NCBI GenBank assembly: GCA_000961595.1
Contig: LADO01000033.1
Location: 1-50,253 of the forward strand
From: Peptococcaceae bacterium BRH_c4b
GTDB lineage: Bacteria; Bacillota; Desulfotomaculia; Desulfotomaculales; Desulfocucumaceae
DNA: 50,253 bases
Reading direction: 5' to 3'
Shown here: positions 1-50,253 of the stretch, in pieces
Layout: each line of letters starts with the position of its first letter
Numbering within the stretch: position 1 is the first letter of the stretch
Made by a program: the position numbers and the translations under genes
Notes under the pieces: generated by a model
Seen by the model: the letters and a program-made list of their open reading frames with translations, nothing else
Told to the model about the DNA's origin: nothing
The model's database searches: none

Positions 1-2
1 AT

Positions 3-536
3 CGGGATAGTCAATATTTTTTATCAGGTATAGTTGAACTTGATGATAGCATGTTTGGTGCGCCAACCGAGGGCGGCAAACGTGGCCGTGGCACAGATAA
101 AACTAAGGTTGTTGTTGGGCTTTCCTTGAATAAAAATGGTCATCCCCTTTACGTTAAAATGGAAGTTGTTGATGATCTGAAAAGCCAGACCCTGGCAGAT
201 GTAGCAAATCGGATTATTGAAGATGGCAGTACTATAAATACCGATTTATTTAAATCCTACAATGCTTTGAAAGGCGCCGGTTTTCAACATGAGCCAAAGG
301 AATTTAACCCAAAAGATAATCCGGATCATTTACACTGGCTGCATACCATTGTTTCAAATGTGAAAGCTTTTATTGCTGGCACATATCATGGCCTGGATGT
401 TAAGCACTTACAAGCATATTTAAATGAATATGCTTATCGCTTTAATCGTAGAAAATTTAAAGGTGAGTTGTTTAATCGCCTTTTACATTGTTGTGCAAAT
501 ACGCCAACAATTACCTATTCTGAGCTAACGGCATAA
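3..536 (+). CDS. IS1595-family (ISPna2-like) transposase, C-terminal part, cut by window edge
   Basis: The frame is open from the first bases of the window, so the start lies outside. The visible part is the DDE-type catalytic half of an ISXO2/IS1595 transposase. The block LSGIVELDDSMFG carries the first catalytic Asp, TDLFKSYNAL the second, and the HTIVSNVKAFIAGTYHG block followed by YLNEYAYRFNRR is the typical C-terminal signature, with Asn where some relatives have Glu. Its stop codon (534-536) directly abuts the stop of the facing gene of the defence operon. The IS right end is probably within a few tens of bases, possibly near the CCCC at about 560, but the left end is outside so the inverted repeats cannot be compared. 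The family assignment is strong; whether the element is intact is unknown. Confidence 0.85.
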   Translation, partial: RDSQYFLSGIVELDDSMFGAPTEGGKRGRGTDKTKVVVGLSLNKNGHPLYVKMEVVDDLKSQTLADVANRIIEDGSTINTDLFKSYNALKGAGFQHEPKEFNPKDNPDHLHWLHTIVSNVKAFIAGTYHGLDVKHLQAYLNEYAYRFNRRKFKGELFNRLLHCCANTPTITYSELTA

Positions 537-944
537 TCATGTTAATAAATTACAATACCCCACATAATCATTGCTTCCTGGACACATATAACAATCATCT
601 TGGATTTCAGAAAGCACTTTTGGAAAGGTTGCTTTGAGTTCTTTTGAAATCCAGTATTTTGAGATATCTTCCATTAGGTTGCAATATAAATCATCAAACT
701 CTATGGGTGGTTCACCTTCAACAAAGGCTTTAAATGAGTCATATGTTTCGCTGCTAACATCATAATATGAAAAAACAAAATATATATCAAACAAATTTCG
801 AGCAGGATATATATCAACTATGATATCCCCCAAATCATAAAGATATTGTATTTTAGGAGCTTCTGAATCTAAAGAGTCAAATTCTTCAAAGCGCTCAAAA
901 CTAAGGTTTTCGAGGTATTCTATAAATCCTGAGCAAGCATACAC
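537..944 (-). CDS. Unrecognised acidic protein at the end of the ssp-like operon
   Basis: The product is about 136 residues, acidic and rich in Tyr, Phe and Asp, with no motif I recognise. Two Cys close together near the C-terminus (CYMC) are the only notable residues. The longest frame starts at 962, but a GGGGGTGATA ribosome-binding site sits seven bases before the GTG at 944, which I prefer. It follows the ATPase gene by 11 bp, so it is almost certainly co-transcribed and may be a fourth component of the system. The last residues abut the IS1595 transposase stop codon and could be encoded by IS sequence, so this may be a truncated version of a longer protein. I cannot assign a function. 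Confidence 0.55.
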   Translation of the reverse strand: MYACSGFIEYLENLSFERFEEFDSLDSEAPKIQYLYDLGDIIVDIYPARNLFDIYFVFSYYDVSSETYDSFKAFVEGEPPIEFDDLYCNLMEDISKYWISKELKATFPKVLSEIQDDCYMCPGSNDYVGYCNLLT

Positions 945-955
945 ATTATCACCCC

Positions 956-3900
956 CTAACACAATCTTTCAAGTAGTTCTATGAGAATCTGCCGTTTTTC
1001 CCCATCGGTAAGCGCCTGACCGTATTCTTCCATATTACTTGTAATTTCGTTCAAAAGAAGCTTTGCTTTTGGGCTGTATACGTTTTTCGCAAATGTGCGA
1101 ATAACCTCCCTGCCATCTTTTGATACGAAAGACAGCTTGTAAACATCAGACGGAGGCGTGTTGTCATTTTGGTTCTGCGCATTGAAGTCCTCAAGGGATT
1201 TCTTGAAGTCTTCCAACTCGGACAGAAAGCTTTTTATTGTGCCTGCGTTCCAATCCTCGACACGCAGAGAAGTCACCGCTTTCCCCAGGCGTTGGATAAA
1301 CACCGATTCATCGTTTGTAATCGTACTCATTAGCTCCAAAATGCGGTTTTCGTTGTTGGGAAAAAGGTATCGCGTGGTTGCTTCGTCAAACTGCTCTACC
1401 CAATCCTTGATAACGGAAGTCAGGCTGGCATTAGGTTTCCAGCCACCCCCAAACATGGTTTTCACATCAACAGCGAGGGTCTTTACCAATTCGGAAATAG
1501 CTGAATCATATATTTCTTTTGTTTTCATAATGCTGTCGGCAACGGTCGGGGAAAACTCATTCAGGCCAAAGAATGACGGTATTTTCTCAAACAAATATTC
1601 ACGCGCATTATTATCGGCAAGTTTCAAGCTGTTGATAAACTTCTTCCGTTCTTTCGATATGGCTTTGACTTCAGGCTTATCGGCTTTAACGAAATTGACT
1701 TCGGTCATCTCCTTTGCGTATTTAGGCAGTGCGACAAACCATCGGTTCATGGCAAGAACGATATAGGTAAAGCTATTGTAGGTTTTTTCTTTTTCCACAA
1801 CGTATTCCTTAAATATATCCTCCAGTTCAGACATGTACTGTATCTTTTCGGCGTTCCAATCCACACGGATAACCGAAAAATCCCCGGGTTTTTCATTGAT
1901 GCTGTTGAGGACATCAGCGGTGATTTTAACTTCGCTATCCCAGTTTTTTATAACCAGGCTCTTTTTATGCTGGTGAAGCACAGCGGCAATGTAGACAGGA
2001 ATAACGCCCTTTTTCATGCCGATACCATGTTCCGTAAGTGTCAGAATATCGTACAACTCGCCGAAGCTTTGCTCACCCATACGCTCCGGACCAACAAAAA
2101 ATTCCTGTATTACTGCAAGCATATACCGCAGATTTGCGTCCTCTGGCTCTAAATTGATAAAAGGCGCAGTATCGGCGTCGCAAAGTACACCTGTCTGGAT
2201 CAATGTGCTTCTCATGAAAGACACGTCCTGACCCGTGCCGTTCAGTCCCAGGTTAGCTTTAAAGTCGTCTTCGAGTAGGCTGGCGACAAACTTTGTCCGG
2301 CTGTTGATTGCGGTTGTCGGCAGGATATTCTTATTGATTGACTCGTTATTGATAATCGGCGCATGAGGATAGTTAGCTTCGCATATATGAGAAAGCAGCG
2401 CGGAGATTTGCGCCTTGCGAGAAATAGCCTGCTTTTCCCCCATATAGTAATACTCCACGCCGCCTAATTCCGGTCGCGCATATGAAGCAATGAAGCTGCC
2501 GATAACTTCTTCCAAGTCCTCAATGTAGATGTCATACTCATCGGCAAGCAATTCGTCATCTGCAACCAGTGCTTTGAGCTGCAATACCGCGTAATACTCA
2601 TAGGCCATCTTCTCAATGTCCACATAATCGATGGGAACCGCAAAAACCACGCGGTTATGATTACAATTTCCATCGGTAATCGATGTACAGATGCTGTCAA
2701 TCTCGTTTTTTCTTTGGGGTATAACGGCAAAGACCGAACCATCGGAGCCGTCGCGTCTCAACTTGCAGTTCCAGTCCTCCACTTCAAAGAAGTCCGCGCT
2801 ACTGATAAAGATAAAATTGAAATACCGTGTTATTTCATGCTCGTCGTTGTACCCGGTGGGATACATAAAGCTGTCAAAAGCGGACTGATTGAAAATCTTT
2901 GTTACACTCAAGGTGTGCGCGGATTTCTCGATCATCTTTTCGATTTCGCTTGGAATATCAACGCCGCTGCTCTCTTTCAGCTTAAGGTAGTTGTTACTGC
3001 GTTTTAGGTAAACAATGCAATCCTTTTCGATTAGATTGGACAACGCCCTGCTGATCTGTTCTATATTTTCTACACTGTCACGTAACGTATCAATAATTAC
3101 ATCATAGATGGGCGGCAGCTTTTCAAACTGTTCAATGATGTAAATAAGCGAAATTGTCTTGATGATTTTCGCTTCAAGGGAATCCGGTTCGACCCGTCTG
3201 AGAACGGTTTCCGTCAGCTTGTACTGCTTATGAATGTCCGTTGTCCACGCTTCTTTGCGCAAGAGCGGCTCAAAATAGTCATAGAGGTAATCCGGTGTAA
3301 GTAACGGAAAATCGCCCTCTGCCGACTGCAAGAAGGCTGAAAGGGTATGCTTTTGCTCGGCCGACAGGAATGTGAACAAGGTACGCTCATTCTGCGCTAC
3401 TCTCTCGGACAATCTCGGCAGAATAAAGGTCGAAACCGGGTGCAAAGGGTAACAGCCCATGACGGCGGTATCGCCATCTACGACGTCAATCAGGCCGCTT
3501 TTTACAAACCGTAATTTCAGATCATCGAATTTTCCCCCGTTCTTTTTACAAAACCCTGTCCAATAGCCAGGTTCTTTTTTGATGACCGCCGATATGATTT
3601 CATACATCTGCGAAAAGTTGTTGTGAAGGTTAATGTGCTTAAACCGCCCGGAAACGCCCCGCCAGCCGTCCACTTTCTCTTTGGGCAGCTTATCGTCGAT
3701 GTAATTTGCAATATCCTTGTGTGATATGAGCACCAGGTGCATTTGCTTAGACCCGCTACGGTCGCACTTTTCTGCAAAGTCTTGAAGGAGTTTGATGTCG
3801 CTGATGGTGGCGTTAGCGATGCTTGCCTCAAGGTATTTGCTAAACTCGTCGTAGATGATATACACGCCGTCATAACCGTGATACTTCAGTCTGTTCACCG

Positions 3901-4588
3901 CGGCTTCATACAATTCGACAACATCAAAACCCAGGAAGGGGTTGAAGATGCTGCCCGATGTAAGGTCGGGATACAGTTTTTCAAACTTTTCATACGACCG
4001 AACATCGTATTCTTTCAGGGACAGGATGAAATTGTCCACAGAATCACCAGAATCACCGAGTTTCTTTACAAACTGCTTATAGGTCTGCGTATAGTTTTCT
4101 TTCCAGTTTTCAATGGTATTGATAGACGCCTTAAAATTGGTCTCAGGCATCAGGTTTTCAAGATTATTCGCTTTTAGTGATTGTTGCAGGGCGCTTAAAA
4201 ACGACTGTGTAAGGCTTACGCTGCTTCCGCTAACGATGACGGGCAACAGCACCTTGTCGCTCTTTATATATTCCTCCGCATAATCGCACAATGCGGGGTT
4301 ATGAGCCCTCATCTTCTCAAACAGGGCAGTGAACAAAGTAGCGTCCTTTTTAAAAAGTAGCGATATCAAAACGAGGATGATATGAGATTTGCCCCGCCCA
4401 TACGCACCGATCAGTAGGCGCGCCCTTTGGGTGAAACCCGGCGCGGTGCTGAGAAGCACATCCTCTACCACATCTAGCGACGACATGGTAGGAATGAAGC
4501 TTCTTACTTTATCATCATTATATAAATCATAAGCAATATTGACAGAAGTTTGAAAGCCTTTGGCAACCGTTATCTTCTGTTTATCCAT
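956..4588 (-). CDS. sspC: Large P-loop ATPase, SspC-like
   Basis: The product is about 1,210 residues. A Walker A motif GAYGRGKS is at residues 61-68 and a Walker B YIIYDE at about 243-248, followed by a sensor-like LVLISHKD strand. The rest is a long helical region typical of large defence ATPases related in style to BREX BrxC. A gene of this kind directly after a DUF4007 gene matches SspC, the ATPase of the SspBCD phosphorothioation machinery; SspC is known to be needed for DNA sulphur modification with SspB and SspD. The start at 4588 is chosen because AGGAG lies eight bases upstream; the longest frame, from 4612, would overlap the sspB stop. No frameshift is visible. The ATPase call is firm; the SspC name rests on order and size. 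Confidence 0.7.
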   Translation of the reverse strand: MDKQKITVAKGFQTSVNIAYDLYNDDKVRSFIPTMSSLDVVEDVLLSTAPGFTQRARLLIGAYGRGKSHIILVLISLLFKKDATLFTALFEKMRAHNPALCDYAEEYIKSDKVLLPVIVSGSSVSLTQSFLSALQQSLKANNLENLMPETNFKASINTIENWKENYTQTYKQFVKKLGDSGDSVDNFILSLKEYDVRSYEKFEKLYPDLTSGSIFNPFLGFDVVELYEAAVNRLKYHGYDGVYIIYDEFSKYLEASIANATISDIKLLQDFAEKCDRSGSKQMHLVLISHKDIANYIDDKLPKEKVDGWRGVSGRFKHINLHNNFSQMYEIISAVIKKEPGYWTGFCKKNGGKFDDLKLRFVKSGLIDVVDGDTAVMGCYPLHPVSTFILPRLSERVAQNERTLFTFLSAEQKHTLSAFLQSAEGDFPLLTPDYLYDYFEPLLRKEAWTTDIHKQYKLTETVLRRVEPDSLEAKIIKTISLIYIIEQFEKLPPIYDVIIDTLRDSVENIEQISRALSNLIEKDCIVYLKRSNNYLKLKESSGVDIPSEIEKMIEKSAHTLSVTKIFNQSAFDSFMYPTGYNDEHEITRYFNFIFISSADFFEVEDWNCKLRRDGSDGSVFAVIPQRKNEIDSICTSITDGNCNHNRVVFAVPIDYVDIEKMAYEYYAVLQLKALVADDELLADEYDIYIEDLEEVIGSFIASYARPELGGVEYYYMGEKQAISRKAQISALLSHICEANYPHAPIINNESINKNILPTTAINSRTKFVASLLEDDFKANLGLNGTGQDVSFMRSTLIQTGVLCDADTAPFINLEPEDANLRYMLAVIQEFFVGPERMGEQSFGELYDILTLTEHGIGMKKGVIPVYIAAVLHQHKKSLVIKNWDSEVKITADVLNSINEKPGDFSVIRVDWNAEKIQYMSELEDIFKEYVVEKEKTYNSFTYIVLAMNRWFVALPKYAKEMTEVNFVKADKPEVKAISKERKKFINSLKLADNNAREYLFEKIPSFFGLNEFSPTVADSIMKTKEIYDSAISELVKTLAVDVKTMFGGGWKPNASLTSVIKDWVEQFDEATTRYLFPNNENRILELMSTITNDESVFIQRLGKAVTSLRVEDWNAGTIKSFLSELEDFKKSLEDFNAQNQNDNTPPSDVYKLSFVSKDGREVIRTFAKNVYSPKAKLLLNEITSNMEEYGQALTDGEKRQILIELLERLC

Positions 4589-4611
4589 TCTTTCATCTCC
4601 TGCCTGCGGCA

Positions 4612-5490
4612 TTAGTTATTGATCGACGCATAATAGGCATCGACACAATCAAGAAACTCCATGTCAGTTTCAATTCGAATAACGTCAAGCCCTGCCGTTC
4701 TGATTACCTTGATTAGACCCATGTGTTCAATTCTGGTGAGTAAGTGCGTAAGTGAAATAATGTCGAGGTTGAACACCTTTCCCACATTGCACAGATCATT
4801 TTGCAGCGCCGAAATCCGTATTTCTTTTTCACCCTCTGCCTGATCCAAAATGACCGTAAGCAGGATCAATGGAGGGATGCTGTCCCTTTTAGGAATGCTT
4901 TTCTTGTATATCCGCTTCTTCTTATTCGCAATATCAATAAGTCCTAATTCGCCAAAAGGACAGTCGATGTTGCTTTCAGGCTGCACCTTTTTTGGGTTTG
5001 ACTTGATGCGGGGCACATAAGTATTAATGATACAGGTAAAGTCATCCTCAAGTGAACGGTCAGACACTTCCTCGCTCTGCATACGAATGTAGTTGTTGAG
5101 CTGCAAAACGAAATCGTCTCGGGTAAACTCTATAGGCCGAAACTCGTTAAAAAAGAAATACCACGCCGTCGCATCAGCCTGATTGGTGACAAGTTTGTAA
5201 TGCAGGAGCCACAACGTCCCCATTTCTTCGGTGTATGGGTCGTTAGCAAGTATTCTTTCGCCGAGAGGTGTGAGCTGTTGTGTGCGTCTGACAACCTGCA
5301 GCTCAACGGTCAGGCCGACCGCTTGGAGCCAATAACGGAGCGCCTTAACCATATTGGCGCCGATGCCGAGAACATCCATCGGGTTTCCTGCCGCGCCCAT
5401 AAAAACCCCAGGCTCATGCTGCACATTTCTTATGCCCTTATTCAGCCAACCTTTTCTGATGAAAAAAGTATCATGCGCTCTAAATCTCAT
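4612..5490 (-). CDS. sspB: DUF4007 protein, SspB-like DNA nickase subunit
   Basis: The product is about 292 residues. It begins MRFRAHDTFFIRKGWLNKG, the characteristic N-terminus of DUF4007 proteins, and continues with a middle region containing GAAGNPMDVLGIGANMVKALRYWL. In the Ssp system SspB is the DUF4007 protein and has DNA-nicking activity that allows sulphur insertion on one strand. The start at ATG 5490 is preferred over the TTG at 5505 because GGAG sits nine bases upstream and family members begin with this sequence. The gene follows sspD with an 18-bp gap and precedes sspC, so translation is probably coupled. The C-terminal third looks like a winged-helix fold by its spacing of hydrophobic residues, but that is inference. 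Confidence 0.75.
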   Translation of the reverse strand: MRFRAHDTFFIRKGWLNKGIRNVQHEPGVFMGAAGNPMDVLGIGANMVKALRYWLQAVGLTVELQVVRRTQQLTPLGERILANDPYTEEMGTLWLLHYKLVTNQADATAWYFFFNEFRPIEFTRDDFVLQLNNYIRMQSEEVSDRSLEDDFTCIINTYVPRIKSNPKKVQPESNIDCPFGELGLIDIANKKKRIYKKSIPKRDSIPPLILLTVILDQAEGEKEIRISALQNDLCNVGKVFNLDIISLTHLLTRIEHMGLIKVIRTAGLDVIRIETDMEFLDCVDAYYASINN

Positions 5491-5508
5491 TACGTCGCAC
5501 TCCAATCC

Positions 5509-7224
5509 CTATACTTTCGTTCGCAAATATTTTTCCATAAGGCAGCCGCCATCCAAATACTTAGCGGTCACGCACTTCTTACAGTGGACACATTTATTTG
5601 CGTTAATATGGTAAACGCCACCGACTAAGGAAATCGCGCCGCTCGCGCAAAGCGATTCACATTTGAGGCATCTGCGGCAGGCGTTATATTTTTTAATCTG
5701 ATAGCTAACCATGCGTTGTAAATCATCATGACTGGCTACATTCAAAGTTTTCACCTTGGCCGCGTACTCGTAGCCGTCCTGCGAAAACGGCTGTATGGCT
5801 AAAATCGGGACATTCGTTCTCACATCGACAACAATGACCTCGCCAATGAGTTTCCGCCCAAGCTCGGGTGCTAGACGGCCAAAAGGTATAAACATCTCTG
5901 TAAAAGAATCGTCTATCGCCTTATTCAGACTGTATACTTTTGCGTAGTCCTCTGTGGTGCAGTTGGTAAAATGGATTTTCACATCCTCGGCGGTAGCAAG
6001 GCCATTACCGCCCTGCCGGGCTTTCCACTTACCTGTATCAACATAGTTTTCAGCATCCGACTTGCCGATGGAACGAGCAAAGCTTACTAATAACTCCCGC
6101 CACTTCTTTGCCTGTTCCGGCATATAAATTGCGGTAAGAAACTGCGCCCGTTCGTTGTTATTCGGACAACACCAACAGCCTACCCGGTCATATCCCAAAC
6201 GGTAGGCATCATTAAAGTCAATATCATTGCTGAATATGTAAAGCCAGATGTCAATATCCTTCCAATAGAAAATCGGGGAAGCGACCTTCTGCTTTTGGAT
6301 TTTAATGGATTCGGCGTCATCCTCGATACGTTTATACTTGCTCCGGGCAACCGATTCGCACTTACGTATGCCATAGAATGATAAAATGTCTTTATTCTGG
6401 TAAAGACTATTCAGCACACGGGTAATCGGGCCAGTTTTGAACATAGAGCAGCACCATCGTAGCAAACGGGCCGGCGGGCCTATGTCCTCGCAAACCTCAT
6501 AGAAGTCCTGCTCCTTGTTCTTCGCCGTCTTGAATATGGCTTTAAGGTTGTTCCGGCGAAATCTTGCCACATATTCCAGAGTCAGCGGAAACTCAAGCGT
6601 GGTATCGCCAAAAATATATACAAGGCTTGGGTCACCCAGGGCGCGGACTACCAAATCCACCGTCACCGTCGAATCTTTCCCGCCCGAAAACGAAAGCATG
6701 ATATTCTCGCGGGGATAATCATTAGCGCTTTCCTTAATAAAGGCGCAGGCTTCGTCAAACAGGAAGTTAAGCCTCACTTTGTTTGCCTGCACAAATCGTT
6801 CGATATTCTGTTTGAAAGTTAGATCTTTGTTGTCCGGCCGGTATTGCTCCAAGAGCCTGCCGATTTCTTCCGGCGAATATTTTTTATAAGTCCTCAGAGA
6901 AACAGCTTTTGGCTTTCCGTCAATATAATAGCGGTTATTTGATGCCCATACGCTTTTTTCGATATACGCAAAAGGCTTGGCCGTTATCAACTCCAGCAAA
7001 AGACGTTCATCGGGGAAAACGGGGCGCAAATCGGCACACAGATATGTGGCGTTGACTCCGCATACGGGGCAGATGTTTTTATCTGCTGAGCCCGCTGCCT
7101 TGATAAGCGGCACCCGACAATCCCCGCACCAGTAGATCTCAAAAGGATGATCGTCATCGGTCGCACCGCCGCAAAGCTCGCATATTTCGCTATTCGTTTC
7201 TCGGTTGCAATTCCTGCACCACAA
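5509..7224 (-). CDS. sspD: PAPS-reductase/ATP-pyrophosphatase family protein with zinc ribbons and ferredoxin clusters, SspD-like
   Basis: The product has three parts. Counting from the upstream GTG, the N-terminus has four CxxC pairs (about residues 6-9, 18-21, 36-39, 55-58), so two zinc ribbons. The central PP-loop SGGKDS (about 183-188) marks the ATP-pyrophosphatase/PAPS-reductase fold, with further Cys in RWCCS and GCWCC. The C-terminus (about 525-574) has two clusters, CRRCLKCESLC and CVHCKKC, suggesting iron-sulphur binding. DndC and SspD are PAPS-reductase-like enzymes that activate DNA for sulphur transfer; gene order with DUF4007 favours SspD. The longest frame begins at GTG 7233, but GAGGGGAGG overlaps that codon and lies eight bases before TTG 7224, so I take TTG. 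It might also draw sulphur from a chromosomal IscS, because no desulfurase gene is in the window. Confidence 0.72.
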   Translation of the reverse strand: MWCRNCNRETNSEICELCGGATDDDHPFEIYWCGDCRVPLIKAAGSADKNICPVCGVNATYLCADLRPVFPDERLLLELITAKPFAYIEKSVWASNNRYYIDGKPKAVSLRTYKKYSPEEIGRLLEQYRPDNKDLTFKQNIERFVQANKVRLNFLFDEACAFIKESANDYPRENIMLSFSGGKDSTVTVDLVVRALGDPSLVYIFGDTTLEFPLTLEYVARFRRNNLKAIFKTAKNKEQDFYEVCEDIGPPARLLRWCCSMFKTGPITRVLNSLYQNKDILSFYGIRKCESVARSKYKRIEDDAESIKIQKQKVASPIFYWKDIDIWLYIFSNDIDFNDAYRLGYDRVGCWCCPNNNERAQFLTAIYMPEQAKKWRELLVSFARSIGKSDAENYVDTGKWKARQGGNGLATAEDVKIHFTNCTTEDYAKVYSLNKAIDDSFTEMFIPFGRLAPELGRKLIGEVIVVDVRTNVPILAIQPFSQDGYEYAAKVKTLNVASHDDLQRMVSYQIKKYNACRRCLKCESLCASGAISLVGGVYHINANKCVHCKKCVTAKYLDGGCLMEKYLRTKV

Positions 7225-7287
7225 TCCGTGCACCTCCCCTCAAAACCATTCTTTCATTTGTTCTGTTAGATAAGCAGGACAATATCG

Positions 7288-7480
7288 TTACAAATGCTGC
7301 TCCGGCTCGTAATATTCCAACAGATCGCCAACTCCGCACTTGAACAACTCGCACAGCTTACGCAGCGTTTCTTGGTCGTAACGCTGAGTATTGTCATGAT
7401 ACAAGCTTGATAATGCAGTGCGGGAAAGGCCGATTTTTCTCAAACATATCTCCCTCTAAACTCATTTCAATGTTTTTCAT
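7288..7480 (-). pseudogene. XRE-type helix-turn-helix regulator, frameshifted by one base
   Basis: From the ATG at 7480, preceded by AAGGAGG ten bases upstream, the frame reads MKNIEMSLEG and then runs out of frame. The next frame gives LRKIGLSRTALSSLYHD, then TLRKLCELFKCGVGDLLEYY, a clear Cro/C1-type helix-turn-helix, ending at 7288. Removing one G from the GGG at 7452-7454 restores a continuous protein of about 63 residues (MSLEEICLRKIGLS). It lies first in the ssp-like operon, 63 bp before sspD, so it is probably the operon's autoregulator. Either it is genuinely broken, leaving the operon unregulated, or the base is a sequencing error at a short homopolymer. Confidence 0.75.
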
Positions 7481-7517
7481 GGGTGCTCAGCCTCCTTCTA
7501 GCTGTTCTTTTTATTTT

Positions 7518-7553
7518 ATTATCAGATACTGACAGCATAATGTCATAGACATT
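7518..7553 (-). promoter_or_regulatory. Promoter with overlapping palindrome upstream of the ssp-like operon
   Basis: On the minus strand a -35 ATGACA (7541-7546) and a -10 GATAAT (7518-7523) are 17 bases apart, each one mismatch from consensus. The palindrome AATGTC-ATA-GACATT (7539-7553) covers the -35 box, a position suited to repression, plausibly by the adjacent XRE protein. The site is seen; the regulator pairing is inferred. Confidence 0.55.
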
Positions 7554-7698
7554 CATTATTATTTAAAATGAGTATTCTCCCACATTTTTTTGATTTCCTG
7601 CCCTTAAATGAATTGGGCAAAAAATTTTGTCTGAAATTGTAAAAACATGAAGGTGCAAATTGTATCCGCGTCGTATTTTATAGGCATTTTTTAAAAAA

Positions 7699-7716
7699 TA
7701 TGAAAGTTCTTTCATA
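7699..7716. repeat. 8-bp perfect inverted repeat
   Basis: TATGAAAG-TT-CTTTCATA lies in the gene-poor stretch between the regulator remnant and the ADP-ribosylglycohydrolase remnant. It could be an operator of a lost gene. There is nothing else I can identify between about 7554 and 7796. Confidence 0.3.
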
Positions 7717-7796
7717 TGAAGGGTTTTGATTTATGATGACAAACAAAGAGCAAATCTTAGAAGTGATAAATAAAGCAACCGGCTAAGTATGGATGA

Positions 7797-7994
7797 TTGC
7801 ATGAAAAACCTACCCCCTCTGGCTATACCGATGATACCTTGGCCTGTGCTCTCTGGTCATTCTTTAATAGAGAAAAATCTGTTGTCTTCGCTGTTAACCT
7901 TGGCTGCGATGCAGACACGGTAGGCGCGGTGGTCGGCGGTTTGGCAGTGGCTTTTTATAGCTATGAGGCTATTCCTGGGCGGTGGATTTCGTAA
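7797..7994 (+). pseudogene. ADP-ribosylglycohydrolase, C-terminal remnant
   Basis: About 65 residues remain. They contain SGYTDDTLACALW, then AVNLGCDADTVGAVVGGLA and EAIPGRW, which are the conserved C-terminal blocks of DraG-type ADP-ribosylglycohydrolases, including the metal-binding DADTVGA. The whole N-terminal two thirds, with the other metal ligands, is absent and upstream sequence has no matching frame. The remnant therefore cannot be an active enzyme. No convincing ribosome-binding site precedes it. Confidence 0.75.
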
Positions 7995-8143
7995 TTAAAA
8001 CCTGACTAGGTGGCCAGGTTGGATAGGATGGCTGAGGAGATAGGAAAAATACTGATTAAATGAAACATATCTTGTTAAGACATAGTTTTTATTTAAAACA
8101 AGATATTCTCCAGATATACCCAGATATCATTAAAACTCATGAG

Positions 8144-8482
8144 TTATGCACTTAGTGGTAACAACTGGGAACCAGTAAAACTAATACCCAAAAACATTCT
8201 TACCTCATCAGGCCAAAATAAATCAAAAAGCCTTTGAAATTTCTGCACCGGTATGTCAAAATTAACACAGACCTGCAGAATTCCTTTTTTGGTCTTCAGC
8301 TGGATCTCGCAACGAGTGTGGAAAAGGCTGTGAACCATTTCGCCGTGGGTGAAGCCTTCTTCATCACTCGTTTTTTCTTGATTTACTTGCCACTGAGCAT
8401 AACTAACCAATGTTTCGGCAGCAAATAACAGCTCAATATGAGTGTGGTGCTGAATTTCCGTTGTAGAGTGGAAATTGTTCAT
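8144..8482 (-). CDS. Hypothetical protein
   Basis: The product is about 112 residues of mixed helix/strand character with no recognised motif. Residues near the middle (VHSLFHTRCEIQLKTKKG) and a C-terminal PDEVRMFLGISF give it a globular look, with no signal peptide and no membrane segment. The start at 8482 has CAGGAG eight bases upstream; the longest frame begins at 8545. It stands alone between a pseudogene and a nitroreductase, and downstream sequence shows no clear terminator. Function unknown. Confidence 0.5.
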   Translation of the reverse strand: MNNFHSTTEIQHHTHIELLFAAETLVSYAQWQVNQEKTSDEEGFTHGEMVHSLFHTRCEIQLKTKKGILQVCVNFDIPVQKFQRLFDLFWPDEVRMFLGISFTGSQLLPLSA

Positions 8483-8657
8483 TCCCAACTCCTGCTTGAC
8501 TATCACCTTAATCGGAAGATATACCAGTAAAAAAATGGTATTCATCGCGATTATGGGGCGATTTTTGATATGTCAAGGGGTATTCAATAAATTATAAAAA
8601 AATTTTTCTAGTGGATTGCTAGATATTAACAATAACTGCATAGCTCATGGTTATCAT

Positions 8658-9197
8658 TTACCCCTTCCATGGTTCACCCCATTGTTCTCCAAACGCGATT
8701 TGCTCCATGGCTTTACGAGGACGGGGGTCCCTCTCCTGCGCCGGGTAACCCAAGGGTGTCAGCGCAATAAGCCTAAACTCCTCGGGCACTCCTAGAACCT
8801 CATGCATTTTTTCCTCGTCAAAAGACCCCTGCCAACAGGTAGCCAACCCCTGGTCCGTAGCGGCAAGCACCAGATGCTCCATGGCCAACCCGGCATCCAG
8901 CATATAGAAGTCCTTGTTATACCAGTTCTCAGACTCTGCCGGGTTTGCACATAACACAATGATTACCGGCGCCTGGAGTAGCGCTTTTACGCCCGGATTA
9001 TGGGGAGAAAAGGTAGTGGTAATAGCTTTACGTTTTTCCTCGCTGGTAATCACCATGAAGCGCCAGCACTGCAGGTTTCTCCATGACGGGGCCTGCCGGG
9101 CCGCCTCCAGCATAACAGCAATTTTTTCAGGTTCTACCGGGTCCGGTTTATAAGCCCTGATGCTGCGACGCTTTTTAACTACATCGCTAAATTCCAT
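8658..9197 (-). CDS. Nitroreductase-family FMN oxidoreductase
   Basis: The product of about 179 residues starts with MEFSDVVKKRRSIRAY, the FMN-phosphate-binding RRSIR signature of the nitroreductase family. It continues with ARQAPSWRNLQCWRF, LLQAPVIIVLCA, LDAGLAMEHLVLAATDQGLATCW and LTPLGYPAQ, all standard family blocks in order, at the usual length for a single-domain enzyme. It should be a cytoplasmic FMN-dependent NAD(P)H oxidoreductase; its substrate cannot be read from sequence. GAGGAG lies eight bases before the ATG at 9197, which is chosen over the longer frame from 9233. It is divergent from the flavodoxin-fold oxidoreductase at 9458, so the two share a 260-bp intergenic region and may be co-controlled. 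Confidence 0.9.
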   Translation of the reverse strand: MEFSDVVKKRRSIRAYKPDPVEPEKIAVMLEAARQAPSWRNLQCWRFMVITSEEKRKAITTTFSPHNPGVKALLQAPVIIVLCANPAESENWYNKDFYMLDAGLAMEHLVLAATDQGLATCWQGSFDEEKMHEVLGVPEEFRLIALTPLGYPAQERDPRPRKAMEQIAFGEQWGEPWKG

Positions 9198-9457
9198 AAT
9201 ATTGGCTCCTCTCATTTTGAGATGAAAATTCATTACTGTTGCTTATTTTCACTGAATGCAGTGCCGGCATGATTTCTTCCCAAGCCTTTCCCTTTGAGGA
9301 ATATTATAATATCCGTCTGAAATTTGTCCAGAAGGATTTGTAGCAGCCCCATGGAAATACAAAAGGAAAGGAGGTCTGATAATAATAAAGAGTATATTAA
9401 CCCGGAAATTACATACAATGATGCTTGCTTCATATCCATTACAAATGGAGGTATACT

Positions 9458-10033
9458 ATGAATACTCTGGTTATAATGGCTCACCCCAACCCGGCCAGCT
9501 TTAATGGCGCCATAATGGGAGTAGTAAAGAAAGAACTGGAGAAAAAGGGGTCAGAGGTAAGAGTAAAGGATCTCTACGCCATGAACTGGAACCCTGTGCT
9601 GGGCGCGTCCGATTTCCAGCAAATGGTGGAGGGAAAAATACCGGAGGATATCGCCCGGGAGCAGGCCGACATTTCCTGGGCTGAGGAATTGATACTGATC
9701 TCCCCGGTATGGTGGTTCTCCATCCCGGCCATGCTGAAAGGTTACATCGACCGGGTGTTCAGTCTGGGATTTGCTTACGATTATACCGAAAACGGTCCCA
9801 AAGGACTGTTGACAGGTAAAAAGGCCAAAGTAATCACTACCTCCGGAGCAGACGAAAGCGAAGACAGGCAAACCGGCATGACCGATAGCATTAACAAATC
9901 CGTGGTCAACGGCATATTCGGCTTTTGCGGCTTTGATAAGATGGAATACATAAACTGTTTCGGGGTACCCTTTGTAAAGGACGAAGACCGCCAAAAGATG
10001 CTGGTTGAAATTGGGAAGTTTGTAAATAAGTAA
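9458..10033 (+). CDS. NAD(P)H:quinone oxidoreductase / flavodoxin-like fold protein
   Basis: The product of 191 residues begins MNTLVIMAHPNPASFNGAI, the FMN-binding first loop of the flavodoxin-like NQO/MdaB/KefF family. It contains EELILISPVWWFSIPAMLKGYIDRVF, the classical family block with the PVWWFS motif, and ends with CGFDKMEYINCFGV. It should be a soluble two-electron quinone or nitro-compound reductase. GGAGG lies six bases before the ATG at 9458. It is divergent from the nitroreductase, and both are FMN enzymes, which suggests a joint role in handling electrophiles or quinones. A hairpin terminator follows at about 10085. Confidence 0.9.
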   Translation: MNTLVIMAHPNPASFNGAIMGVVKKELEKKGSEVRVKDLYAMNWNPVLGASDFQQMVEGKIPEDIAREQADISWAEELILISPVWWFSIPAMLKGYIDRVFSLGFAYDYTENGPKGLLTGKKAKVITTSGADESEDRQTGMTDSINKSVVNGIFGFCGFDKMEYINCFGVPFVKDEDRQKMLVEIGKFVNK

Positions 10034-10084
10034 ATATTGAATTTCTTTTATGGTAATGCTTGAAAGGGTATTAGAACACAAAAA

Positions 10085-10128
10085 GCCTTCCTTCTGTATA
10101 AAAGTGCGCAGAGGAAGGCACATTTTTT
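10085..10128 (+). terminator. Intrinsic terminator after the quinone oxidoreductase gene
   Basis: GCCTTCC (10085-10091) pairs with GGAAGGC (10113-10119), followed after three bases by six T. The loop is long at 21 bases. Confidence 0.55.
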
Positions 10129-10217
10129 AAATATAGTCTTTTGGCTCCCACCAATGCTGATAATTTAGGGATTTTTTTATATAATACTAACATGCAAATA
10201 TCAAGAGGTGACAGACA

Positions 10218-10418
10218 ATGCTGGTTATCGACCGTTTTGAGGGAGATTGGGCCGTAATGGAACTGGGCCGGAAAGTTTTTAATATTCCCAGGCTGCTTTT
10301 GCCCGCTGAAGCCAAAGAGGGAGACGTTATTAATATTGATACTTCCATAGACAGGGAGGCAACCGGACGGCTTCAAAAATCCACCGGAAAACTTGCAGAC
10401 AGCTTATTCGAAGAGTGA
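10218..10418 (+). CDS. DUF3006 small protein
   Basis: The product is 66 residues, starting MLVIDRFEGDWAVME and containing the KEGDVINID strand typical of DUF3006. The predicted fold is a small beta barrel. GAGGTGACAG lies just before the ATG. It ends 11 bp before the metallo-beta-lactamase lipoprotein gene; DUF3006 genes are commonly found next to ComEC-type beta-lactamase proteins, which supports both calls and an operon. The function is not known. Confidence 0.8.
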   Translation: MLVIDRFEGDWAVMELGRKVFNIPRLLLPAEAKEGDVINIDTSIDREATGRLQKSTGKLADSLFEE

Positions 10419-10428
10419 GGAGAAAAAT

Positions 10429-11304
10429 ATGGCCAGGAAACGCCTTTTATTCTTTCTAATTGTTGCAGTTCTTATCTTTACAGCCGGCTGCGCCTCCCTG
10501 AACGCGCCGGATGAACATAAAGGCGCGCTGCAGCCCACCACCCCGGAAACCGGTGTACTGAAAGTACATTTCATTGATGTAGGGCAGGCCGACTGCATAC
10601 TGGCGCAACTGCCCGGCGGTCAGAACATGCTGGTGGATGCCGGCAATAATGACGACGGTGACACTGTGGTAAATTACCTGCAAAGCGCCGGCGTCAAAAA
10701 AATAGACTATCTTGTGGGCACCCACCCCCATGAGGACCACATCGGCGGACTGGACACGGTTATTAATAATTTTGAAATAGGCAAAGTATATATGCCCCGG
10801 GTTACCCAGAACACCAAAACTTACCGTGACGTGCTGGATGCCCTGAAAAATAAGGGGCTGAAAATAACAGCCGCCCGGGCTGGCGTCGAAATATTGAGTG
10901 AAGGTGGAGTTACCGCCACCATCTTGTCCCCCCATAGCTCTTCATACGAGGGTTTCAACGATTATTCGGCGGTAATAAAACTGGCCTTTGACAGGGTAAA
11001 CTTCCTACTCACCGGAGATGCGGAGGAACTGCCGGAGAAAGAGATGCTGGCAGCGGGAACGGATCTAAAAGCAGACGTTTTAAAGATAGGCCACCATGGC
11101 AGCCACTCCTCTACCACGACTGCTTTCCTGGAAGCAGTCAGCCCAAAATATGCGGTGATTTGCGTGGGTAAAGATAATGATTACGGCCACCCCCACCAGG
11201 AAACATTGCAGAAGTTAAAGCAAGCGGGAGTAAAAGTGTACAGAACCGACCTGGATGGAACGGTGGTTTTTAAAAGCAATGGAAAAGAAATAAATATAGA
11301 ATAA
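10429..11304 (+). CDS. ComEC/Rec2-like metallo-beta-lactamase lipoprotein
   Basis: The product of 291 residues has a signal peptide ending in a lipobox (TAGC), so it should be anchored outside the membrane. The beta-lactamase-fold metal motifs are all present: FIDVGQADC, HPHEDH, LLTGD, and GHHGS near the C-terminus. It matches the isolated C-terminal domain of ComEC, the DNA-uptake channel, without the membrane part. It is probably a phosphodiesterase or nuclease at the cell surface. AGGAG lies six bases before ATG 10429. The last 35 bp overlap the end of the opposite YkvA gene. A piece of its 3' end recurs at about 12592. The full-length ComEC in this window (45389-47899) carries a paralogous domain with the same KVYRTD ending. 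Confidence 0.88.
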   Translation: MARKRLLFFLIVAVLIFTAGCASLNAPDEHKGALQPTTPETGVLKVHFIDVGQADCILAQLPGGQNMLVDAGNNDDGDTVVNYLQSAGVKKIDYLVGTHPHEDHIGGLDTVINNFEIGKVYMPRVTQNTKTYRDVLDALKNKGLKITAARAGVEILSEGGVTATILSPHSSSYEGFNDYSAVIKLAFDRVNFLLTGDAEELPEKEMLAAGTDLKADVLKIGHHGSHSSTTTAFLEAVSPKYAVICVGKDNDYGHPHQETLQKLKQAGVKVYRTDLDGTVVFKSNGKEINIE

Positions 11305-11641
11305 ATAACCAAATCAGCACAATTAGTATGGCTGCATAAACACCATTTTTTTTAATACCGGACAAGCTATTCTGGCGTTCTCTGCATTCCATAAGAACTT
11401 CTGCAGGGATTAGTTTTATTGCAATGGCTATACCGGCAGGTATGAGGATTAAATCATCGATATATCCTAATACGGGGACAAAGTCCGGTATTAAATCTAT
11501 AGGACTCAAAGCATAGGAAACTACGATGCCGATTACTATCTTGGCCAATAAAGGTGTTTTCGGATGTTTAAAGGCCAGATACAATACAACAATATTCTTT
11601 TTTAACTCCCGCGCCTTTGTTTTTAAAGCAGCAATGCCCAT
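11270..11641 (-). CDS. YkvA family (DUF1232) membrane protein
   Basis: The 123-residue product contains LLAKIVIGIVVSYALSPIDLIPDFVPVLGYIDDLILIPAG, of which SPIDLIPD and GYIDD are the DUF1232 hallmarks. A hydrophobic C-terminal segment (IWLFILYLFLF) adds a membrane span, which many family members have. The function of YkvA proteins is unknown. There is no clear Shine-Dalgarno sequence before the ATG at 11641. Its 3' end overlaps that of the convergent lipoprotein gene. Confidence 0.85.
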   Translation of the reverse strand: MGIAALKTKARELKKNIVVLYLAFKHPKTPLLAKIVIGIVVSYALSPIDLIPDFVPVLGYIDDLILIPAGIAIAIKLIPAEVLMECRERQNSLSGIKKNGVYAAILIVLIWLFILYLFLFHCF

Positions 11642-11705
11642 CTATTACCAAGCCTTCAATGTAGTTTTGCTATAGGAATATGTTTTAAGCAGACCAACTC
11701 AGATA

Positions 11706-12104
11706 CTATTTTGTCACCTGAAAATAGTCCCTTGGAGTATAGATAAGCACACCTTGAACAGTTTTCTCTCTATAACTGCCAAAATGCTCCAAATCACCGG
11801 TAATCAGGTGCGTAGCGCGAGCCTGAATAGCAGCCAAAAGTACAGGACGGTCTTTTTGCGGCAAAACTACAGGGCATGGCATTTCAGGATTAATTTCAGT
11901 TACTATCTTTATATCCTCAAGAAGTTCATTTAGCCGGAATATTTGATCCTTTCGAGAAAGGTTACGCATGGCTTCTTCTATTACATAGGCAGATGCTAGA
12001 AGTTCACAACGACCCTGTCGGGCCATATCCCAAAATTTTTCTAAACTGCTACTTCCATAAGCAATTGAAAACAATATATTTGCATCAAGAAAAAGCCTAT
12101 CCAT
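11706..12104 (-). CDS. PIN-domain toxin of a type II toxin-antitoxin pair
   Basis: The 132-residue product starts MDRLFLDANILFSIAY, with the first catalytic Asp of a PIN ribonuclease. It continues with a conserved Glu in YVIEEAMRNL and ends with THLITGDLEHFG, holding the last acidic site. It belongs to the group of PIN toxins paired with AbrB-like antitoxins. Its ATG follows the antitoxin stop codon with no gap, so translation is coupled. Expected action is cleavage of RNA; the target is unknown. Confidence 0.85.
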   Translation of the reverse strand: MDRLFLDANILFSIAYGSSSLEKFWDMARQGRCELLASAYVIEEAMRNLSRKDQIFRLNELLEDIKIVTEINPEMPCPVVLPQKDRPVLLAAIQARATHLITGDLEHFGSYREKTVQGVLIYTPRDYFQVTK

Positions 12105-12401
12105 TTAAAAATGCCCAGACCTTTCGTGAGGAATATTTTCAGGATTCAGACCAAGCTTTTTAACCTCATTTAAAGCCCAAGCGTATTCTTCCGCAGTTAT
12201 AGCATTATTTAAAAGAAATTGAGCCTTGCGTTCCGGGGTATAAATTTCTACAGAAAGAGCTACTGCGGGACGCAAAAGAATTCCTTCCGGTCGCGGTTCA
12301 GCTACTAACAAAGTTCCTTCTTCTAAGCCATATTCCTTGCGAAGACCTACAGGGATAACTACTGTTCCCCTCTGTCCCACTTTTAAAGTTTCTGTGTTCA
12401 T
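12105..12401 (-). CDS. AbrB/MazE-type (SpoVT-AbrB domain) antitoxin
   Basis: The product of 98 residues has an N-terminal swapped-hairpin DNA-binding domain: TLKVGQRGTVVIPVGLRKEYGLEEGT is the typical AbrB block. The C-terminal half (about residues 50-98) is helical and probably wraps the toxin. AGAGG lies eight bases before ATG 12401. A perfect inverted repeat just upstream is a likely self-operator. It is followed directly by the PIN toxin gene, which defines the pair. Confidence 0.87.
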   Translation of the reverse strand: MNTETLKVGQRGTVVIPVGLRKEYGLEEGTLLVAEPRPEGILLRPAVALSVEIYTPERKAQFLLNNAITAEEYAWALNEVKKLGLNPENIPHERSGHF

Positions 12402-12410
12402 CAGAATCAC

Positions 12411-12433
12411 CTCTGATAATCAGAATATCAGAG
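12411..12433 (-). promoter_or_regulatory. Inverted repeat, probable operator of the AbrB/PIN module
   Basis: CTCTGATA (12411-12418) and TATCAGAG (12426-12433) are perfect 8-base arms with a 7-base spacer, beginning 10 bases upstream of the antitoxin start. Such sites commonly mediate autorepression by toxin-antitoxin complexes; here this is inference from position. Confidence 0.55.
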
Positions 12434-12472
12434 GCTGGAGATTCTTGTCAAGACAAATAAGAATGCTGAAAC

Positions 12473-12630
12473 AAAACATGCCGGGGCTTCGCTCAAAGCA
12501 TCCCGGCATGTTTGACTGATCAGATTATTTGCTTACCCCTGCAGCAGGCATATCTTCCGGTCTTTAATGGCATAAACCTTGTTTTTCGGGACTCAAAGTG
12601 TACAGGACCGACCTGGATGGAACGGTAATT
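12473..12630. repeat. Mosaic scar: copy of RND-pump 3' end fused to copy of MBL-lipoprotein 3' end
   Basis: Bases 12473-12586 are a diverged direct copy of 13473-13587, the 3' end and terminator of the RND pump gene, with an offset of exactly 1,000 at the left side. Bases of about 12592-12625 copy the 3' end of the lipoprotein gene around 11236-11268, differing at one position over the first 28. The two copies are joined at about 12590. It encodes no intact gene. The arrangement means the second toxin-antitoxin module lies between direct repeats. Confidence 0.8.
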
Positions 12631-12638
12631 TTCCCATA

Positions 12639-12667
12639 TTGCACCTTTATACGCTGTAATGTATAAT
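12639..12667 (+). promoter_or_regulatory. Sigma-A-type promoter for the RHH/PIN module
   Basis: TTGCAC (12639-12644), a 17-base spacer and a perfect TATAAT (12662-12667) precede the antitoxin gene by about 40 bases. Confidence 0.7.
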
Positions 12668-12704
12668 GTGATGTATAGCACTGCCACAAAAGGATGTGTT
12701 AATT

Positions 12705-12962
12705 TTGAGTGAATTGGTCCGAAAACAATTTTATATCAGCAAGAGCCATGATGCTCTGTTAAAGGAACGGGCAAAAGAACTAGGCACAACAGAAGCCGAG
12801 CTTGTACGAAAGGCTATTGAGAACCAGATGGGAAAGATTAGGTTTTCCAGGAAGCACTTGAATCAATGGCAGGAAGAAAGAAAATTCATCCGCGAGTTAA
12901 TCGAAAATGGACCTATAAAGGGCGGACGTGTCTGGAAACGTGATGATATATATGACACCTAG
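12705..12962 (+). CDS. Ribbon-helix-helix antitoxin
   Basis: The product of about 85 residues starts LSELVRKQFYISKSHDALLKERAKELG, a ribbon-helix-helix DNA-binding start (strand then two helices), followed by TEAELVRKAIENQ. The C-terminal half is charged (KHLNQWQEERKFIRELIENG) and would bind the toxin. The longest frame uses GTG at 12696, but AGGA lies ten bases before TTG 12705, which also places the strand at the N-terminus. It overlaps the PIN toxin gene by 20 bp, so the pair is translationally coupled. Confidence 0.8.
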   Translation: MSELVRKQFYISKSHDALLKERAKELGTTEAELVRKAIENQMGKIRFSRKHLNQWQEERKFIRELIENGPIKGGRVWKRDDIYDT

Positions 12963-13401
12963 AGCATTTTTAGATACAAATGTGCTGGTATACGCCTATG
13001 ACCGCTCGGAACCACTAAAGCAAAGCATCGCTTTTAACCTGCTGGATACACTGGCCAATTCCGGAACCGGCGTAATCAGCGCGCAGGTACTTTCGGAGTT
13101 CTTTATCACGGTAACAAGAAAAATTTCCGAGCCTCTCACTTTTGAACACGCCATAACAAGGATCAAAAACTTTTGCCAATTTTGGACGATGCTTGAAATA
13201 AATGAAATGATAGTATTAGAGGCTATCCGGGGCGTAAGGGAATACCGGTTTTCATTTTGGGACGCCCAGATATGGGCTGCAGCTAGGCTTAATCAAGTAA
13301 ATCTGGTTTTAAGCGAAGATTTTTCTCATGGCAGCTTTGTGGAAGGCGTACGTTTTATCAACCCTTTTCTGCCGGAATTCAATTTACATTCCGGATTGTA
13401 A
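12943..13401 (+). CDS. PIN-domain toxin (VapC-like)
   Basis: The product of about 152 residues carries the PIN motifs: RAFLDTNVLVYAYD (first Asp), VLSEFF (Glu), FSFWDAQIWAAA (Asp) and VLSEDFSHG (Asp). It should be a magnesium-dependent ribonuclease inhibited by the upstream ribbon-helix-helix protein. The start could be ATG 12943 or ATG 12952; the frame also reaches back to 12928. A strong terminator follows. The whole module sits between direct repeats of a neighbouring gene's end, which hints at acquisition by recombination. Confidence 0.87.
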   Translation: MIYMTPRAFLDTNVLVYAYDRSEPLKQSIAFNLLDTLANSGTGVISAQVLSEFFITVTRKISEPLTFEHAITRIKNFCQFWTMLEINEMIVLEAIRGVREYRFSFWDAQIWAAARLNQVNLVLSEDFSHGSFVEGVRFINPFLPEFNLHSGL

Positions 13402-13430
13402 TATTTCCCTAAAAAAGGATTGGATCTTTA

Positions 13431-13459
13431 ATGCCGCAGAGCATCTGCGGCATTTTTTA
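13431..13459 (+). terminator. Strong intrinsic terminator of the RHH/PIN module
   Basis: ATGCCGCAGA (13431-13440) and TCTGCGGCAT (13444-13453) form a 10-bp stem with a 3-base loop, followed by a T run. Confidence 0.85.
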
Positions 13460-13472
13460 TGTGCTTTACAAA

Positions 13473-13512
13473 AAAACATGCCGGGGCTTCGCTCGAAGCA
13501 TCCCGGCATTTT
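13473..13512 (-). terminator. Intrinsic terminator of the RND pump operon
   Basis: On the minus strand ATGCCGGGATGCTTCG pairs with the following CGAAGCCCCGGCAT with a small bulge and is followed by a T run. A second copy of the same hairpin lies at about 12473-12512 in the scar. Confidence 0.8.
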
Positions 13513-13524
13513 TGACTGGTCAGA

Positions 13525-16500
13525 TTATTTGCTTACCCCTACGGCAGGTGATTTCTTTCGGTCTTTAATGGCATAAACCTTGTTTTTAATGTCATCCAGG
13601 AAGGTATACATCACCGGCACCACCACCAGAGTCAGCAGAGTGGAGGTAATCAGTCCGCCGATAATGGCGTGAGCCATGGGCGCCCTGCCTTCCGCGCCGG
13701 AACCCAGAGCCAGGGCCAGGGGCATCATACTAAAAATCATGGCCATAGACGTCATGATAATAGGCCTCAGTCTGGTGCGCCCAGCCGCCAGCAGGGCTTC
13801 GTTCCGCTCCAACCCCCGGGCACGCCCCTGCTTGGTGAAATCTATCAGCAAGATGGCGTTCTTGGTTACCAGACCCATCAGCATGATCATGCCGATCATG
13901 GACATCAGGCTCAGGTCGCTGCCCATCACAAGTAACGCAAAAATTGCCCCCACAACAGCCATGGGTATGGAAAACATGATGGCAAACGGGTCGATATAGC
14001 TTTCAAACTGGGAGGCCAGGATGAAGAAAATGAACAGCGCCCCGGTGATTATGGCCAGTCCCATGGAGGTAAAGGTCTCGCCCATCCTTTCGGACTCGCC
14101 GCTGGCGAACATGCTGTAGCCCGGAGGAAGTTTAAGTTCTTTATCTACCCTCTCCTGAAATGTTTTATTAAATTCACCCAGTGACAAACCATCCAGGTTG
14201 GCCGACAGGACTATTTCCTTGGAACGGTCAAACCGGCTGATCTGGCTGGGTGAAGTGGCAAATGACTGTCCGGTAACCTGGCTTAGCGCGATCATGGGGG
14301 ATGGGCCGCCACCGGCCGGCTCATTACTGCTGGTTAAGTATATACTACTCAGGTCATTCATGCTTTTCCGCTGGCCCTCGCCCAAACGCACCCGCACATC
14401 GTAACGGTCTTCCCCATCCTCAAACTGGCCCACCACCACACCATTAAACATAGTACGCAGGGTATCCGCCACCTGGGCCGTGGACACGCCCAGGTCTGCC
14501 GCCTCGTTCTGTTTGATTTGTATTTTACCCTCAGGCTTGCCGGGTGTATAACTGCTGCCCACATCCACCGCCCCGGGTATGCTTTCCATTATACTTTGAG
14601 CTTTTTCGGCATAGTTTTGCAACTGGTTCATATCATCGCCCAACAAGCGGAACTGCACTGTCTTTTCCACATTCAGGCCCGCCTGCATAACTATGGTAGA
14701 GCGGATGCCAGGTACCTCATGCAGCTTTTTCCTCAAATCAGCGGCTACCTGGGTAACACTGCGGTCCCGCCCTTTTTTATCCACCAGCTTGACAAATATA
14801 TTGAGTTTGTCCGGATAAACAGTGGAATATATCTTTACCACTTCCGGATAATCCCGGATTATTTTTTCCAGCTTTTCCGTCATCTGTCCCGCAGCATCAA
14901 GATTCAGCCCCGCGTCAAGCTCAGCCTCCACGGTAAATTCCCCTATATCTGAAGCTGGCACGAAAGAAGAGCCCAGCATGGGAACCAGCATCAGGCTGCC
15001 CACAAAAAGCAGCAGGGCTACCGCCATGGTTTTCAGGCGGTTCCGCAAAACCACCCCGAGAAAATGTGTGTACGTTATGGTAATGTTTTCAAAGCGCAAA
15101 TTAAACCAGAATAAAAATTTCCCCAGCGGCCCCCTGGGTTTGATTTCTTCTTCCTTCAGGTGGCGGGAGGCCAGCAGGGGCACCAGGGTGAATGAAACCA
15201 GCAGCGACACCAGCACACTGAAAACCACCGTTATCCCGAATTGCTTAAAGAACTGTCCCACCACGCCGGTCATCATGGCCACCGGCAAAAATACCGCTAC
15301 TACGGTAAGGGTAGTGGACAGCACCGCCAGGCCGATTTCCGCAGTGGCCTCCCTGGCCGCTGCTACCGGTGTTTTCCCCGTCCTCATGTGCCGCACAATG
15401 TTCTCTATTACTACGATGGCATCGTCGATTAAAAGTCCCACCGATAGGGACAGAGCCATCAGGGACATGAAGTTCAGGGAAAAATTCATTACTTTCATGG
15501 CAAAGAAGGTAGCGATAATTGAGGTAGGTATGGCCAGGGCGCTGATCATGGTACTGCGCCAATCGCGCAAAAATATGAACACCATGATTACCGCCAGCAG
15601 CCCTCCCTCTATGATAGTATTAAAAACATCTCTAACTGAATCCCTTATGTACACGGAGTTGTCACTGACTATTTCCAGGTTGACCCCCGGAGGGAGTTCC
15701 TTCTTCAGCTCCGTTACCGCCTTTTTTACTTCGTCGGCCACAACCACTGTGTTGCTGCCGGACTGTTTTACAATATTCAGGCTTATAGCCGGTTTGCCCT
15801 GGTAGCGGGACAGGCTGTCCCTGTCTTTAACCCCGTCCACCACGGTGGCAATGTCCTTGACGAATAGCTGCACCCCGTCCTTGCGTCCCACCGGAAGATT
15901 ATTGAAATCATCCGGCCTGCTTAGCTGGCCCATAGTGCGGAGGGTTATTTCCCGCCCGGCGCTGCTCACTTTCCCTCCGGGTACATCCATATTCTCACTG
16001 CTTAGACTGTTCACCACCTCCGCGGTGGTCAGTCCGTAAGCAGCCAGCTTGTCCTTGTCCAGGTTAATTTGAATTTCTCTTTCCTGTGCTCCGTAAACAT
16101 CTATGTTGCCAACACCGCTAATAGTTTCCAGCCGCTTTTTAATCAGGTCATCCACCAGGCTGGTCATTTCCCGTTGGGATATATTTCCTGTAATAGCCAT
16201 GGTTACTATTGGGAAGGCCGTCGGGTCAAATCTGGCAATGACGGGTTCCTCGACATCCTGGGGCAGATCCCCCCGGATGGTGCCTATTTTATCCCGTACG
16301 TCCTGGGCCGCCACCTCGGGAGAAGTTTCCAGGGAAAACTCCGCCACCACCGTAGCCACCCCTTCCTTGGCAGTGGTATAAATATGCTTAACCCCGGAAA
16401 TCTGTCCGACAGCCTCTTCCAGCTTGCGGGCAATTTTTGTTTCCACCTGCTCCGGAGAAGCCCCTTGCTGAACCACGGTCACCACCACATAGGGAAACTC

Positions 16501-16620
16501 CACCTCGGGGTAGTCGTTGATGTTGAGGCCAATATAACTGATTAGGCCCAGGGACACCAGGGCTAGTATGATCACCGTGGCAAAAACCGGTCTTTTGATA
16601 CTGAGATTGGTAAGAAACAA
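13525..16620 (-). CDS. RND-family multidrug efflux permease (HAE1/AcrB-like)
   Basis: The product of 1,031 residues is full length for an AcrB-type pump. It begins LSIKRPVFATVIILALVSLGLISY, the first transmembrane helix with its RP motif. The proton-relay aspartates are in VGLLIDDAIVVIENI (TM4) and the matching lysine in GLVTKNAILLIDF (TM10). Two large extracytoplasmic porter loops are present. It should exchange protons for amphiphilic drugs or envelope lipids. The start is a TTG at 16620 with AGGAGGGG seven bases upstream. It follows the membrane-fusion-protein and TetR genes in one operon. No outer-membrane channel gene is in the window, consistent with a single-membrane cell. Confidence 0.95.
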   Translation of the reverse strand: MFLTNLSIKRPVFATVIILALVSLGLISYIGLNINDYPEVEFPYVVVTVVQQGASPEQVETKIARKLEEAVGQISGVKHIYTTAKEGVATVVAEFSLETSPEVAAQDVRDKIGTIRGDLPQDVEEPVIARFDPTAFPIVTMAITGNISQREMTSLVDDLIKKRLETISGVGNIDVYGAQEREIQINLDKDKLAAYGLTTAEVVNSLSSENMDVPGGKVSSAGREITLRTMGQLSRPDDFNNLPVGRKDGVQLFVKDIATVVDGVKDRDSLSRYQGKPAISLNIVKQSGSNTVVVADEVKKAVTELKKELPPGVNLEIVSDNSVYIRDSVRDVFNTIIEGGLLAVIMVFIFLRDWRSTMISALAIPTSIIATFFAMKVMNFSLNFMSLMALSLSVGLLIDDAIVVIENIVRHMRTGKTPVAAAREATAEIGLAVLSTTLTVVAVFLPVAMMTGVVGQFFKQFGITVVFSVLVSLLVSFTLVPLLASRHLKEEEIKPRGPLGKFLFWFNLRFENITITYTHFLGVVLRNRLKTMAVALLLFVGSLMLVPMLGSSFVPASDIGEFTVEAELDAGLNLDAAGQMTEKLEKIIRDYPEVVKIYSTVYPDKLNIFVKLVDKKGRDRSVTQVAADLRKKLHEVPGIRSTIVMQAGLNVEKTVQFRLLGDDMNQLQNYAEKAQSIMESIPGAVDVGSSYTPGKPEGKIQIKQNEAADLGVSTAQVADTLRTMFNGVVVGQFEDGEDRYDVRVRLGEGQRKSMNDLSSIYLTSSNEPAGGGPSPMIALSQVTGQSFATSPSQISRFDRSKEIVLSANLDGLSLGEFNKTFQERVDKELKLPPGYSMFASGESERMGETFTSMGLAIITGALFIFFILASQFESYIDPFAIMFSIPMAVVGAIFALLVMGSDLSLMSMIGMIMLMGLVTKNAILLIDFTKQGRARGLERNEALLAAGRTRLRPIIMTSMAMIFSMMPLALALGSGAEGRAPMAHAIIGGLITSTLLTLVVVPVMYTFLDDIKNKVYAIKDRKKSPAVGVSK

Positions 16621-16670
16621 CAGCTAACCCCTCCTCAAATTAGTGAACATCCAACACAAAAGTCAGGCAT

Positions 16671-16775
16671 TAATTGGGAACATTCCTCCGACCCCCGGAG
16701 CCATTCCAATCGGGGACATTCCTCCGACCCCGGAGCCAGACCCTAAAGAGAGGTGTGTCCCCTTTCCTTATTTAA
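16671..16775 (+). repeat. REP-like intergenic element, copy A
   Basis: Two tandem segments containing GGGAACATTCCTCCGACC and GGGGACATTCCTCCGACC are followed by AGGTGTGTCCCCTTTCCT. The same two ends, in inverted orientation, appear at 21348-21420. The pairing of GGGGACA...TGTCCCC suggests a foldback. Such elements are known as dispersed palindromic repeats in related Gram-positives. The copy ends in the 3' end of the membrane fusion protein gene. Confidence 0.65.
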
Positions 16776-17868
16776 TCCTGATACTGTCCTGGTCCTTCAA
16801 TTTGTTTACATTGGTTACTATAATCTTTTGCCCCGGGTTAAGGCCGGATTTAATCTCAACCAACTGGCCAATGATCTGCCCTATTTCAACCTGGTGACGC
16901 TCCGCCTTGCCGTCCCCGGCCAGAAATACGAAATACAGTCCTTGTTTATCAGTGAGAGCGTCCCTAGGGACAGCCACCACTTCTTTTTCGCCGCTGGTTT
17001 TTATTTCCACTTTGGCAAACATGCCGGGCTTGAGCAGGCGATCTTTATTGCTTATTTTTATTTTAGTTTCAAAAACCCTGGCTGATTTGCTGGCTATAGG
17101 GTTAATAATATTCACCACGCCGTTAAAAGTTTTACCGGGGTACCCGTCCATGGATACAGCAGCCTGCATGCCCGGCCTGACTTGGGAGATTTTTTCCTGC
17201 TCCACGTTAACCACCACGTAAACGGAAGAAATATCCGCCACCGTCATTAGCTGAACACCGGGAGACAAAACCTGGCCCACGTTCACATTACGATTTGCCA
17301 CCACGCCCCCAATGGGGGAGGCAATGGTAGAATTGCGCAGTGACTCCTCGGCATTAGACACTGCTGCTGTGGCCGAACTGACATCAGCTTCAGCCACGGT
17401 TAAGGCAGTGCTGATGTCTTCAAAATCTTTATCGGATACCGCTCCCTGGCTATGCAACTCCTTAAACCGGTTATAATTCGACCGGGCAGTTACCAGGCCG
17501 GCCTGGGCTTTCTGTTGAGCTGCCCGGCAGGTGTTCAGGGCATTCTGGTACTCCGTGTTTTCAAGATAAACCAGGCCGTGCCCCGCTGCAACGCTGTCCC
17601 CATTATCCACCGCCACCCGGCTAACCCTGCCGGCCACCTTGGCGCTGATGGAAGCCTCATTGACGGCTTCCAGGGTTCCGGTATATTGTATAAAATTCTC
17701 CATTTTTTCCTTTGTAGCTTCCTTGACCAGAACTGTCTGTACGTTATTTTCCCCCGCCAGTTTGAGCTTGTCTTTATCCGCAGTGATTTTAGCGCCCGCT
17801 CTATAAACACCCAAGGCTATTATCGCCACGACGGGAATTATCAACAATAATTTCCACTTAGATTTCAT
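16768..17868 (-). CDS. Efflux RND periplasmic-adaptor (membrane fusion) protein
   Basis: The product of about 366 residues begins with an N-terminal membrane anchor (KLLLIIPVVAIIALGVY). The order is that of HlyD/AcrA adaptors: lipoyl half-motif with ISAKVAGRVSRVAVDNGDSV, an alpha-helical hairpin of about 70 residues, the second lipoyl half with TIASPIGGVVANRNVNVGQVL, then beta-barrel domains ending VTNVNKLKD. It links the RND pump to the outside. GAGGAG lies before ATG 17868, inside the end of the tetR gene, so the two overlap by 11 bp. It is 147 bp upstream of the pump gene with a REP-like element in between. Confidence 0.93.
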   Translation of the reverse strand: MKSKWKLLLIIPVVAIIALGVYRAGAKITADKDKLKLAGENNVQTVLVKEATKEKMENFIQYTGTLEAVNEASISAKVAGRVSRVAVDNGDSVAAGHGLVYLENTEYQNALNTCRAAQQKAQAGLVTARSNYNRFKELHSQGAVSDKDFEDISTALTVAEADVSSATAAVSNAEESLRNSTIASPIGGVVANRNVNVGQVLSPGVQLMTVADISSVYVVVNVEQEKISQVRPGMQAAVSMDGYPGKTFNGVVNIINPIASKSARVFETKIKISNKDRLLKPGMFAKVEIKTSGEKEVVAVPRDALTDKQGLYFVFLAGDGKAERHQVEIGQIIGQLVEIKSGLNPGQKIIVTNVNKLKDQDSIRIK

Positions 17869-18442
17869 TTTCGCACTCCTCACTAATTGACTTTTCAGTT
17901 AAAATGCCATAAAAAATAATTTTTTTGATCTCATGCAAGACCTGGTTTGAGGTAAGATCAAGCTCACCCGATAGCTTATAATTAAAAAGTGCACTAATTG
18001 TGTTTTCCAGGATAAGCCCTAAAACTCCCAGGTGAACGTCTCTTTTTATTGCTCCGGATGCAATTCCCTGCAGCAGTAAATCTATCACCTTTTCCCTTTT
18101 AAAAGCCATTATGGCCTCAGTCTTCTCCCACTCCCCGGGAAAATAAATCTGTAGTTCCTTCAGCAATTGGGGGGGAAACTTTCCCTGGCCATAACAATAT
18201 ATCACCGCCCTTAACTTATCCAGCCAGCTTTCCTCGGTTCTTAATGCTTCCAGGGTGCTATTCTTTTCCATCTCCAGATGTTTTGTAAATACTTCGCTGA
18301 TAATTTGTTTCTTGCTGTCAAAGTGCTTGTAAATAGTCTTTTTGCTGATGCCCAGGTCAGAAGCAATGTCATCAATGGTAAACCTTCTAAAACCGAATTT
18401 ATTTATTTGCTCCTGCGCTGATTTAAGTATTCTGTCTCTCAC
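17858..18442 (-). CDS. TetR-family transcriptional regulator
   Basis: The product of about 194 residues opens with RDRILKSAQEQINKFGFRRFTIDDIASDLGISKKTIYKHF, the TetR helix-turn-helix in its usual place, followed by the ligand-binding helices. The start is GTG 18442 with GGAGG seven bases upstream; the longer frame from 18487 has no such site. It is the first gene of the pump operon and overlaps the adaptor gene, so it most likely represses the operon until a pump substrate binds. Confidence 0.92.
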   Translation of the reverse strand: MRDRILKSAQEQINKFGFRRFTIDDIASDLGISKKTIYKHFDSKKQIISEVFTKHLEMEKNSTLEALRTEESWLDKLRAVIYCYGQGKFPPQLLKELQIYFPGEWEKTEAIMAFKREKVIDLLLQGIASGAIKRDVHLGVLGLILENTISALFNYKLSGELDLTSNQVLHEIKKIIFYGILTEKSISEECENEI

Positions 18443-18457
18443 AAAGATGCCTCCCAA

Positions 18458-18522
18458 GAAAACTATATTGGTTCCCTTAGTTTCCAAATGTAAATCTATC
18501 AGCTAACCATTTATCAAGTCAA
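18458..18522 (-). promoter_or_regulatory. Candidate promoter and TetR operator of the pump operon
   Basis: On the minus strand TTGACT (18517-18522) and TAGATT (18493-18498) are 18 bases apart. Downstream, an interrupted inverted repeat GAAAACTA (18458-18465) / TAGTTTCC (18478-18485) lies between the promoter and the start codon. It is a weak-to-moderate match. Confidence 0.4.
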
Positions 18523-18608
18523 GTTAATAATTTTTTAGCAGCAAGAAATATTTTGATATAAAACGCAAATTATAATTCCTGCTGTTTATCTGAAAATAAT
18601 TGCACATT

Positions 18609-18679
18609 ACAAAGATGATTAATAAAAAAGTAGGCATATACCAGTAAGGTATGTGCCTACTTTTTTATTAATCATTTGT
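18609..18679. terminator. Long inverted repeat, probable bidirectional terminator
   Basis: Arms of about 30 bases (ATGATTAATAAAAAAGTAGG and continuation) are repeated inverted around the loop AGTAA at 18643-18647, with one mismatch in the inner part. Runs of A and T on both sides suit termination in both directions, especially after the NIPSNAP gene on the minus strand. The length is unusual for a terminator, so a small mobile palindrome is an alternative. Confidence 0.65.
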
Positions 18680-18687
18680 GTTTTGCA

Positions 18688-18996
18688 TCAGTCTCCTGAC
18701 AGAGGACGCAGAAAGCTCCTCTCATAACTCAATATACACCCTGACTTTTCCACAAACTTGCAGGCGCCCTGGTAATCGGTATCGGTTTTGCGTGTCTCGC
18801 GATATTGTTCATAGGCCGCCAGATTGGGGAAGTCACATAGCTCATAGGCTACGTTATTGGGACCTTCATAAGGCAATAAATAGGTAATATTCATACCGCC
18901 CAGCCGTTTAATAACTGGTAATAACATTTTTGTGTATGATTCAAAGCTATTCAGTTTGGCGGGATCAATGATGTATTTTGTATAGCAGGTAATCAC
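18688..18996 (-). CDS. NIPSNAP-family protein
   Basis: The product of about 102 residues reads VITCYTKYIIDPAKLNSFESY, then RLGGMNITYLLPYEGPNNVAYELCDFPNLAAYEQYR, and ends ILSYERSFLRPL. These are the dimeric alpha/beta-barrel features of NIPSNAP proteins. GTG 18996 has AGGAGG seven bases upstream and is chosen over the frame from 19032. It stands alone, with a long palindromic terminator after it. NIPSNAP proteins have no agreed bacterial function. Confidence 0.85.
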   Translation of the reverse strand: MITCYTKYIIDPAKLNSFESYTKMLLPVIKRLGGMNITYLLPYEGPNNVAYELCDFPNLAAYEQYRETRKTDTDYQGACKFVEKSGCILSYERSFLRPLSGD

Positions 18997-19102
18997 TGGA
19001 ATACCTCCTGTTAGAATAAAACTGTGTCTCAACGTGTGTAATTGTAACTAACAGGGTAGTAAAGATCAAATAAAAAAAATATAAATATTGTATATATGAG
19101 TA

Positions 19103-19415
19103 TCAAAGCAGCCGGTAACCCACCCCTGGTTCAGTGATGATATGCCTGGGCCGGGAAGGGTCGCTCTCAATTTTCCGGCGCAATTGGCCTATGTACACCC
19201 CGCAGGTAGTGGGTGTCGTTTTCATAGGAAGGTCCCCAGACAGTGCGCAGCAACTGCCGGTGGGTCAGTACTTTACCGGCGTGAGAGGCTAAATTTTTCA
19301 TCAAATCATATTCCGTAGGGGTTAGTTTTATCTCCATACCGTTGACAGTGACCCGGCGCCTGGCCATGTCAATAACTAAACCGTCGCGGCGGCCATAGCT
19401 GGTCCCGTTCCCCAC
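19103..19415 (-). pseudogene. OmpR/PhoB-type response regulator, C-terminal remnant with frameshift
   Basis: The winged-helix effector domain is clear: [41 protein letters not shown], then [18 protein letters not shown]. There the frame breaks at a GGGG run (complement at 19198-19201). Dropping one G gives [14 protein letters not shown] and then [10 protein letters not shown] up to the stop at 19103, completing the domain. The receiver domain is absent upstream, where only short, frame-broken sequence is left. The closest type by these motifs is KdpE. No sensor kinase is in the neighbourhood. Confidence 0.82.
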
Positions 19416-19561
19416 TTCACGAACTTTTTGCCCGGGCCACCCGGGGCACCTGCAGCAGGACCGCCTCCGGGCTGATGTGGGGGGCCAGTCCGGTCACTGT
19501 AAAGGGTAAGTAATACCTATAAGCAGCGTCATCAGGATCAATAAAAGGCGGAATGACGTAA

Positions 19562-19600
19562 AAAAAATATAAAGAAGGGGAGATTAACTTCCCCTTCCAA
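19562..19600 (-). terminator. Intrinsic terminator of the CorA gene
   Basis: GAAGGGGA (19574-19581) pairs with TCCCCTTC (19590-19597); on the minus strand it is followed by a T-rich run. Confidence 0.7.
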
Positions 19601-19636
19601 AAATTAGAATAATGTATTTATGAATTTATCTCACAG

Positions 19637-20587
19637 TTAGAACCACCCTTTACGCTTAAACCATAAAACCATCCCTCCGCCGATTGCTCCCATCAGGCCA
19701 AGGACTGAAAAATAGCCGTACTTCCAGCGAAGCTCAGGCATGTAATCAAAATTCATGCCGTAAATACCGGCGATAAAGCTCAAAGGCATAAAAATGGTGG
19801 TGATAATGGTGAGGGTAATAATCACCCGGTTCATCCTCTGGGAATTCAATGACACGTGGCTTTCGATCAAATCCAGTCCCATCTGGCGGTAGATTTCGGT
19901 CATTTCCACCAGCCTGATCAAATCGTCCCGGATATCGCTGAATAAAACCCGGTATTTCGTCTTCCAATTATCGTCTGCCGGGTGCAGAATGCCCTGGATC
20001 ACATCCCTGAGGGGTTCTAGCGAACTGCGCAGGGTAAATAAATCCCTACGAATCCCAAAAATACGATTGATCATTGGCTGGGTGAGGTTTAAGAGGTGTT
20101 TGGATTCCAGCTGTTCAAGCTCGTCGCCGAACCTTTTGAACAAAGGAAGGTAATAGTTTACCAGACTATTCAGCACCGAATATAACAAATAGTCTGGACC
20201 CTTTTCGATCCATTGGGGAAATTCTCTCATCTGTCCCCATACTTCTTCAATTACACTGTTTGGGGATTGATGAAAGGTTATAATGCAGTTTTTCTCTTCA
20301 AACAGGTACAGCACTTCCGGGTGAGTTCTTGAATCGGAAAGCGTGTGCAAAACAAAAAAGCGGTATTCTCCATAATTATCTATTTTGGGCCTGCGGACCT
20401 TATGCAGCCGATCTTTCGTCGAAAAATCATGGTGATGCCCGAATAAGCCAGATAAGTATTGGACTTCTTCTTCTGTTGGCTGAGAAAAATCAGCCCAATA
20501 CCATTTCACCTGGGCAGGGGATACCTTTGGAATTGTCTCTTCAAACCGAATGTCACCATTCTCAAATAGCAGCAATGTCCTGATCAT
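19637..20587 (-). CDS. corA: CorA-family magnesium/divalent cation channel
   Basis: The product of about 316 residues has the CorA layout: a soluble N-terminal domain, a long helix with ESKHLLNLTQPMINRIFGIRRDL, and two C-terminal membrane helices. The first membrane helix ends in the signature YGMNF (with PLSFIAGIYGMNF), and the second is followed by the basic tail KRKGWF. It should let magnesium (or cobalt/nickel) flow into the cell. ATG 20587 has AAAAGG six bases upstream. Its neighbours are metal-related, but it is a single-gene unit with its own terminator. Confidence 0.93.
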   Translation of the reverse strand: MIRTLLLFENGDIRFEETIPKVSPAQVKWYWADFSQPTEEEVQYLSGLFGHHHDFSTKDRLHKVRRPKIDNYGEYRFFVLHTLSDSRTHPEVLYLFEEKNCIITFHQSPNSVIEEVWGQMREFPQWIEKGPDYLLYSVLNSLVNYYLPLFKRFGDELEQLESKHLLNLTQPMINRIFGIRRDLFTLRSSLEPLRDVIQGILHPADDNWKTKYRVLFSDIRDDLIRLVEMTEIYRQMGLDLIESHVSLNSQRMNRVIITLTIITTIFMPLSFIAGIYGMNFDYMPELRWKYGYFSVLGLMGAIGGGMVLWFKRKGWF

Positions 20588-20861
20588 AATAAACCTTTTC
20601 AAATTTAGTGTACATAAAGACAGCAGCGGCAAACCGTCTCTTATAATATGTAACAGCTTATTTTGTTTTATATTTATATTTTATATCACGGGGTTAACAA
20701 TCGTCCAAAAAAATTTTTATCGTTTTTCCAATATATTTGTCATCAACGGTTGGTATCTTGCGATTAAAGTGGCTGTACTGCCGGGAAGAAGATATTTTCT
20801 ATTTCCCACCCTCAGGGCATATACTATTAAAACTATTTTTGGCAAAGCGGGCGAGTTAATT

Positions 20862-21332
20862 ATGTCCAATGAGTTTTTCACCTTTAGAGAATACATGAAA
20901 AAAGATGACGCCATGTTAACGGCGTCAATGGAAGACTATTTGGAAATGATCTACCGGCTGTCCAGGGAAAACGGATTTACGAGAATCAACGATCTGGCTA
21001 CAGCACTTAACGTACAACCCCCTTCCGCCACCAAAATGGTCCAGAAGCTGGCCGATGTGGGGGTGGTAAATTACGAAAAATACGGCATGATTTTATTGAA
21101 CAAAAAAGGGGAAGAGATGGGTAGGGCTTTACTGAAACGCCATCAGATCATTGAGGATTTTTTGAAGTTCCTGGGCATCTCCGGGGATGTTTTGGAAGAA
21201 ACAGAAAAAATTGAGCACACCATCAGCACCCAGACGCTAAACTGTCTTGCGGATTTTGTGGAATTTTTTAAAAGACGGCCGGAAGTCATCCGGGAATTTC
21301 ATGTGTTTAGAAAAACAAAAGGAGAGCCCTAA
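20862..21332 (+). CDS. DtxR/MntR-family metal-dependent regulator
   Basis: The product of 156 residues contains LTASMEDYLEMIYRLSRENG, then INDLATALNVQPPSATKMVQKLADVGVVNYEKYG, the DtxR winged helix, and a dimerisation domain with RHQIIEDFLKFLGI and EKIEHTIS. There is no third SH3-like domain, which fits the MntR branch. It should sense Mn(II) or Fe(II) and repress metal uptake. It faces the feoAB operon, for which it is a good candidate regulator. The start ATG 20862 has only a weak GCGAG upstream; the frame is open as far back as 20550, but there is no homology there. Confidence 0.9.
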   Translation: MSNEFFTFREYMKKDDAMLTASMEDYLEMIYRLSRENGFTRINDLATALNVQPPSATKMVQKLADVGVVNYEKYGMILLNKKGEEMGRALLKRHQIIEDFLKFLGISGDVLEETEKIEHTISTQTLNCLADFVEFFKRRPEVIREFHVFRKTKGEP

Positions 21333-21347
21333 ACCGGCTTCAAAGGA

Positions 21348-21420
21348 AAGGGGACACACCTTCTTGGTCATCTTTTTTCCTTACTTTATTACTATTTCAC
21401 GAAGGAATGTCCCCAATTTA
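21348..21420 (-). repeat. REP-like intergenic element, copy B
   Basis: The ends AAAGGGGACACACCTT and AAGGAATGTCCCCAATTTA match copy A (16671-16775) after reverse complementing. It lies between the convergent regulator and feoB-permease genes. It could fold into a hairpin and may also serve as a terminator. Confidence 0.65.
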
Positions 21421-22812
21421 TGCCCATCCCAGTAACCTGACTGTCTGGGCCACCACAAAACAGACAGTGATGGCAACACCCAGGGGGATGAGAGCTGCCA
21501 GGGCGGTCCACTTGAAGCTGCAGGATTCCTTAAAAATGGTCCAGAGAGTTGTGCCGCAAGGGTAGTGCAGCAGAGAAAACAGCATCATGCAAACAGCCGT
21601 CAGCCAGGTCCAGCCGTGTTCTCCCACGAACAACCTGTGCAGCGCTTCCAGACTATCTAGTTCTATCATTGACCCCGTGGCCATATAGCTCATAATCAAA
21701 ATGGGCATCACAATTTCATTGGCCGGGAGCCCCAGTAAAAAAGCCATGATAATATAACCGTCCATCCCCAGCATCTGCCCGAAGGGATCCAGCCAGTTGG
21801 CGGCATGCGCCAGGATGCTTACACCTCCTATATTAATGTTTGCCAGCAGCCAGATGACAGCACCAGCCGGCGCAGCGACACATACCGCCCGTCGAAGAAC
21901 AAACAGGGTGCGGTCAAAGATAGATCGGGTAATAATCCGGCCTATCTGGGGCTTGCGGTATGGCGGCAACTCCAGCGTAAAGGAGGACGGAACCCCTTTC
22001 AGCAATGTTTTGGACAAAACCCAGGACACCGCCAGGGTCGTCACGATACCAAACAACACTATGCCAACCACAATGATCGTGGCGCCGAAGGAAGTGGCCA
22101 CCCCCATGACCAGAAGGCCGGCAAGAGCGATCAAGGTAGGAAAACGCCCGTTGCAGGGTACGAAGTTGTTCGTCAGCATGGCAATCAGGCGCTCCCGTGG
22201 CGATTCGATAATACGGCAGGCGATAACGCCGGCGGCGTTACAACCGAAACCCATGCTCATGGTAAGGGATTGCTTGCCGTGAGTACCTGCCTTTTTAAAG
22301 AGATTGTCAAGATTAAAAGCAATTCTTGGCAGGTAGCCCATATCCTCCAGCAGCGTAAAACAAGGAAAGAAGATGGCCATCGGCGGCAGCATCACCGATA
22401 CGACCCAAGCCAGGCAGCGGTAAATTCCTTCCACAAAGAATCCGTTGACCCAGGCGGGAGCGTGAAGCCAGTATAAAAGCTCCGTCAGCCGCTCCTGTCC
22501 CCAGAAAAGGCCGGTTGCAAGTATTTTCGAAGGGACATTGGCGCCTGCCACAGTGATCCAGAAAATAACAGCCAGCAGCAAAAGCATGGAGGGAAAGCCG
22601 AAAAACCTTGATGTAAGAATATCATCCAGTTTTTTGTCCCAGTCTATATTGGGTTTTCCCTCGCGGGTCACAACTCTCCCGGCAATTTCCTCCGCCCTGC
22701 TGTAGATAGTGCTCACCATGGAATCGTTTAATCTGAGAGAACCTCCCGGGTTCAACTGATTCGCTTCTTTAAGAAGTTCATTCAAGCCTGTGGATAAGGA
22801 CCCCCGGCTCAT
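21418..22812 (-). CDS. feoB: FeoB permease part (ferrous iron transport, split FeoB)
   Basis: The product of about 464 residues covers the FeoB membrane region without the G domain. Gate-type blocks are present: PPMAIFFPCFTLLEDMGYLPR, then MGFGCNAAGV and IIESPRERLIAMLTNNFVPCNGR, and a second gate with LLGLPANEIVMPIL. The conserved Cys in these blocks line the proposed iron path. The start at 22812 overlaps the stop of the GTPase gene in an ATGA arrangement, so the two are translationally coupled. In most bacteria the two parts form one protein of about 700-800 residues. The nearby REP-like element touches the 3' end. Confidence 0.92.
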   Translation of the reverse strand: MSRGSLSTGLNELLKEANQLNPGGSLRLNDSMVSTIYSRAEEIAGRVVTREGKPNIDWDKKLDDILTSRFFGFPSMLLLLAVIFWITVAGANVPSKILATGLFWGQERLTELLYWLHAPAWVNGFFVEGIYRCLAWVVSVMLPPMAIFFPCFTLLEDMGYLPRIAFNLDNLFKKAGTHGKQSLTMSMGFGCNAAGVIACRIIESPRERLIAMLTNNFVPCNGRFPTLIALAGLLVMGVATSFGATIIVVGIVLFGIVTTLAVSWVLSKTLLKGVPSSFTLELPPYRKPQIGRIITRSIFDRTLFVLRRAVCVAAPAGAVIWLLANINIGGVSILAHAANWLDPFGQMLGMDGYIIMAFLLGLPANEIVMPILIMSYMATGSMIELDSLEALHRLFVGEHGWTWLTAVCMMLFSLLHYPCGTTLWTIFKESCSFKWTALAALIPLGVAITVCFVVAQTVRLLGWA

Positions 22813-23597
22813 GCCAAAACCACCCCTTCCATCCCGGTTAAAACTCCATCTTTCCGGGTAAGCCATTGTTCAACAGCAGCAATCACCGTCTGGTCTTTAT
22901 CCAGTAAACGGAGCGCCACCCAGCGTGCATTGAATGCTTCCCCAATCAGTTTTTTAATCTTTGGTTCCAGTTTACGGACCGCAACCTCGATTTCTTCTTT
23001 GTATCGGACAACATTGGGCTTCGTTTCAATTCGTCCGGTGGCGATGCCGGAAACGGTTTCAACCAACTTATCAAGACCTACCCCGTCCCGGGCCGCGGTG
23101 GGAACCACGGGCACTCCCAACTCGGCTGCCAGCGCATGATAGTCAATCTGTATTTTTTTGCGCTCGGCTTCGTCAACCAGGTTGACGCAGATCACCACCC
23201 TGGAGGTTATTTCCAATACCTGCAGCACCAGATTCAGATTTCTTTCCATACAGGTGGCATCCAACACCACCACCGTAGCATCAGGCCTGCCAAAGCAGAG
23301 ATAGTCCCTGGCTACTTGTTCTTCCATAGAATTAGCCATCAGCGAGTAGGCACCGGGCAAATCTATAAGTTTAAATATGAGACCCTGATGAATGTAGCGG
23401 CCCTCGGCTCGGAGGACTGTTTTCCCCGGCCAGTTTCCGGTATGCTGGTTAAGCCCTGTTAACGCATTAAAAACGGTGCTCTTACCGGTATTGGGGTTGC
23501 CGGCCAAAGCAATCACGTGATCCGCGTTGGAGAATTGGCTTTTACCAAAATTTTCTTTTATGGCGCCAATTCCACAGGACTGGTTTATTAAACCCAT
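22809..23597 (-). CDS. feoB: FeoB GTPase part (split FeoB)
   Basis: The product of 262 residues is the soluble G domain. G1 GNPNTGKST is at about residues 33-41, G3 DLPG at 79-82, and G4 NLVD at 139-142. A helical GDI-like tail follows. It should control opening of the permease by GTP hydrolysis. ATGG before ATG 23597 is weak, but the gene follows feoA by four bases. Its stop overlaps the permease start. Because the reading frame continues cleanly to a proper stop and the next gene has its own start, the split looks natural rather than a sequencing error. Confidence 0.92.
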   Translation of the reverse strand: MGLINQSCGIGAIKENFGKSQFSNADHVIALAGNPNTGKSTVFNALTGLNQHTGNWPGKTVLRAEGRYIHQGLIFKLIDLPGAYSLMANSMEEQVARDYLCFGRPDATVVVLDATCMERNLNLVLQVLEITSRVVICVNLVDEAERKKIQIDYHALAAELGVPVVPTAARDGVGLDKLVETVSGIATGRIETKPNVVRYKEEIEVAVRKLEPKIKKLIGEAFNARWVALRLLDKDQTVIAAVEQWLTRKDGVLTGMEGVVLA

Positions 23598-23601
23598 GGT
23601 T

Positions 23602-23871
23602 CTACTCCCCTTTAAAATTAATCAGTATTTTATGAGCCTCTTCTTTCCTGAAGGCTATCACGGCTCCGCGTACCCGGTAGGCCTTAGGATCACCCGCAGG
23701 GCTAACCCGGATGGCTTCCACGATGGTTCCGGGGACCATGCCAAGGTCCAGCATTCTTCGCCTGGTTATTCCTTCGGCCTGGATGGAATTTACTGTTGCC
23801 GACTTTCCGAGGGGCAAATCCCACAGTCTGATGATTTTGTTTGCCGGATAATCATCCTGGCTGTTCTCCAT
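23602..23871 (-). CDS. feoA: FeoA
   Basis: The product of about 89 residues contains IIRLWDLPLGKSATV, then AEGITRRRMLDLGMVPGTIVEAIRVSPAGDP and YRVRGAVIAFRKEEAHKIL, the FeoA SH3-like fold in its normal order. It should help FeoB in ferrous iron uptake. ATG 23871 is taken as the start rather than the frame from 23931; a purine-rich AGGAAAGGG lies just upstream. It is the first gene of the feoA-feoB(N)-feoB(C) operon. Confidence 0.92.
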   Translation of the reverse strand: MENSQDDYPANKIIRLWDLPLGKSATVNSIQAEGITRRRMLDLGMVPGTIVEAIRVSPAGDPKAYRVRGAVIAFRKEEAHKILINFKGE

Positions 23872-23914
23872 GACGCACAACCCTTTCCTCAATTTTTTCT
23901 TCTGTTTAACTAAT

Positions 23915-23928
23915 TTAGCCCCGGCTAA
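23915..23928 (-). promoter_or_regulatory. Palindrome in the feo promoter, candidate metal-regulator operator
   Basis: TTAGCC-CC-GGCTAA is a perfect 6-2-6 palindrome. On the minus strand it lies between a -35 TTGACC and a -10 TAAATT of the likely feo promoter. The shape is reminiscent of DtxR-type boxes, which contain TTAG and CTAA half sites, and a DtxR-family gene lies 2.6 kb away. A further half site GGCTAACAAT is at about 24047. The binding partner is inferred. Confidence 0.5.
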
Positions 23929-23956
23929 CAATTGGTCAAAGAGGTGTCATCCCAAT

Positions 23957-23980
23957 AGTCAACTTATGTCAACGTTTTAG
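23957..23980 (-). repeat. Shared 24-bp motif, copy 1 (upstream of feoA)
   Basis: Matches 21 of 24 bases with 48727-48750. The core on the minus strand is TTGACATAAGTTGAC, with two TTGAC units. Confidence 0.4.
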
Positions 23981-24102
23981 AAGTGGTTACTGGTTATTGC
24001 GTTTTTTGTCAAGGTCAATTTATTTCTCAGCAAAAGAGTTTCTCTGGGCTAACAATAGGCATCCTCTAGCCGACAATACATCTTACGTCAGGTATTTTCC
24101 AT

Positions 24103-24462
24103 TTGTTACACACCATAATTGGAAATTTTTCCACTACCAACGTCTCCCTTATTGCCATTTCCGTTGTTATCCTCTATATGGCATTCTGGCAGTATCTTCA
24201 GCCGGTTGTCGTAAAACCCGGGGGAATGATTGTTTTGGCCATGACCTGGGAGTATATCACCATTCCGTTAGAGGCGGTTTCTAAAAACATCTCAATAGAG
24301 AAAATGAAGAGGTCCATAAAAAAATTGACGGGATTGTGGAAGTGAGCGACCTTCACGTGGAGCCTGTCTTCCGAGGTGCAGGCCATGACTGCCCATGTAT
24401 GCATCCGTGAGAACAGCTTGAAGAACTGCGAGGAGATATTGCATAAACTGCAGCATATGTAA
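24103..24462 (+). pseudogene. Cation diffusion facilitator (CDF) remnant
   Basis: A frame of 80 residues contains SLIAISVVILYMAFW and then IPLEAVSKNISIEKMKRSIKK, the last membrane helix and linker of a CDF metal exporter. It breaks at a TGA (24343-24345). The next frame supplies IVEVSDLHV, and after a second break the original frame returns with WSLSSEVQAMTAHVCI up to the stop at 24462. These are the cytoplasmic-domain blocks of CDF proteins (LHVW motif). Two small deletions explain the breaks. The upstream membrane helices are missing. The location next to feo and other metal genes fits the lost function. Confidence 0.75.
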
Positions 24463-24523
24463 AGGAAGAATTAAACCCTGTTTTGGGGGAAGAAGAAGAA
24501 CTTTTCAAACAATCACATAAAGC

Positions 24524-25153
24524 TCATTCCTTCTTCCTTAGTATGTCAATGAGATAAACAAAACAAACTATATTTCCTATCAAAATAGCAACCAGAATAT
24601 CAACTATGATTGTTTGCTGCAATGTTAGAGCTTGAGATGATATCTCATCTATTCTATTTTTGTTTACAGTTATTAATTCCGCCAACTTATCATTAGCATT
24701 TTTCCAAAATGGATATGCTGCAACAATTTTTTTATTGGCAGAATCAAATTTATTTGCTTTTCCGTCTTCTATAATAGCAGGTAATTTTTCTAAATATATG
24801 TTCCAATTTTTTTCAAATTCATTATACAGCTCTTTTTCTTCGTAACTTGTTATCATTATTTGATAATCTTTACTGTCTTCATCAATCTTCCGGAGTAGCA
24901 ATTTTATTTCTGATTCTAAATCTTTCATCCTTTGCTCATTTGTTTCAAGAACCAAATCCGAAACAAGTCGCGGGATACCAGAAACATCTCCGTTTAGTAC
25001 ACCTAAATACTCCAAATTTGGAGTAAGATTTTCGTTAATTTCTCTCGTTTTATTTCCTATGCTTGAAATTTTTCCAAATGATATTATACCCGTCATCATA
25101 AACAGGAAAATACCTACTGATATGCATCCTACTAGAATTCTTTTATTATTCAT
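24524..25153 (-). CDS. Stand-alone 4HB chemoreceptor-like sensor, no signalling domain
   Basis: The product of 209 residues has a first membrane helix at about 7-27, then about 150 residues of helical, charged sequence outside the membrane in the pattern of the 4HB_MCP ligand-binding domain, and a second membrane helix at about 183-204. It stops (YLIDILRKKE) exactly where a HAMP domain would begin. No methyl-accepting domain follows. It therefore either is a truncated chemoreceptor or a sensor that acts on a partner. It lies 77 bp after the KimA-like gene in the same direction, so it may share its riboswitch-controlled transcript. GAGG sits close before the ATG. The 4HB call rests on topology and coiled-coil pattern, not on a sharp motif. 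Confidence 0.65.
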   Translation of the reverse strand: MNNKRILVGCISVGIFLFMMTGIISFGKISSIGNKTREINENLTPNLEYLGVLNGDVSGIPRLVSDLVLETNEQRMKDLESEIKLLLRKIDEDSKDYQIMITSYEEKELYNEFEKNWNIYLEKLPAIIEDGKANKFDSANKKIVAAYPFWKNANDKLAELITVNKNRIDEISSQALTLQQTIIVDILVAILIGNIVCFVYLIDILRKKE

Positions 25154-25230
25154 TTAGCCTCATTACCCTTTAGTTTCGGAAATCGAAACTGCTTTCAATT
25201 TCATACAATATTTTGCATAATTGACTAAAA

Positions 25231-27063
25231 CTATTTTTCAAGTTGATAAGGAACAACCGTAACCACAACATTTTTTCTAAATACCAACAAGGTTCTAAAT
25301 AAAAATCCTGTCTGGTTGTGAAGTAGCCGATGCCACCATTTTTTTGTCTCAAATTCCGGAATAAGTATAGTAATATAATCATCCGGGCCTTTTTTCCTTT
25401 CGATCTTTTCAATGAATCTGAATAACGGGGCAGTGATTGCCCTGTGTGGAGAATACAGTACAATAAGCCTTACTCCAGGATTCCAGCTTTGCCATTTTTC
25501 TTTAACCTTTTTGGCTAATTCTTCGTCGGTTGCGACATACACGGCTATAACGCGGTCGGATAATTTTTTAGCATATTTCAATGTGCTGGCCACAACCCGG
25601 GTTACTCCGGCCACTGGCACTATAACAATGTTGCTACCCTCAGAGGTGTTGGTATATTCATGTGGCTGGAGGGCAAGCTGTGCCCTTATATCCTCGTAAT
25701 GACCGTTAATACGCTTAAACACGTAAATAAGCAGCGGTATAAGCACAAGGATTAGCCATGCCCCATACAAGAATTTGGCCACCATTATTATTACTACGAC
25801 AATACCCGTTACAACAGCGCCTAAGCTGTTTAAAAATGCCCGGGCAGCCCAGCCGGCATTCTTTTCCCTGTGCCAGTGTACCACCATGCCGGCCTGGGCA
25901 ATGGTGAAAGACAGAAAAACTCCTAGAGCGTATAAGGAAATAAGATGCTCAGTATTGCCATGATATATTGTTATAAAAACGGCTGCTATGATACTCAAGA
26001 GTATTATTCCGTTATTGAAGGTCAGCCTGTCTCCCCTGGCTGAAAGGTAACGAGGCATATACCTATCCCGGGCCAGCAGAGAAAGTAGTGGGGGAAGCCC
26101 GTTATAAGCAGTGTTGGCAGCTAAATACAGCACAAGCATTGTAGCGAACTGTATGAAATAATACATAAAGCTCCTGCCGAATGTAACCTCGGCAAGTTGT
26201 GACAGCATGGTGACATTCTCAACAGGCATCAAGTGATTATGTATTATTAACAAGGTAATGCCTGAAAACATAACAACCAGTATTACTGACATCCAATATG
26301 TGGTTAACTGGGCATTTCTTACTTCAGGTGGCTTGAACATGGGAACACCGTTTGAAATGGCCTCAACACCGGTCATTGAGCTGCAACCGCTGGCAAAAGC
26401 ACGTAGAACCAGGTACAATACCGTCCAGTCCAATGGCTGCCTCTCTAGTGACGTCTGAGGAATAATAACTGCGTTGCTACTGATGATGTGATAAAAACCC
26501 GAGGCAACCAGTGCCAGTATACCGAAAATAAAGGCATAAGTAGGAAAAACGAAAGCATTGGAAGATTCCCTGACCCCCCGCAGGTTAATGAGCATTAGTA
26601 TTCCGAATAAAACAAAAATATTTAAGCCCATCCTGTAGTCAGATAGAAGAGGAAATGCCGAAACAATCGCATCGGTACCAGAAGAAATGCTAACCGCTAC
26701 AGTGAGGGTATAGTCTATAAACAGGGCAGCTGCCGCCGTTAGTGCTGCTGTTTCTCCAAGATTTTTTTTGGCCACGGAATATGAACCGCCGCCCCCCGGG
26801 TTGGCCTGGGCAATTTGAGTATACGAGAGTGTTACTATACCCAGTAGTGCTATAATAGCTACCGCTACCATCCAGGTATATCCATAGGCAATCGCCCACG
26901 GAACGGTAAGAATTAATACTATTTGCTCGGGGCCGTACCCGATAGAGGAAAGTGGATCTGATGAAAAAATAGACATGGCTTTCCATTTAGGCAACTTTTC
27001 CCTAACCATTTCCTCGTTATGTAATGGTCTTCCGATCAATAAACGCCTAATGTTATTTGGCAT
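25231..27063 (-). CDS. kimA: KimA/YdaO-like potassium transporter (APC superfamily), copy 1
   Basis: The product of about 610 residues has an APC-fold membrane part of about 12 helices and a cytosolic C-terminal domain, as in KimA (about 607 residues). The N-terminal SSDPLSSIGYGPEQI and PGGGGSYSVAKKNLGE, and the SGCSSMTGVEAISNGVP block, are typical. KimA is a high-affinity K+/H+ symporter. ATG 27063 has GGAGG eight bases upstream. A ydaO riboswitch with terminator precedes it, a direct link to c-di-AMP. A 4HB-like sensor follows at 24524-25153. Confidence 0.9.
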   Translation of the reverse strand: MPNNIRRLLIGRPLHNEEMVREKLPKWKAMSIFSSDPLSSIGYGPEQIVLILTVPWAIAYGYTWMVAVAIIALLGIVTLSYTQIAQANPGGGGSYSVAKKNLGETAALTAAAALFIDYTLTVAVSISSGTDAIVSAFPLLSDYRMGLNIFVLFGILMLINLRGVRESSNAFVFPTYAFIFGILALVASGFYHIISSNAVIIPQTSLERQPLDWTVLYLVLRAFASGCSSMTGVEAISNGVPMFKPPEVRNAQLTTYWMSVILVVMFSGITLLIIHNHLMPVENVTMLSQLAEVTFGRSFMYYFIQFATMLVLYLAANTAYNGLPPLLSLLARDRYMPRYLSARGDRLTFNNGIILLSIIAAVFITIYHGNTEHLISLYALGVFLSFTIAQAGMVVHWHREKNAGWAARAFLNSLGAVVTGIVVVIIMVAKFLYGAWLILVLIPLLIYVFKRINGHYEDIRAQLALQPHEYTNTSEGSNIVIVPVAGVTRVVASTLKYAKKLSDRVIAVYVATDEELAKKVKEKWQSWNPGVRLIVLYSPHRAITAPLFRFIEKIERKKGPDDYITILIPEFETKKWWHRLLHNQTGFLFRTLLVFRKNVVVTVVPYQLEK

Positions 27064-27111
27064 TCTTGAAACCTCCGTAAACAAGTCAATACTTTAGATG
27101 TATTAATAGTC

Positions 27112-27157
27112 GAAAGAAAAACAAAAAGCACAGGAAAGCAAAGCAGTCTTGTGCTTG
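27112..27157 (-). terminator. Riboswitch-controlled terminator before the KimA-like gene
   Basis: On the minus strand AAGCACA (27150-27156) pairs with TGTGCTT (27126-27132), followed by a T-rich stretch. It lies between the ydaO aptamer and the gene, the normal place for an off-switch expression platform. Confidence 0.8.
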
Positions 27158-27179
27158 TAAATTTACACGATGAAACACC

Positions 27180-27335
27180 ATTCCTTTCAACGCTTACGAG
27201 GTTAGCTGACGGATTCGGGCCGAAAGATTTAGCCCTACCCTTTCGGTTATCATATTTTTAGCAGATAACCTGATTGGGATTCACCCCAAAAATTGGTTCC
27301 CCCGCTTCCCTGATGGGAATTTAGCGAAATTGACT
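27180..27335 (-). promoter_or_regulatory. ydaO-yuaA (c-di-AMP) riboswitch
   Basis: Read on the minus strand the element contains, in order, GGGGGAACCAATTTTTGGGG, GGTGAATC, GGGTAGGGC, CCGAATCCGTCAGCTAACC and TCGTAAGCG. These are the conserved blocks of the ydaO riboswitch, which binds c-di-AMP and turns off K+ importer genes. It lies about 120 bases upstream of the KimA-like gene with a terminator hairpin between. No similar element precedes the second KimA paralog. Confidence 0.93.
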
Positions 27336-27441
27336 GTATATATTATAATTCTTCTTAAGAAAAAGAAAAGATAAAATTTTATAAAGATTTTTAATCATGT
27401 CCTGCCTTTGTTGCACATTTTAAACATTATGCTCAGCATGT

Positions 27442-27548
27442 TATAATCCACACCGGTGCTACTGGCTGTCGCAATTAGAGTTTCGTCATTACTGCTATGT
27501 ATGTGAGAATATATGAGGCAGGCTTCGGAGAAGGCCTGCCTTTACCAT
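27442..27548 (+). ncRNA. Candidate small RNA between KimA and ArsB/NhaD genes
   Basis: An extended -10 (TGTTATAAT, ending 27447) and a weak -35 are followed by about 90 bases without an open frame, ending in a GC-rich hairpin AGGCAGGC (27517-27524) / GCCTGCCT (27534-27541) and a modest T-rich stretch. This is the largest piece of the 590-bp gap at 27064-27674 not explained by the riboswitch. The evidence is only promoter plus hairpin, so confidence is low. Confidence 0.3.
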
Positions 27549-27625
27549 CTTTTATTTCGTTTTATTGGCGGTTGTTATTCGAAACGAAACCTCGTGGCTA
27601 AAATTTGTGCGCAGTGATCAAGCCC

Positions 27626-27661
27626 ATAAAAAAACCTCCCCTGGTTTCAGGAGAGGTTATA
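27626..27661 (-). terminator. Intrinsic terminator of the DASS/CA/ArsB-type operon
   Basis: On the minus strand AACCTCTCCTG pairs with CAGGGGAGGTT (one mismatch) and is followed by seven T. Confidence 0.85.
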
Positions 27662-27674
27662 TTTAATGCCCCTT

Positions 27675-28958
27675 TTATCTTAAAAAGAAAAGCGCCAGGT
27701 AAGCTGTACAGATTATTATCGACATAATCATCATGGGAAAAGCAACCTTAGTGAAGCTTATGAATGATATTATTATACCCCTCTTTTCCGCCATACCTGC
27801 CACCACGACATTGGCGGATGCGCCTATCAAAGTTCCGTTGCCTCCCAGGCAGGCCCCCAGAGATAGGGACCACCACAGGGGATTCAAATCAGCAATTCCC
27901 CCGAGACGCCCCATATCCTGAATTAAAGGTATCATAGTGGCAACAAAGGGTATATTGTCCACAAAGGCTGATGCTATAGCCGAAAGCCAGAGTATAAGAA
28001 GTCCCGTGGGTAGCATGGCCCCGCCGGTTAGCTCCAGCGATTTTATGGCTATGGCCTCAATAATACCTACATGCTCCAGAGCACCGACAACTATAAACAG
28101 CCCCACAAAGAAGAAGATTACGGGCCATTCCACGGCTGCCAGAGCGTGTTCAGGATCTTCCCTGGTCAGCAGCAGCAGCAGTGTTGCGCCTCCCAGGGCA
28201 ATGGTTCCGGATTCCATGTGCAGGTACTGGTGCAGAACAAAACCCAGTACGGTAATACCGATTACCACAAGACATTTTCTAAGTAGCCTTTCGTCCTTTA
28301 TCTCCTTCTTTTCATCCATGGCCATGATATTTCTTTTCAATTCATCCCGGGTTACCATGTCCTTTCTGTAGAGAATCCTAAGCCAGATCATGGTGGCTAT
28401 ATGGACCACCACAATAACCGGCGTCAGGGCAAACGCAAAATCCATAAACCCAAGTCCCGTTGCGCTTCCGATCATAATATTCGGTGGATCGCCGATGAGG
28501 GTGGCGGTTCCGCCTATGTTTGAAGCCACAACTTCAGCTATTAAAAAAGGAATTGGATTTATATCAAGCTGTTTTACTATGGCAAAGGTCACGGGCACTA
28601 TCAGCAGCACCGTGGTTACATTATCCAGAAAGGCCGAGGTTACTGCTGTAATGGTGGCCAGGGATATCATTATTTTGGCTGGCTCGCCCTTGGCCGCCTT
28701 GGCCGCGTATACCGCCATATACTCAAATACGCCCGTGTGCCTGGTAACTCCCACTATAATCATCATGCCAATCAGCAGCCCGATGGTGTTGAAATCCACA
28801 TACCCCACAGCCTGTTTCTGGCTGATAATTCCGGCTAAAATTACGATCATGGCGCCTGCCAGGGCCACCACCGTGCGGTGTATTTTTTCCAGCATGATCA
28901 TGGCATATGTAGCCAGAAAAATACCGCCTGTAAATAAAACTTGCGCCTGAGCCGACAT
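27675..28958 (-). CDS. ArsB/NhaD-type ion permease
   Basis: The product of about 427 residues is a polytopic membrane protein. It shows the ArsB/NhaD layout with two matching halves: FLDNVTTVLLIVP in the first and FVDNIPFVATMIP in the second, each with a DN at the centre of the membrane, and GGTATLIGDPPNIMIG / GGNGTLIGASANVVVAG as the paired loops. The family includes arsenite permease, sodium/proton antiporters and uncharacterised anion carriers. The substrate cannot be read. ATG 28958 has AAGGAGGAG six bases upstream. It is the last gene of an operon with a gamma-carbonic anhydrase and a DASS transporter. Confidence 0.85.
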   Translation of the reverse strand: MSAQAQVLFTGGIFLATYAMIMLEKIHRTVVALAGAMIVILAGIISQKQAVGYVDFNTIGLLIGMMIIVGVTRHTGVFEYMAVYAAKAAKGEPAKIMISLATITAVTSAFLDNVTTVLLIVPVTFAIVKQLDINPIPFLIAEVVASNIGGTATLIGDPPNIMIGSATGLGFMDFAFALTPVIVVVHIATMIWLRILYRKDMVTRDELKRNIMAMDEKKEIKDERLLRKCLVVIGITVLGFVLHQYLHMESGTIALGGATLLLLLTREDPEHALAAVEWPVIFFFVGLFIVVGALEHVGIIEAIAIKSLELTGGAMLPTGLLILWLSAIASAFVDNIPFVATMIPLIQDMGRLGGIADLNPLWWSLSLGACLGGNGTLIGASANVVVAGMAEKRGIIISFISFTKVAFPMMIMSIIICTAYLALFFLR

Positions 28959-28971
28959 AATACTCTCCTCC

Positions 28972-29610
28972 TTACGCCCTTTCACCGTTTTCTGATATAA
29001 TTTCTATATGAGGAACCTTTCTGACCCTCATTTTGTGCTCATGAGATATATTAATTCGTTCTATTGTGGTATAAGCCTTTCTCAATTCCTCATTTACACC
29101 GACTACTTCCGAGGAAAAATATTTTTCGGCCTCGGTTACTGCCGGGAGTTCGTCTGCCGCGCCCTGTTCCCCCACCACTTTACCGGCTGGAACGGAGGCG
29201 TTATCCTTAATGGTTACCCCCGTCACTAAAGCACAGTGGGAAACAAAATTATTCTTACCCAACTCCGCTTTTAAAACCACAGTGTTAAAGCCTACAAAAG
29301 AATTGTAGCCTATTTTACAGGGGCCATGGATAACAGCCCCGTGGGCAATGCTGCAGTTTTTCCCGACGATAATGGAACTGCCTTTAAGACAGTGCATGAT
29401 AACCCCATCCTGTATATTGCTGCCCCCCCCGATGATGATGGGAGAACCCTCATCGGCCCTCAACACCACATTGGGGTATACAGAAACATTTTTTCCTATA
29501 CGCACGTCTCCTATAAGCACTGCTGTAGGGTGCACATAGGCGGTGGAATCAATAACCGGGAAACTCATATCCCCGTTCCAGGGGGTGGACGGCGCGTTCT
29601 GTACATGCAT
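28972..29610 (-). CDS. Gamma-carbonic-anhydrase-family protein (left-handed beta helix)
   Basis: The product of 212 residues is made of hexapeptide repeats that form a left-handed beta helix (AVLIGDVRIGKNVSVYPNVVLRAD). The gamma-type carbonic anhydrase metal ligands appear as GVIMHCLKG and SIAHGAVIHGP: three His at the expected spacing. A C-terminal helix (about 160-212) would pack on the trimer. Archaeal Cam and bacterial CamH convert CO2 and bicarbonate with this site. GGGGGG lies before ATG 29610, and the gaps to both flanking transporter genes are only about 15 bp. That makes it likely that its product serves or feeds these transporters. Confidence 0.85.
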   Translation of the reverse strand: MHVQNAPSTPWNGDMSFPVIDSTAYVHPTAVLIGDVRIGKNVSVYPNVVLRADEGSPIIIGGGSNIQDGVIMHCLKGSSIIVGKNCSIAHGAVIHGPCKIGYNSFVGFNTVVLKAELGKNNFVSHCALVTGVTIKDNASVPAGKVVGEQGAADELPAVTEAEKYFSSEVVGVNEELRKAYTTIERINISHEHKMRVRKVPHIEIISENGERA

Positions 29611-29625
29611 ACATTTCCCCCCTGG

Positions 29626-31080
29626 TTATTTAATCAACGGAGTAAGGCCCACCAGCGGCCAGTAAGTATAAATAAATATGGTCATTACTACCAGCACCAG
29701 GATTGTTCCCGGTATGCCCGCCATGAAAAACTCCCCGGTGGTAAACTGCTTAGACTCGTAGGCCATGGCATTGGGCGCGGCTCCTATTAGCAGTATCATG
29801 GGCAAGCCCGCCGCGGCTGTAGCGGTATATAGTACGAGCTGCGGGTTAACCCCCAGGTACTGGGCGATAACCAGGGCCACCGGAAGGGTTATGGCTATGG
29901 CCGCCACGTTCATGATGAAGTTGGTCATGATAATAACCAGAATGGATACACCCAGCACAAAGAACAACCAGGGGGCTCCCTGCAGCAGGGAAAGCCATTC
30001 TATTGCCATCCACTCGGCGGCGCCGGTTTTCCATAACGCAAAACCTATACTCATGGCACCGCTGAACAGCAGAACAATATTCCAGGGGATTCTCTTTTCC
30101 AGGTCCTCAACGTTCAGTATGCCGGTGGCGAAAAATACCAGTCCCGCCAGCAGCAACGGTATGGAACGATCCAAACCTTTAAGCGCCGGCACGGCGGCCT
30201 GCATCACCAGCAGCGTCAGGGCGCAAGCCACAGATATCACTACAAATATTTCTTCTATGGACATGGGGCCAAGCTCTTTGTATAGCTTCGCTGCCTTTGC
30301 GCGCAGACCGGGTATGGTCTTTTTCTCAGGCTTAAATATAACCATCAGCATAGCCCAGGTCAGGAAAACGATAAGCCAGCCCATGGGCATAAGGTGCAGG
30401 GAAAAATCGATAAATGAAATATCCTGGCCGGTAAATTCCTTGAAAAAACCCACTGCAGCAGGGTTGCGGGCCCCGCCCAGAAGTGTGCATATGCTGCCGG
30501 CCCCGGCGGTATAGGCCATGCCTATAAATAGCGCCTTGCCGAACTTCGTGGGTTTGGTCGGGCCGTCACCTTCGTTATATAGGGACAGGATGGTTAAAAA
30601 AATTGGTATGACGGTGGCCGCCACGGCTGTATGGGCCATCAGGTGCGTCAGCAGCGCCGTGACTATAAAGCAGCCCAGCAATATTTTCCTGGTGTCTTCA
30701 CCCACTATCACCAGCATTTTATAGGCTATCCTCCGGGTGAGTCCGACCTTGGAAAAACTAAGACCTACCAGCAGGGAGCCCAGAATGAATAATACGGTGG
30801 GGTCCATAAAATCTCTCATGGCTTCCTTGGCGGGGCGTATGGCAAACAGGGGCTGAAATATGCCTATGGCGATACTGGTAACACCAATGGGCATGACTTC
30901 AAATACCCACCAGACGCCGGCCAGCAGGAAAAGACCGATGGCCGATTTACCCGCGGCGGAAAGTTCAAAAGTCTTTCCTGACGGATCCACAGCGGGACTA
31001 AACTCGGGTAAAAAATGAAATAAGAACAAAAACCCAAGACCAAGTAACAAAAAAAATATATTCTTTTTATCTAGAGTCAT
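29626..31080 (-). CDS. DASS/SLC13-family sodium:anion symporter
   Basis: The product of 484 residues is a multi-helix membrane protein of the divalent-anion:sodium symporter family. Signature blocks are GVWWVFEVMPIGVTSIAIGIFQP, the first half with LLTHLMAHTAVAATVIP, and the second half with NFIMNVAAIAITLPVAL; the AGAGSICTLLGGARNPAAVGF loop is the SNT-like helix hairpin. Likely substrates are dicarboxylates or sulphate; for a bacterium of this type sulphate is an attractive but unproved idea. GAGGAGGGAG precedes ATG 31080. It heads the transporter / gamma-CA / ArsB-type cluster and follows a 313-residue gene of unknown function by 73 bp. Confidence 0.88.
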   Translation of the reverse strand: MTLDKKNIFFLLLGLGFLFLFHFLPEFSPAVDPSGKTFELSAAGKSAIGLFLLAGVWWVFEVMPIGVTSIAIGIFQPLFAIRPAKEAMRDFMDPTVLFILGSLLVGLSFSKVGLTRRIAYKMLVIVGEDTRKILLGCFIVTALLTHLMAHTAVAATVIPIFLTILSLYNEGDGPTKPTKFGKALFIGMAYTAGAGSICTLLGGARNPAAVGFFKEFTGQDISFIDFSLHLMPMGWLIVFLTWAMLMVIFKPEKKTIPGLRAKAAKLYKELGPMSIEEIFVVISVACALTLLVMQAAVPALKGLDRSIPLLLAGLVFFATGILNVEDLEKRIPWNIVLLFSGAMSIGFALWKTGAAEWMAIEWLSLLQGAPWLFFVLGVSILVIIMTNFIMNVAAIAITLPVALVIAQYLGVNPQLVLYTATAAAGLPMILLIGAAPNAMAYESKQFTTGEFFMAGIPGTILVLVVMTIFIYTYWPLVGLTPLIK

Positions 31081-31104
31081 TTTTCTCCCTCCTCATTAAA
31101 AACG

Positions 31105-31132
31105 GCAAATAAGTGAAAACTGCAAATAAGTG
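31105..31132. repeat. Direct repeat upstream of the DASS gene
   Basis: GCAAATAAGTG occurs at 31105-31115 and 31122-31132, a period of 17. It is followed by TGCATTTACTCAGTGCATGC on the plus strand. It could be a regulator site in the gap between the 313-residue gene and the transporter gene. Confidence 0.35.
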
Positions 31133-31153
31133 CATTTACTCAGTGCATGCAAC

Positions 31154-32095
31154 TTACTTCTTTTCTTCTGCAATCATTGGAAAGTCGATTCTTTTTTCGG
31201 CAAAGGCATTTACTATAATTTTCATATAAAGCAGCGAGGTAAAATAAATATTCATTATGTCTACTCCCGGCAGGCTTACGCCCTTAATTGCCGAAGTCAT
31301 CCTTTTCGCCACGTAGTCCATGTGTTCCCCGCTCTCTGAAATGACTCCGATGCCACGCCCCACAATCTCTGTGTCGGCTTTTCTTGCACTAACCAGATAG
31401 TACTTTTCTATGGTGGTTGCTGTATTCAGCACAGCGTTAGCCTGACGCTGCACATATATAATCTGTGCCTCATCACCCGCCTTTCTTATTTCTTGTGAGT
31501 TGTAGGATTTTTCACATATGAACAGTAAAAAAAAATCTTTAGAGTAGTGTTTTTTTATGTTTTGAACACACACAACGTCAGAGTCAAAAAGATCATATCG
31601 CAAGGGAAAGCCACAATCATCGAATACAAATACCCCTGTCAGATTCGAATTAAATACTCCAGCCAACTGCTTAATCAGTATAATAATTCCTCCGGGCTTT
31701 TTATTGTGTGTAATGATCTTCAACATATTTTCACTGTAATCTTCTGCTGTCCCACCCCGCCGTTCCTTCTTTTTATTTTCTGACAAAAAGACTCTTTTAA
31801 TTGTGTTTGCCGGGCTTTGGGAAGGATAAAAAACTCTTTCTAAAGCCATAATCATAGATGTTTTATAGTGTTTCCACCATGTCAGGCCACACTTGTTCAT
31901 TTCCTTGCCCAGCTTGATCAGTTCCTGCAGCGTTTCCATTACATAAATCATTTTTGATTCGGGCAGGTGGTCAAGATTGGCCAGATTCATAATCATTCTC
32001 TGCCTGGATTTGTCACCATCCCTGTAGCTTTCCGACAGTCTTAGATAACTGTATTCCCTGCCCCTGTAATTTGCTTTCACCAGCCTGAAATACAT
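31154..32095 (-). CDS. Unrecognised protein with a transposase-like N-terminus
   Basis: The product is 313 residues. The first about 65 resemble the N-terminal domain of IS1634/IS4-type transposases: MYFRLVKANYRGREYSYLRL, then SESYRDGDKSRQRMIMNLANLDHL. The remainder does not look like a DDE catalytic domain; I see no acidic triad, and I do not recognise the fold. It has a GVFVFDDCGFPL strand, a helix-rich centre and a conserved-looking IKGVSLPGVDIMNIYFTSLLYMKIIVNAF end. GGGGG precedes the ATG. It lies just upstream of the DASS transporter gene in the same direction, so a regulatory role is possible. It might be a domesticated transposase part. Confidence 0.55.
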   Translation of the reverse strand: MYFRLVKANYRGREYSYLRLSESYRDGDKSRQRMIMNLANLDHLPESKMIYVMETLQELIKLGKEMNKCGLTWWKHYKTSMIMALERVFYPSQSPANTIKRVFLSENKKKERRGGTAEDYSENMLKIITHNKKPGGIIILIKQLAGVFNSNLTGVFVFDDCGFPLRYDLFDSDVVCVQNIKKHYSKDFFLLFICEKSYNSQEIRKAGDEAQIIYVQRQANAVLNTATTIEKYYLVSARKADTEIVGRGIGVISESGEHMDYVAKRMTSAIKGVSLPGVDIMNIYFTSLLYMKIIVNAFAEKRIDFPMIAEEKK

Positions 32096-32415
32096 CGGCG
32101 TACCCCCATAAACAAATTACTCTATTGTCACCACCCCTTATACTTTATTTCACCTTTTATGGCAGAAGCCCCCCCTTGGCATATATGAAAGAATTCACTT
32201 GTCCATATAGCTTTTGATATATAGGCATAAACGTCACTACAAAGTCTGCTTTATTATTCAGTATTTTCATGTCCCCTTATTGAGAAATATTATACAATCT
32301 ATATTTCTTTTTGACAACACCTTTTTGCCACTACAGTAAAAAATTCCGCCAACTTCTACGTCCACACCAACAACAATAAACAAAAAAAATGACAAGCCAA
32401 CTGCTTTGTGTGTTC

Positions 32416-32444
32416 TTGCACAAGTCGTTGGGCGGCTATATAAT
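32416..32444 (+). promoter_or_regulatory. Sigma-A-type promoter of the CBS-pair gene
   Basis: TTGCAC (32416-32421), a 17-base spacer and TATAAT (32439-32444) lie about 68 bases before the CBS-pair start. Apart from this site the 416-bp stretch 32096-32511 holds nothing I can identify. Confidence 0.75.
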
Positions 32445-32511
32445 TAATAAACGTAGTGTATCTTGCCTTGTATTTTTTTTAACATGATTTTGTATTCAGG
32501 AGTGATCATTA

Positions 32512-33090
32512 ATGAATGATTTTTCGGAAGCAAAACTGCAGGATTTGTTTATACCCCTGGATGAATTCCACTGGGTCCCCGCCAATGCAAGCCTCGGCGA
32601 AGCTGTTATGCTATTTACTAAATTTAAAAATACCGGTCAGATTATCCTAGTCCGCGACAACAACCTGCCTGTTGGTTTTATTAATATTGAATGTTTTTTG
32701 GGATCAATTGAACCCAATAGTCTTGAAGGGGTTTCAATAAGAGGTAGAAATGTAAAAACATCAACAGGGTCCATACCCGTATTCTGGAAAGGTAAATTTT
32801 CTGACTGCTGCATGAAACTAAAAGATTTAACCGCAAAGGACGTTATGGTTCCGTTTAAAACCACTATAGGAGTGAATGAGCCCCTGATAAAGGCTGTATA
32901 CAATCTCAACAAGTACAAAAACGATGTCATACCGGTAACGGAAAACAACCAGATTATTGGCCTTATAGGCTACAACAGTATCTTTAAAGAGATTGTCAGC
33001 CTGACTAAAAATAATTACGCTGAGGTTATTGACATAAACAAAGCGATTACTCCTAAAAAACAGCCCGCAGAAAAATCGGAAACAAGTTAA
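32512..33090 (+). CDS. CBS-domain pair protein
   Basis: The product of 192 residues carries two CBS motifs. The first runs from about residue 8 (DLFIPLDEFHWVPANASLGEAVMLF to NNLPVGFINIECFLG); the second begins at about 105 (KDVMVPFKTTIGVNEPLIKAVYNL) and ends with NNQIIGLIGYNSIF. CBS pairs usually bind adenosine nucleotides and regulate an attached or partner protein. There is no effector domain, so it may act on another protein such as a transporter. A good promoter and a terminator enclose it as a single gene. Confidence 0.88.
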   Translation: MNDFSEAKLQDLFIPLDEFHWVPANASLGEAVMLFTKFKNTGQIILVRDNNLPVGFINIECFLGSIEPNSLEGVSIRGRNVKTSTGSIPVFWKGKFSDCCMKLKDLTAKDVMVPFKTTIGVNEPLIKAVYNLNKYKNDVIPVTENNQIIGLIGYNSIFKEIVSLTKNNYAEVIDINKAITPKKQPAEKSETS

Positions 33091-33127
33091 ATACATCTAA
33101 GAAAAGGCGTTATATTGATAGAACACA

Positions 33128-33156
33128 AAAACCCCGGAGAAACAACCCGGGGTTTA
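33128..33156 (+). terminator. Hairpin terminator after the CBS-pair gene
   Basis: AAACCCCGG pairs with CCGGGGTTT around an 8-10 base loop; the T run after it is short. Confidence 0.55.
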
Positions 33157-33300
33157 CTGTCGTGGGGAATGCGGGGATTTTTAATTACGGCAAATTTCCA
33201 GCAAATATCTCTTGCTCTGGTATGAGTGTTGCGTTTTTTTTGCTATAATATAATCCTGTATGAAATAATTGTAGCTATGCAATAGAAATGGTGATTAATT

Positions 33301-35559
33301 TTGAAACGAAACCATACTATTATTTATATTTTCCTGTTATCTTTAATCTGCTGTTTGCTATCCTTACCCCAGCCGTCAATTGCCGGCACAACAGAACCAG
33401 GCCACTTTATTATCGTGGTGGTCGATCAAATTGGTTTCAGCGACCTCAACGATCCCTCGTTGGAGAACTTTAATTATCTGATTAAAAATGGGGCCATTGC
33501 CTTAATGAACAACCGCACCGGCGGCGCCACAATATCAGACAACACTTTCACCACCATTGGGGCCAGCAGCCGGGCTGTGGGGTATCCGGCGGCAGCGCAG
33601 GCATTTAACGTACGAGATGTAGTTAACAATAATGCTGTGCAGGATATTTACTTTCGCCGAAACGGGCCGCTAAGCATGAGCCCCCAGAATATTGTCAACC
33701 TGAACACTGAGCAAATAAAAACACTAAACAGGGATTACCATTATAACGTACAAATAGGCGCACTTGGCAGCCGGCTGAACTCCGCTAAAATTAACGCCGC
33801 CATAATTGGAAATGCAGACGTGCCGCCTGAGGATTCCGGCTTTTCCGGCTATACATACGGACGACAGGCAGTTACCATGATTATGAATAATAATGGAGTT
33901 GTTGATTACGGTGACATTTCCGGCGATTTAATAACCAGCGATAAAAACGCTCCTTTTGGCGTTCGCACTGACGAAAATAAACTGTTTTCCCGTTTTATTG
34001 AAAATTATCAACGCTGCCGGGTAATAGTCATCGACTTCGGCGATACCACCAGGGCAGCTATGTACACAGAAAAAGCAAATGAAAAAGTAGCTGATAAACA
34101 CACAAAAAACGCAATCAAAAGGGCCGATAGTTTTATAGGACAGTTATTGCAAAATGTTGATTTAAGACGGGATTGTATTGCACTGGTAGTCCCTACACCC
34201 TCTATTAGCAACAGAAATCTGGACAATACAATGACCCCCATTGTTATGGCAGGACGCGGCATTGGCCAGGGGCTGCTGACCTCCAGCACCACTCACCGTA
34301 CCGGTATCATAGCAAATATTGACCTGGCTCCCACTATACTCCATTTTTACGGTATTGATAAAACAGAAACCATGTATGGCCAGGAGATTACATCCGTTCC
34401 TTCCGGTAATCAAATCGGGTACCTCGGGGATGTTGAAAATAAGCTTGTGAATAATACCCTGCGCCGGCTCCCCATGTTAAGCACCATCGCTTATTATATA
34501 ATGGCTGTATTAACGCTGTCGTTGACCGTGTTCATATTGCATCTTTTTAGTGTGGGAACATCGAAAACAGTTAAAAAGTTACTGCTGGCAAATTATCTGG
34601 CTATATTTTCACTGCCCCTGGCCCTTTTACTGCTGGCCGCCCTGGGAGCCTTAACCGTGCCGGAATCCTTCGCCGGGCTTGTGGCTATTGTTTTGCTGAT
34701 TACTGGACTGTTCTACCCGCTGTATAAAAAATATAACATCCTTTATTACATTTCTGGAATTTGCCTGTCTTTTATAGCAGTATTGTTTGCAGATCTTTTT
34801 ACCGGAGCCAATCTGATCGTCACCTCACCGCTGGGATACGACCCCCAGTACGGCGCCAGGTTTTACGGCATAGGCAATGAGTTCATGGGGGCTGTGCTAG
34901 GAGCTTCAACGCTGGGAATCGCAACATTTATGGATATAAAGAAATTCAAAGGCCGGCTGCCGCTGGCAAGTGTCATTATGCTGGGCGTTCTTTTTGTGCT
35001 GGTATATCCCGGCCTGGGTTCCAAAGCCGGGGCTTCCATATCCGTCACAGCTGCTTTCGTAACATTGCTATGGCTTCTGTCCGGCTACCGCACCGGCAAA
35101 AAACAGGTGTTAATTATTATTATTGCCGTACTGCTGGTATTAGCAACCATTTCACTCATTGATTCAGTAGGTGTTCCCCGTACCCATATAGGCAGGGCAA
35201 TTAAAGAATTTCAAACAGGCAGTTGGGAAAACATTTATAATATAATAATCAGAAAGATAGAGATGAATTTTCGTCTGATGCGGTACTCCTACTGGAGCGG
35301 TGTACTTATTGTTTCGCTGTTTTTAATGCTGTTAATGTTTAAATTTAAACTAAACTTCTTGGACAATATTCGCAAAACCGCCCCCCAAACCCTGAGCGGA
35401 TGCTGCGCCGCCCTGTTGGGGGCCGCAGTGGCGCTGTTTACAAACGATGCGGGAATAGTGGCCGCCGCTACGGCGGTAATATATCCGGTCTTTTGCTTGT
35501 TGTCATTAAACCTGCTGCACCTGAAAAATAACAATTGTACTACAGGCAAATATAAGTGA
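33301..35559 (+). CDS. Membrane protein with extracellular alkaline-phosphatase/sulfatase-superfamily domain
   Basis: The product of 752 residues has a signal peptide (IIYIFLLSLICCLLSLP), an outside domain of about 370 residues and then about 10-11 membrane helices (395-745). The outside domain resembles the alkaline phosphatase superfamily: FIIVVVDQIGFSDL at the start, and SNRNLDNTMTPIVMAGRGI then DLAPTILHFYGID near its end, which match metal-binding and lid regions. The usual catalytic Thr/Ser and some His are not obvious (THRTGIIAN may supply one His), so activity is uncertain. The start is a TTG at 33301. It may modify a membrane-linked polymer or lipid, but this is a guess. Confidence 0.75.
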   Translation: MKRNHTIIYIFLLSLICCLLSLPQPSIAGTTEPGHFIIVVVDQIGFSDLNDPSLENFNYLIKNGAIALMNNRTGGATISDNTFTTIGASSRAVGYPAAAQAFNVRDVVNNNAVQDIYFRRNGPLSMSPQNIVNLNTEQIKTLNRDYHYNVQIGALGSRLNSAKINAAIIGNADVPPEDSGFSGYTYGRQAVTMIMNNNGVVDYGDISGDLITSDKNAPFGVRTDENKLFSRFIENYQRCRVIVIDFGDTTRAAMYTEKANEKVADKHTKNAIKRADSFIGQLLQNVDLRRDCIALVVPTPSISNRNLDNTMTPIVMAGRGIGQGLLTSSTTHRTGIIANIDLAPTILHFYGIDKTETMYGQEITSVPSGNQIGYLGDVENKLVNNTLRRLPMLSTIAYYIMAVLTLSLTVFILHLFSVGTSKTVKKLLLANYLAIFSLPLALLLLAALGALTVPESFAGLVAIVLLITGLFYPLYKKYNILYYISGICLSFIAVLFADLFTGANLIVTSPLGYDPQYGARFYGIGNEFMGAVLGASTLGIATFMDIKKFKGRLPLASVIMLGVLFVLVYPGLGSKAGASISVTAAFVTLLWLLSGYRTGKKQVLIIIIAVLLVLATISLIDSVGVPRTHIGRAIKEFQTGSWENIYNIIIRKIEMNFRLMRYSYWSGVLIVSLFLMLLMFKFKLNFLDNIRKTAPQTLSGCCAALLGAAVALFTNDAGIVAAATAVIYPVFCLLSLNLLHLKNNNCTTGKYK

Positions 35560-35596
35560 TCCTTGGGTTCGGAAGTGGTTATTCCCCTACCGAACC

Positions 35597-35631
35597 CTTA
35601 GCGAGAACTAAGCAGCCGGGATCACCCGGCT
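35597..35631. terminator. Hairpin pair between convergent genes
   Basis: CTTAG-CGAGAA-CTAAG (35597-35612) and AGCCGGG (35614-35620) / CCCGGCT (35625-35631) lie between the plus-strand phosphatase-like gene and the minus-strand KimA paralog. The second hairpin touches the KimA stop codon. Confidence 0.5.
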
Positions 35632-37468
35632 ATCTTCTTAAGTGGTATGGAATTGTTGTTACAACTATTTCACTGCTGAATACCAGCAGATTTTGCAATA
35701 TCAATCCGGTCTGGTTGTGCAGAAAACGGTGCCACCACCTTTTTACCACAAACTCCGGTATTAAAACCGTTATGACCTCGTCGTTACTTTTCCGCCTTTC
35801 CTCCTGCCTTATATATTCCACCAGGGGGTCGAAAACCGAACGGTATGGAGACGGTAACACTACCAGTTCCACCCCGGGGTTCCATTTGTCCCATTTGGCC
35901 TGCAGTTTTTTTGTCATTTCAGGGTCGGTGGAAACATGGACGGCCTTTATGGAGCCGGTGAGAGTTTTTCCGTAGTCTATGGTGTTTGCCACAACGTTGG
36001 ACAAACTGGCCACGGGAACAATTATTATATGCCTGACATCATCCCTGTGTATGTAATTCTCGAAATCCAGTTCCTCCCTTATGCTCTGGTAGTGGCTGTT
36101 AATAGATTTGAACAAATAGACCATGGAGGGAATTAGTAATATAACCACCCAGGCCCCATGTTCAAATTTTGTAACGGCAATGATTACCGTAACCATTCCG
36201 GTCACTACGGCACCCAGGCCGTTAATTACCATCTTTTTCTTCCAATCCTGCCCCTTTAGATTAATCCACCTCTTCACCATGCCACTCTGGGCCACCGTAA
36301 AAGCTGTAAAAACCCCAACGGCATAAAGGGGGATCAGCCGCGTGGTCATGCCATCAAAAACATAGATTAAAAACCCCGCCAGGAATCCCAGAAGTATAAT
36401 ACCGTTGCTAAACGCCAGGCGGTCACCCCTCAAAGCCAGATAACGGGGCAGGAACTTGTCCTTGGCCATCATAGATGCCAGCAAGGGGAACCCGGCAAAA
36501 GCGGTGTTTGCAGCAAGCAGCAGAATCATACCCGTGCTGGCCTGGAACAGGTAAAAAAAGATACCCTGGCCGAAAACCTTCAAAGCTACCTGGGATATAA
36601 CCGTCATATTCTCCGAGGGTACCACATGGAAATACCTAGTTAAAGCTGTCAACCCTCCGAACATCAAGAACAGCAAGATTGCAAGCAGTGCAAGAACCTG
36701 TTTGGCATTTTTACCCTCCGGCTTTTTAAAATTAGGAACCGCGTCACTTATTGCTTCAATTCCCGTTAAAGCAGTGCAACCGGACGAAAAGGCCCGCAGC
36801 ACAACCCAGACCAGTGCCAAGGTGTCCAGATTGGCAACTGTTCCCTGAGGTATGGCAGGAGGAGCTAATTGAGCACCTCCTGCCATAGTTTTATATAAAC
36901 CAATTACGAGGAGTATAAACATACCTATAATAAAGGAGTAGGTGGGGTAGCTGAAAAATGTGGCCGATTCAGAAACTCCTCTCAAATTCATCAAGACCAA
37001 AAATACTATGATCATCATCGCTATAGTAACCCTATGCGGAATTGCCGCATGATAGGCCGATGTGAGAGCCGCCACTCCTGCTGAAACGGATACAGCAACG
37101 GTAAGCAGGTAATCAAACAGCAGTGCCGCTCCTGACACCAACCCCGCCGTAACACCAAGGTTTTCCTTGGCAACTATATATGCTCCGCCGCTGCTTGTTG
37201 GGTAGGCGCTTATGATTTGCCTGAAGCTAAAACTTACTATAAATAAAAGAATTATAATTGCAGCCGATATGGGTGTGAGAAAGTTGAAAGACATTAGTCC
37301 TATCACGGGCAATAATACGTGTAAAATCTCCTCACCTGCATAGGCAACGGATGATAATGCATCTGAAGAAAGAATAGCCAGGCCCTTGGGAACCGAATAG
37401 CGTTCATGTTCAATACGGCTTGAATCCAACGGAGACCCGATGATAACCCTACGAAGAGTTTGCAGCAT
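35630..37468 (-). CDS. KimA/YdaO-like potassium transporter (APC superfamily), copy 2
   Basis: The product of 612 residues is a paralog of the transporter at 25231-27063 with the same length and order: SSDALSSVAYAGEEI, then YPTSSGGAYIVAKENLG, SGCTALTGIEAISDAVP, and a C-terminal domain ending HRFLHNQTG. GAGGTGA lies six bases before ATG 37468. Unlike copy 1 it has no ydaO riboswitch upstream; I see only an inverted repeat (CTGGATTTTA / TAAAATCCAG) at about 37566-37594. The two copies may therefore serve different potassium conditions, or have diverged to another substrate. Confidence 0.88.
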   Translation of the reverse strand: MLQTLRRVIIGSPLDSSRIEHERYSVPKGLAILSSDALSSVAYAGEEILHVLLPVIGLMSFNFLTPISAAIIILLFIVSFSFRQIISAYPTSSGGAYIVAKENLGVTAGLVSGAALLFDYLLTVAVSVSAGVAALTSAYHAAIPHRVTIAMMIIVFLVLMNLRGVSESATFFSYPTYSFIIGMFILLVIGLYKTMAGGAQLAPPAIPQGTVANLDTLALVWVVLRAFSSGCTALTGIEAISDAVPNFKKPEGKNAKQVLALLAILLFLMFGGLTALTRYFHVVPSENMTVISQVALKVFGQGIFFYLFQASTGMILLLAANTAFAGFPLLASMMAKDKFLPRYLALRGDRLAFSNGIILLGFLAGFLIYVFDGMTTRLIPLYAVGVFTAFTVAQSGMVKRWINLKGQDWKKKMVINGLGAVVTGMVTVIIAVTKFEHGAWVVILLIPSMVYLFKSINSHYQSIREELDFENYIHRDDVRHIIIVPVASLSNVVANTIDYGKTLTGSIKAVHVSTDPEMTKKLQAKWDKWNPGVELVVLPSPYRSVFDPLVEYIRQEERRKSNDEVITVLIPEFVVKRWWHRFLHNQTGLILQNLLVFSSEIVVTTIPYHLRR

Positions 37469-37565
37469 AAATTTTCACCTCATAATATCTGCGTTTCTGC
37501 AATAAATAACTTTTTAATTTAATTTATCCAGTTCATAAATCTATTGGTAATATTAAACCCATAGA

Positions 37566-37595
37566 CTGGATTTTACTTTACTAAAATACAGATAA
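37566..37595. repeat. Inverted repeat in the leader of the second KimA-like gene
   Basis: CTGGATTTTA and TAAAATCCAG flank a short loop. The 350-bp stretch 37469-37818 otherwise holds only the FetB-side terminator. Confidence 0.45.
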
Positions 37596-37729
37596 AATCC
37601 AGGATAGTCAATAGCTTATCCCCTTTCAAGGTTTATCCTAAACTCAATAATCCTAAATACCACCGAAAATATTTTTTATTTTTAAATGTTGTTTTTTTCC
37701 CGCGTTTCATTTTTATAGTGAAAAATAAA

Positions 37730-37760
37730 AAACCCCGCTCAACGGCAAGGGTTCTTTTTC
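37730..37760 (-). terminator. Intrinsic terminator of fetAB
   Basis: On the minus strand AACCC(TTGCCGTTGAGC)GGGGTT is followed by a T-rich run. Confidence 0.75.
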
Positions 37761-37818
37761 AAAAAATTATAAACAGGAATCAGTTTTCACTTTCAATAAA
37801 TCACCCCTGATAACAAAT

Positions 37819-38619
37819 TTATCTCCTGCTTTGCAGGACGAAGGGCTGTAACGCGCCGTCACTATTAAACAGTCTTTTGTAAGAAAGAAGCACCAGGATA
37901 AGGGAACCTATGCCCACGGCGGCGCCAATCATCAACATGACCACAATCTGATAGCGCACGGACTCCCGGGGGTCGGCCCCGCCCAGAATCTGCCCCGTCA
38001 TCATTCCCGGCAGGCTCACCAGCCCCACCACCATCAGTGAGTTGATGGTGGGCATCATGCCGGCCCTGATGGCCTCCCGGGCACTTGTCTGAATCGCCTC
38101 CCAGGGGGTGGCCCCGAAAGTTAGCAGAGCCTCTATTTCAGCCGCCCTGGATCTGGCCTCGCTGTAGAGCCGATCCAGGGAAATAGCGACGGCGTTCATT
38201 GAATTACCAAGAATCATACCAAAAATGGGAATGACTATTCTGGCTGAATACCAGGGGTCGGGGGCAATAATCAGTCCGGTAACAATGGAACCCACCAGAA
38301 AGGTGCTGGCCAGCAGGGCCGCGAAAGACAGCAGGGCCGGATAATCCGGCACATTTGGTGTCCTCTTTACTGCTGTTCTTGATGCCACATAGCACATCAT
38401 GGTAACCAGGGCAATTACCAGCCAGAGACTGTTAATAGTGAATATGTACGTCAGGGCGTAACCCACCAGGGTTAGCTGGACGAATGTCCTTACGGTCCCC
38501 CAGATTAGCGGCTTCAGCAGGCCCAGTCTCAAAAAGGAAGAAATCCCCCCGGTTATTAGCACCAGAAGTACCGAAAGAGCCAGTTGAAAATTGGAGATGG
38601 GTATGATGCCTTGATTCAT
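37819..38619 (-). CDS. fetB: FetB-like (UPF0014) ABC transporter permease
   Basis: The product of about 266 residues starts with MNQGIIPISNFQLALSVLL and has about seven membrane helices. The motif ALLTFGATPWEAIQTSAREAIRAGMMPTINSLMVVGLVSLPGMMTGQILGGADP is the UPF0014 signature, broken here into shorter pieces: FGATPWEA, MPTINSLMVVGLVSLPGMMT and GGADP. FetAB exports iron in E. coli and gives resistance to oxidative stress. ATG 38619 has GAGGA eight bases upstream. It follows the ATPase gene by 79 bp. Confidence 0.92.
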   Translation of the reverse strand: MNQGIIPISNFQLALSVLLVLITGGISSFLRLGLLKPLIWGTVRTFVQLTLVGYALTYIFTINSLWLVIALVTMMCYVASRTAVKRTPNVPDYPALLSFAALLASTFLVGSIVTGLIIAPDPWYSARIVIPIFGMILGNSMNAVAISLDRLYSEARSRAAEIEALLTFGATPWEAIQTSAREAIRAGMMPTINSLMVVGLVSLPGMMTGQILGGADPRESVRYQIVVMLMIGAAVGIGSLILVLLSYKRLFNSDGALQPFVLQSRR

Positions 38620-38698
38620 CTGCACTTTCCTCTCAGCCGTTTTGTTTCCACTCTGCATTCGGTCGCAGCAACGCCTTATAAAGGCCGGAAATGATTCC

Positions 38699-39337
38699 TC
38701 AGGGAATATCCAAAAAGGAAACCTGCTTCAACACCCCATAATCATCATTGTGAGAAACCAGCAGGGCGACCCTTTCCGGAGCCTCCAGCCAGCGGAAAAG
38801 CACCCCGTAAAAGGCCTGACCGGACTTTTCATCCAGTGCCGCTGTAGGTTCGTCAAGAAGCAGAACCTGAGGTTCAATGAGTAGTGCCCGTACAAAAGCC
38901 ACCCGGGCAGCCTCACCGCCGGACAGGGTCCTGGCATCCTGCTGCAGCAGGCTGGGAGGCAATAGCAGTTGGTCCATTATTTCCCCGGCCATTTTTATAT
39001 CAAACATTTTACTGTTTCTTATGGCAGTAACGCCAAAAGGCTTGGACAGATTTTCAGCCACGGTTCCGTCAAAGAGAGCCGGTTTTTGCGCCAGGTAATG
39101 CACTCTGGTTCGCCAGGAAGTGGCGTTAAACTGCCCCCAGCCTACCCCCCCGAGCCGCACCTCGCCCCCTGCCGCCGGCTGCAGTCTGGCCAAAACCCTC
39201 AGCAGGGTAGATTTGCCCGCCCCCGAAGGCCCGCGCACCACCAGAACACCGCCGCCGTCCACCGAACCGGATACAGTTATCCGGCGGGCATCGTCTCCCC
39301 CCGGGGCAAAGGCAAGGTTATTAAAATAGAAAAGCAC
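38699..39337 (-). CDS. fetA: FetA-like ABC transporter ATPase
   Basis: The product of 212 residues has all ABC motifs: Walker A GPSGAGKST, signature LSGGEAARVA, Walker B VLLLDEPTAALDE and the switch His in LLVSHND. With the FetB-like permease next to it this is the ATPase of an iron exporter of the FetAB type. GTG 39337 has GGAGG about ten bases upstream. The domain is short and lacks extra segments. It joins the other iron and metal genes of the window but is not linked to feo. Confidence 0.9.
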   Translation of the reverse strand: MLFYFNNLAFAPGGDDARRITVSGSVDGGGVLVVRGPSGAGKSTLLRVLARLQPAAGGEVRLGGVGWGQFNATSWRTRVHYLAQKPALFDGTVAENLSKPFGVTAIRNSKMFDIKMAGEIMDQLLLPPSLLQQDARTLSGGEAARVAFVRALLIEPQVLLLDEPTAALDEKSGQAFYGVLFRWLEAPERVALLVSHNDDYGVLKQVSFLDIP

Positions 39338-39408
39338 AGTTAATTAACCTCCCCCAGGATACACCCAACTTAAACATATAACAATCCTTAGAAGCAGTCA
39401 ATTCGTGT

Positions 39409-39442
39409 AAAGTAAAAAACGCCTCCCGGCGTTTTTTACTTT
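39409..39442. terminator. Bidirectional terminator
   Basis: AAAGTAAAAAACGCC (39409-39423) and GGCGTTTTTTACTTT (39428-39442) are perfect 15-base arms around TCCC. It overlaps the last codons of the adjacent decayed gene. Confidence 0.8.
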
Positions 39443-39558
39443 CCTACGATGTCTTTTAAAGCATTCATAGCATTTATTGCAGTTGGGAATCCGGCATAAG
39501 GCACTGTCTGTATAATAATTTCCTCAATCTCTGCTGGGCAGGAATCGGCTAGTTCCCG
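39436..39558 (-). pseudogene. Carboxymuconolactone-decarboxylase/AhpD-like C-terminal remnant
   Basis: The minus strand encodes ADSCPAEIEEIIIQTVPYAG, then FPTAINAMNALKDIVGK and a stop at 39436-39438. EIEE..IQTVPYAGFP.AINA is the C-terminal helix block of carboxymuconolactone decarboxylase-like proteins. No start codon or N-terminal half with the catalytic Cys pair is upstream. It is too short for a standard ORF list. Confidence 0.75.
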
Positions 39559-39603
39559 ACGAAATATACTTTTTGTACATAAAAAAACAGTGAGGTACAG
39601 TCT

Positions 39604-39903
39604 ATGTCAAACCAAAAGCAGGATGCTAAAGGAAACAGGGTAATCATAAGCGTGCTGGGGCCGGACCGGGTCGGTATAATCGCGGGAGTCGCCAATATAC
39701 TTTCGGAAAACAATATTAACATACTTGACATAAGCCAGACCTTAATACAGGAATATCTGGCTATGGTGCTGATTGCTGATATGGAGAAAAGCAAAATAAA
39801 CATGGGTGAGTTAAAAGACAAGCTTGCGGCAAAGGGCCGGGAATTGGGCATAAAAATCGACGCCCAGCATGAGAATGTTTTTAACTTTATGCACAGACTT
39901 TGA
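39604..39903 (+). CDS. ACT-domain protein, UPF0237
   Basis: The product of 99 residues is a single ACT domain: RVIISVLGPDRVGIIAGVAN, then ILSENNINILDISQTLIQEYLAMVL. It should bind a small ligand, as ACT domains do, but the ligand is unknown. GAGG lies before the ATG. The following gene encodes UPF0210; these two families are regularly found side by side, so they probably act together. Confidence 0.9.
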   Translation: MSNQKQDAKGNRVIISVLGPDRVGIIAGVANILSENNINILDISQTLIQEYLAMVLIADMEKSKINMGELKDKLAAKGRELGIKIDAQHENVFNFMHRL

Positions 39904-39962
39904 CAAATGGATATCAATTACGGTAAAACAGGTTAAACATTTCCGGTTTGGGGGATTTTAAT

Positions 39963-41321
39963 ATGCTGACGATGGCAGAAATTATGGAAACAATTAAAAT
40001 GGTGCAGGAGGAGAACCTGGATATCCGCACCATTACCATGGGCATCAGCCTCAGGGACTGCTCCGGCCCCGACCCGGCAGCGGTCCGCCGGAAAATTTAC
40101 GACAAGATAACCTCCCTGGCCGGCAATCTGGTGAGGGTGGGCGAGGAAATAGAAAGGGAATACGGCATACCCATAGTAAATAAAAGAATATCTGTCACCC
40201 CCATTTCCCTGGTGGCCGAAAGTTGCGATGTAGACGACTTCACAGGCTTTGCCCGAACCATGGACGAGGCCGCAGCAGCGGTGGGGGTTAATTTTATTGG
40301 TGGGTTCTCTGCCCTGGTGCACAAGGGGTTTACTAAAGGAGACCTGCGCCTGGTAAAATCCATACCGGCAGCCCTGGCTACTACCCACAGGGTATGTTCC
40401 TCCGTTAATGTGGCCACCAGCAAGGCCGGTATTAATATGGACGCCGTATACATGATGGGCAAGATTATCAAGGATACAGCCGGACTTACAGCGGACAGGG
40501 ACGGACTGGGCTGCGCCAAACTGGTGGTCTTCAGCAATGTACCCGAAGACAACCCCTTTATGGCAGGCTCCTTTCATGGCATAGGAGAGCCGGAATCGGT
40601 AATTAATGTAGGGGTATCCGGGCCCGGGGTAGTTAAAAATATGGTGGAAAAGTGCAAGGACGCTGATTTCGGGACCCTGGCGGAGGCCATCAAAAAGACT
40701 GCCTTTAAAATTACCCGCATGGGTGAACTTGTGGGACGTACAGCCGCCAGTCGCCTGGGTGTACCCTTCGGGATAGTGGATATTTCCCTGGCCCCCACCC
40801 CGGCGGTGGGTGACAGCGTGGCGGAAATACTGGAACACATGGGACTGGAGAGATGTGGCACCCACGGCACCACCGCCGCCCTGGCCTTGCTTAACGACGC
40901 CGTGAAAAAAGGTGGGGCCATGGCTTCCTCCTATGTTGGCGGGCTTTCCGGCGCCTTTATTCCGGTAAGCGAGGATGCGGGAATGATCAGGGCTGTGGAA
41001 ACAGGCGCCCTGAGCCTGGATAAACTGGAGGCTATGACCTGTGTATGTTCGGTAGGGCTTGATATGATTGCAGTGCCCGGAGACACTTCCGCGGAGACCA
41101 TTGCCGCCATTATTGCCGATGAAGTGGCTATAGGCGTGATCAACCACAAAACCACCGCAGTGAGGATAATACCAGCGCCGGGTAAAAAAGTAGGCGACCG
41201 GGTGGAATACGGTGGTCTCCTGGGCCATGCCCCGGTCATGCCGGTGCACGGTTTTTCCTCCTCCATTTTTGTTCGCCGGGGAGGCAGAATCCCGGCCCCG
41301 GTAAGCAGCCTTACCAACTAA
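39963..41321 (+). CDS. UPF0210 (DUF711) family protein
   Basis: The product of about 452 residues starts [13 protein letters not shown] and contains [13 protein letters not shown], then [81 protein letters not shown] and [20 protein letters not shown]. These are standard blocks of the family, whose structure is related to glycyl-radical/PFL-like folds but whose function is unknown. ATG 39963 has GGGGGA eight bases upstream. The upstream ACT protein is its usual partner. Confidence 0.92.
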
Positions 41322-41364
41322 TCGCCTGGCGGTACCATGTCAAACCGCTCATATATTTTTCATA

Positions 41365-41408
41365 CAGAAAGCCCCATGGCTTCAGCCACATCAGCCAGGG
41401 GCTTTCTG
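41365..41408 (+). terminator. Hairpin after the UPF0210 gene
   Basis: CAGAAAGCCCC (41365-41375) pairs with GGGGCTTTCTG (41398-41408). There is no long T run, so it may stabilise the 3' end rather than terminate. Confidence 0.5.
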
Positions 41409-41554
41409 GCGCATTCTGGTTATACATGTTTATATGCAGTTATAAAAATTACCTAAAATTACATAAGTTTATGCGGTTACCTGCCTTCATCGGGAGGAAA
41501 TTATCATATTCTGTTGAAAACTTGTAGAAATGCCTTTTTTCACCGGAGGGAACG

Positions 41555-42553
41555 ATGAAGAAAAATATTCTTTTAATATTCTCAGTTGCAATGATTATGC
41601 TGCTGCTTGTAATGCCCGGCTGTACCAGTAAAACCGAGCAGACCTCCACGGACAAACAAGGCCAGACGTCTTCCACCCAATCAGGCACTACAGAAGAACA
41701 GGGGCAGGAAACAACCGGGGAGAAAATCACCAAGGCCCTGGCCGGCGTAACGGCCTATCCTGCCGGTCAAGGAAAAAGCCAGGAGGAGGGCAAAATGCCT
41801 CGGTCGGAAACAAAACTGTCTCCGGTACCCGAGGTAACTGCGGACGAAACACTGACTATAAAGGGGAAAACCAAGGGAGTAAACAAGATTTTTGTAAATG
41901 GTGAGGAAACCCAGGTAGATCCCCAGGGCAGTTTCAAACATGATGTACGATTAGAAACGGGCGCAAACACTATTGAAGTGGTAACTCTGAATCCCAAGGG
42001 CATACCCGACAAGCAGAGCATCACAGTCACATACCAACCGCTGGCTCCGAAGTTGCTGGCCCTGGCCCCGGACAGCAGCGACACCGAAACGGTTACTATT
42101 TCCGGTCAGACCGGGCCGGACTGCTTTGTATACGTTAACAGCAACCGCACCAAGCCGGACAAAAAAGGGAATTTTTCGCTGCCGGTTCAACTCAGGCCTG
42201 GCGCAAACACTATAAAAGTTGTATCCACTAATCCCCAAGGCGGGCAAGCGTCTGTAACAAATAACGTTACGTTTAGCCCCCCCGAACCCAGGCTGGTGTT
42301 TATCCTGCCAGACAAAACCGCCAGTAAAGAACTGGCCATAGGCGGTATTACGGATGCCGGCGCAGTGCTGATAGTATATGTTAATGATGTTAAAACCAAT
42401 ATCAACAACAGTAACGGAACCTTCACCGGCACTGTTCAACTTCAGGAAGGACTAAATACTATTACCGCACAAGTCGCTAACAAATGGGGTCAAACCAGGA
42501 CGGTGCAAAAGAGAATTAACTACGAACCGGTCTATGAGGACGAATACTATTAG
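41555..42553 (+). CDS. Lipoprotein with three glucodextranase-B/Ig-like repeats
   Basis: The product of 332 residues has a lipoprotein signal (MLLLVMPGC) followed by a low-complexity Thr/Gln/Glu linker to about residue 85. Three repeats of about 75 residues follow (about 93-165, 169-243, 249-325). Each has the pattern T[IV].G.T.....VYVNG, D..G.F...V.L..G.NTI.V.[VS].N..G, typical of beta-sandwich surface domains of the glucodextranase-B type. It should be anchored outside the cell and bind a polymer or another protein. GGAGG precedes the ATG. It is followed by another lipoprotein gene in the same direction. Confidence 0.85.
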   Translation: MKKNILLIFSVAMIMLLLVMPGCTSKTEQTSTDKQGQTSSTQSGTTEEQGQETTGEKITKALAGVTAYPAGQGKSQEEGKMPRSETKLSPVPEVTADETLTIKGKTKGVNKIFVNGEETQVDPQGSFKHDVRLETGANTIEVVTLNPKGIPDKQSITVTYQPLAPKLLALAPDSSDTETVTISGQTGPDCFVYVNSNRTKPDKKGNFSLPVQLRPGANTIKVVSTNPQGGQASVTNNVTFSPPEPRLVFILPDKTASKELAIGGITDAGAVLIVYVNDVKTNINNSNGTFTGTVQLQEGLNTITAQVANKWGQTRTVQKRINYEPVYEDEYY

Positions 42554-42601
42554 AAGTGAACCTCTATAAATTTATCAATTTTACTACTGGGAGGATTTCT
42601 G

Positions 42602-43132
42602 TTGAAGAAATATGTACTGCTATGCCTGGCGCTTTTATTGATTGTTTTTAGCGCCGGCTGCACTAAAAAGGACTCCACGGTCATCTTACAGAAAATACAG
42701 TCGGAACTGGACAAATACGAAAAAAATATGATTACCTTTTATCAGTTTAAAATGATCCCCGATGACCTCGCATTCCCCGGCAACCTTGCGATTGACTACA
42801 TGGACAGGGCACAGCAGAGCACGGACACCCTAAAGGATTTGGATCAACTGGCCGGCTCTGTAAAAGATGCGAATTTAAAAAAAGAGCTCAATAACTACAT
42901 TAGCATCTCCAGGAATAGAGAACTGCTGGTTATACAGTATCTTAACGACATTCGGAAGGATATTAATTTCCAGTCCACCGGACAGATAGATTTAACCCGC
43001 CCGGACACTGATTTAATAGTTGATGTTAACAGGTATCTGCACAACCTTCCGGAAACCATGCTGGATATGGAATACAGCCTGAAAGAAAGCCGCCAGAAAC
43101 TGGATACTATTCTGGCGCCCAAGAAAAAATAA
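42602..43132 (+). CDS. Hypothetical lipoprotein
   Basis: The product of 176 residues starts at a TTG with GGGAGG seven bases upstream, and has a lipobox ending FSAGC. The rest is helical and charged (KIQSELDKYEKNMITFYQFK) with no recognised domain. It lies 48 bp after the repeat lipoprotein gene and may be co-expressed with it. A nested hairpin terminator follows. Function unknown. Confidence 0.75.
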   Translation: MKKYVLLCLALLLIVFSAGCTKKDSTVILQKIQSELDKYEKNMITFYQFKMIPDDLAFPGNLAIDYMDRAQQSTDTLKDLDQLAGSVKDANLKKELNNYISISRNRELLVIQYLNDIRKDINFQSTGQIDLTRPDTDLIVDVNRYLHNLPETMLDMEYSLKESRQKLDTILAPKKK

Positions 43133-43148
43133 TTTAAATTAATCATAT

Positions 43149-43196
43149 AAAAAAGGCCCCTATGAACTGGTTAAGTTCAGCAAAGGCCTTTTTTTA
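43149..43196. terminator. Bidirectional nested terminator
   Basis: AAAAAAGGCC pairs with AAGGCCTTTTTTT in the outer stem, and TGAACT-GGTTA-AGTTCA forms an inner stem. It separates the plus-strand lipoprotein gene from the minus-strand Cys-rich gene. Confidence 0.8.
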
Positions 43197-43200
43197 TGTG

Positions 43201-43656
43201 TTAAGCTCTTTTCTTCAGCGCCTCCGCCAGCATGGTGGCCAGAGTAGCATCGTGGGATTTAATGGTGGCCAGATACATGAACACACTACCGGGATAGGTT
43301 ATGGCTTCCGGCAGGACAGTGTGCTCCATGGCCGTCCGTACCAGGGCTACCACGCAATCAGGCGAGTGATTGTCCCGGCATTCCTTACACTGCCGGCAGG
43401 TTTCCGCCAGCACCGGGGCAACGGTTTCCGGATAATAGGGCTTAAAATCGCCAGCGGGGATCAGCCCCGCAGCCCCGGGAATGTCCAGCATGCCCTTCTG
43501 AGCGGCGAAATTAAGAACCTTTTTCGAAAAACCCACCAGGCAGCTTGATTCCTTACAGTCCGTAGTATCCAGCAAGTCGCAGGACCGGCATATCTTTTCC
43601 AGCAGCGCCTGTAGAACAGCGGGATTTATTTCATCTGTTTTTCTTAGTTGTTCCAT
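43201..43656 (-). CDS. Cysteine-rich protein next to a siroheme half-domain
   Basis: The product of 151 residues has two similar Cys clusters: CRSCDLLDTTDCKESSC near residue 22 and CRQCKECRDNHSPDC near residue 85. Each may bind a metal or an iron-sulphur cluster. No family name comes to mind. It starts 18 bp after the siroheme half-domain gene and is clearly in the same operon, so an electron-transfer or assembly role for that protein is plausible. Confidence 0.7.
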   Translation of the reverse strand: MEQLRKTDEINPAVLQALLEKICRSCDLLDTTDCKESSCLVGFSKKVLNFAAQKGMLDIPGAAGLIPAGDFKPYYPETVAPVLAETCRQCKECRDNHSPDCVVALVRTAMEHTVLPEAITYPGSVFMYLATIKSHDATLATMLAEALKKRA

Positions 43657-43674
43657 TATACAACCCCCCCTCCT

Positions 43675-44391
43675 TTACTGACCGGACAGTAGAAATTTTT
43701 TAAATTCATTATTGTCAGTTTCAACTGAGCAGTTTACTAATTCATCGGGAGGCATAAACGCCCCAAGCCCCAGCCTGGAAATAGCGCGGCCAAGTTTTTC
43801 CCCCGGCTGGGCCAGAGCGCTGAAACGTTCCAGCACGTGGTCAAGTACGGCATATACTGCCCCGGTAGTTACTTTGCGGGCGATTAGTTTACCGTGCAGA
43901 GGTTTTGCGCTGCCCCCGTAACCCCCTATAATCACGTCGAAGACATCCTTCCCCACGGCAACCACCCCGAAGTCCGCGCAGTGCGGGTCTACGCAGCCCC
44001 TGTAGCATCCGGCCACCGCAATCTTAAAATCCTTGGGGGCCTGCCTGCCCAGATATTTTTTCTGCAATTCAATGCCCAGGTCAAGGGCCTCGCCGGTGGA
44101 ACGGGGGCAAAGAGCCGCATTGCCTGCGCAAGCCTTTACCGCCCGGATTACGTCACCGTAAGGAGACAAAACCAGATCCAGTGCAGGCAGTGCTTCAATC
44201 AGGGCCTGCGCCTTTTCCTCTGCCAACACAACCACCATGGTCTGGCGGGAAGTCAGCTTGACCCTGAAAGCCTCCAGTTCCTCTAACTTTCGGGACAGCC
44301 CCGACAATTGTCCGGGGGTTAACACTCCGCAGGCCGCCACAACATCCACGGCGACCATGCCATTTCTCTGCCGAAATACTCCTGTGCCCAT
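43675..44391 (-). CDS. Nitrite/sulfite-reductase-type siroheme/4Fe-4S half-domain protein
   Basis: The product of about 238 residues holds one ferredoxin-like half-domain (LSRKLEELEAFRVKLTSRQ) and one siroheme/4Fe-4S domain with the Cys pairs in ACAGNAALC and GCYRGC, followed by CADFGVV. Full sulfite or nitrite reductases have two such halves, so this is a compact version found in anaerobes. It may bind siroheme for sulfite or act in a related reduction; activity is not certain. GGAG lies before ATG 44391, which overlaps the end of the upstream deacetylase gene region by a few bases. A Cys-rich protein gene follows. Confidence 0.82.
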   Translation of the reverse strand: MGTGVFRQRNGMVAVDVVAACGVLTPGQLSGLSRKLEELEAFRVKLTSRQTMVVVLAEEKAQALIEALPALDLVLSPYGDVIRAVKACAGNAALCPRSTGEALDLGIELQKKYLGRQAPKDFKIAVAGCYRGCVDPHCADFGVVAVGKDVFDVIIGGYGGSAKPLHGKLIARKVTTGAVYAVLDHVLERFSALAQPGEKLGRAISRLGLGAFMPPDELVNCSVETDNNEFKKFLLSGQ

Positions 44392-44396
44392 AACAG

Positions 44397-45269
44397 TCAC
44401 TCCTTTGGTGTTACTTTTTCTGGCGGCTTCCAGTTGCCATTTACCACACCGGTAAAATACTCCCTGCCATCCCCGGGGCGAATGGAAAATCTGTTAATAA
44501 ACATAGAATTGTCGCCCGGGTGAACATATCCCGAATGCACAGTAAAACCCAGCCGGTAGCCCATGGAGGATGCCGCCTCAACCGCGTTCTTGCTTCCGGC
44601 TCCATAGGGATAGGCTATAGCGGAGGGGACGGGGATACCAACCATACCCAGCGTATTATTAAAACGCAGCAAATCCTCCCTTATAACGTCGGTTCCGAGC
44701 ACAGTCAGGGCGGCCTTGCCGTCAATAAGCCTGTGGTTGTCGTAGGTATGGCAGCCGAATTCGAGCAACCCTGTCCTTAGCATGGTTTTAATCTGATATG
44801 TGGTCATGTGACGGTTAGGCACACTGGCCCCCACGGTGACGGGCCCGGTTCCACCGTATTCATCCCCAGGTTTTTTTCCAATTACAAATATGGCTGCCCT
44901 GAAACTATAGCGGCTCAGCAACGGAAAGGCATAAATATAATTTGACTCGTACCCGTCATCAAAAGTAATCAGCACCGCCCGGCGGGGGGGATTAAATCTG
45001 CCGGCCAAAAACTCCTTCATTTCTTCCATGGTCATGGTGTAAAAGTTGTTATCGTACAGGTATTTCATTTGCCAGGAAAATTCTTCCACAGGCAGCACCG
45101 CAGAATTGGTCAGGTGTTTTCCTGTGGAGGATGGCTCCAGGTGATGATAAGTAAGAACCGCCACCTCTTCACGCGGTGCGGGAAGTCCGGCGGGAGGAGC
45201 GTCAGCGGCATATGAAGCCTGGAAGGGAAATAACAAAAGAAGAATTAGCAAAATTGCTGCTTTGCGCAT
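44397..45269 (-). CDS. Polysaccharide deacetylase
   Basis: The product of 290 residues has a signal peptide (ILLILLLLFPFQASYA) and a NodB-type domain: VAVLTYHHLEP, VLITFDDGYESN with the catalytic Asp pair, and HTYDNHRL as the metal site. The His-x4-His spacing is a known variant of this motif in Bacillus-type enzymes. It should deacetylate N-acetylglucosamine in a cell-wall or capsule polymer outside the cell. Its last bases contain the GGAG site of the next gene. Confidence 0.9.
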   Translation of the reverse strand: MRKAAILLILLLLFPFQASYAADAPPAGLPAPREEVAVLTYHHLEPSSTGKHLTNSAVLPVEEFSWQMKYLYDNNFYTMTMEEMKEFLAGRFNPPRRAVLITFDDGYESNYIYAFPLLSRYSFRAAIFVIGKKPGDEYGGTGPVTVGASVPNRHMTTYQIKTMLRTGLLEFGCHTYDNHRLIDGKAALTVLGTDVIREDLLRFNNTLGMVGIPVPSAIAYPYGAGSKNAVEAASSMGYRLGFTVHSGYVHPGDNSMFINRFSIRPGDGREYFTGVVNGNWKPPEKVTPKE

Positions 45270-45388
45270 GTCATTACCTCATGTCCTTACAGTTAACAGT
45301 TATTCGCGTATAAAATAGTATTTGGCATGCCTGAGAAAAATCCTCCAAAAAAACAAAATTTCGGGAAAATATATTACGGCAAGCTGTC

Positions 45389-47899
45389 TTACTCAACACT
45401 TTTCTCCACTCTGCCCTTTTTCACCCATAACTTTTCACCGTCCGTTGATACTACCACAGCGCCATCCCGGTCAGTGCGGTATACCTTTACCCCCAAATCA
45501 TCCAGCCAAGTCAGGGTTTGGGGATCCGGATGGCCGAAGGAATTGTTTTTGCCAACGGATATCACAGCCAGACTTGGCCTTGTTTGCTCCAGGAATTCCC
45601 GGGAAATATAGCGGCTACCGTGGTGAGGCACCTTTAAAACGTCGCAAGCCAACCCGATTCCTGCTTCCAGCAGCCGCCGCTGGGACTCCTCCTCCATGTC
45701 GCCTGTTAGCAGGAATTTTTCCCTACCGTAAGTGAGCATCAAAGCCAGCGAATTATTATTCTGGTCGGAGCGGGTACCTGCCAGTAATTCAGAGCCGGGA
45801 TTGAGTACTTCCACACCCGCTGCAGAATCGCGCATCAGCCGGTCCCCCGCCGAGACGGCGTACACGGGTATGCCCTGGCTGGCAATATACTCTAATAGCC
45901 TGATATAAGCAGGATCGGGGCCGTCTTCTCCAGCCTGCGGGTCCCCTTCCTCAGCAGCGCCTACTCCGCCGTTTCCTCCCCCGGCCGCCGGCCCAACCAC
46001 TACCATCCCCACCCTGAAACGATCCACCACCGCCCTCACCCCTCCGGCGTGGTCCTCATGGGAGTGGGTGATTACCAGCACATCCAGGTCGTTGACACCC
46101 TGTCTTTTTAAATACGCAACCACCGTCTCCCCGGCTCCCCTGCCGGATGCAAATTCCCCCCTTTTTCCCCCGGCGTCCACCAGCATATTCCCATGGCCAG
46201 GAAACTCGATATAAATGCTGTCACCCTGCCCCACATCAATAAAATGAATTTTTAGCCTGTCGTCATCTGGCTCCCATACCCACAGCAACGAGAGCAGCAA
46301 ACCTGCGGACAGCAATATACAAAAAACCCGCCTGGCCGCCGGAGTAAAGTATTCCCAGAGGCTACAGTGTAATGACCCGCCAGCAGTGGCGGCAAAACCT
46401 TCTTTCCCCCCGGCGCCGGGTTTTCCAGCAGCAGGAGCAGCCATAACCCAAAGTAGCGGATACCAAAAAAGGGCTAATGTCCACGGCGGAGATTCTACAT
46501 AAAAAAACAGCCCCGGGATCTCCCTGATGCCGGTAACCAGCCATCTGAACAGTTCCAGCAGCAGCCCGTTAAACACGTTGATAAACCCGGCCAGGCCGTC
46601 CCAAATCTGTCCGGCCAGGGCAGACAGGGCACCCAGGGGCAGTATTATTCCCGTCAGGGGCACGGCAAGCAGATTTGCCGGCAGTGCCGCAGCCGTCAAC
46701 AAATTGAAATGAATAGCTATCAGGGGCACCGTGCCAAGCTGAGCCGCCAGAGGAACGGCTATAAATAAAGCAATCCGGCCGGGTATGTGCAGCTTGTTCG
46801 CCAGCAGTCCCCTGATTGCCGGGGTAAGGTACAATATGCCCCAGGTGGCACTGAAGGAAAGCTGGAAACCCGGCTCGAAAAGTGCCCCGGGGCTGAAAAA
46901 GAGTATAACCATGGCGGCCAGGGCCATACTGGTGGGCCAGTCCGCTTCCCTTCCCCAGTAATGGCCCAGGAGCAGTACTGCGGCCATCAGCGTCGCCCTC
47001 ACCACCGGCGGGCTCAGCCCGGTCATTGCAGCATAGACAAATAATATGGACAGGACGGCAATCAGCCTGGAACGCTGAGAAATATTAAAAAGGCTTAGTA
47101 ACCCCAGTACTGCCGCCATCAACATACCCACATGCAGGCCGCTGACGCTGAGAATGTGAAATACACCTGTTTCACAAAAATTTTCCCTATCCCCGGGAGT
47201 TATATCCCCCACCACGCCAAATACAATACCGTTGACAAGGGTAGCCTGATCCGGCGGCATAGTCCTTGCGGCCACCCGCAGCAACCGCTCCTTAAATGCC
47301 AGAGTCATTTTCATCAGCGGGTTGCCGTAACCGGAGCCCATTTTTGTAAAAGCATCCCCGCCGGTTACAAATAAAACAGCCCCTACTCCCCTGCGTAAAA
47401 GATAGGTGCGGTAATCGAACTGACCGGGGTTTCCCGGGTTGTCCGGCAAGGAAAGATAGCCCCGAACCTTCAGCGTGTCACCGTAACCATATACCCGCCC
47501 GACTGCCTCCGCGCGGATAATTACACGCCCTTCCACCCGCCGACGGGTTCCCCCGAAGGTTATCCACCTGGTATTGAACGGATACATAGTGCCGGTCTTT
47601 CTGATATCCGGCTCTCCGGACACTATTCCCTCCACGGTTACAAAGTGCCCCCGGTAGGGCTCGTAAAGCCTTCCCTCTTCATTGAGGTCAGGGCCGGCCA
47701 GGGCCATTCCCGCCAGGAAAAACAACATTAAAAAGGCGGGGCCAACGCCCCGCCGCAGAAACAGAAACAGGCATACAACTGTGAGGAATACCGCAAAGGA
47801 GGCCAGCAGCGGCAATAAGGGATCCGTTCTTAGCACAGCCTCAGCCAGTATACCCGCAATATAAGCTATAACAAGGAAAACTAGAGGCCTGGAAGTCAA
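45389..47899 (-). CDS. comEC: ComEC/Rec2 DNA-uptake channel protein
   Basis: The product of about 836 residues has the full ComEC layout: N-terminal membrane helices and an OB-type domain (GHFVTVEGIVSGEPD), the competence domain with FHILSVSGLHVGMLMA and about 10 membrane helices, and a C-terminal metallo-beta-lactamase domain with DVGQGDS, THSHEDHAGG, LLTGDMEEES and HHGSRYIS. It forms the channel through which single-stranded DNA enters. TTG 47899 has GGAGG seven bases upstream and is chosen over the frame from 47923. No comEA is next to it. Confidence 0.93.
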   Translation of the reverse strand: MTSRPLVFLVIAYIAGILAEAVLRTDPLLPLLASFAVFLTVVCLFLFLRRGVGPAFLMLFFLAGMALAGPDLNEEGRLYEPYRGHFVTVEGIVSGEPDIRKTGTMYPFNTRWITFGGTRRRVEGRVIIRAEAVGRVYGYGDTLKVRGYLSLPDNPGNPGQFDYRTYLLRRGVGAVLFVTGGDAFTKMGSGYGNPLMKMTLAFKERLLRVAARTMPPDQATLVNGIVFGVVGDITPGDRENFCETGVFHILSVSGLHVGMLMAAVLGLLSLFNISQRSRLIAVLSILFVYAAMTGLSPPVVRATLMAAVLLLGHYWGREADWPTSMALAAMVILFFSPGALFEPGFQLSFSATWGILYLTPAIRGLLANKLHIPGRIALFIAVPLAAQLGTVPLIAIHFNLLTAAALPANLLAVPLTGIILPLGALSALAGQIWDGLAGFINVFNGLLLELFRWLVTGIREIPGLFFYVESPPWTLALFWYPLLWVMAAPAAGKPGAGGKEGFAATAGGSLHCSLWEYFTPAARRVFCILLSAGLLLSLLWVWEPDDDRLKIHFIDVGQGDSIYIEFPGHGNMLVDAGGKRGEFASGRGAGETVVAYLKRQGVNDLDVLVITHSHEDHAGGVRAVVDRFRVGMVVVGPAAGGGNGGVGAAEEGDPQAGEDGPDPAYIRLLEYIASQGIPVYAVSAGDRLMRDSAAGVEVLNPGSELLAGTRSDQNNNSLALMLTYGREKFLLTGDMEEESQRRLLEAGIGLACDVLKVPHHGSRYISREFLEQTRPSLAVISVGKNNSFGHPDPQTLTWLDDLGVKVYRTDRDGAVVVSTDGEKLWVKKGRVEKSVE

Positions 47900-47972
47900 C
47901 TTTAAACCTCCGGTACATGACATACAATGGCAATAGCTTTTTATGAAAAAGAAATATGTTCTATACTACGGG

Positions 47973-48641
47973 TCAAACCGTGTACTCCAGGCGGCTTTGA
48001 TTCACCCGCTGCAAATAGGCCAGCGTTTCCCTGTACGGAGGTATCCCCCCGTGCTTTTGCACAGCGCCGGGACCGGCATTATATGCGGCCAGAGCCAAAT
48101 CGACGTTGCCGCTGTACCGATCCAGCATTGACTTTAGGTAGCGGGTACCCGCCTCCAAATTTTCACTGGAGTTGAAGGGATTCTTCACGCCAAGGGAAGC
48201 GGCAGTCTCCGGCATAAGCTGCATTAGCCCCATGGCTCCGGCGTTAGAAACCGCCCGGGGGTTAAATCCCGATTCAACCTTTACAACTGCCTTTAAAAGA
48301 GCCGGGTCAAGGTCATATTTCTCCGAAACCCGGGAAATCATCGCATCAATGCCTGCTTCAGCCGGGTAAACGACTTCGCCTTCCGGCCGGTTATGCTGCT
48401 GTTTTGCGACTGAAACGGCAGGATATGTGCTGCCGCTGCCATACGTTCTCAGGACGCCAGGCATATAAGAGGGCATCAGGGATGCCCCGCCACTCCCCGA
48501 ACCGGCAGCCGCCAGCACGGAAGCAAGCACCAGAGCAAACCCGGAATCCAGCGAGCTATCCTGCTCCCGGTTTTCGCAGGCGCCGGTGGCGGAACTCATC
48601 ATCTGCAGTTGCATCATTTGTAATAGCAAATCTATTTGCAC
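47973..48641 (-). CDS. Lytic transglycosylase (SLT domain)
   Basis: The product of 222 residues has a low-complexity N-terminal part and an SLT domain at about 100-210. The catalytic Glu is in VKVESGFNPRAVSNAGAMGLMQLMP, here split as VKVESGF and GAMGLMQLMPETA, and the closing AAYNAGPGAV block is present. It should cut peptidoglycan. There is no normal signal peptide; the start GTG 48641 has GGGGTG upstream. The N-terminal Met/Gln-rich start is unusual. It lies upstream of comEC in the same direction. Confidence 0.9.
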   Translation of the reverse strand: MQIDLLLQMMQLQMMSSATGACENREQDSSLDSGFALVLASVLAAAGSGSGGASLMPSYMPGVLRTYGSGSTYPAVSVAKQQHNRPEGEVVYPAEAGIDAMISRVSEKYDLDPALLKAVVKVESGFNPRAVSNAGAMGLMQLMPETAASLGVKNPFNSSENLEAGTRYLKSMLDRYSGNVDLALAAYNAGPGAVQKHGGIPPYRETLAYLQRVNQSRLEYTV

Positions 48642-48726
48642 AACTACACCCCGGTATACAGAATTTTGCAGCCTACTTGCAATATATTGTTTAATTCAAC
48701 ATAATTGAGGAAAATCCTTTATAAGC

Positions 48727-48750
48727 AGTCAACATATGTCAATATTTTAG
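48727..48750 (-). repeat. Shared 24-bp motif, copy 2 (upstream of the SLT gene)
   Basis: Matches 21 of 24 bases with 23957-23980; the minus strand core is TTGACATATGTTGAC. The first TTGACA could act as a -35 box for the transglycosylase gene. Confidence 0.4.
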
Positions 48751-48820
48751 CTTTTTGTTTATGCAACGCTACTGATTTTTTTGATAAAATTAAACAAATA
48801 ATTATTAAGGAGATAATAAA

Positions 48821-49006
48821 TTGCATTCAGTAGAAAAACCAAACTGCATGAAATGCAAGTATTTTTATATAACCTGGAACAATAAGCAGCCCAACGGCTG
48901 CCGGATGTATAGAATTGTAACGAAACATATTCCATCTTTAGAGGTTCTAAGACACACAGGCACAAATTGTATTGGCTTTGAAGAAAAATTCATGTCTAAA
49001 AAATAA
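48821..49006 (+). CDS. Small Cys-motif protein (conserved type)
   Basis: The product of 61 residues has CMKCKYFYITWNNKQPNGCR and then a final Cys in GTNCIGFE. The pattern CxxCKYFY.TW....P.GCR...(S/T)K..PS..V....G..C..FE belongs to a small conserved family in anaerobes, without known function; it looks like a metal-binding knuckle. TTG 48821 has AAGGAG about eight bases upstream. It is monocistronic. Confidence 0.72.
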   Translation: MHSVEKPNCMKCKYFYITWNNKQPNGCRMYRIVTKHIPSLEVLRHTGTNCIGFEEKFMSKK

Positions 49007-49118
49007 TAACTTTTATATAGTACAATGGTACCTGGTTACCATGCACCCTGAGTGTTGAGTATAGCCATGCCTCCACCCTGCGGAAGTCTTCAGCCAGAGA
49101 AAATGTTCGAGATGGTCG

Positions 49119-50009
49119 TCAGGGGGTTTTTAATTCATGGATTAAAGATGCCATATCGGCTGGCAGAGGGGCCTCCAGTTGCATGTTTTCCTTTGTGACT
49201 GGATGGTTAAACTCCAGACGCCAACTATGTAAAGCCTGACGATGGATCAGATCTAAACTGCCCCCGTATAGTTCATCTCCCATTAAGGGATGGCCTAAAT
49301 GTCTCATATGAACTCTTATTTGGTGGGTACGGCCTGTTTCTAACCGCAATTTTACCAGACTGCCGCTGGCGAAACGCTGTATTACGGTAAAATGAGTGAT
49401 CGCTTCTTTACCCTGGGATGTTACTCCGAAGATAAGGGAGTCATCATGGGGCCGACCAATAGGGAAATTAATTATTCCTGAATTCATAGCTATTCGGTTA
49501 TGCACCACTGTCAGGTATTCCCTCCGGCATATGCCGTTTTTCATTTGCTCGGCAAGCTGATGACAGATGTAACTGCTTTTGGCGATTAAGATAACTCCAG
49601 AAGTATCTTTATCCAACCGGCTGACCGATCTGAATTTACTGTTATGTCCTTGTAGCTGCCAATGGTAAATAACGCCGTTAGCCAAAGTGTTCAGAACATG
49701 ATAGGAAAGCGGATGTACCAGCATATTAAATGGTTTGTTCACTACCAGGATATGTTCATCCTCAAAAAGAATATTCAAGGGTATGTCCTGGGGTATTACC
49801 GGTTGATCATCATCATCCTGAAAATTTACCCGTATTAAATCGCCTTCTTTTACCAGCGAATTCAAACGAACTGTTTGATCGTTCACCATAAGTCCGGCAC
49901 AGCGTTTAATCCTTCGTATTTCACCACGGGAAAATTTCAGATGGTTCTTGAGTATCTGTGAGACCTTTCGATTATCATTATCGTTTGTTACCTTGTATTC
50001 GATGTGCAT
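49119..50009 (-). CDS. RluA-family pseudouridine synthase
   Basis: The product of 296 residues has an S4-like RNA-binding N-terminus (KFSRGEIRRIKRCAGLMVNDQTV) and the synthase domain with SRLDKDTSGVILIAK, holding the catalytic Asp, then GRTHQIRVHMRHLGHPLMGDELYGG. It should convert uridine to pseudouridine in ribosomal or transfer RNA. The family has several specificities; RluD/RluA-like is likely but not decidable by eye. The ATG is at 50009. Between 50010 and the window end no gene could be identified. Confidence 0.93.
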   Translation of the reverse strand: MHIEYKVTNDNDNRKVSQILKNHLKFSRGEIRRIKRCAGLMVNDQTVRLNSLVKEGDLIRVNFQDDDDQPVIPQDIPLNILFEDEHILVVNKPFNMLVHPLSYHVLNTLANGVIYHWQLQGHNSKFRSVSRLDKDTSGVILIAKSSYICHQLAEQMKNGICRREYLTVVHNRIAMNSGIINFPIGRPHDDSLIFGVTSQGKEAITHFTVIQRFASGSLVKLRLETGRTHQIRVHMRHLGHPLMGDELYGGSLDLIHRQALHSWRLEFNHPVTKENMQLEAPLPADMASLIHELKTP

Positions 50010-50253
50010 GTTACTTTATTACACCCCATTTAGTAATCATATCTTTGAGATATATTCGCCTATATTAGGGGTGGAGGTAGCGAAGATTGATTTTGGCTCC
50101 ATCATCTCAATTAATGAAAATAGTAGGCATAAAAGCAATACTTTTTACATAAGGGTAAAATAATACAAATTAAGTCTATAACCATTATCGTATATTTACT
50201 TGCGGCACACGTCATTAACCCTTTCATCGGGCTATTAAGCATTGTTATGTAAA

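Follow-up and report, generated by a model that had tools for sequence, protein, structure and literature searches.

Introduction

The Tn5 transposase inhibitor is the product of an active transposon gene and controls transposition, and RAYTs are HUH-type enzymes linked to REP sequences. TldR proteins are introduced in PMC13418256, which cites Wiegand et al. 2024, as nuclease-dead homologues of TnpB that function as RNA-guided repressors. Our literature search, which was not complete, retrieved no description of a bacterial regulator derived from a DDE or IS1634-type transposase and no paper that linked IS1634 relatives with sulfate transport. A survey of sulfate transporters in sulfate reducers did not mention transposases, and the main text of the Desulfotomaculum reducens proteome paper contained no usable mention.

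We analyzed a stretch of 50,253 nucleotides (the window) from Peptococcaceae bacterium BRH_c4b (contig LADO01000033.1), in which a gene for a 313-aa protein with a transposase-like N-terminus precedes an operon of anion transporters. An earlier reading of this DNA from its letters alone (the sequence-only reading) had proposed that the gene might carry a transposase domain recruited for regulation. This study compared the gene with its relatives across the order and examined the predicted fold of its product, its neighbors, and its promoter.

Results

Gene, operon, and N-terminal domain

The gene and the other features of the region are listed in Table 1. It lies 73 bp ahead of the DASS transporter gene, which starts at 31080 on the same strand, so that the distance and co-direction given in the sequence-only reading were borne out. 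The 212-aa hexapeptide-repeat protein of the operon is presumably gamma-carbonic-anhydrase-like. The proposed IS1634-type start was also confirmed, because residues 1-65 aligned with IS1634-type N-termini at 35% identity with a profile-profile E value of 4.5e-17. No DDE triad was recognisable in the 313-aa protein, as that reading had stated. At the curated cut-offs, no Pfam or NCBIfam model, including the IS1634 transposase model NF033559, matched the protein.

In the AlphaFold model, residues 1-68 are predicted to form three antiparallel strands (2-10, 13-26, and 29-40) followed by a helix (46-68), and the pLDDT of residues 1-60 is about 90. This domain is the most conserved part of the 313-aa protein, and in the window protein its net positive charge is small (+2).

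Table 1. Features of the region around the gene for the 313-aa protein (positions in the window)
Feature	Position	Strand	Remarks
313-aa transposase-derived protein (short form)	31154..32095	minus	ATG start, intact ORF; relatives 22-41% identity
N-terminal domain, residues 1-68	31892..32095	minus	Presumed DNA-binding; common to IS1634-type proteins
Predicted RNase H-like core (residues 137-300), no DDE residues	31196..31687	minus	AlphaFold, Foldseek, VIA-align
DASS/Na_sulph_symp anion transporter, 484 aa	29626..31080	minus	PF00939, 6.8e-51; first after the 313-aa gene
Hexapeptide-repeat protein, 212 aa	28972..29610	minus	PF00132, 2e-14
CitMHS/ArsB-type anion transporter, 436 aa	27675..28985	minus	PF03600, 2.4e-99; second transporter of the operon
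Intrinsic terminator candidate at operon end	27633..27658	minus	11-pair stem, T tail
CBS-domain protein, 192 aa	32512..33090	plus	Divergent from the 313-aa gene
Promoter candidate toward the CBS gene	32417..32444	plus	TGCACA-16-TATAAT
Tandem repeat AAAACNGCAAATAAGTG x2	31099..31132		Between the 313-aa gene and the transporter; two 17-bp copies; apparently local
Conserved block with promoter and candidate operators, 76 bp	32280..32355	minus	Alignment with the G001 locus
TGTAGTGGCAAAAA, family-associated motif copy	32322..32335	minus	Just 5' of the -35 box
-35 box TTGTCA	32312..32317	minus	Promoter scan, 11/12 matches, 17-bp spacer
TTGTATAATATTTCTCAA, -10 box and conserved downstream bases	32280..32297	minus	Pseudo-palindromic

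The protein belongs to an order-wide family with two forms

Far from standing alone, the protein represents one branch of an order-wide family. Full-length relatives (identities in Table 1) were present, frequently as two copies, in seven of the eight genomes of the window's GTDB family and in a single genome (G016) of a neighboring family. The N-terminus alone matched longer proteins in many genomes of the order, and we distinguish a short form of approximately 310 aa from a long form of 460-570 aa that is usually single-copy per genome. Named contigs with relatives were those of Desulfocucumis palustris (the closest), Desulfoscipio, Desulfotruncus, Desulfofundulus, Desulfovirgula, Desulforamulus, and Sporotomaculum, which are Desulfotomaculum-type Gram-positive bacteria.

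Most long forms inside the order scored 271-862 bits, and across 398 genomes of the phylum no long-form score outside the order exceeded 241 bits, the outside hits having been partly checked for the triad. The phage and plasmid collections yielded no relatives. A scan of genome contigs with the 313-aa protein as the single query returned no match, and the short-form alignment lacked the conserved stretches needed for such a scan. Members of this uncharacterised, immobile family were encountered in no order other than that of the Desulfotomaculum-type sulfate reducers. The dsrA gene was present in 53 of 54 family-positive genomes versus 25 of 59 negative ones, a comparison that phylogeny confounds.

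Several details of individual loci were also recorded. Two long forms, L115 and L132, lie on contigs labelled Actinobacteria and Deltaproteobacteria, and the label of L132 is probably wrong because the genome collection places L132 in the same order. Desulforamulus has two long forms in tandem: in Desulforamulus aeronauticus (L143:1866-9556) a cassette of a long form, a TauE/SafE gene, and a gene for a 238-aa protein is duplicated in tandem, and several Desulforamulus genomes have the same long-form gene pair about 4 kb apart. A conserved protein of 235-240 aa with no Pfam or NCBIfam match is commonly encoded after the TauE/SafE gene (L178:2206-2916, L143:8840-9556) and is probably a partner of this transporter. 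Two short-form copies look broken, namely G005:C9:16502-17430 (L044), which is split into two frames, and the truncated copy in G006:C65 (L040); an intact transporter gene lies beside each.

Predicted fold of the remaining part

The AlphaFold model of the window protein, built from a 10-sequence alignment, had a pLDDT of 78 and a pTM of 0.83. It predicts a helical stretch after the N-terminal strands and helix and then an RNase H-like order of strands and helices. The Foldseek search with the short form ranked the Tn5 transposase inhibitor and the Tn5 transposase at the top, with weak scores (E 9.4e-3, probability 0.90), and several RNase H-like proteins were among the weak matches. VIA-align gave a Z score of 6.6 to Tn5, a level that can reflect a common arrangement. 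The long form matched the Tn5 fold clearly, with a Foldseek E value of 2.2e-6 and a Z score of 14.9. When the C-terminal part of the short form was compared by hhalign with the long forms and real transposases, the match was not significant, and its register was sensible.

The modelled structure suggests that the remainder of the 313-aa protein is probably a shrunken RNase H-like transposase core. A transposase origin is thus established for the N-terminal domain of the short form and, given the weak Tn5 fold match and the non-significant hhalign result, probable for its C-terminal part.

Loss of the catalytic triad, immobility, and selection

For the triad, 13 genuine IS1634 transposases of the same order served as the reference; several of them occur in identical multiple copies. 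The results revealed that the long form is CATALYTICALLY dead: D1 or E was kept in 0 of 25 long forms, whereas D-D-E was present in all 13 real transposases, and the second D was variable among the 25. The long-form core aligned with real transposases over its whole length (hhalign, E 1.2e-57). Among the nine long forms compared, conservation was far higher in the first 55 residues than elsewhere, and the positions CE-x-x-YN and H-x-x-YV were conserved in most short forms.

By NG86, two comparable short-form pairs had dN/dS ratios of 0.19 and 0.25, and long-form pairs had ratios of 0.14-0.25; over the first 60 codons the ratio was lower still in most of the pairs compared. The range of 0.14-0.25 indicates that the family genes are maintained and are not remnants. 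These genes occur as one copy per locus in syntenic positions and not as mobile multicopy genes at variable locations. No pair of terminal inverted repeats was found around the 313-aa gene, a result that leaves room for degenerate ends. The TGGTATAAT end of one active IS1634 element was absent near six of seven long-form loci and occurred as one isolated copy near the seventh. Active multicopy IS1634 elements are present in some genomes, such as G054.

Three long forms were scored against NF033559 and reached 65-239 bits, only some of them above the cut-off. This equivalog model labels inactive, immobile long forms as IS1634 transposases (for example, L051:5811-7484). In these genomes the label 'IS1634 family transposase' wrongly names resident genes, and it would mislead the annotation of dozens of genomes.

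Family genes adjoin anion transporter genes

Almost every short-form gene had a DASS transporter gene as its next neighbor in the same direction, with gaps mostly of -4 to +95 bp, and this gene was usually followed by a second, CitMHS/ArsB-like transporter gene. The exceptions were L005, in which the DASS gene lies 875 bp on and behind its own promoter, and L040, in which the truncated short-form copy comes after the DASS gene. The source genome has three PF00939 genes, and the two of the family type each follow one short-form gene; G003, the sole family-member genome without a short form, has zero PF00939 genes. Long forms usually adjoin DASS, TauE/SafE (TSUP), or CBS-domain genes, and they are often near HdrBC/HdrA-Qmo-like genes as well. 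Four long forms (L125, L127, L128, and L142) have no transporter gene nearby, and in this branch the association was lost or never formed. The same four have other neighbors in common, an AMP-ligase and an ABC ATPase-like protein.

Dicarboxylates, citrate, or arsenite are further substrates of DASS and CitMHS/ArsB proteins. Genomic context, that is, the host group and the gene neighbors, indicates that the substrate of the operon is probably sulfate. For Desulfotomaculum species, the candidates for sulfate transport listed in PMC5840216 are mainly DASS and TSUP/CysZ proteins.

A conserved promoter block lies upstream of the gene

The sequence-only reading had suggested checking DNA binding at the repeat at 31105-31132, between the gene and the transporter, which is an unlikely site for it. 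The spacer in most relatives is 12-53 bp long or is replaced by a 4-bp gene overlap, so the repeat at 31099-31132 is not a conserved element; an operator role was rejected for it because most relatives have too short a spacer. Better candidates were found at 32280-32335, on the other side of the gene.

The window and G001 proteins are about 40% identical, and the intergenic regions of the two loci share one block of 76 bp; the rest is poorly conserved. The block contains, in order, TGTAGTGGCAAAAA, a degenerate direct repeat that overlaps the -35 box TTGTCA, 17 bp, TATAAT, and ATTTCTCAA. An independent promoter scan ranked this promoter first in the region.

The 18-mer TTGTATAATATTTCTCAA has exactly three copies in the 3.6-Mb source genome, one at the window promoter and two at the promoters of the other short-form operon locus, and the next-best match differs at three positions. 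G001 likewise contains exactly three copies, all at short-form loci. Among the eight genomes searched, TTGTATAATATTTCTCAA at 0-1 mismatch was confined to those with short forms, and the two genomes that have the long form alone had none. Short-form operons with the same promoter layout (type A) were found in G000, G001, G004, G005, G006, G007, and G016, with the motif starting 16-18 bp 5' of the -35 box. The -10 block is also present in type-B operons, whose promoter at the operon start has no upstream TGTAGTG copy. TGACAA copies also lie 3' of the start region in most of these promoters. As in one-component regulator systems, the gene lies beside its presumed target and a conserved cis-element is shared.

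A second motif recurs upstream of family and transporter genes

K-mers were counted in the 300 bp 5' of 45 family genes. The words AGTGACAAA and GTAGTGACAA were at the top among those that are not A/T-rich, and their counts exceeded all shuffles. Training on the DNA 5' of family genes yielded the motif TGTAGTGRCAAAA, which is found again 5' of the neighboring transporter genes. Sites of at least 12 bits in the position matrix were present in 33 of 48 regions 5' of family genes, which are training data. Outside the training stretches, matrix hits were found in 12 of 52 regions 5' of neighboring DASS/TSUP/ArsB genes versus 1 of 184 regions 5' of other genes (Fisher 5e-8). Related species are not independent, and the motif p-values therefore overstate the strength. 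Column-shuffled matrices matched 0.3% of target regions on average and 3.8% at most.

Exact GTAGTGACAAAA had 67 matches versus 43 for the control word in family-positive genomes and 15 versus 49 in negative genomes. Outside the training stretch, 18 of the 67 sites were located at most 10 kb from a family gene, against an expectation of 0.57. In family-positive genomes, several remote sites lie ahead of DASS, TSUP, or YeiH-like (PF03601) genes, and others are inside unrelated genes. In Desulforamulus, two remote DASS operons (L200 and L201) bear sites with no adjacent family gene, and the long forms are elsewhere in the genome. One family-negative genome (L186) has an exact site some 460 bp upstream of a gene that resembles DASS/ArsB weakly. 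The long-form genes L140, L141, and L113 have no good motif site.

The source genome contains exactly two copies of TGTAGTGGCAAAAA, at 32322-32335 and at C62:19925. The latter is just 3' of the TauE gene in a second CBS-TauE locus (G000:C62:15000-25000, L176), where no family gene was seen adjoining the CBS and TauE/SafE genes. Two weaker motif copies lie 5' of a CBS-TauE-236-aa operon at C19:8553-8671 of the same genome.

At L190 and L196, in one family-negative and one family-positive genome, an exact GTAGTGACAAAA falls within a ribosomal protein gene, a coding coincidence that serves as a warning on exact-word counts. A descent of the cis-motif from the terminal repeats of active IS1634 elements was considered and was not convincing, the motif sharing TGACAA with one element alone.

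Discussion

Our findings make it fairly probable that the 313-aa protein descends from an IS1634-type DDE transposase, that it is now domesticated and catalytically dead, and that it controls the anion-uptake operon which its gene heads as a DNA-binding, autoregulated regulator. The synteny, lost catalytic residues, purifying selection, and linked cis-elements support the earlier proposal of a transposase domain recruited for regulation; that this domain is fused to an unrelated fold is improbable. A DNA-binding ancestral transposase would have lost catalysis, its gene would have become fixed, and it would have come to share promoter elements with anion-uptake genes. The N-terminal domain of three strands and a helix may bind TGTAGTGRCAAAA copies around the promoter, TTGTATAATATTTCTCAA over the -10 box, or both, and the dead RNase H-like part may dimerise and perhaps sense a signal. 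With candidate sites that overlap -35, -10, and +1, the bound protein would keep the operon repressed until the anion, probably sulfate, is needed. Repression appears likelier than activation because the elements overlap these positions. The long form, usually single-copy, would regulate other transporters of the genome in the same manner.

A wider proposal, which we offer tentatively, is that a dead DDE transposase gave rise to transcription factors throughout the order. The ancestral long form would read TGTAGTGRCAAAA at DASS, TauE/SafE, and its own promoters, short copies heading transporter operons would read TTGTATAATATTTCTCAA, and the two would jointly tune sulfate uptake. Against a role as regulator stand the small charge of +2, the non-significant profile match of the C-terminal part, the type-B operons that have no TGTAGTG, the long forms with no site or no transporter, and the sites with no family gene beside them (L186, L200, and L201).

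The main rival holds that the cis-elements belong to a conventional transcription factor and that the family protein is just one more member of the regulon with another function, such as that of a cytoplasmic accessory to the transporters and CBS proteins or of their sensor partner. The site near a transporter-like gene in the family-negative genome (L186), the family genes that have no site, and the remote site-bearing DASS operons of Desulforamulus (L200 and L201) are consistent with this explanation. The explanation is nevertheless rather doubtful: the N-terminal domain is homologous to a transposase domain and is under the strongest constraint, the motif excess occurs in family-positive genomes alone and clusters at most 10 kb from family genes, and TTGTATAATATTTCTCAA at 0-1 mismatch follows the short form in the eight genomes searched. 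Alternatively, an RNase H-like core might serve a nuclease or an RNA-binding function through other residues, such as CE-x-x-YN and H-x-x-YV, which would account for the conservation of these positions in most short forms and for the RNase H-like proteins among the weak fold matches. We consider such an activity improbable, given that the D1 and E carboxylates are lost in the long form and that no metal-binding set is recognisable.

A role as a transposition inhibitor, in which a dead relative would poison the active transposases of IS1634 elements in the manner of the Tn5 inhibitor and the transporter genes would adjoin by chance, is suggested by the best Foldseek match of the short form and by the active elements in genomes such as G054. 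This role is highly improbable, because the protein is kept in G002, G004, and G016, where no other IS1634 match was found, the C-terminal regions are highly diverged, and the transporter synteny and shared promoter elements would be left unexplained. The slightest chance of all is that of a functionless transposase remnant decaying between genes, to which the broken-looking copies in G005:C9 and G006:C65 would correspond. This was already unlikely from the dN/dS values of the two short-form pairs, and frames are intact in most genomes with operon position and promoter conserved.

If the preferred explanation, a regulator descended from a transposase, is true, a bacterial DDE transposase has been turned into a host gene regulator, in parallel with the route from TnpB to TldR, and there is a candidate in Gram-positive sulfate reducers for the control of sulfate uptake, with which sulfate reduction begins. 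The short DNA sites make the idea of a regulator directly testable.

Compared with IS1634 transposases (NF033559), the family has their N-terminal domain, and the long-form core aligns over its whole length; it differs in having no DDE triad or multicopy mobility, no terminal repeats that could be found, and a fixed chromosomal neighborhood, and the 313-aa form is not recognised by NF033559. The Tn5 transposase inhibitor (PDB 1b7e) is likewise a shortened transposase and the best Foldseek match of the short form, whereas no transposon remains at the 313-aa gene. RAYTs are also transposase relatives kept by the host, but the present family is DDE-derived and inactive. A functional analogy may be drawn with TldR, likewise a catalytically dead protein of transposon origin that has been exapted and is tied to genes outside transposons; regulation has been demonstrated experimentally for TldR and is proposed for this family. 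The family is DDE/IS1634-derived and not TnpB/RuvC-derived, and its candidate sites are short promoter motifs. The exaptation of dead transposon proteins as regulators is already known for TnpB, and what differs here is the DDE/IS1634 route.
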